From the IMG/VR virus record IMGVR_UViG_3300042301_000093, positions 1 through 24,422 of that record: a DNA stretch of 24,422 nucleotides; one strand, 5' to 3'. The notes beneath the pieces were generated by a model. The model saw nothing but the letters and a program-made list of their open reading frames with translations. It was not told where the DNA came from and made no database searches. Shown piece after piece: positions 1 through 24,422 of this stretch. The DNA comes from a virus. A program made the position numbers and the translations under genes. Position 1 is the stretch's first letter, and each line of letters starts with the position of its first letter.

Positions 1-254
1 GGTGCTTTGTATGGCGTAATAACAATCTTGCGGTTAGGGGTCGCACTTTTATAGGACTTAAAGGAGTTCCAGATGTAGTTGGCTTTCATACTCAAACAGG
101 AGTAGCAGTTTATTGCGAAACAAAAGCAATAGGAGATAAACTAAGTAGCTATCAAATATCATTTTTAAACTTAGCAAAGACGGCAAATTGTTTTTGTTAT
201 ATAGCAACCGAAGAGAACGGCAAACTAACCCTAAAAGAATATGAACAAGAATAG
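1..254 (+). CDS. VRR-NUC domain nuclease, C-terminal part (5' end outside window)
   Basis: The frame is open from base 3 to the TAG at 252-254 and encodes about 83 residues, with no start because the gene begins left of the window. The fragment reads CFVWRNNNLAVRGR, then GLKGVPDVVGF, then VYCETKA. This matches the PD-(D/E)xK nuclease core of VRR-NUC proteins: the Asp of GVPD (fragment residue 24) and the E-T-K triad (39-41) would bind metal. Stand-alone VRR-NUC proteins are common in phages and cut DNA, possibly branched intermediates of recombination or replication. The end overlaps the next gene by 14 bases, so the two are probably cotranscribed. Confidence 0.85.
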   Translation, partial: CFVWRNNNLAVRGRTFIGLKGVPDVVGFHTQTGVAVYCETKAIGDKLSSYQISFLNLAKTANCFCYIATEENGKLTLKEYEQE

Positions 255-717
255 CATCATATTAGAACTTTGGGAAAGCCGAGAACTTAAGGAAGCAATA
301 GATAAAATGCAGCCTGAAGATTTACGAGAAGATTTAAGAAGCGAACTATTTAAAGTGCTATGTGAAATGGAAGAAGAGCGTTTAATTGATATGCGCACAC
401 GCAACGTATTAAAGTTCTATTTGGTTAGAACAATGATTAATATGATGCAAAGTAACACGAGCCAATTTTATAGGACATACCGCAAACCTTTAGAAGTAGA
501 ATTAATTGTTCACGATAGAGACGAAGATTTACTTAACAAAGTAGAAGATGAGTTATCCAAGATGCACTGGTACAAAGCGGAACTATTACGAGTTTATGCA
601 ATTAAGCACAACTGCAACGCTAAAGAACTAAGCAGGGTAACTGGTATTCCGTATATGTCAATACATAGGGAATTAAAACTAACTAAACGAGAACTTAAAA
701 AACAATTACGCAAATGA
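241..717 (+). CDS. Small sigma-70-like factor / helix-turn-helix protein
   Basis: The 158-residue protein resembles a small ECF-type sigma factor. Residues about 5-80 form charged helices ending in NTSQFYRTYRKP, reminiscent of sigma region 2. Residues about 105-158 form a region-4-like helix-turn-helix with the recognition-helix signature AKELSRVTGIPYMSIHREL, followed by a basic tail. Such proteins occur in Bacteroidota phages and may redirect host RNA polymerase to phage promoters. The start overlaps the VRR-NUC gene by 14 bases, and the stop overlaps the next start as ATGA. It could instead be a plain DNA-binding regulator, since region 2 is only weakly recognisable. No anti-sigma partner is visible. 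Confidence 0.6.
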   Translation: MNKNSIILELWESRELKEAIDKMQPEDLREDLRSELFKVLCEMEEERLIDMRTRNVLKFYLVRTMINMMQSNTSQFYRTYRKPLEVELIVHDRDEDLLNKVEDELSKMHWYKAELLRVYAIKHNCNAKELSRVTGIPYMSIHRELKLTKRELKKQLRK

Positions 718-947
718 TAATTATAGCAGCGATATGCTTTGCAATTTTCTTTGTAGAGATACACCAATTCCATAGGAAGTGGAAATTAGATTTTAAGCCT
801 TTTAGTTGCACGAGTTGTTTAGCAGCTTGGAGCGGTTTGGCTTTATATTTACTGCCTACAATATGTACCGACATAATTTCGTTTGTATTTATACCAGGAG
901 TGTTAGCACCTTTACTTTCAAAAATAATGTGGAACTTATGGAAATAG
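714..947 (+). CDS. Small membrane protein with CxxC motif
   Basis: This 77-residue protein starts at an ATGA overlap with the sigma-like gene. It has an N-terminal hydrophobic helix (residues 2-15), a basic stretch (HRKWK), a FSCTSC motif with Cys32 and Cys35, and a second hydrophobic region at about 36-60. It therefore looks like a two-pass inner membrane protein whose cysteine pair could bind a metal or form a disulfide. Similar short proteins with an 'F.C..CL..W' core occur in Bacteroidota phages without known function. The 3' end overlaps the next gene by 10 bases. A holin-like role is possible but unsupported. Confidence 0.6.
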   Translation: MIIIAAICFAIFFVEIHQFHRKWKLDFKPFSCTSCLAAWSGLALYLLPTICTDIISFVFIPGVLAPLLSKIMWNLWK

Positions 948-1183
948 AACACCGCAACTTTTTAGACGAACACGTTGGTAATTGGCATACAGTACAAAAT
1001 GGGTATGTGCGTAATATCGATTTAGACATCTTAAAAATGTACGAGCATATTTATCGCAAGTATATGAGTGCAGATTTTATCTTAACAGTATGGTGTGGTA
1101 ATTGTATCTTCGATATGATTAAACGTTTATACACTTGGTACGAAGAGCAACCTAAACCTAAAAATAAAAAAAAGAATGGCTAA
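938..1183 (+). CDS. Hypothetical protein, 81 residues
   Basis: The ATG at 938 lies inside the end of the upstream membrane-protein gene. It is preferred over an in-frame start at 806 because that longer version would overlap coding sequence by more than 130 bases. The product begins MEIEHRNFLDEHVGNW and is acidic to neutral with a lysine-rich tail (KPKNKKKNG). It carries a WCGNC motif near residue 55, next to a helical FDMIKRLYTWYEE segment. The Cys pair suggests metal or structural binding. No family could be named with certainty. It overlaps the acyltransferase gene by 8 bases, consistent with one operon. Confidence 0.6.
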   Translation: MEIEHRNFLDEHVGNWHTVQNGYVRNIDLDILKMYEHIYRKYMSADFILTVWCGNCIFDMIKRLYTWYEEQPKPKNKKKNG

Positions 1184-1655
1184 CTTTATCCACCCTACCG
1201 CTATAATTGGCGATAACGTAATTATCGGAGACGGAAACTACATTGGTGCTTATTGTATTATTGGAGACCCTGCCGAACATAAGAAGTTTTGGCAAAAAGA
1301 AAAAGGCAAAGTTTACATTGGCGATAACAATGTTATTACAGGACTTGTAACAATAGATGCAGGAACAGAGATAGACACATTCATTGGTAATAATTGCTTC
1401 ATAATGAAACACGCACACATAGGACACGATTGCACAATCTTAGATAATGTTACTATAAGCTGCGGAGCAAAAATAGGTGGGCATTCAATTATTGACAAAG
1501 GTGCTAACATAGGACTAAACGCAGTTCTGCATCAGTTTGCAAACGTAGGAGAAAATTGTATGATAGGTGCAAGTGCTTTTGTTAAAGGAGATGCAAAACC
1601 TAATACTAAATATGCAGGAGTTCCTGCACGAGAAATCGGCTCAAATATAAGATAA
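1176..1655 (+). CDS. LpxA-like left-handed beta-helix acyltransferase
   Basis: The 159-residue protein is built of hexapeptide repeats of the (I/V)GxxxxI type (IIGDNV, IIGDGN, YIGDNN, FIGNNC, HIGHDC), folding as a left-handed beta-helix. It resembles LpxA-type acyltransferases, which transfer an acyl or acetyl group from ACP or CoA to a sugar. His81, His84, His103 and His119 sit in AHIGHDC, GGH and LHQF contexts that match the conserved histidines of bacterial LpxA (122, 125, 144 and 160 in E. coli); His84 would be the catalytic base. It lacks the C-terminal helical domain of full-length LpxA (about 260 residues), so it is unlikely to be a housekeeping lipid A enzyme. Two glycosyltransferase genes follow directly, suggesting joint modification of a glycan. 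Confidence 0.8.
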   Translation: MANFIHPTAIIGDNVIIGDGNYIGAYCIIGDPAEHKKFWQKEKGKVYIGDNNVITGLVTIDAGTEIDTFIGNNCFIMKHAHIGHDCTILDNVTISCGAKIGGHSIIDKGANIGLNAVLHQFANVGENCMIGASAFVKGDAKPNTKYAGVPAREIGSNIR

Positions 1656-2242
1656 TGAATGCAATAGTATACTTAAACTATAAAGATAGGAACATCAATA
1701 CATTGTTTGAGAATATCAAAAATGCGGGTAAGCATATTGATATAGTTACTATCATTAATGAAGAAGGTATAGCATTTGCAACTAATAAAGGCTTAAGGAA
1801 TTTAAACTTTGATAATATAGATTATGTAACTATTATGGGTAACGATATATTAGAACCTGATAATTGGTTGCAAATAAGAAATGACTTTTTACAAGACAAA
1901 ACTATTGGTATTTGTTCTATTCCTTTACATAGTACAGGTAATGACACGGCTGATTTAATTGGTAACTTTACTATAACAAAAGAAACTATAAAAAGAGTTG
2001 GTGCATTCAATCAAGAACTTGACCCATACGGAGCAATAGATTTAGATTATTGTACGAGATGCAGGGCAGCAGGTTTGCATACGAAATTTATTAAAGAATA
2101 TACCGCTAATCATATTGAGCAAAATAGCATTGATGCTTATGGTTACAATAAAAATGAATTAGTACAAAAGACCTGGAGTTTGCATAGCAACAATGTATCT
2201 GCTTATACAAATGGGAATAAAACATATTATATAAACTTATGA
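1655..2242 (+). CDS. Family 2-like glycosyltransferase (GT-A fold)
   Basis: This 195-residue protein has the layout of a compact GT2 enzyme. A Rossmann-like N-terminus is followed by GIAFATNKGLRN, matching the G-x-A-x-A-x-N-x-G core of rhamnosyltransferase-like GT2 proteins. Next come IMGNDI with Asp64 as the nucleotide-sugar or metal-binding acid, and GAFNQELDPYGAIDLDYCTR, which parallels the usual 'VGxFDE...EDxDxxxR' acceptor and catalytic region (Asp128, Asp130). It would transfer an activated sugar to a glycan or protein. The start overlaps the acyltransferase stop by one base (TAATG), and the end overlaps the next glycosyltransferase by 4 bases. Donor and acceptor cannot be read from the sequence. 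Confidence 0.8.
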   Translation: MNAIVYLNYKDRNINTLFENIKNAGKHIDIVTIINEEGIAFATNKGLRNLNFDNIDYVTIMGNDILEPDNWLQIRNDFLQDKTIGICSIPLHSTGNDTADLIGNFTITKETIKRVGAFNQELDPYGAIDLDYCTRCRAAGLHTKFIKEYTANHIEQNSIDAYGYNKNELVQKTWSLHSNNVSAYTNGNKTYYINL

Positions 2243-3234
2243 AAATACTTTGTATAACTTCAGCCAATTCGGGTGTAGGACTGCACCGAATAATGATGCC
2301 TATTGTTTATATGGAAAAAGAGTACGCACTTATTACCGATGTATTGAATGACGAACTACTTGAGCAGGGTTGGGATATTGTGCTAATGAATAGAATGCTA
2401 AACGAAATAAACGCAAAGCAAATGGACACTTGGCGCACCAAGTACGGCTTTAAGTTAGTAGTAGACAATGACGATTACTGGGAACTTAGCGAAAGCCATT
2501 TGTTATATTCAAGATATAAGTTTAATAACATACCTAAACTAATTACCGATTACTTAGAAGTTGCAGACCTTTGCACTTGCACACACGAAAGGTTAGCAAG
2601 TATGATAAGTCCTTACAATAAGAACGTTCACATCTTACCAAACGCATTACCTTACGGGCAAGAGCAGTTCCAGGATAACAAGACCGAAGATTACAAGGTT
2701 AGATTATTTTGGAGCGGTAGCGGAACGCACGAAAGAGATTTAGAAATACTTAGGCAGCCGTTCAAAAGGCTACAAGGTATGAACATAAGAACTGTTATTG
2801 CAGGTTACAATGACGGAGAAAAACCTATATGGGATAAAATGATAGATGCCTTTACTTGTGGTCTTAAACTTAACCCTACTATCTACAACTACGCTAAGGT
2901 TACGGAATATATGGGTGCTTATACGGATAGCGATATTTCAGTTATCCCACTCGTAGATAATAAGTTTAACGCTATGAAGTCAAATCTAAAGGTATTAGAA
3001 ACGGCTGCTAAAAAGAACCCTGCCATAGTTAGCCACGTTAATCCTTACTTAGATATGCCCGTGCATTATGTTAAAAGCCAAAAGGATTGGTATAAACACA
3101 TCAAAGATTTAGTAAGCGATGCGGATATGCGAAAGGAAAGCGGACAAAAGCTATTTGAGTTTTGCCAAAAGAAGTATAACTTTGACGAGATAAATTTAGA
3201 CCGAAAGTATATTTATAGTAAACTATGCCAGTAA
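2239..3234 (+). CDS. Glycosyltransferase, GT-B-like
   Basis: The 331-residue protein begins MKILCITSANSGVGLHRIMM, a typical start of GT4/GT1-like enzymes with a glycine-rich acceptor-side loop. The middle contains VVDNDDYWEL, ADLCTCTHERL and VHILPNALP. The C-terminal half starts with RLFWSGSGTHERDLEIL and continues to DSDISVIPLVDNKFNAMKSNLKVLE, which fits the nucleotide-sugar binding half of phage and bacterial GT-B enzymes. It forms a translationally coupled unit with the GT2 gene (ATGA overlap). The likely role is a second sugar transfer step on the same substrate. That substrate could be host surface polysaccharide, a phage structural protein or, less likely, DNA. Confidence 0.8.
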   Translation: MKILCITSANSGVGLHRIMMPIVYMEKEYALITDVLNDELLEQGWDIVLMNRMLNEINAKQMDTWRTKYGFKLVVDNDDYWELSESHLLYSRYKFNNIPKLITDYLEVADLCTCTHERLASMISPYNKNVHILPNALPYGQEQFQDNKTEDYKVRLFWSGSGTHERDLEILRQPFKRLQGMNIRTVIAGYNDGEKPIWDKMIDAFTCGLKLNPTIYNYAKVTEYMGAYTDSDISVIPLVDNKFNAMKSNLKVLETAAKKNPAIVSHVNPYLDMPVHYVKSQKDWYKHIKDLVSDADMRKESGQKLFEFCQKKYNFDEINLDRKYIYSKLCQ

Positions 3235-3770
3235 TATTAGCAAAAATATTTTATCACACAAAGGTAGACAAGTCAGGCAGATTAAGGTCTGTTGGTACTT
3301 ATGCTTGTGATAAATGTGGCATAGAGTGTACACAAAGAGCAGAGGAAATAAGAAGGAGAGGTGCTTTATGTAAAAAGTGTAAACTAACACAAAATTTTAC
3401 AAACGAGTTTAGTAATAAAAATTTAGAACTTACTTGTGCAAATGTATTAAAAAGCAGGTTAAATAAGAGATACTTAAAAAGAGGCTTAACTTGCACATTA
3501 TCAGGAGAAGAGATACTTAAATTAGTTAAAGATAAATGCCATTATTGTGGCACAGAACATAGCAATAATATGCTCTATAATCAACCTAATTTTAAGTATA
3601 ACTTTATCTATAATGGTATTGACAGAATAGATAGTTCAAAAGGATATATTCAAGGGAATGTAGTTACTTGTTGCAAAACTTGTAATGTAGCAAAAATGGA
3701 TATGGACTATAAAGAATTTATTAACCACATCACAAAAATATATAATCACATAAGAAATGCCAATATATAA
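3225..3770 (+). CDS. HNH endonuclease with N-terminal zinc ribbon, possibly homing
   Basis: In this 181-residue protein Cys28, Cys31, Cys49 and Cys52 form a zinc ribbon likely to bind DNA. The C-terminal half is an HNH nuclease: CHYCG (Cys105, Cys108), NGIDRIDSSKGYIQGNVV and CCKTCN (Cys150, Cys153). The 'IDRxDSxxGYxxxNxxxxCxxCNxxK' layout is that of many free-standing phage HNH nucleases, which nick or cut DNA and often spread by homing. The gene is visibly richer in A/T codons than its neighbours. It overlaps the upstream gene by 10 bases and the downstream gene by 14, so if it was inserted the junctions have been neatly resolved. TATATTTA at 3208 just upstream may be a promoter box, but chance matches are expected. 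Confidence 0.82.
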   Translation: MPVILAKIFYHTKVDKSGRLRSVGTYACDKCGIECTQRAEEIRRRGALCKKCKLTQNFTNEFSNKNLELTCANVLKSRLNKRYLKRGLTCTLSGEEILKLVKDKCHYCGTEHSNNMLYNQPNFKYNFIYNGIDRIDSSKGYIQGNVVTCCKTCNVAKMDMDYKEFINHITKIYNHIRNANI

Positions 3771-4182
3771 ATGCGCCTCTAATGGCAAATATCGGATTGG
3801 AAACGGGTCTTGCATCTACGATACCGAGGAAAAGGCTATGCAAGTTTGGAAAGCTATCCTTGCAGGTGGCAAGTTTGCCGAAAGCTATACCGACTATCCC
3901 GAAAGTGCAACTAACAATGCAAAACGTGCTTTAGAATGGGCAGAGAAAAATGGTTGGGGTTCTTGTGGAGAAGCAACTGGCAAAGCAAGAGCAAATCAAT
4001 TAGCAAATCGTGAGCCGATTAGTAGAGATACGATTGCCCGTATGGCTTCCTTTAAAAGACACCAACAACATAAAGACGTACCTTATAGTGAAGGTTGTGG
4101 CGGTTTGATGTGGGATGCTTGGGGCGGTACAAGTGGGGTTGAATGGGCAATTAATAAACTAAAAGAAATAGACGGAAAATAA
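3757..4182 (+). CDS. Phage head-associated domain protein, free-standing
   Basis: The 141-residue protein has a short N-terminal module (MPIYKCASNGKYRIGNGSC, about residues 1-40) followed by a conserved phage domain. That domain reads YPESATNNAKRALEWAEKN, GSCGEATGKARANQLANREP, then MASFKRHQQHKD and WDAWGG. From memory, this 'NAKRALxW...TxxGxxRAxQLAxxExIS' domain is usually found fused to prohead proteases or other head proteins of Bacteroidota and Gram-positive phages, where its role is unclear. Here it stands alone, far from the XkdF-like protease at 15459. It starts inside the HNH gene (14-base overlap). The function is inferred only from family context. Confidence 0.6.
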   Translation: MPIYKCASNGKYRIGNGSCIYDTEEKAMQVWKAILAGGKFAESYTDYPESATNNAKRALEWAEKNGWGSCGEATGKARANQLANREPISRDTIARMASFKRHQQHKDVPYSEGCGGLMWDAWGGTSGVEWAINKLKEIDGK

Positions 4183-4184
4183 TT

Positions 4185-4240
4185 TGCATACTTAAATTTT
4201 TATTATTAACTAACGGAAAATTTAATGGGGAAAGTATGCA
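4185..4240 (+). promoter_or_regulatory. Nine-base inverted repeat enclosing the start of the small HNH gene
   Basis: TGCATACTT at 4185-4193 is the exact reverse complement of AAGTATGCA at 4232-4240. The right arm contains the ATG (4236-4238) of the next gene. In the transcript the arms could pair across a 38-base loop and mask the start codon. In DNA they could be two half-sites. ACGGAAAAT also occurs twice nearby (4172 and 4213). No function is demonstrated. Confidence 0.35.
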
Positions 4241-4490
4241 GAAACACACACAAATTTATTTGCAGGGAATGGGGTATAAAAAAACGGACTTCATTCCTTG
4301 CGAAGTGTGTGGCTCACAAGCGGTAGATATACATCATATTGAAGCGAGGGGAATGGGTGGAAGCAAAAAGGCAGACACGATTGAAAACCTAATGGGTTTG
4401 TGTAGGAAATGCCACATAGAATACGGAGACAAAAAACAATATAAAGAGTTCCTAAAAGACATACACGCAAAGAATTATGGCAAAGATTAA
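4236..4490 (+). CDS. Small HNH endonuclease
   Basis: This 84-residue protein is a minimal HNH nuclease. It has Cys22 and Cys25 (CEVC), the DIHHIE motif with His33 and His34, Asn51 in ENLMGLC, and Cys56, Cys59 and His60 in CRKCH. This is a complete zinc-bound beta-beta-alpha-metal site with all usual catalytic residues. HNH proteins of this size encoded near terminase genes are common in phages; in HK97-like systems (gp74) they assist terminase cleavage during packaging. Only three small genes separate it from the terminase genes here, so a packaging role is plausible but inferred. The start lies within an inverted repeat. Confidence 0.85.
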   Translation: MQKHTQIYLQGMGYKKTDFIPCEVCGSQAVDIHHIEARGMGGSKKADTIENLMGLCRKCHIEYGDKKQYKEFLKDIHAKNYGKD

Positions 4491-4599
4491 AGAGAACAAT
4501 AACAAAGTTAGTTTTGGCAAACGCAAAAGAGGCTCTGCAAAGAAGTCCTTTAATAAGCACACGCCAAGAGAAAAAGCTTATAGAGGACAAGGTAGATGA
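4477..4599 (+). CDS. Short basic protein, 40 residues
   Basis: The ATG at 4477 overlaps the HNH gene by 14 bases, and the TGA at 4597-4599 overlaps the next ATG as ATGA. The 40-residue product is strongly basic (SFGKRKRGSAKKSF) and ends KAYRGQGR. Short basic proteins ending in 'YRGQGR' seem to recur upstream of terminase genes in Bacteroidota phages, as far as I recall, which together with the tight coupling argues for a real gene. The charge suggests binding to nucleic acid. It is shorter than usual ORF-calling cut-offs and would be missed by them. Confidence 0.65.
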   Translation: MAKIKENNNKVSFGKRKRGSAKKSFNKHTPREKAYRGQGR

Positions 4600-4817
4600 G
4601 AAAACTAAACGCTATATGGCTACTTCTAACCCACAAAGCTTACTTCCTTGCGGTATGTAAGACAGGTAAAAACGGAGATGATATGACCACCATAGGACAC
4701 TATACCTATGCAATGGCAGAAACCCTAATTAACAAACATATAGCAGACGTAGACACATACTTAGACCAAGAAGATGCAATAGACGAAGCTAACGATATAA
4801 TAAACGGCATACTATGA
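4596..4817 (+). CDS. Hypothetical small protein with hydrophobic N-terminus
   Basis: The 73-residue protein starts MRKLNAIWLLLTHKAYFLAV, a moderately hydrophobic segment that may insert in or associate with the membrane. It continues with an acidic helical tail (DVDTYLDQEDAIDEANDI). The 'K..AIWL.LT..AYF' beginning is found in small proteins of other Bacteroidota phages, but no function is known to me. It is coupled by ATGA overlaps both to the basic 40-residue gene and to the next gene. A shorter start at the Met near residue 30 is possible. Confidence 0.6.
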   Translation: MRKLNAIWLLLTHKAYFLAVCKTGKNGDDMTTIGHYTYAMAETLINKHIADVDTYLDQEDAIDEANDIINGIL

Positions 4818-5167
4818 TTTTATTATCAAGTCAAATAGAAAGCATAGCATCACGCAAAGACAAGACAATCAAGCTAACAATAGCAACCCAAGAACTAAGT
4901 CCTAAAGATGCTGCGGATATATTCCAACTTAACCAACAGTTCTGCTACTTAGCAATCAAAGAAGAACCTTTTAGCAAAGAAGAGCAAGACGTAATAGAAA
5001 ATCTAAAGGCAGACCCAGACACGTTTAAAACACCGAGCCAAAGATTAAGGGGCATCTTATACAAGACATACGAACAAGACAACGAAGGTTACAAAGATTT
5101 TAACACATATTACCTATCTGTAATGGATAGGATATGCCAACACTATAAAAACAAGATAGATGGGTAG
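4814..5167 (+). CDS. Conserved phage protein of unknown function, 117 residues
   Basis: The product is soluble and charged with no membrane segment. Recognisable stretches are IESIASRKDKTIKLTIATQE near the N-terminus, and KTPSQRLRGILYKTYEQ followed by MDRICQHYKNKI near the C-terminus. The layout, a short beta-rich N-terminus and a helical C-terminus, recurs in hypothetical proteins placed just before terminase genes of Bacteroidota phages. It overlaps its neighbours by 4 bases (ATGA) and 8 bases, so it belongs to the terminase transcription unit. I cannot assign a function; a packaging accessory role is only suggested by position. Confidence 0.65.
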   Translation: MILLSSQIESIASRKDKTIKLTIATQELSPKDAADIFQLNQQFCYLAIKEEPFSKEEQDVIENLKADPDTFKTPSQRLRGILYKTYEQDNEGYKDFNTYYLSVMDRICQHYKNKIDG

Positions 5168-5570
5168 ACATAAAGCAATAGAAACGCCTGAGTTAATGCT
5201 ACAATACTTTACCGAGTATTGCGAATATTGTAAAAGCAATCCTATTAGAGTACACGATTTCGTAGGCAAAGATGGAGACGAAGTTTACAGATTAAGGGAG
5301 CGACCTCTAACAATAGAAGGCTTTGAAAACTATTGTTATAATCAAGGAATTATCAGCGATTTAGGAAGATACTTTGCCAATTTAGATAATGCTTATGAGG
5401 ATTTTCGTACCATCTGTTCGCGTATTAAGAAAACAATTAGACAAGACCAAATCGAAGGGGGAATGGCAGGGGTTTATAATCCAAGCATTACTCAGCGATT
5501 AAATAGCTTAGTAGAGAAGTCAGAAAACAAGCACGAAGTAAGTGAGATTAAAATAACTTACGATAGATAA
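5160..5570 (+). CDS. terS: Terminase small subunit (probable)
   Basis: The 136-residue protein begins MGRHKAIETPELMLQYFTEY and contains RPLTIEGFENYCYNQGI, a helix-turn-helix-like DNA-recognition segment. It then has a helical middle and ends with GGMAGVYNPSITQRLNSLVEK. This agrees with small terminase subunits of the gp3/'DNA packaging' type in Bacteroidota phages, where the helix-turn-helix binds the packaging site and the tail contacts the large subunit. It lies directly before the large subunit with a one-base TAATG overlap, the expected arrangement. The assignment rests on motif, length and position. Confidence 0.8.
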   Translation: MGRHKAIETPELMLQYFTEYCEYCKSNPIRVHDFVGKDGDEVYRLRERPLTIEGFENYCYNQGIISDLGRYFANLDNAYEDFRTICSRIKKTIRQDQIEGGMAGVYNPSITQRLNSLVEKSENKHEVSEIKITYDR

Positions 5571-6736
5571 TGCAGACAATAGGCTTGAAGTTACATAACC
5601 CACACCCAGCGCAAAAGCAAGTAATTGAATGCGATAGTAGGTTTATTGTAATGATGGCAGGGAGAAGATTTGGCAAGTCCTTGATTAGCCAAACAATAAG
5701 CATAGACACGGCAGTAAACAAAAAGCGTGTAGCTTACATTACACCTACTTACCAATTAGGAAAGATATTTTTTAAAGAGATAGTAGACCTATTGCCATTA
5801 GAAATATACTCTAAGAACGAAAGCGACCTTGTTATTACATTTATAACGGGTGGAAGCATACGCTTCTTTACAGGCGAAAGATTAGACAATCTTAGAGGTT
5901 TAAAGTTTCACTTAGCCGTAATAGATGAGGCTTCCTTCATACCTAACCTTGAAGATGGGTGGCTAAATTCGATAAGACCTACTTTAACGGACTACAAGGG
6001 TAAAGCTATATTCTTAAGCACCCCAAAAGGTAAAAACTACTTCTTTAGTTTGTTTAGCAAAGCAGAACCCGATTGGCAAAGCTTTAAGTTCACTACATAC
6101 GATAACCCTTACATTGACCCCAACGAAATAGACGATGCAAGGAAGCAACTGCCTGAGGTTGTGTTTGAGCAGGAGTATATGGCAAACCCTGCGGAGAACG
6201 CAGCAAACCCATTTGGTAGTCAATACATTCGTAATTGTATACACCCAGTAACAACAATGCCGATTGTAGCTTATGGGATTGACCTTGCTAAGTCAGTCGA
6301 TTGGACTGTTATCGTAGGCTTAGACGAAGATGGAAACGTGGCTTATTTTGACCGCTTTCAAATGGATTGGCACAATACTAAGCAAAACATACTTAGATTG
6401 CCTAAATGCCCTATCCTTGTCGATTCTACGGGGGTTGGCGACCCTATCCTTGAGGACTTACAAAGAGAAGGGGTAATGATACAAGGCTTAAAGTTTACAA
6501 GTTCAAGTAAACAACAACTAATGGAAGGCTTACAAGCTGCAATACATCAAGGTAAGATAGGCTACCCAGAGGGTATAATCAGCCAGGAACTTGAAGTATT
6601 TGAGTATCAGTATACGGCAACGGGTGTTAAGTACTCCGCACCTTCAGGCTTTCACGATGATGCCGTTATGGCTTTGGCTTTGGCTTGGCAGAACTTCAGC
6701 CTTAAACGTGGCACGGGTAGGTATGCCTTCCTATAA
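5570..6736 (+). CDS. terL: Terminase large subunit (packaging ATPase and nuclease)
   Basis: In this 388-residue protein the ATPase domain has an adenine-binding HPAQKQVI (residues 12-19), Walker A GRRFGKS (31-37), Walker B VIDEAS (Asp119, Glu120) and the coupling motif FLSTPKG (148-154). The C-terminal RNase H-like nuclease has its three acidic sites: Asp238 in YGIDLAKS, Asp285 in LVDSTGVGD and Asp363/Asp364 in FHDDAV. All key residues are present, so the enzyme should be active. It drives DNA into the procapsid through the portal and cuts the concatemer. The stop at 6734-6736 touches the first of two direct repeats in the control region that follows. Confidence 0.97.
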   Translation: MQTIGLKLHNPHPAQKQVIECDSRFIVMMAGRRFGKSLISQTISIDTAVNKKRVAYITPTYQLGKIFFKEIVDLLPLEIYSKNESDLVITFITGGSIRFFTGERLDNLRGLKFHLAVIDEASFIPNLEDGWLNSIRPTLTDYKGKAIFLSTPKGKNYFFSLFSKAEPDWQSFKFTTYDNPYIDPNEIDDARKQLPEVVFEQEYMANPAENAANPFGSQYIRNCIHPVTTMPIVAYGIDLAKSVDWTVIVGLDEDGNVAYFDRFQMDWHNTKQNILRLPKCPILVDSTGVGDPILEDLQREGVMIQGLKFTSSSKQQLMEGLQAAIHQGKIGYPEGIISQELEVFEYQYTATGVKYSAPSGFHDDAVMALALAWQNFSLKRGTGRYAFL

Positions 6737-6804
6737 TTTACCGCTTATCCTTGATATTTACCGCTCATCACAATTTTTAAAAAAAGTTTCACAATTTGAT
6801 TGTG
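6736..6804 (+). promoter_or_regulatory. Repeat-rich operator-like region upstream of promoter
   Basis: ATTTACCGCT occurs at 6736-6745 and again at 6756-6765, exactly 20 bases apart, about two helical turns. TCACAATTT follows at 6768-6776 and 6789-6797, 21 bases apart. CACAAT-TTG-ATTGTG (6790-6804) is a perfect dyad, and TTTCACA (6787) pairs with TGTGAAA (6808). The cluster ends in the promoter box. Same-face spacing suggests cooperative binding by a regulator, which is not identified. Confidence 0.5.
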
Positions 6805-6828
6805 TAATGTGAAAAGGTTGTATATTTG
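6795..6828 (+). promoter_or_regulatory. Bacteroidota-type promoter for the small-gene block
   Basis: TATATTTG at 6821-6828 is an exact match to the -7 consensus TAnnTTTG used by the primary sigma factor of Bacteroidota. The -33 partner may be TTG at 6800-6802 (18-base spacer) or TTTG at 6795-6798 (22 bases). Transcription would begin near 6833, leaving a leader of about 26 bases before the ATG at 6859. It sits at the first sizeable gap downstream of the terminase genes. Confidence 0.7.
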
Positions 6829-6858
6829 ATATATCAATTAACCACAAACACATTTTTT

Positions 6859-7158
6859 ATGCAAAACTTCACTTTAAAATTCGGTAAGTACAAAGGTCAG
6901 CAATTTTTAAGTACACCTACTTCTTACCAACAATGGCTACTAAAGCAAGATTGGTTTAAAATGCCTACTCAATTAACTGACTTACAAAAAGCATCAAAGC
7001 AAATTAGCCAATTAAGCGGTCAGCTAAAAGGTTGGAACGGGTATTCGGCTAATGGATATGCAGTCGAGTGTAATATGTTTGAAGCCGAGAAGGCTATGGA
7101 AGCAGCTATTTTTAATTGCTCTGACTTATGGTCTGCAAATTACAACGGCGAATATTAA
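6859..7158 (+). CDS. FGKYKGQ-motif protein (DUF3820-like)
   Basis: The ATG at 6859 gives 99 residues. A TTG at 6826 is in frame but lies inside the promoter box, so the later start is preferred. The N-terminus reads LKFGKYKGQQFLSTPTSYQQWLL (shown in parts as LKFGKYKGQ and YQQWLL), which matches the small fold seen in DUF3820 proteins and at the C-terminus of exodeoxyribonuclease X-like proteins. In those, 'FGKYKG...P..Y..WL' forms a compact domain of unclear role. The rest is helical and acidic and contains GWNGYSANGYAVECNMFEAEKA. It is the first gene after the promoter and is followed by a terminator, so it may be expressed strongly as a single-gene transcript. Confidence 0.75.
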   Translation: MQNFTLKFGKYKGQQFLSTPTSYQQWLLKQDWFKMPTQLTDLQKASKQISQLSGQLKGWNGYSANGYAVECNMFEAEKAMEAAIFNCSDLWSANYNGEY

Positions 7159-7165
7159 AATTTCA

Positions 7166-7193
7166 GGGGCTTGAAATATAGCCCCACCTTTTT
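7166..7193 (+). terminator. Rho-independent terminator
   Basis: GGGGCT (7166-7171) pairs with AGCCCC (7180-7185) around the loop TGAAATAT, followed by ACC and five T. It lies 7 bases after the preceding stop codon. The loop is identical to that of the terminator at 17643. Confidence 0.85.
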
Positions 7194-7212
7194 AAACTTA
7201 AACACAAACACA

Positions 7213-7299
7213 ATGAAAAAAGAAACCGCACAACTTTTAGCCGTATTTTTAGTAGCTTGTTACCTTATTGGACAATTACAAGACATCTACTCAAAATGA
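7213..7299 (+). CDS. Micro membrane protein, 28 residues
   Basis: An ATG at 7213 opens a 28-residue frame, MKKETAQLLAVFLVACYLIG plus QLQDIYSK. It is a short charged start, one hydrophobic helix (about residues 8-20) and a polar tail. The leader ACAAACACA before the ATG resembles those of neighbouring genes, and the TGA overlaps the next ATG as ATGA, which supports real translation. It could be a membrane regulator or part of a lysis system, but nothing in the sequence decides this. Confidence 0.45.
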   Translation: MKKETAQLLAVFLVACYLIGQLQDIYSK

Positions 7300-7421
7300 T
7301 TTACGCTATATGCCTTCTGCTAATTGCAACAGGTTTTGTAATGGCAGCATTATTTGACTACACAATTAAAAACTATGACCCAAAGCACAAAAGAATATAT
7401 AGACAAATATTACGCAAGTGA
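7296..7421 (+). CDS. Micro membrane protein, 41 residues
   Basis: It starts at an ATGA overlap with the 28-residue frame and ends at the TGA 7419-7421. The product MIYAICLLLIATGFVMAALF, then DYTIKNYDPKHKRIYRQILRK, has one transmembrane helix (residues 2-20) and a basic cytoplasmic tail. The two consecutive one-helix proteins could act as a pair. The frame overlaps the next ORF (ATG at 7375) by 47 bases, more than is usual here, so one of the two may be spurious or translated at low level. Confidence 0.45.
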   Translation: MIYAICLLLIATGFVMAALFDYTIKNYDPKHKRIYRQILRK

Positions 7422-7587
7422 GCCTATCAGCATTATGATGTCTAACATAGATGCGACCTATCTGGAGATACTTACCTACTGCAACGAGAAGGGTTACGAA
7501 CCTTCTAAACGTAGATTAAGAAAACCAGAACATAAGTCAGAAATCGGCTTTTTTGACATAGATAATTACAAACCCGAAACAATATAA
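7375..7587 (+). CDS. Hypothetical protein, 70 residues
   Basis: The ATG at 7375 gives MTQSTKEYIDKYYASEPIS and so on. An upstream in-frame TTG at 7354 is less likely as a start. The product is soluble and charged, with a helical N-terminus, a middle reading EILTYCNEKGYEPSKRRLRKP and an acidic aromatic end (GFFDIDNYKPE). No family is recognised. Its position in the run of small genes after the control region suggests an accessory or host-takeover role, which is inference only. Confidence 0.55.
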   Translation: MTQSTKEYIDKYYASEPISIMMSNIDATYLEILTYCNEKGYEPSKRRLRKPEHKSEIGFFDIDNYKPETI

Positions 7588-7664
7588 AATTAGAAATATA
7601 CTTCTAATTAATTAAAAACAAGCTATTTAAAAACAATTATTTAATCAAATTAGAAACATAATTC
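7587..7664 (+). repeat. Direct repeat pair and dyad upstream of small-gene run
   Basis: AAATTAGAAATATACTTC (7587-7604) recurs as AAATTAGAAACATAATTC (7647-7664) with two mismatches, exactly 60 bases apart. The first copy also contains the dyad ATTAGAA-N6-TTCTAAT (7589-7608). The 93-base gap between 7587 and 7681 holds no ORF and no clear TAnnTTTG box. The repeats may be operator sites controlling the genes from 7681 onward. Confidence 0.4.
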
Positions 7665-7667
7665 CAA

Positions 7668-7684
7668 AAACAAATAACCTATGA
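7668..7684 (+). repeat. 17-base leader repeat, copy 1
   Basis: AAACAAATAACCTATGA, which includes the ATG at 7681, is identical to the sequences at 7940-7956 and 8108-8124. It is purine-poor and has no Shine-Dalgarno element. It is likely a translation start context, since A-rich leaders are normal in Bacteroidota. Confidence 0.6.
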
Positions 7685-7956
7685 AAACAGCAATGCAAGA
7701 ATTAATTGATGAGCTTAAATTAATTGAGGCTTATCCTATGTCACCTTTAGTATTAAGAATTGCTACTGATTTACTTGAAAAAGAAAAAGAGCAGATAATA
7801 GATGCAGGTAATGCTTGTTCTATTAAAACAATAGTACATAGAGAAAAACTTGATGAAATGTCTGAAGATGAATTAAGGGATAGTCTTGTTAAGGATACTA
7901 TTTCATATGGAGATGAATACTACAACCAAACCTATAACCAAACAAATAACCTATGA
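7681..7956 (+). CDS. Conserved small phage protein, 91 residues
   Basis: The product begins MKTAMQELIDELKLIEAYP, has the helical core IATDLLEKEKEQIIDAGNAC and ends SYGDEYYNQTYNQTNNL. The 'EKEKEQIIDA...EYYNxTY' pattern is frequent in short proteins of Bacteroidota phages and prophages, always of unknown function as far as I recall. It starts right after the first copy of the 17-base leader, and its last codons contain the second copy, which provides the start of the next gene (ATGA overlap). Codons are A/T-rich compared with the structural genes. Confidence 0.7.
   Translation: MKTAMQELIDELKLIEAYPMSPLVLRIATDLLEKEKEQIIDAGNACSIKTIVHREKLDEMSEDELRDSLVKDTISYGDEYYNQTYNQTNNL
7940..7956 (+). repeat. 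17-base leader repeat, copy 2
   Basis: AAACAAATAACCTATGA overlaps the end of the preceding coding sequence and supplies the ATG at 7953. Because it is both the end of one gene and the start context of the next, it constrains the C-terminus (TNNL) of the upstream protein. Confidence 0.6.
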
Positions 7957-8108
7957 ATGAAGATTTATTATTAGAAGCTGCAAAGCCATTAATTGAGTAT
8001 TTAAATAATAACTATCACCCTCATTGCAAAATTATTGTTGAATGTAATAGCGTTGAGGTACTTGAAGGACTTGAACAATCAATAACAAAAGAATTTATAA
8101 AAGATTAA
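7953..8108 (+). CDS. Conserved small phage protein, 51 residues
   Basis: The frame starts at ATG 7953 (ATGA overlap with the upstream gene) and ends at TAA 8106-8108. The product is MNEDLLLEAAKPLIEYLNNN, then YHPHCKIIVECNSVEVLEGL and a short acidic tail. The pattern 'EAAKPLIxYLxxNxHPHxxxIV...VEVLEG' is one I recall from small ORFs across Bacteroidota phages and mobile elements, so this is very probably real despite its length. No function is known; it is a small alpha/beta protein with no membrane segment. Confidence 0.72.
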   Translation: MNEDLLLEAAKPLIEYLNNNYHPHCKIIVECNSVEVLEGLEQSITKEFIKD

Positions 8109-8124
8109 AACAAATAACCTATGA
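8108..8124 (+). repeat. 17-base leader repeat, copy 3
   Basis: AAACAAATAACCTATGA spans the last base of the preceding stop and the ATG at 8121. A weaker fourth version, AAACAAATAACACAATG, precedes the ATG at 8395. Confidence 0.6.
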
Positions 8125-8390
8125 CACCACAAGAAAAAGCAACAGAATTAGTAGAAAAATTTAAGCCTTATGTAAATGGATATGTTGGTAGCTCAATGCT
8201 AACTAACACAGAATATCCAGAATCAATTTTAAGAAAGGCTAAAGAATGTGCAAGAATAGTAGTAAACGAGATGATTGACAGATTAACATGGCATACAGGT
8301 GCAAGTGATTTAGGCAATACAATTATTGCTGGAGATATTGAATATTGGTATGAAGTGTTACAATCAATCAAATATAACCAAAACAAATAA
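8121..8390 (+). CDS. Conserved small phage protein, 89 residues
   Basis: The protein begins MTPQEKATELVEKFKPYVNG, continues with AKECARIVVNEMIDRLTW and ends EYWYEVLQSIKYNQNK. The 'TPxEKAxELxxKF...AKxCAxIxVxEM...YWxxVxxxI' pattern is widespread in hypothetical proteins of Bacteroidota phages. It is a helical, probably cytoplasmic protein without catalytic motifs. It is the third gene in a row to use the identical 17-base leader, so the three are probably regulated and translated alike. Confidence 0.72.
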   Translation: MTPQEKATELVEKFKPYVNGYVGSSMLTNTEYPESILRKAKECARIVVNEMIDRLTWHTGASDLGNTIIAGDIEYWYEVLQSIKYNQNK

Positions 8391-8394
8391 CACA

Positions 8395-8859
8395 ATGGAA
8401 TTACAACAAATCTTCGAAACAACAAAAGAACAACGCATCGAGTTTACCCACCAATTAATTGAACGCTTAAACGCAGGGGAACTTGACCCGTTAAAAACAC
8501 ATCTTCAAGTTAAAGCCTTAGAGGATATGCTCGAAACACTAAAGGCAAACAAGGACTATAAAGATGCGGTATTACAAGCAGCCGTATTAAACGGCAAGGA
8601 CTTCGAGTATATGAGTGCTAAGTTTAACATTCGCGAGGTCGGAGTTAAGTATGACTATACTAAATGCGAAAGTCCTGCATACGAGGAAATTATGACCGAG
8701 TACAATAGTGCAGCTAAAGCCAAAAAGGATATGGAAGAGTTCCTAAAAAAAGTTCCGCATCAAGGACTTGATATTATTAACGGAGTTACGGGCGAGGTTA
8801 CCAGAGTTTACCCACCTGCTAAGAGTAGCACAACAAGTGTAGCCGTATCCTTAAAGTAA
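8395..8859 (+). CDS. Conserved phage protein, 154 residues
   Basis: The ATG at 8395 is preferred because it follows the A-rich leader; an upstream in-frame start at 8326 would lie within the preceding gene. The protein begins MELQQIFETTKEQRIEFTHQ, has helical segments (ALEDMLETLKANKDYKDAVL), a central IREVGVKYDYTKCESPAYEE, a probable coiled coil (NSAAKAKKDMEEFLKKV) and a beta-like end with GVTGEVTRVYPPAKSSTTS. The 'VGxKYDYxxC...EVxxxYPPxKxSTxS' organisation recurs in Bacteroidota phages. The function is unknown; a DNA-interaction or morphogenesis accessory role is possible. Confidence 0.75.
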   Translation: MELQQIFETTKEQRIEFTHQLIERLNAGELDPLKTHLQVKALEDMLETLKANKDYKDAVLQAAVLNGKDFEYMSAKFNIREVGVKYDYTKCESPAYEEIMTEYNSAAKAKKDMEEFLKKVPHQGLDIINGVTGEVTRVYPPAKSSTTSVAVSLK

Positions 8860-8867
8860 TAAAAATA

Positions 8868-8960
8868 TTGTACTTCTTTGCAATTTGCTTACCTTTGGCA
8901 GCGTTATGCTACATAGGTGGGCATCTTGCTTATGAGATAATGTTAAAACTAAGAAAATGA
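8868..8960 (+). CDS. Micro membrane ORF with non-ATG start
   Basis: The 97-base gap between two clear genes is open in one frame up to the TGA at 8958-8960, which overlaps the next ATG as ATGA. Read from TTG 8868 it encodes about 30 residues (MYFFAICLPLAALCYIGGHL, then AYEIMLKLRK): one transmembrane helix and a basic end. An ATA at 8859-8861, sitting where a TAATG junction would be expected, would give 33 residues starting (M)KILYFF. The coupling and membrane character argue for a gene whose usual ATG has changed or that uses a rare start. Confidence 0.4.
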   Translation: MYFFAICLPLAALCYIGGHLAYEIMLKLRK

Positions 8961-9631
8961 CTTGGAACGATTTAACAGTTTGGCAGTACCAACAGATTTA
9001 CCCGATAGTTACAAAGCCTGAAAAGGATTGGACAACCTTAGATGTAGAAAGTAAGTTAGTAGGCATTTTGCATAACCTTACAGACACGCAAGTAGATAGC
9101 CTAAGCGTAGGGGAGTTTAACAAATTGAAGGTAACCCTTGACTTTTTAGATCATAAGATAGAAGGTAAGCCGGTTAAGTACACCGAAGTAAACGGCAAAC
9201 GTTACAAGTTTATTTATGATGTGCAGCAAATCAAAGCAGCCAGATACATTGAGACAAAAGTATTTAGTACGGACTTAGTAGGTAACCTACACAAGTTAGC
9301 AGCCTCAATGGTTATGCCACAACGCAAAACTTGGTGTGGTAAATGGGTCGATGATACCTACGATGCGGCAAAGCATAGCCAATATGCCGAGGACTTACAA
9401 GGGGCTAATTTTATGCACGTTTATCAATCCATTGTTTTTTTTTATCAAGTATACAGAAATTGGATAGAAGTTTCTCAGGGTTATTTGGTTCAGGAAATGA
9501 CGAACAAGGGAATGAGTTTGGAACAAGCGAAAGAGGTAGTTCAAATTTTATGCAGCACTTTGGATGGCAGTATTGCGCCAAATCTGTTGCCGACCACGAA
9601 AATATCACAGTTGACCAAAGCTATGAGCTAA
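8957..9631 (+). CDS. Tail assembly chaperone-like protein (zero frame)
   Basis: The 224-residue protein begins MTWNDLTVWQYQQIYPIV. It contains GKRYKFIYDVQQIKAARYIE, KLAASMVMPQRKTW and YQSIVFFYQVYRNWIE, and ends in helices. Position and size fit the chaperone (lambda gpG-like) that prepares the tape measure protein, and related proteins precede tail genes in Bacteroidota phages. A run of nine T (9435-9443) provides the slippery heptamer T TTT TTT in the correct phase at 9436-9442. A -1 slip would switch to the overlapping frame ending at 9714, giving a product of about 252 residues. The start overlaps the micro membrane ORF as ATGA. Confidence 0.65.
   Translation: MTWNDLTVWQYQQIYPIVTKPEKDWTTLDVESKLVGILHNLTDTQVDSLSVGEFNKLKVTLDFLDHKIEGKPVKYTEVNGKRYKFIYDVQQIKAARYIETKVFSTDLVGNLHKLAASMVMPQRKTWCGKWVDDTYDAAKHSQYAEDLQGANFMHVYQSIVFFYQVYRNWIEVSQGYLVQEMTNKGMSLEQAKEVVQILCSTLDGSIAPNLLPTTKISQLTKAMS
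9436..9442 (+). promoter_or_regulatory. Candidate -1 ribosomal frameshift site (T TTT TTT)
   Basis: In the zero frame the codons read GTT TTT TTT TAT (9434-9445), so the last T of GTT plus two TTT codons form a perfect X XXY YYZ heptamer. A -1 slip continues TTA TCA AGT with no stop until TAG at 9712-9714. The T9 run could also cause RNA polymerase slippage. Confidence 0.55.
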
Positions 9632-9714
9632 CCACCATACAATTCTTAAATACCCTATCCTATCTAAAGGCTAAAGCCGATTACGATAAAGAGCAACATA
9701 GGAAACTTAAGTAG
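9460..9714 (+). CDS. Overlapping -1 frame: chaperone extension or separate small protein
   Basis: The frame overlaps the end of the chaperone-like gene and extends 83 bases beyond it. In this frame the last 54 residues look like genuine protein: from Met at 9550, MQHFGWQYCAKSVADHEN, then a threonine-rich turn, then TIQFLNTLSYLKAKADYDK and a basic end. The first part (LFGSGNDEQGNEFGTSERGS) is low in character and may be only a by-product of the zero frame. Either a -1 slip at 9436-9442 fuses it to the chaperone, as in lambda gpG-T, or it is an independent gene starting at 9460 or, more likely, 9550. Its immediate 3' end is a hairpin. Confidence 0.55.
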   Translation: MDRSFSGLFGSGNDEQGNEFGTSERGSSNFMQHFGWQYCAKSVADHENITVDQSYELTTIQFLNTLSYLKAKADYDKEQHRKLK

Positions 9715-9740
9715 CCCTGCCATTTTTGGTGGGGTTAGTT
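9715..9740 (+). terminator. Terminator-like hairpin
   Basis: CCCTGCCA (9715-9722) pairs fully, with two G-T pairs, with TGGTGGGG (9727-9734) around a TTTT loop. It begins right after the TAG stop at 9712-9714. The T tract that follows is interrupted (TTAGTTATTTTT), so termination may be partial. Confidence 0.55.
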
Positions 9741-9764
9741 ATTTTTAGACCTTCCTTATATTTA
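9735..9764 (+). promoter_or_regulatory. Promoter candidate TTAG-N18-TATATTTA, leaderless GTG gene
   Basis: TATATTTA (9757-9764) differs from the Bacteroidota -7 consensus TAnnTTTG by one base. TTAG (9735-9738) lies 18 bases upstream. Only five bases separate the box from the GTG start at 9770, so the mRNA could begin at the start codon. The arrangement matches that at 18275-18312. Confidence 0.45.
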
Positions 9765-9769
9765 TTAGC

Positions 9770-10435
9770 GTGAGTATATCGAAAGCACAAATACAAGCGT
9801 TAAGGGATAGCTTTATACAAAGCTTAGGCGGTAGCTTTGATAAGTACAAGCCAGGAGAACTTCCCGTTTTAGAAGATACTTTAGCTTTATATGGTAAAGC
9901 CTTTAACGATAAGATTACCGAAATACTTGACAAGGAAAATATTACGAGTTCTGGAAGATTGGCAGAACCGGCTTTGCCTATCATTACAAAGTTTGGCACG
10001 GGTTACATTTTAAGCCTCGGTTATGAACCAGGAAGCGAAGCATCTAAATACTATGACTTTGTAAACAAAGGGGTAAAAGGTACAAAGAACGAGAAAGCAG
10101 ACAATAAAACACCTTACGCTTTTAAGGGAAATAAAAAAGCCGTTCCGGTAAGTTCAATAGAAAAATGGCTTAGTTACAATAAACTAAAGTCGGTATCGGT
10201 TAAAAAATATACAAAGCTTGGAACTGAAGCAAAGGCAATAGAAGGCAAGAAGTCCTTAGCCTTTTTAATTGCTCGAAGTATACATAGGAAAGGTTTAAAA
10301 TCTACACGCTACTTTGATAGAGCGGTAGCGCAAATATTTAATAAAGAATTTATTGAGAATATAGCAATCGCAGTAGGTGGCGATGTGCAAATTCAAATCA
10401 AACAAGCAATCAATGGCAATAACAATAACAAGTAG
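9770..10435 (+). CDS. Phage structural protein, probable minor tail or tail completion protein
   Basis: The frame starts with GTG at 9770, the only sensible start after the preceding hairpin. The 221-residue product begins MSISKAQIQALRDSFIQSLG. It contains FGTGYILSLGYEPGSEASKY, a basic KGTKNEKADNKT loop and FLIARSIHRKGLKSTRYFD, and ends with a predicted helix and a polar Asn-rich tail. The 'IARSIHRKGLKxTxYFD' segment is typical of gp10-like and tail completion proteins of Bacteroidota phages that act at the neck or tail. It overlaps the next gene by 23 bases. The exact role is inferred from order and from this one motif. Confidence 0.6.
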   Translation: MSISKAQIQALRDSFIQSLGGSFDKYKPGELPVLEDTLALYGKAFNDKITEILDKENITSSGRLAEPALPIITKFGTGYILSLGYEPGSEASKYYDFVNKGVKGTKNEKADNKTPYAFKGNKKAVPVSSIEKWLSYNKLKSVSVKKYTKLGTEAKAIEGKKSLAFLIARSIHRKGLKSTRYFDRAVAQIFNKEFIENIAIAVGGDVQIQIKQAINGNNNNK

Positions 10436-11627
10436 TCCTGCACCTTATTCTTCTATGCACGATAACTTATGGTTCGTATCAAGTTCTACTAATAGCGGAA
10501 CTACAAACTTTAAATTCGTTTATGATGTTTATATAAACGGCAGCCAGGTAATACGTTCTAAAGTATTTCCTGCTCCAAGTGCAGAAGGTAGCTATGGGGT
10601 GTTCAACGCATCTCCAATGGTAAGAAGTTTTGTTACTAACTACTTCGAGCCTTCAGGTAACTCAATACTTGTAGCATCAAATGATAAGATCAAAGTAGAT
10701 TACCAAGTAAGGATAGGCGAAGAGGTAAGCGGTGTTACAACTACAAACTTAGCATCGGGCAGCTATTCGGCTTACAACTTTGTACCGCCATTGTTTGCTG
10801 ACGTATTCTTAACAAAGAACCAAACACCTTTGGTGCTATCGGACTATTACGATAATTTACTATTAGAAAACTTTACCGATGATTTCTTAACGGAAAGAGA
10901 TACAGACGAAATAACCCTTGAATACGGAGATAACTTTTACATTACCTTCCTTAGAATTGCAACGGGTGGTTATTCGGCTTGGGTAGAAGTATTAGGGCAA
11001 GGCGATGTGGTTACTAATACTGTATCTGGTAACATAACCTTAAGCGGTCAATTTAATATGTTTAACCTACAAGCAGGACACATAAACGATTGGGCATCTG
11101 GCACGATTATAGATGAGAATACTTACGGCTATAATTTTTATTTAAAAAGAGGTGGCGCACAAACAAGGGTAATTAAGATTAAGCATAAGTGCTATCCTAA
11201 ATACCAACAATTCAACTTAGAGTTCCTAAATAGGCTTGGCGGTTGGGACACTAAAAAGTTTGCCCTTGTTAATAGAAGGTCAAGCGAATACCAAAGAGCA
11301 TCATACAGGCGAAGCGATTGGCAGCTTGTAGGTGGACAAATGACAAACATAGATGGATATAACAGATATAACGAAACAACTTTCAACTATGCTATTCAGC
11401 ATAAGGATAAATATAGGCTTACTTCTGATTGGGTTAGCGAACAAGATTATTCGTGGTTGGCTCAGCTTGTATCAAGTCCTATTGTTTATATGGAGGTTCT
11501 TGGTGCTTATTTCCCTGTTACCATAAGTACAAGCAATTACGAGTACAAGTTAGAAAGTGCAGATAAACTATTTAACTTTGAGATTGAAGTAGAAGTAGGA
11601 AAATACTTAACAAGCCAATTCAGATAA
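10413..11627 (+). CDS. Tail or baseplate structural protein, 404 residues
   Basis: The ATG at 10413 (MAITITSSPAPYSSMHDNLW) is preferred to the in-frame ATG at 10377 because it removes most of the overlap and gives the beta-rich start seen in related phage proteins. The product is rich in Ser, Thr, Asn, Tyr and Phe with alternating hydrophobic strands, for example FKFVYDVYINGSQVIRSKVF and FQYNL-type segments near the middle. The C-terminus reads YKLESADKLFNFEIEVEVGK. There are no membrane segments or enzyme motifs. Beta-sandwich proteins of this type lie between the chaperone and hub genes in Bacteroidota siphophages. It couples to the next gene by a one-base TAATG overlap. Confidence 0.65.
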   Translation: MAITITSSPAPYSSMHDNLWFVSSSTNSGTTNFKFVYDVYINGSQVIRSKVFPAPSAEGSYGVFNASPMVRSFVTNYFEPSGNSILVASNDKIKVDYQVRIGEEVSGVTTTNLASGSYSAYNFVPPLFADVFLTKNQTPLVLSDYYDNLLLENFTDDFLTERDTDEITLEYGDNFYITFLRIATGGYSAWVEVLGQGDVVTNTVSGNITLSGQFNMFNLQAGHINDWASGTIIDENTYGYNFYLKRGGAQTRVIKIKHKCYPKYQQFNLEFLNRLGGWDTKKFALVNRRSSEYQRASYRRSDWQLVGGQMTNIDGYNRYNETTFNYAIQHKDKYRLTSDWVSEQDYSWLAQLVSSPIVYMEVLGAYFPVTISTSNYEYKLESADKLFNFEIEVEVGKYLTSQFR

Positions 11628-13681
11628 TGATTAGTACCGAGATATACGTAGAAGAGCAGAAGATTGATCTATTGCAGGATATATCTACCGAGTTTACTTA
11701 TGCCATTGACGATGTAAGTGAGTTCGGTAGTCGCAATACTTCTTATAGTAAAACAATTAGCGTTCCAGGAACGGCAAACAATAACCTTGTATTTGGGTAC
11801 ATCTTTGAACTTAACAACGCTAACTTTACGGATAATACCTTACCAAACGTAGGGTATAACTTTAACGTAACTAAACAAGCGAACTGCAAAATTTTTATTG
11901 ATAAGGTGCAAATATTCAAAGGCACTTTACGAATATTGGAAATAGTTATTGACAAAGAAACTATTGAATACCAGTGTAGCGTTGTCGGGGAACTTGGTGG
12001 CTTTATTAATCAGTTAGGCAATAAGCGTTTGGAAGATTTAGATTTTAGTGCTTACAACCATACTTATAGCGTAGCCAATATTAGTGCGAGTTGGGATAAC
12101 GCAGGGGGTTCTGGCTATTACTATCCTTTGATTGATTACGGAAACGTAAGTACGGGAACATACGGAACACTTAAAAAGGACTTTCAATACACAACGTTTA
12201 GACCTGCTTTGTATGTAAAAGAGTATATGCAAAAGATATTTGCAGGAACAGATTATACTTTTAGTTGCCCGTTCTTTGATACTGCTTTATTCAAGCGTTT
12301 AATTATACCGCATAACCAAACAAACATAACAACGCTAAACAATACAAGCCTTAACGCAGCAGCCAAGCTAATAACAATAAACACAAACCTAAGTCCTTAT
12401 GTAGAATATACAATGGTTACCGCAGGTAGCTTTACACTTGACGGGTTAGGGCAGTTATTTACTTATGGAAGCGGTGTAACAATTACAACCGATATAAAGG
12501 TTTTATTAAGGGGCAACGTTACCTTTTACAATCCACCATTACCAAACTATTCTGTTATACTTAAAAAGAATAACATTGAAATAGGCAGACAAGATTTTGA
12601 TGCAAGTGTAAGTAACTTTATGAATTGCGAGTTCACTGTTAGCGGAGTAACCTTTGCTAATACTGACACAATGCAAGTTGAGATATTAGGAAACGGCATT
12701 ATCCTGGATATAACTTTAGGAGAAATAGGTGTTACTACAAGCACACCTACACAAGTGCAGGTAAACTTAGGAGAAACAATTAAGGTAAACGATACAATCC
12801 CAAAAGGTATATTTCAAACTGATTTCTTTTTAAGCATTGTTAAGATGTTTAATCTTTACGTCTATGAGAATAAGTTTAACGACAAGGAACTGGTTATTAG
12901 TCCGTATGTGGACTTTTATCCTGAAGTATCGGCTAATGCAGAAGATTGGACTAACAAAGTAGATAGAGCAAAACCTATAAGCATAAAGCCAATGAGCGAG
13001 ATTAACGCTCGTTACTATAACTACAAGTTTAAGGCTGACAATGATTTCTACGGAGAAAACTACCGCAAGAAGTACACCGAAGGCTATGGAGATTTTATTT
13101 ATGATACCGAGTTTGATTTTGTAAAAGAAACCGACACTTTAGAAGTTATATTTGCTGCATCTGTATTGTTTCAGCAAACAGGACAAGACAAAGTATTCCC
13201 TGCAATCTATAAGAAGTCAAATACAAATAGCGCAGAAGATAGAATGGATAGCATTATTCGTATAATGCAAACAAAGAAGATTACCGGTGTAGCAAGTTGG
13301 AATATTATGAACACAACTACTAACTTGGCTACTTATACAAGCTATGGTTACGCAGGACACTTAGATGACCCTATTAACCCTACTAATGACATTAACTTTG
13401 GCGCACCTAAAGAACTACAATTTAACCCTAATAGTTACCCAAGCACAAACGTATTTAATGCCTTTCATAGTCCTTACATTGCTGAAATAACAAGCAAGGA
13501 TAGTAAGCTATTAACGTGCTTTGGTTTATTGGATATTATAGACATTTTCAATTTAGATTTTAGTAAATATGTATTTATAGACGGGGTATTGTTTAGGCTT
13601 AATAAAGTCGAGAACTTTAACCCAATGGAATACAACACTACTAAATTATCATTCCTTAAAGTAATAGAAACTTCATACTAA
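11627..13681 (+). CDS. Large tail protein, probable hub or tail-tip component
   Basis: The 684-residue protein begins MISTEIYVEEQKIDLLQDIS and soon has EFGSRNTSYSKTISVPGT, a stretch I associate with large tail proteins of Bacteroidota phages. The N-terminal 140 residues alternate strands with ILEIVIDKETIEYQC. The middle is Thr/Asn-rich beta structure, and the last third contains FLSIVKMFNLYVYENKFNDK and PKELQFNPNSYP. No peptidase or lysozyme motif was seen. Size, beta content and place directly before the tape measure gene suggest a hub, tail-tip or distal tail assembly protein. Neighbouring junctions are one-base TAATG overlaps, so it is cotranscribed with the tape measure gene. Confidence 0.65.
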   Translation: MISTEIYVEEQKIDLLQDISTEFTYAIDDVSEFGSRNTSYSKTISVPGTANNNLVFGYIFELNNANFTDNTLPNVGYNFNVTKQANCKIFIDKVQIFKGTLRILEIVIDKETIEYQCSVVGELGGFINQLGNKRLEDLDFSAYNHTYSVANISASWDNAGGSGYYYPLIDYGNVSTGTYGTLKKDFQYTTFRPALYVKEYMQKIFAGTDYTFSCPFFDTALFKRLIIPHNQTNITTLNNTSLNAAAKLITINTNLSPYVEYTMVTAGSFTLDGLGQLFTYGSGVTITTDIKVLLRGNVTFYNPPLPNYSVILKKNNIEIGRQDFDASVSNFMNCEFTVSGVTFANTDTMQVEILGNGIILDITLGEIGVTTSTPTQVQVNLGETIKVNDTIPKGIFQTDFFLSIVKMFNLYVYENKFNDKELVISPYVDFYPEVSANAEDWTNKVDRAKPISIKPMSEINARYYNYKFKADNDFYGENYRKKYTEGYGDFIYDTEFDFVKETDTLEVIFAASVLFQQTGQDKVFPAIYKKSNTNSAEDRMDSIIRIMQTKKITGVASWNIMNTTTNLATYTSYGYAGHLDDPINPTNDINFGAPKELQFNPNSYPSTNVFNAFHSPYIAEITSKDSKLLTCFGLLDIIDIFNLDFSKYVFIDGVLFRLNKVENFNPMEYNTTKLSFLKVIETSY

Positions 13682-15423
13682 TGGCACAAGAGAACGTAGG
13701 TATAAATATAACAGTCGGCGGTAACCAAGACCAAGCTTTAGGCTCGTTAAAAGCGCAGCTAAGAGAAGCAACCGCTGAGGTAACAAAACTATCCGAGCAG
13801 TTTGGAGCAAGTAGCAAGGAAGCCGTAAACGCAGCAAAGAGGGCAGCCGAACTTAAAGACCAAATCGGAGATGCAAAGAGTTTAATTGATGCCTTCAATC
13901 CAGATGCTAAGTTCAAAGCCTTAACTGCATCGCTTAGTGGTGTAGCCGGTGGCTTTAGTGCTTTACAAGGTGCAACTGCTTTATTTGGTAAGGAGAACGA
14001 GGACTTGCAGAAAACTTTACTTAAAGTAAATTCTGCTATGGCTTTATCTCAAGGCTTACAAGCAGTAGGGGAAAGCATAGATAGTTTTAAGCAATTAGGT
14101 ACAGTTATTAAAACGCAGGTAGTAAGTGCATTCTCTACTTTAAGAGGGGCTTTAATCGCAACAGGTATTGGTGCTTTGGCAATCGGCATTGGTTTAGTAG
14201 CTGCTAACTTTGACAAAGTAAAGAAGGCGGTTTTAAATTTAGTGCCAGGACTTGCACAAGTTGGAACTTTCTTTAGCAATATCATTACAAAAGTTACGGA
14301 CTTTGTAGGTGTTACATCACAAGCAGAACGTGCTTTGGCTTCTTTAGAGAAAACAACAAAGCGTGGTAACGAAGGTATTGAGGCAAGAATTAAAGTGCTT
14401 ACTGCACAAGGTGGAAAGGAGAAGGAAATATACGAATTATCTAAACAACAAGGAGAAGCAGAACTTAACTTTTTAAGGGCAAAGCTAAAAACTAAAGAAG
14501 GGCTAACTGATGAGGAACTTAAGAAGTTTAGAGGTTTAAAAACCGAACAAGCCGTTTTAGATGCCCAGGAACAAAAGCGTATTAATGACGGATTGAAAGA
14601 TGCTGCTAAAGCTTCTGATGATGCAAGTAAAGAAGCTGCGGCAAAACGTAAGGCAGAAAACGATAAGAAATTAGCAGAAGATAAACAATTTTCTCAGGAC
14701 TTATTAAAAAACCAACAAGATAGAAGGAAGCTATTACAACAAGACAACTTAGTAAGCCAAAAGCAAGTTGCACAAGACGAAAAAGATGCAAAGGATAAAG
14801 CTAAAAAAGAGCAAGAAGCGTTAGATAATGAAAGGATAGCAGGTCAAATGAAGGTTATGTCCGTAACGACTAACTATGCTTTACAAGGTATACAAACGCA
14901 ACAAAATGCAGCAAATACCGAAAAGCAAATTGAAAAGCAAAAAACTGATGATAAGCTAAAAGAACTTGAATTACAAAAGCAAGGGGCTATGGCAGCCCTT
15001 GATGCCGTTGCAGGTCTTATAGACCAAAATAGCGTTGCAGGAAAAGCTATTGCAGTTGCTAAAGCGGTTATGTCTACTTATGAAGGTGCGACCAAAGCTT
15101 TAGGTGCTTATCCCCCACCATTCGGAGCGATTGCAGCAGCAGCCACAGTTGCAGCAGGATTGGTAAATGTTAAAAAGATTATTAGCACTAACATACCTTC
15201 TGCAAAGGGAACTGGTAATGTAGGGGGTGGAGCAACTGCACCGAGTATAAGTTCGGCAGCACCAATAACACCACCACAACCACAAGCGGCAACTACAAAC
15301 CTAAGTAACCAAACAATTAACGCAATAGGCAACCAAGCCGTAAGGGCTTACGTTGTTGAGAACGATGTAACAAGTAACCAACAAAGGATTGCAGCTATTC
15401 AGCAAAGAGCAAGATTTGGTTAA
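13681..15423 (+). CDS. Tape measure protein
   Basis: In this 580-residue protein the N-terminus is helical with GSLKAQLREATAEVTKLSEQ. Alanine- and glycine-rich segments follow, including a hydrophobic helix GALIATGIGALAIGIGLVAA near residues 155-180. A long Lys/Glu/Gln coiled coil occupies about 225-430 (KRKAENDKKLAEDKQFSQD and similar). A second hydrophobic Ala-rich part (FGAIAAAATVAAGLVNVKKI) precedes a Pro/Thr-rich linker. The end RAYVVENDVTSNQQRIAAIQ resembles the C-terminus of Bacteroidota tape measure proteins. At about 0.15 nm per residue it would set a tail of roughly 85-90 nm, short for a siphophage. It lies downstream of the chaperone-like gene, as expected. Confidence 0.85.
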   Translation: MAQENVGINITVGGNQDQALGSLKAQLREATAEVTKLSEQFGASSKEAVNAAKRAAELKDQIGDAKSLIDAFNPDAKFKALTASLSGVAGGFSALQGATALFGKENEDLQKTLLKVNSAMALSQGLQAVGESIDSFKQLGTVIKTQVVSAFSTLRGALIATGIGALAIGIGLVAANFDKVKKAVLNLVPGLAQVGTFFSNIITKVTDFVGVTSQAERALASLEKTTKRGNEGIEARIKVLTAQGGKEKEIYELSKQQGEAELNFLRAKLKTKEGLTDEELKKFRGLKTEQAVLDAQEQKRINDGLKDAAKASDDASKEAAAKRKAENDKKLAEDKQFSQDLLKNQQDRRKLLQQDNLVSQKQVAQDEKDAKDKAKKEQEALDNERIAGQMKVMSVTTNYALQGIQTQQNAANTEKQIEKQKTDDKLKELELQKQGAMAALDAVAGLIDQNSVAGKAIAVAKAVMSTYEGATKALGAYPPPFGAIAAAATVAAGLVNVKKIISTNIPSAKGTGNVGGGATAPSISSAAPITPPQPQAATTNLSNQTINAIGNQAVRAYVVENDVTSNQQRIAAIQQRARFG

Positions 15424-15458
15424 ATGATAACAATTTAAAACCCTTAATATTTAAGATT

Positions 15459-16043
15459 ATGGACTTACCTGTTTATTTATTAGACATTAGCGAGGATATG
15501 AATGACGATGCCGAGGTGGATTATGTGGCACTCGTAGACAGACCTGCTATTCAAAAGAATTGGAATGCCTTTAAAAACCAACAACGATTTGAAGTGGTTA
15601 GCGAAGATAAGCGTATTATTTCTGGACCTCTTATGCTTGCTGATGTACCTATTTTTCGCAGTGATGCTACTTACGGGGATTATTATGTGGTCTTTAGTAA
15701 AGATACTATTTTTAAGATTGCGCAAAAGTTTTTCAAAAGAGGCTATCAGTCAAACGTAAACTTGATGCACTCTCCTGAACAACAAGTAGAAGGGGTTACT
15801 ATGTTTGAAAGCTTTATTACAGACGAAAGCCGTGGCATACAACCAATGAAGGGTTTTGAAGATGCGCCTGACGGCTCGTGGTTTGGTTCGTTCAAAGTAG
15901 ATAACGAAGGTGTGTGGAACGATGTTAAAGAGGGCAAATTCAAAGGCTTTAGTGTAGAAGGGTTATTTACCTATAAGACAAAGCCAAGCAAAGAACAAGA
16001 ACTTATGAATGCAATAAAGGAAATATTGCAACGAGTTAAATGA
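15459..16043 (+). CDS. Prohead protease, XkdF-like
   Basis: The 194-residue protein begins MDLPVYLLDISEDMNDDAEV and has ALVDRPAIQKNWNAF, an N-terminal signature shared with XkdF-like (S78-type) head maturation proteases. His104 in NLMHSPEQ and Ser165 in FKGFSVEG are the likely catalytic pair. The order of strands and the DGSWFGSFKV segment fit the herpesvirus-assemblin fold. It would cleave scaffold and capsid N-termini in the prohead. It sits directly before the scaffold-like and capsid genes. An AATATTTA box ends five bases before its ATG, but no convincing -33 element is seen. Confidence 0.85.
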   Translation: MDLPVYLLDISEDMNDDAEVDYVALVDRPAIQKNWNAFKNQQRFEVVSEDKRIISGPLMLADVPIFRSDATYGDYYVVFSKDTIFKIAQKFFKRGYQSNVNLMHSPEQQVEGVTMFESFITDESRGIQPMKGFEDAPDGSWFGSFKVDNEGVWNDVKEGKFKGFSVEGLFTYKTKPSKEQELMNAIKEILQRVK

Positions 16044-16079
16044 TAAACAAAATCTTTTATTAATATTTAAACAAAAAGA

Positions 16080-16670
16080 ATGATGAACGCAAAAGATGCA
16101 ATTATGCAAATTAGGGCTTTATTCGAAGATATGCCACAAGTAGAAGCACCTGCTCCTATTGAAGCACCTATCGAGGAAGTACCAGTTACATTTGCTGAGT
16201 ATAGCCTTATGGACGGAACAAAGGTTATGGTTAGCGAACTTGCTATCGGTGGAGAAGTTACATTGGCTGACGGAACACCTGCTCCAATGGGCGAACACCA
16301 ATTAGCAGACGGCACTAAAATCGTATTAGACGAAGCCGCTAAAATCTTATCTATTGAAACTCCAGAAGCAGAAGCTAAAGAAGCTGACGAAACACCTGCT
16401 GAAATGGGAAAGAAGATGGACGAGAAAATGGCTGACGAAATCGCAAACTTAGTAGCTGAAAACGAAGGTCTTAAAACACAAGTAGCACAATTAGAGGCAA
16501 AAGTTAAGAATGGCTTTAGTCAAGTAGCTGAATTAATAGAAGCACTTACTAAGACACCTAACGCTGAACCTATTGCGCAACCAAAACAAAACTTTGGTTC
16601 TAACGTAACAACTCACTCAATGAAGTACGATAGAATTGAGAAATTTAGAAACGCTTTATTAAACAAATAA
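16080..16670 (+). CDS. Capsid scaffold protein
   Basis: The 196-residue protein starts with two consecutive Met codons, so the true start may be 16080 or 16083. The sequence is acidic: a Pro/Glu/Ala-rich N-terminus (VEAPAPIEAPIEEVPV), two short beta repeats with LADGT (TLADGTPAPMGEHQLADGTK), a Glu/Lys linker, then a coiled coil around residues 120-160 (VAENEGLKTQVAQLEAKV) and a basic end (YDRIEKFRNALLNK). Acidic, coiled-coil proteins between protease and capsid genes are typical internal scaffolds that bind the capsid protein by a basic C-terminus. No enzymatic motif is present. Confidence 0.8.
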   Translation: MMNAKDAIMQIRALFEDMPQVEAPAPIEAPIEEVPVTFAEYSLMDGTKVMVSELAIGGEVTLADGTPAPMGEHQLADGTKIVLDEAAKILSIETPEAEAKEADETPAEMGKKMDEKMADEIANLVAENEGLKTQVAQLEAKVKNGFSQVAELIEALTKTPNAEPIAQPKQNFGSNVTTHSMKYDRIEKFRNALLNK

Positions 16671-16682
16671 AAATAAAATAAA

Positions 16683-17636
16683 ATGGGATTTGATGTATCT
16701 GCATTAGCAAACTATACAAAAGAAAACGAAGCATTACTTGTTACTTCTTCTGTATTAGGTTCAAAAACTGCGTCTCTTATTAAGAGCGCTGGTAACGTTA
16801 TGGTTGGCGTGAAGTCAAGCGAAAAAATCAACATTATGCAAACTGATGCTATCTTCCAAGATGGTGCTTCTTGCGGTTTTAACGCTTCTGGTTCTACAAC
16901 TTTTACTCAACGTACTGTAACTCCAGGTAAAATTAAAGTAAACGAAGCTCTTTGCCCTAAAGATTTAGAAGCTAAGTATCTTCAGAAGGCTTTACCTACT
17001 GGTTCTTATTATGACTCTATTCCTTTTGAGCAAGAATATTCTGAAAAGAAAGCTAAAACTATTGCTGCTCAATTAGAAACTGCGCTATGGACTGGCGACA
17101 CTTCAAGTGTTAATGTTAACCTTAACCGCTTCGATGGTCTTGTAAAATTAATCGGCGCTGCTTCAGGTGTTGTAGCTGCAAACGCTTCTACTTATATTTC
17201 TGGCGCTCCTTTAAGTTCTATCACTGCTGCAAACGTAATCTCTATCTTTGATGGTGTTTACCAAGCAATCCCTGCACAAGTTGTAGCTGCTGATGATATG
17301 ACTATCTTCTGCGGTCAAGATTTATTCAGAACTTATACTGTTGCTCTTAAAAATAGCGGTTCTTTCAATTACCAAATTGATGTAAAAGCTGATAGCGAAT
17401 TTGTATTACCAGGTACTACAATCAAAGTTATTGCAGTTGCAGGTCTTAACGGAACTAACAAAGTTTACGCTATGCGTTTAAGCAACTTGTTCTTAGGTAC
17501 TGACTTATTAAACGAGGAAGAGAAGTTTGAAATCTTCTATGCAAAAGAAGCAGATCAAGTACGTTTCGTATCTGAGTTCAAAATGGGTGTAAACATTGCC
17601 TTCCCTGACGAAGTAGTGAAGTTTATCCTTGCATAA
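16683..17636 (+). CDS. Major capsid protein
   Basis: The 317-residue protein lies 12 bases after the scaffold gene, as expected for a major capsid protein. It has an extended N-terminus (FDVSALANYTKENEALLV), then IKVNEALCPKDLEAKYL, a long central helix region (FEQEYSEKKAKTIAAQLETA), a loop domain and a compact C-terminal part (EKFEIFYAKEADQVRFVSEF). This layout fits an HK97-fold capsid protein of the type found in Bacteroidota siphophages. Codon choice changes sharply here: GCT, TCT, GGT, GTT and CTT are favoured compared with neighbouring genes, a sign of very high expression. A strong terminator follows the stop. Confidence 0.85.
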   Translation: MGFDVSALANYTKENEALLVTSSVLGSKTASLIKSAGNVMVGVKSSEKINIMQTDAIFQDGASCGFNASGSTTFTQRTVTPGKIKVNEALCPKDLEAKYLQKALPTGSYYDSIPFEQEYSEKKAKTIAAQLETALWTGDTSSVNVNLNRFDGLVKLIGAASGVVAANASTYISGAPLSSITAANVISIFDGVYQAIPAQVVAADDMTIFCGQDLFRTYTVALKNSGSFNYQIDVKADSEFVLPGTTIKVIAVAGLNGTNKVYAMRLSNLFLGTDLLNEEEKFEIFYAKEADQVRFVSEFKMGVNIAFPDEVVKFILA

Positions 17637-17642
17637 TTTATA

Positions 17643-17672
17643 GGGGGATTGAAATATATCCCCCATTTTTTT
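17643..17672 (+). terminator. Strong rho-independent terminator
   Basis: GGGGGAT (17643-17649) pairs with ATCCCCC (17658-17664) around the loop TGAAATAT, followed by seven T after one A. It starts 6 bases after the capsid gene stop. The loop equals that of the terminator at 7166. Confidence 0.9.
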
Positions 17673-17695
17673 CAAACTAATTTAATTCAATAACA

Positions 17696-18217
17696 ATGGC
17701 TTGTGCTTTAACTCAAAATTATACCTTAGATTGTAAAGACAGTTTAGGTGGAATTACTGAGGTTTATTTTATGGCAGCAGCAGATGTTACCTCAACTACC
17801 GAAGCAAGTGGTGTTATTACCGCTTTAGTAAAGGCAGCAGGTAAGAAGTTCTTTAAGTACGAACTTGTAAAAGGCACTTCTCAATTAGTTGAGAATGTTA
17901 ATGCAAACGTACAAAATGGTACTATCTTTTACGCTCCAGAATTAACCATAGTATTAAACAAATTACAAGCGAACACAAGGAACGAAATCTTGTTGTTGGC
18001 TCAAAACACTTTAGTATCAGTTGCCAAAGATAACAATGGCAAATATTGGTACTTAGGAAAAACAAGAGGCTTAGACCTTACCGCAGGAAGCGCAGGTACA
18101 GGTACGGCAGAAGGCGACAGAAGTGGTTACACTTTAACCTTCACAGGTGCGGAAGCTGCCCTTGCTCCAGAAGTTAACTCTACTGTTGCAGGTCAATTAA
18201 CTACCGCAGGTTCTTAG
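17696..18217 (+). CDS. Probable major tail (tube) protein
   Basis: The 173-residue protein begins MACALTQNYTLDCKDSLGGI and is rich in small residues and beta-type segments (TEVYFMAAADV, FKYELVKGTS, YWYLGKTRGLDLTAG). It ends with EGDRSGYTLTFTGAEAALAP and a Thr/Ala-rich tail. 'GxGLDL..GxGTAxGDRSGYxLTFTGxE' segments occur in proteins I associate with the tube of Bacteroidota phage tails. It stands alone between two strong terminators, implying abundant, separately tuned expression like that of the capsid gene. A head decoration or other abundant structural role is possible. Confidence 0.6.
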   Translation: MACALTQNYTLDCKDSLGGITEVYFMAAADVTSTTEASGVITALVKAAGKKFFKYELVKGTSQLVENVNANVQNGTIFYAPELTIVLNKLQANTRNEILLLAQNTLVSVAKDNNGKYWYLGKTRGLDLTAGSAGTGTAEGDRSGYTLTFTGAEAALAPEVNSTVAGQLTTAGS

Positions 18218-18242
18218 GTTGTTTTGGTTTTGTATATAGATG

Positions 18243-18272
18243 CCCCTGGACTTAATTGTTCGGGGGTTTTTT
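18243..18272 (+). terminator. Rho-independent terminator
   Basis: CCCCTGGAC (18243-18251) pairs along nine bases, two of them G-T, with GTTCGGGGG (18258-18266) around TTAATT, followed by six T. It lies 26 bases after the preceding stop and just upstream of a promoter candidate. Confidence 0.85.
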
Positions 18273-18274
18273 AT

Positions 18275-18304
18275 TTTGCAAACAATCGTGATAGTTTATA
18301 TTTA
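18275..18304 (+). promoter_or_regulatory. Promoter candidate TTTG-N18-TATATTTA, leaderless GTG gene
   Basis: TTTG (18275-18278) and TATATTTA (18297-18304) are separated by 18 bases. The box differs from TAnnTTTG in the last base. Five bases lie between it and the GTG start at 18310, exactly as at 9757-9772. Transcription would begin at or near the start codon. Confidence 0.5.
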
Positions 18305-18309
18305 TAGTT

Positions 18310-18684
18310 GTGATAAGATTAACTAAGGGGCAAACCCAAAACATAATACTTACCTTGACTGAGAAGCAGCTTTTAACAAGTCCTAACTATCTATTTATTT
18401 TTGAGAATAGATCAACAAATACGGATATCAAATTTGTTAAGCTAAACAATACGGATATTAGTGCTTACAAGGAAAGGTACAACGAGTTCACTATTGTAGT
18501 TAATAGCTACTTTAATACCTCTTTAAACGGGCAATACACCTACACAATTTACGAGCAAACAAGTACTACCAACACAGACCCGACAGGCTTAAACCTGCTT
18601 GAAAGCGGCATTATGGAACTCGAGGGTACAACTATATCATTTACGGAATACGAAACAACAAGCACATTCACAATTAGACAATAA
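18310..18684 (+). CDS. Conserved phage structural-type protein, 124 residues
   Basis: The start is GTG at 18310, directly after the promoter candidate. The protein begins MIRLTKGQTQNIILTLTEKQ and is beta-rich: PNYLFIFENRSTNTDIKFV, YNEFTIVVNSYF and GQYTYTIYEQTS. The end is GIMELEGTTISFTEYETTST. It looks like a single immunoglobulin-like or beta-sandwich domain. Similar proteins are found in Bacteroidota phages near capsid and portal genes but have no assigned role as far as I know. The stop overlaps the portal gene by one base (TAATG), so it is coexpressed with the portal. Confidence 0.6.
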   Translation: MIRLTKGQTQNIILTLTEKQLLTSPNYLFIFENRSTNTDIKFVKLNNTDISAYKERYNEFTIVVNSYFNTSLNGQYTYTIYEQTSTTNTDPTGLNLLESGIMELEGTTISFTEYETTSTFTIRQ

Positions 18685-20801
18685 TGGAAATACAAGTATT
18701 GACATTTGCGGAAGCAAAGCAACCGGAATATAAAGAGAAAAAAGGCGAAGGGTATATGCAGTATGGTCAAAACAATGACTATCCGCAATACCTATTAGAC
18801 CTATTTAACAAATCTGCAAAGCACAATGCTATCATTAGAGGCAAGGTAAACTACATTGTCGGAAATGGTTGGGCAGGAGAACAAGCGATTGTTCAAAAGG
18901 TTAATAGAGATGAGACCCTTAATGACCTAACTAAAAAAGTTGCTTTAGATTTAGAACTATTTGGCGGTGCTTATATCCAAGTTATTTGGAGTGTAATGGG
19001 CGGTCAAGTAGCGGAGTTATGGCATTGTGATTATACAAAGATTAGAACCAATAAAGACAATACTCAGTTTTGGTATAAAGAAGATTGGAAGGCTACACGC
19101 AACCAAGAAAAAGCTGAGATTTACAATGCGTTTAACCCTGCTAACCCACAAGGTGTGCAGATACTTTATGTAAAGGAGTATCGCCCAGGAATGAACGTTT
19201 ATAGCCTTCCTGGTTATTTTGGTGCGCTTAACTATATCGAAAGTGATGTCGAAGTTAGTAAGCACGTTTTGGGTAATGCTCAAACAGGGTTTTCTGCAAG
19301 TAAACTTATTACCTTACCAAACGGAGAGCCAAGCCCTGACGAGAAAAGAGCGGTTAGCAGACAGTTCGACAATATGTATACGGGTGCAGACGGCAAGAAG
19401 TATTTACTTGCTTTTGTAAACGATGCAACTCGTAAGCCTATTGTTGATGACTTAGGCGCAAGTGATTTAACCAAAGAGGACTTCAGCCGTGTAGACGAGT
19501 TAATACAAACTAACATATTTAGCGGACATCAAATTACAAGTCCTGACTTATTCGGTATTGCTACTCCTGGTCAGTTAGGCAACCGCCAACAGATGCGTGA
19601 TAGCTACGAAATATTTAACAATACTTATGTACGCTATAAGCAGATGCAACTTGAGGGAGTGTTTAATATGCTTGGTCAATATGCAGGTTTAACAGTTGAA
19701 TTAAAGATTATTCCTACCGACCCTATTGGAATTGAGTTTAGTGAGAATGTTCTTATTCAAAATATGAGTAAGGATGAGATTAGAGAAATGTTAAACTTAC
19801 CGCCATTAGAAGTTGATGCAAGTAACGAAGCACAAAGAGTTACAGATGGTATCGCTGCATTAAGTCCATTGGTTGCTAACAAGGTGTTAGAGTCAATGAC
19901 TAAGAATGAAATTAGAGCCTTAGTGGCATTAAAGCCTACAATCGATGGCGATGTTATTTCTTCTACTATTACAACAGAAGAACCAATGTCAGCTGAGACA
20001 AGCGTAAACGAACACATAAAAGGTCTTAAGGGTAGAGAGTGGCAGAATATGCAACGCATCATTAGAGATTTTAACAAGGGTAAAATAACAAGGGAACAAG
20101 CAAGTTCTATGTTAAAAGGCGGATATGCTTTAAGTGATGAAGAGGTTGCTACTTGGTTAGGTGCTGAGGAATTAGAATTTAACGAAGCTGATTTTCAAGT
20201 TTTCTTTGAGTTCGGAGAAGATAGAAGTGCTTACGAAGTATTTAAAAGCAAAGCAAGATTTAACGATGATGCGGACTTTGAAATGTTTGCCGATGTATCG
20301 CAGTTACAATCTAATATTTTAGATTTAATTGTTAAAGACAAGCGTATTACTCCAGAGGTAATTGCTGACACTTTAAAAGAAGATGTAGGTGCGGTTAAGC
20401 GTGTTATTGATTTATTAATTGAGAAGGGGTTTATTAAGACAAACGAAATAAAGCAAGGTAAAGGGATTGATAGTAACGTTATTATCGAAAGGAAACTTAC
20501 TGCTCCTATTGGGCAGATTGTTGAAGCTATAAAGCCTCAAACTACTCAAATATTAATTCGTTATTCTTACGAGTGGAAAGCAGGTTTTAACGATGGCGAT
20601 TTAGATACAAGTAGACCTTTTTGCAAGTACTTAGTAACCGCTAACAAGTTTTATAGCCGTAGCGAAATAGAAATGATGAGTGCAAGGCTTGGCTATTCTG
20701 TATGGGATAGACGAGGGGGTTGGTATACTAAGCCAGGAACAAACACACATTCTCCAAGTTGCAGACACGAGTGGAAGTCAAACATAGTTAAAAGAAAATA
20801 A
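18684..20801 (+). CDS. Portal protein with extended C-terminus (winged helix and MuF-like end)
   Basis: Residues about 1-400 of this 705-residue protein resemble HK97-type portals: NNDYPQYLLDLFNKSAKHNA near the start, VALDLELFGGAYIQVIW, then HVLGNAQTGFSASKLI, FGIATPGQLGNRQQMRDSYE and IREMLNLPPLE. Residues about 445-497 (GREWQNMQRIIRDFNKGKIT, then YALSDEEVATWLG) are of a type often seen after portal domains. Residues about 541-590 form a winged-helix-like segment (ILDLIVKDKRITPEVIADTL, VKRVIDLLIEKGF). The last 80 residues contain TSRPFCKYL, GGWYTKPGT and CRHEW (Cys693, His695), as in MuF-like minor head proteins. The portal ring would form the DNA entry channel. Confidence 0.85.
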   Translation: MEIQVLTFAEAKQPEYKEKKGEGYMQYGQNNDYPQYLLDLFNKSAKHNAIIRGKVNYIVGNGWAGEQAIVQKVNRDETLNDLTKKVALDLELFGGAYIQVIWSVMGGQVAELWHCDYTKIRTNKDNTQFWYKEDWKATRNQEKAEIYNAFNPANPQGVQILYVKEYRPGMNVYSLPGYFGALNYIESDVEVSKHVLGNAQTGFSASKLITLPNGEPSPDEKRAVSRQFDNMYTGADGKKYLLAFVNDATRKPIVDDLGASDLTKEDFSRVDELIQTNIFSGHQITSPDLFGIATPGQLGNRQQMRDSYEIFNNTYVRYKQMQLEGVFNMLGQYAGLTVELKIIPTDPIGIEFSENVLIQNMSKDEIREMLNLPPLEVDASNEAQRVTDGIAALSPLVANKVLESMTKNEIRALVALKPTIDGDVISSTITTEEPMSAETSVNEHIKGLKGREWQNMQRIIRDFNKGKITREQASSMLKGGYALSDEEVATWLGAEELEFNEADFQVFFEFGEDRSAYEVFKSKARFNDDADFEMFADVSQLQSNILDLIVKDKRITPEVIADTLKEDVGAVKRVIDLLIEKGFIKTNEIKQGKGIDSNVIIERKLTAPIGQIVEAIKPQTTQILIRYSYEWKAGFNDGDLDTSRPFCKYLVTANKFYSRSEIEMMSARLGYSVWDRRGGWYTKPGTNTHSPSCRHEWKSNIVKRK

Positions 20802-20804
20802 GAA

Positions 20805-21386
20805 ATGAGCTTAAACACATTATTCATAAGCGTACAGAATATTAAAGACAGGTCTGGCTTACACGCAAACGTAGACGAGAAACTTGTACTTCCTGAGATT
20901 AAGACCGCACAAGATATGTATATCTTACCTGCGCTTGGTAGTGCTTTATACAACCGATTACAAGCAGGTATTACGGCAAACAACTTGAACGCTAACGAGG
21001 TTATCTTATTAGACCAATATATAGCAGATACTTTAGTGCATTATGTACTTAGTGAGTTGCCAATGGGTTTGTCTTATCAATTCTATAATAAAGGATTATT
21101 AAGAAAGAGTGGCGAGAATACCGAGAACCCTTCTATGCAGGATATGATTGACGTGGCGAATAGATACAAGGCTCGTGCGGAGTTCTACAAGCAAAGAATG
21201 ATTAAATACCTAAAAGAATATTCAACACTTTATCCTGAGTACCTAAACCCTGGAAGTGGCATTGATGCAATACACCCTGAGAACGATGCTTATACAACGA
21301 GCATTTGGTTAGGCGATTTTGATTGCTGCGCAGGTAAAAGCTTCGAGGAACTATATCAAGGAGACAAAGGGTGTAGCACTTGTTAA
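20805..21386 (+). CDS. Head-tail adaptor protein, DUF6712-like
   Basis: The 193-residue protein begins MSLNTLFISVQNIKDRSGLH and continues with VLPEIKTAQDMYILPALG and LLDQYIADTLVHYVLSELP. These are helical segments typical of the DUF6712-like adaptors that sit below the portal in Bacteroidota phages. The middle has FYNKGLLRKSGENTENPS and a helical DMIDVANRYKARAEFYKQR. The tail is acidic and Cys-rich (DFDCCAGKSF and GDKGCSTC). It starts 3 bases after the portal gene, which supports a neck role: linking portal and tail terminator. Confidence 0.75.
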   Translation: MSLNTLFISVQNIKDRSGLHANVDEKLVLPEIKTAQDMYILPALGSALYNRLQAGITANNLNANEVILLDQYIADTLVHYVLSELPMGLSYQFYNKGLLRKSGENTENPSMQDMIDVANRYKARAEFYKQRMIKYLKEYSTLYPEYLNPGSGIDAIHPENDAYTTSIWLGDFDCCAGKSFEELYQGDKGCSTC

Positions 21387-21388
21387 AT

Positions 21389-21520
21389 ATGAGCAAAGTA
21401 ACAACAATAAAAAACCAAAATAAGCTTCGTGTTTATTTAGAAAAAATTAAGAATGAGCCTGACGTTAAACCAAATAGTCAAACAAATAACAACACTCGGA
21501 AGCGACCACGAACAAATTAA
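21389..21520 (+). CDS. Short basic protein, 43 residues
   Basis: The ATG at 21389 lies two bases after the adaptor stop, and the frame ends at TAA 21518-21520. The product begins MSKVTTIKNQNKLRVYLEKI, then NEPDVKPNS, and ends with a basic NNTRKRPRTN. The 'LRVYLEKIKxEPDVKP' core looks like real protein, and a compact gene between adaptor and tail-terminator-like genes is common. It overlaps the following gene by 68 bases, so only the first part is in unique sequence and the basic tail may be shaped by the overlap. No function can be assigned. Confidence 0.5.
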   Translation: MSKVTTIKNQNKLRVYLEKIKNEPDVKPNSQTNNNTRKRPRTN

Positions 21521-21896
21521 CTTTGTTTACTTCGGTGATGTGTGGGAACGTTTAAGCAATGGCGAGGTTACTTACCCTGCTATGTTCTACACTTTAACGG
21601 GTGCGACTATAAACGCTAAAAATATTACCTATAATTTTAGCCTTTATTTTATGGACAGAATGTTAATGGAAGAAACAAACGAAACCGAAGTACTAAGCGA
21701 TATGACTTTAGTAGGTCAAGACATAGTTGCACAATTAAGATACCCTAAAGCTATTTGGGAAATAGGCGATACCGCTCCTTTGACTTACTTTACCGAGAGC
21801 GACCCAGATTATCTTGCAGGAGTTAAGATAGATATTACAATGGAATTACCTTACTTAAACGATAGATGTCAAGTGCCATCAATATACCAATACTAA
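21453..21896 (+). CDS. Tail-terminator-like protein
   Basis: The 147-residue protein begins MSLTLNQIVKQITTLGSDHE and has the alternating alpha/beta pattern of tail terminators and head-tail joining proteins: NFVYFGDVWERL, VTYPAMFYTLTGAT, then NITYNFSLYFMDRM, a helix region and YLAGVKIDITMELPYLNDR. Such proteins close the end of the tail tube and attach it to the neck. Its place after the adaptor and before the fibre fits. The family link is by position and general fold appearance, so a minor tail protein is an alternative. Confidence 0.65.
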   Translation: MSLTLNQIVKQITTLGSDHEQINFVYFGDVWERLSNGEVTYPAMFYTLTGATINAKNITYNFSLYFMDRMLMEETNETEVLSDMTLVGQDIVAQLRYPKAIWEIGDTAPLTYFTESDPDYLAGVKIDITMELPYLNDRCQVPSIYQY

Positions 21897-21897
21897 G

Positions 21898-24422
21898 ATG
21901 ATAGGAAAAAAGATTAACCAATTAGCGACCGAGTTAGCACCAGTTAGTACCGATTTAACTATTATAGGCGACCCGATTAGTGGAGTAAGTAAGAAGATTA
22001 CACTTGCTCAATTAGGTGCGATATTTAGCGGTGCGGTTTCGTTTTATACTAACCTTGCAGGGTTTCCTGCAACGGGCGATATTAATGTGATCTATTGTGC
22101 TAAAGACACGCAGAAACTATACTTATGGAGTGGTTCGGCTTATACCGAAGTTTTCCCTTCACAAGCTTTATTAGATACTTACCAATTAAGAAGTGAAAAG
22201 GGCAACGCTAATGGTTATGCTTCTTTGGATAGTGGCGGTAAAGTTCCTATTAGTCAATTACCAAGTTCTATTATGGAATATAAAGGAACTTGGAACGCAG
22301 CTACTAACACGCCTACACTTGCAAACGGAACGGGCGACACGGGAGATGTTTATATTTGTAATGTAGCAGGAACAGTAAACTTTGGCGCAGGTCCTTTAAC
22401 TTTTGCGGTTGGCGATTATGTGATTTATTCAGGTTCTATTTGGCAGCGTTCAAGTGGTGCGGTGGGTACAGTTACAAGCGTAGCATTAACAGTTGGTGGC
22501 GATGCGATAAGCGTATCTGGAAGTCCTGTAACAACATCGGGAACTTTAGCTTTAGCGTTTAGCGGTACTACATCACAATACATTCGAGGTAATGGTACAC
22601 TTGCTACCTTCCCTTCTTTAACGGGTTTTGTTCCGTACACGGGGGCGACTGCAAACGTAGATTTAGGAACGCACACTTTACTTGCTAAAAATTTAGTAAT
22701 TAATCATTCAAGCGGTAGCGGAGTTGCTGCATCAATTACTAAGGGCGGTAGCGGAGAGGCTTTAACTGTTGTTAAGAGTTCAGGAAGTGGCAACGCTGCA
22801 TCTATTACGGGTGGTGTTACTTTACTTGATGAATTACATTTAAATACTGATTTAGCCGATGCCTATATTGCAAGTGCTACTAATTGGAACGCTGCATACA
22901 ACGATAAAATAAATAGTGCTGCGGTAACGGGTACTACAACAAAGACCTTAACACTTACACAACAAGACGGGGGAACAATAACGGCTTCTTGGACTGACGA
23001 TAACACCGATGCGGTTACTTCTGTTTTCGGTAGAACGGGAGCAGTTGTGGCGGTTAGTGGCGATTACAATACAAGTCAAGTTACTGAAAATACAAACCTT
23101 TATTTTACGAATGCTCGTGCTATTGCAAGTACCTTAACGGGTTACACAAGCGGAGCAGGTACGATAACTTCAAGCGATAGTATATTAAGTGCGATACAAA
23201 AGTTAAACGGGAATATCGGTGCTTTAACTACGGGTGTATCAAGTGTAAACGGGTTAACGGGTGCGGTTACTTTAACAACAAGTAACATCGCAGAAGGTAC
23301 AAACCTTTACTACACCGAGGCAAGAGTAAACGCTAACACAAACGTAGCAGCGAATACGGCAGCAAGACACAACGCAGTAACAATAGGAACGGCTAATGGT
23401 CTTAGTTTATCTACTCAGGTATTAAGTTTAGCTTTAGCATCAGGTTCTACAACGGGTGCTTTATCTTCTACCGATTGGACTACGTTTAACAACAAGCAAA
23501 ACGCTTTAACTAATCCAGTAACGGGAACAGGTACTACTAACTACCTACCTAAGTTTACAGGTGCAAGTACAATAGGGAATAGTACTTTACAAGAAGTATC
23601 AGGCAATTTAGGATTAGGAGTTACACCGAGTGCTGATATTTGGACATCGTTTAAAGGCATTCAAATAAATACTTGGGGCGGTGGTATTTTTAGTGGAAGC
23701 GCAGTTACAAATTTTGTTCATAATAATTACTATGATGGAACAAATATTAAATATTTTAGAAATGGCTCTGCTGCACTATATCAACAAAATGGAAATATAC
23801 ACGCTTGGCATACTGCTCCTTCAGGAACGGCAGGTAACGCTATATCCTTTACCCAAGCTATGACGTTGGGTTCTAATAGTGGACTATCTATTGGAACAAC
23901 ATCGGCAGCACCTGCGCAAGGATTGTTGGTGCAGGGGGCGGTAACAACGGGTATATTTAATCAAAACACACCTGTATTTTTTTCAACAGATGGAACAGAT
24001 AATTCACCTGCATTAACTATTTTCAAAAATACTACCACAGGAACAAGAGAAGTTTTTAGGGTTCAAAGTTTTGTTATAAATACAGGAGTTGTTACAGTTG
24101 CTTCTATTAATGCAGCAGGAGCAGCTACATTCTCTAACCTTGCAGGCACAGGAACAAGAATGGTTGTTGCTGATGCAAATGGATTATTGTCAACTCAAGC
24201 AATAGGTAGTGGTTCAATAACAGGTAGTGGTACTACCAACTACCTACCTAAGTTTACAGGAAGTACAACGGTGGGGAATAGTCAAGTGTTTGATGATGGT
24301 GTAGCAGTTGGCATAGGAACTACAACTCCATCTCCTTTAATTGCTGGTTCTCGTACACTTGAAATATCTCAAGCAGGTGATAATTTTCCTGCATTAAACA
24401 TTTCAAGAACAAGTGGCATTTC
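21898..24422 (+). CDS. Tail fibre protein, N-terminal 841 residues (3' end outside window)
   Basis: The frame from ATG 21898 stays open for 2525 bases to the edge. The N-terminus MIGKKINQLATELAPVSTDL, then DPISGVSKKITLAQLG, resembles the attachment domain of Bacteroidota phage fibres. Next come LASLDSGGKV-like and PISQLPSSI motifs, FGRTGAVVAVSGDYNTSQVT (residues about 377-396) with NLYFTNARA, and NGLTGAVTL with NLYYTEARV (about 450-480). Later come two TTNYLPKFTG modules encoded by near-identical DNA. These are classic modular fibre repeats that form trimeric beta structure. A C-terminal S74 intramolecular chaperone is often present in such fibres but would lie beyond the window. The fibre would recognise the host surface. 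Confidence 0.85.
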   Translation, partial: MIGKKINQLATELAPVSTDLTIIGDPISGVSKKITLAQLGAIFSGAVSFYTNLAGFPATGDINVIYCAKDTQKLYLWSGSAYTEVFPSQALLDTYQLRSEKGNANGYASLDSGGKVPISQLPSSIMEYKGTWNAATNTPTLANGTGDTGDVYICNVAGTVNFGAGPLTFAVGDYVIYSGSIWQRSSGAVGTVTSVALTVGGDAISVSGSPVTTSGTLALAFSGTTSQYIRGNGTLATFPSLTGFVPYTGATANVDLGTHTLLAKNLVINHSSGSGVAASITKGGSGEALTVVKSSGSGNAASITGGVTLLDELHLNTDLADAYIASATNWNAAYNDKINSAAVTGTTTKTLTLTQQDGGTITASWTDDNTDAVTSVFGRTGAVVAVSGDYNTSQVTENTNLYFTNARAIASTLTGYTSGAGTITSSDSILSAIQKLNGNIGALTTGVSSVNGLTGAVTLTTSNIAEGTNLYYTEARVNANTNVAANTAARHNAVTIGTANGLSLSTQVLSLALASGSTTGALSSTDWTTFNNKQNALTNPVTGTGTTNYLPKFTGASTIGNSTLQEVSGNLGLGVTPSADIWTSFKGIQINTWGGGIFSGSAVTNFVHNNYYDGTNIKYFRNGSAALYQQNGNIHAWHTAPSGTAGNAISFTQAMTLGSNSGLSIGTTSAAPAQGLLVQGAVTTGIFNQNTPVFFSTDGTDNSPALTIFKNTTTGTREVFRVQSFVINTGVVTVASINAAGAATFSNLAGTGTRMVVADANGLLSTQAIGSGSITGSGTTNYLPKFTGSTTVGNSQVFDDGVAVGIGTTTPSPLIAGSRTLEISQAGDNFPALNISRTSGI
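23530..23561 (+). repeat. 32-base repeat in tail fibre gene, copy 1
   Basis: The 32 bases beginning GGTACTACTAACTACCTACC encode GTTNYLPKFTG. They match 24229-24260 with one silent T-to-C difference, far more similar than the flanking DNA. The two copies mark modular junctions. Confidence 0.75.
24229..24260 (+). repeat. 32-base repeat in tail fibre gene, copy 2
   Basis: The 32 bases beginning GGTACTACCAACTACCTACC are the partner of 23530-23561. Flanking protein modules (GNSTLQE and GNSQVFD) are related in sense but divergent in DNA, so the near-identity of the 32 bases may reflect recent duplication or recombination. Confidence 0.75.

Follow-up and report, generated by a model that had tools for sequence, protein, structure and literature searches.

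A shared start-codon leader as a likely junction of small accessory-gene cassettes in phages of Bacteroidota-type hosts

Successive small genes of a phage that begin with exactly the same bases raise the question of what these bases are kept for: a signal in translation or regulation, or a joint at which genes are exchanged. The window analysed here, that is the whole stretch of DNA under study, is a 24,422-base IMG/VR virus record with PHROGs matches to terminase, portal and tail-tape-measure proteins, and megablast of the whole window matched no cultured phage. The same phage was also found on a longer contig (G025, 99.99% identity over 10,462 bp) reaching about 12 kb further upstream. We infer a Bacteroidota host from TAnnTTTG-like promoters, from relatives of the third gene of the array in Cellulophaga and Tenacibaculum phages, and from one Bacteroidetes MAG.

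Leader copies and the cassette slot in the window

An exact scan of the whole window found the 17-mer leader AAACAAATAACCTATGA three times, always on the plus strand and always containing the ATG of an ORF, as the initial annotation had stated. No fourth match was present on either strand with up to 3 mismatches allowed; at this tolerance 0.31 matches are expected by chance, and three matches were reached in 1 of 100 shuffles. The locus comprises the following features:

7375-7587, plus strand: conserved gene ending DIDNYKPETI before its stop, left border of the slot
7588-8394, plus strand: cassette slot, variable insert between the conserved genes 7375-7587 and 8395-8859
7590-7607, no strand: dyad TTAGAA-N6-TTCTAA, candidate operator before leader 1 (putative function)
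7650-7667, no strand: second, imperfect dyad copy TTAGAAACATAATTCCAA
7668-7684, plus strand: leader 1, exact match, ATG at 7681
7681-7956, plus strand: cassette gene 1, MKTAMQEL family, 91 aa, predicted all-helical
7919-7956, plus strand: long junction form TACTACAACCAAACCTATAACCAAACAAATAACCTATGA, coding YYNQTYNQTNNL and a stop
7940-7956, plus strand: leader 2, exact match, ATG at 7953, within the end of cassette gene 1
7953-8108, plus strand: cassette gene 2, 51 aa, matching phrog_16206/phrog_4621 (function unknown)
8108-8124, plus strand: leader 3, exact match, ATG at 8121
8121-8390, plus strand: cassette gene 3, MTPKEKA family (phrog_21441), 89 aa, three helices
8376-8397, plus strand: hybrid junction, cassette tail AACCAAAACAAATAA joined to CACAATG of the start region of the conserved gene
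8395-8859, plus strand: conserved gene MELQQIFE, 154 aa, right border of the slot

Since protein clustering placed the three leader ORFs of the window in different families, the leaders do not stem from gene duplication. The protein of gene 1 had no match in the protein search of cultured phages and its predicted structure no significant PDB match, while the model of gene product 3 gave two matches at E <= 0.001, both to uncharacterised phage proteins; both models are small helical folds. Relatives of gene product 3 occur in Cellulophaga phi13:2 (38%) and Tenacibaculum Gundel_1 (34%), and a 91-bp junction query against cultured phages returned three weak matches only (E 0.2-0.8). That the window's genes have an anti-defence-type function would be a guess.

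The two TTAGAA-N6-TTCTAA-type dyads, 60 bp apart, precede leader 1 and could be the operator of a phage regulator; related dyad forms precede the first leader in five further loci (L146, L160, L175, L176 and L173).

A close variant of the leader had also been noted before the ATG at 8395. This was borne out, AAAACAAATAAC being identical at 8380-8391 and followed by ACA in place of CT, but the gene it opens does not belong with the small leader genes: it is the conserved neighbour, whose start region is fused to a cassette tail. Among relatives of this gene (80 of 198, 95-100% identical) the left neighbour 7375-7587 was found in 79. The slot between the two is empty in 35 of these, with 1-4 nt between the conserved genes, and filled in 44 with 74-1712 bp representing 30 distinct sequences; in the window the filling consists of three leader cassettes. 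The leader (<=1 mismatch) occurs in only 12 of the 44 filled slots, three of which are the window phage itself (L143-L145). As the other filled slots use other junctions, the slot is a general hotspot for which leader cassettes are one supply.

One relative, L173, follows the window to 7686 and resumes at 8380, and the 20-bp overlap is the leader. Here a single leader connects the left flank with the 8395 homologue, and one copy is present where the genes are absent, the pattern of gain or loss of a repeat-flanked segment. L173 could be what recombination between the first and the last junction would leave behind, or the pre-insertion state. Its identity to the window is 92% and 82% on the two sides.

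Junctions of this kind could be mimicked by metagenome assembly chimeras joined at the repeat, given that the leader-bearing records listed (80 of the 120) are metagenome contigs and that no cultured phage matched the whole window. The window array, however, was also recovered from three other metagenomes (L143-L145), and a 4-gene array from two (L305, L306), and a repeat of 17-22 bp is shorter than usual assembly words. We consider such an artefact most improbable.

The conserved gene 7375-7587 and some MKTAMQEL proteins (L111, L119, L122) share another tail, KPETI, encoded at their ends by AAACCCGAAACAATATAA, and a second interchangeable junction may exist there.

Leader sites across viruses and gene identity on either side

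The 17-mer was found in at least 120 viral stretches compared with 18 for a control consisting of the reversed leader ahead of the same ATGA, with one match per control stretch. The matches listed, together with the window, comprise 164 leader sites, 158 of them non-redundant, and as they were gathered by exact match, identity inside the 17-mer is by construction. A 15-mer scan lacking the ATG was about half background: 22 of 120 hits continue with CCTATG, 36 have another ATG within 9 nt and 62 have none, the chance figure of 21% being a rough estimate.

From the 158 listed sites, 145 leader-started proteins of at least 20 aa were grouped into 75 families, mostly small and of unknown function, the largest being MKTAMQEL with 32 members. 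Closed leader ORFs at the listed sites have a median length of 69.5 aa and reach at least 30 aa in 132 of 150 cases; 13 sites open closed ORFs below 25 aa, some surely by chance. When 66 representatives, one per group of closed leader genes, were compared with Pfam, PHROGs and PADLOC, matches were confined to single members (glycosyltransferase, DnaB-like, and HNH including PADLOC PtuB1-type HNH models), and no function was common to the representatives in Pfam, PADLOC or, for the best 25 of 28 families, PHROGs.

The leader opens one gene of the glycosyltransferase family phrog_7162, judged from its length and start to be the 331-aa gene of L006, and a 331-aa member without leader lies at 2239-3234 of the window. 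The region 1176-3234, ahead of the terminase, holds glycosyltransferase matches together with a hexapeptide-type acyltransferase-like gene (labelled by eye), and glycan modification encoded by the phage is possible. In L038 and L094 the leader, judged by eye, directly follows the 3' end of an apparent tRNA gene.

The leader also writes the end of the gene before it. One copy had been described as lying within the end of a coding sequence, and indeed copy 2 is inside the end of ORF 7681-7956, whose stop TGA is part of ATGA. The form most frequent in relatives is AACCAAAACAAATAACC, in which the upstream stop TAA lies inside the leader; copy 2 is one A shorter, which shifted ORF 7681-7956 to the later TGA. 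AACCA precedes the leader at 86 of the 158 sites (matches listed plus the window). The longest upstream ORF stops at the in-leader TAA in 87 and at a TGA overlapping the ATG in 12 of the 158 listed sites. NQNK ends 59 of the 92 upstream ORFs of at least 20 aa that stop at the in-leader TAA at the listed sites, and many relatives of the long junction form read YYNQTYNQNK and stop. Across 200 loci, with the window left out, ORFs ending in NQNK have 43 different N-termini versus 12 for the next commonest ending, the number of N-termini being a crude proxy for families. Unrelated proteins therefore have C-terminal residues in common, since these are encoded by the leader that follows. The MTPKEKA consensus ends EIEKL or EIENL, and the window copy, gene 3, ends KYNQNK.

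To locate where gene identity changes, pairs of sites were evaluated in which one flank was at least 75% identical over 80 bp and the other either at least 75% or below 58%, with leader sites differing at no more than 2 of 13 nt. Both flanks were conserved in 7 leader pairs, the upstream flank only in 33 and the downstream flank only in 58, so that 91 of 98 were mosaic, versus 182 of 558 pairs of non-leader starts of small genes and 162 of 395 of large genes; in-between pairs (892 leader, 1865 small, 471 large) were excluded. Most pairs of a leader with a non-leader start were mosaic as well (70 of 72 for small and 26 of 27 for large genes). Two MKTA-type genes with similar first codons made up 33 of the 58 downstream-only pairs, and 58 of 65 leader pairs were mosaic when MKTA-type pairs were removed. 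Restriction to upstream-conserved pairs gave 33 of 40 for the leader versus 56 of 432 for small and 43 of 276 for large genes. In 17 upstream-conserved pairs identity dropped from 0.85-0.93 before the leader through 0.51 to 0.25-0.40 past the ATGA, and in 16 downstream-conserved pairs it rose across the leader from 0.25-0.36 to 0.88-0.96; as these pairs were classed by flank identity, the flank levels are set by selection and only the position of the switch is informative.

Moreover, 127 sites with both neighbours comprised 106 different family adjacencies, an under-count as single linkage puts 91 proteins in one group. The array MKTAMQEL, MNKEEVKN, MKLYTEEQ, MKTAMQEL and the array MKTAMQEL, MNKEEVKN, MIIILTIA exemplify how shared genes appear with different neighbours.

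The initial annotation had also raised the case of leaders that diverge while the genes stay in place. This is what was found outside the pool, in the two families, MTPKEKA and MNKEEVKND, whose members were collected by protein and thus free of leader-based choice. In the MTPKEKA set (80 of 171 relatives, 79 after one whose start was too close to a contig end) no exact leader and a single one with one difference were detected, and of 20 MNKEEVKND relatives 3 had the exact leader and 1 a form with two differences, the remaining 16 having other leaders. Close relatives of the 8395 gene likewise have many different start junctions. Together these data imply that the leader belongs to the junction and not to the gene.

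Five MTPKEKA relatives (L231, L241, L273, L275, L285) show, by eye, another recurring junction, GGAGGTACAGATAT or GGAGGAACTGATAT, which suggests parallel leader pools in other phages.

Translation start, host start context and regulation

A role as the translation-initiation signal of this phage, one of the two functions put forward originally, did not hold for the genome as a whole: the leader is present at only 3 of 33 inspected gene starts of the window, and the others differ from the 13-nt leader at 5 or more positions. The 8395 start, with 7 differences in the ungapped count, scores so because its junction is shifted, and the coordinates 7295 and 10410 among the 33 were off by 1-3 bases, which leaves the leader starts unaffected. 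No leader copy was found in 34 of 40 sampled sibling records with the same backbone, a sample taken from 80 sharing the 8395 gene with several known bearers left out; with the other searched siblings added, 38 of 49 lacked it, some of these records being short fragments. Of 34 whole virus records, 24 of which were selected for the leader and many of which are fragments, 27 carry it (<=1 mismatch) in 1-5 copies each, although records reach up to 110 kb. Within each of the 27 all copies are on one strand, mostly within a few kb, one copy in G014 lying near the opposite contig end; the reversed-leader control had no match in the 34 records.

At those genes that it does open, the leader presumably serves as translation start region in vivo. 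It is an ordinary A-rich start region, as expected in Bacteroidota, and its position-specific score is that of an average start context (71st and 48th percentile). An apparent rank as outstanding start context (99.75th percentile) was rejected, since the underlying starts had been picked for resembling the leader and longest-ORF starts give the average value. In Flavobacterium johnsoniae A at -3 and -6 favours initiation, positions at which the leader has C and T (PMC6847099). The traits of the leader are in line with the Shine-Dalgarno (SD)-less initiation in Bacteroidota described there.

Another alternative is generic convergence, any A-rich start region of Bacteroidota resembling the leader. 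An A-rich block at -13 to -11 is indeed common to the leader, the window-type phages and F. johnsoniae (PMC6847099). Nevertheless, among 2261 ORFs called, starts with 0, 1, 2 and 3 differences from the leader numbered 132, 22, 20 and 31 versus 0, 0, 2 and 12 for the reversed leader, where the exact class is inflated because loci were selected by the leader; near-exact leaders form an outlier class, and the counts refute convergence on the exact sequence. Nor is the motif a common start context of host genes, the finding that the initial annotation had named as refuting its reading: the exact 17-mer was absent from 394 further Bacteroidota genomes, and among all 395 only the centre genome contained it. 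That genome is itself one of two MAGs whose contigs were the only ones with the 21-base form among 84,980 genomes, both having phage-like genes by eye. Convergence is hardly credible on these grounds.

One of these two leader-bearing, phage-like contigs (L224) is in a Candidatus Taylorbacteria MAG, where it is probably misbinned.

A regulatory start signal is a more serious alternative. A phage or host RNA or protein would recognise exactly this leader sequence and co-regulate small early genes, swapping being a by-product. In its favour, the leader adjoins the ATG of many different families, and promoter-like TAnnTTTG sites occurred within 45 nt at 5 of the 24 leaders lacking a nearby upstream ORF versus 3 of the 132 that have one. 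Such a role has been considered for the comparable sequences in mycobacteriophages of cluster K, with a binding partner from either host or phage left open (PMC3203893). Against this explanation, 38 of 49 siblings, some of them short fragments, maintain the backbone without the leader, the same families carry other leaders elsewhere, and the leader is only average as a start context. We regard regulation as the prime function of the leader as rather unlikely.

Proposed cassette exchange and relation to known systems

Read from the sequences, the leader is common to unrelated genes, present in few copies per phage, mostly in short arrays, associated with empty and filled slots, and placed at the junctions. 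We therefore think it likely, on this pattern, that small accessory-gene cassettes, pooled among dsDNA phages of Bacteroidota-type hosts, have the leader as their common 5' junction, and that the leader supplies the homology for their exchange. Running from one leader to the next, a cassette would start with an SD-less A-rich region abutting the ATG, continue with a small gene, and finish on final codons and a TAA stop (AAC CAA AAC AAA TAA, NQNK and stop) that form the upstream part of the next leader. As cassettes begin and finish with the same 17-40 bp, annealing at leaders could insert, delete or swap whole genes in frame, and such swaps would leave start region and stop intact. The window phage would thus carry three cassettes, filling at 7588-8394 a slot that many near relatives leave empty.

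The second function proposed originally, a recombination site that shuffles small genes as cassettes, agrees with the flank mosaics, the slots and L173 as far as the pattern is concerned, but a site dedicated to site-specific recombination is not supported. An integron-like cassette system would fit the cassette-like arrays, whose junctions are identical and in one orientation. Yet neither a tyrosine integrase (PF00589; control genomes 14 of 14 positive) nor a serine resolvase was detected in the 34 records, many of them fragments. Moreover, the leader motif is short, asymmetric and not palindromic, it has no dyad or strong fold (RNA folds of four 71-nt segments showed little structure in 3, a small hairpin of -3.4 kcal/mol being touched at copy 2), and the junctions vary, at times by a few bases. 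A recombinase or integron-like site is accordingly very unlikely.

Exchange by homologous annealing fits the preferred cassette reading better, and would probably proceed via an ERF-type phage single-strand annealing protein or else another homologous pathway. ERF is encoded in 17 of 34 records including G025. RecT was detected in one of these 34 records and, among 19 searched for it, a Rad52 type in one. Among 26 leader-bearing records, the window's own fragment apart, 10 had ERF, 1 RecT and 1 the Rad52 type, and all three were missing in 14, which may be fragments or use another family. Seven leaderless siblings also have ERF, which is thus not linked to the leader. As DNA, the leader is a direct repeat of 17 bp, and up to about 40 bp, at cassette boundaries, which makes annealing at leaders plausible. 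The shared stretch is often only 17-22 bp and the minimum given for Red-beta is 30 bp; Erf of phage D3 recombines identical as well as diverged DNA in lambda (PMC3945230). Furthermore, the terminases of 6 of the leader-chosen records G001-G024 are related to that of the window (70-97% identity) and 18 have no match, so the leader pool probably crosses phage lineages, with the proviso that records may be fragments.

A wider reading, that phages of Bacteroidota use one start sequence both as adaptor and as recombination homology for a wide accessory-gene pool, is put forward tentatively, as a possibility we hold slightly short of even. If true, any gene acquiring the leader could be plugged in frame and ready for translation into the arrays that unrelated phages carry. 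Cassettes would then be traded much as in integrons, but by annealing recombination and without an integrase, and the leader could serve as bait in the search for host-takeover or anti-defence genes. Independently of this, trade in small genes among phages is an old question, for which the leader gives the exchange point with single-base precision, at the start codon. As this point is the same for dozens of unrelated genes, the idea of conserved gene boundaries can be put to the test. In practice the leader is useful, too, as bait in searches for unknown mobile small genes, a kind that includes anti-defence genes; bait of regulatory sequence has succeeded in archaeal viruses (PMC11065993).

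Within the open-licence literature no phage paper was found among the titles listed for the letters of the leader, and a search for leaders or cassettes of Bacteroidetes phages returned work on archaeal viruses only. The PeSL mobile regulatory cassettes of T4-type phages, reportedly described by Arbiol in 2010, resemble the leader in that a regulatory sequence at gene junctions reportedly aids gene shuffling, and PeSL reportedly contains an early promoter and a stem-loop. The leader, unlike PeSL, is little structured and begins at the stop/start junction. Rad52-like phage recombinases, including Erf of D3, recombine short or diverged homologies and have been proposed as drivers of mosaicism (PMC3945230), but they account for mosaicism in general, whereas the leader is a recurrent homology at start codons. 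A precedent is gene 14 of mycobacteriophage Corndog, where a 17-bp direct repeat at the junction is present as a single copy if the gene is missing and gain or loss by recombination at the repeat was proposed (PMC4351075); that repeat is a single case, and the leader serves many families and phages.

By analogy, the nearest known kind is the Start-Associated Sequences (SAS/ESAS) of cluster K mycobacteriophages. There and in Microbacterium cluster EF phages a short conserved sequence precedes the starts of different families, as the leader does at the listed sites; SAS are, as described, nearly all in one orientation, belong to non-structural genes, sometimes contain the upstream stop, and are rare or absent in the hosts tested, all of which applies to the leader (PMC3203893, PMC7302621). 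With regard to the extended inverted repeat of ESAS, the observation is limited to the dyads upstream of leader 1 in the window. In contrast, a genome of cluster K is described as having about 11-19 SAS copies, which mostly lie 3-7 bp ahead of the start, contain an SD core and in about half of the cases follow an inverted repeat, whereas the leader has 1-5 copies, abuts the ATG, and in its 13 nt has no G and hence no SD core (AGGAG); it is also missing in most siblings, is spread over records of very different sizes, and marks exchange junctions (PMC3203893). What appears new here, judged from the sequences, is an SD-less sequence that encodes the C-terminus of the upstream gene, is absent from most siblings, and carries direct evidence of gene change.
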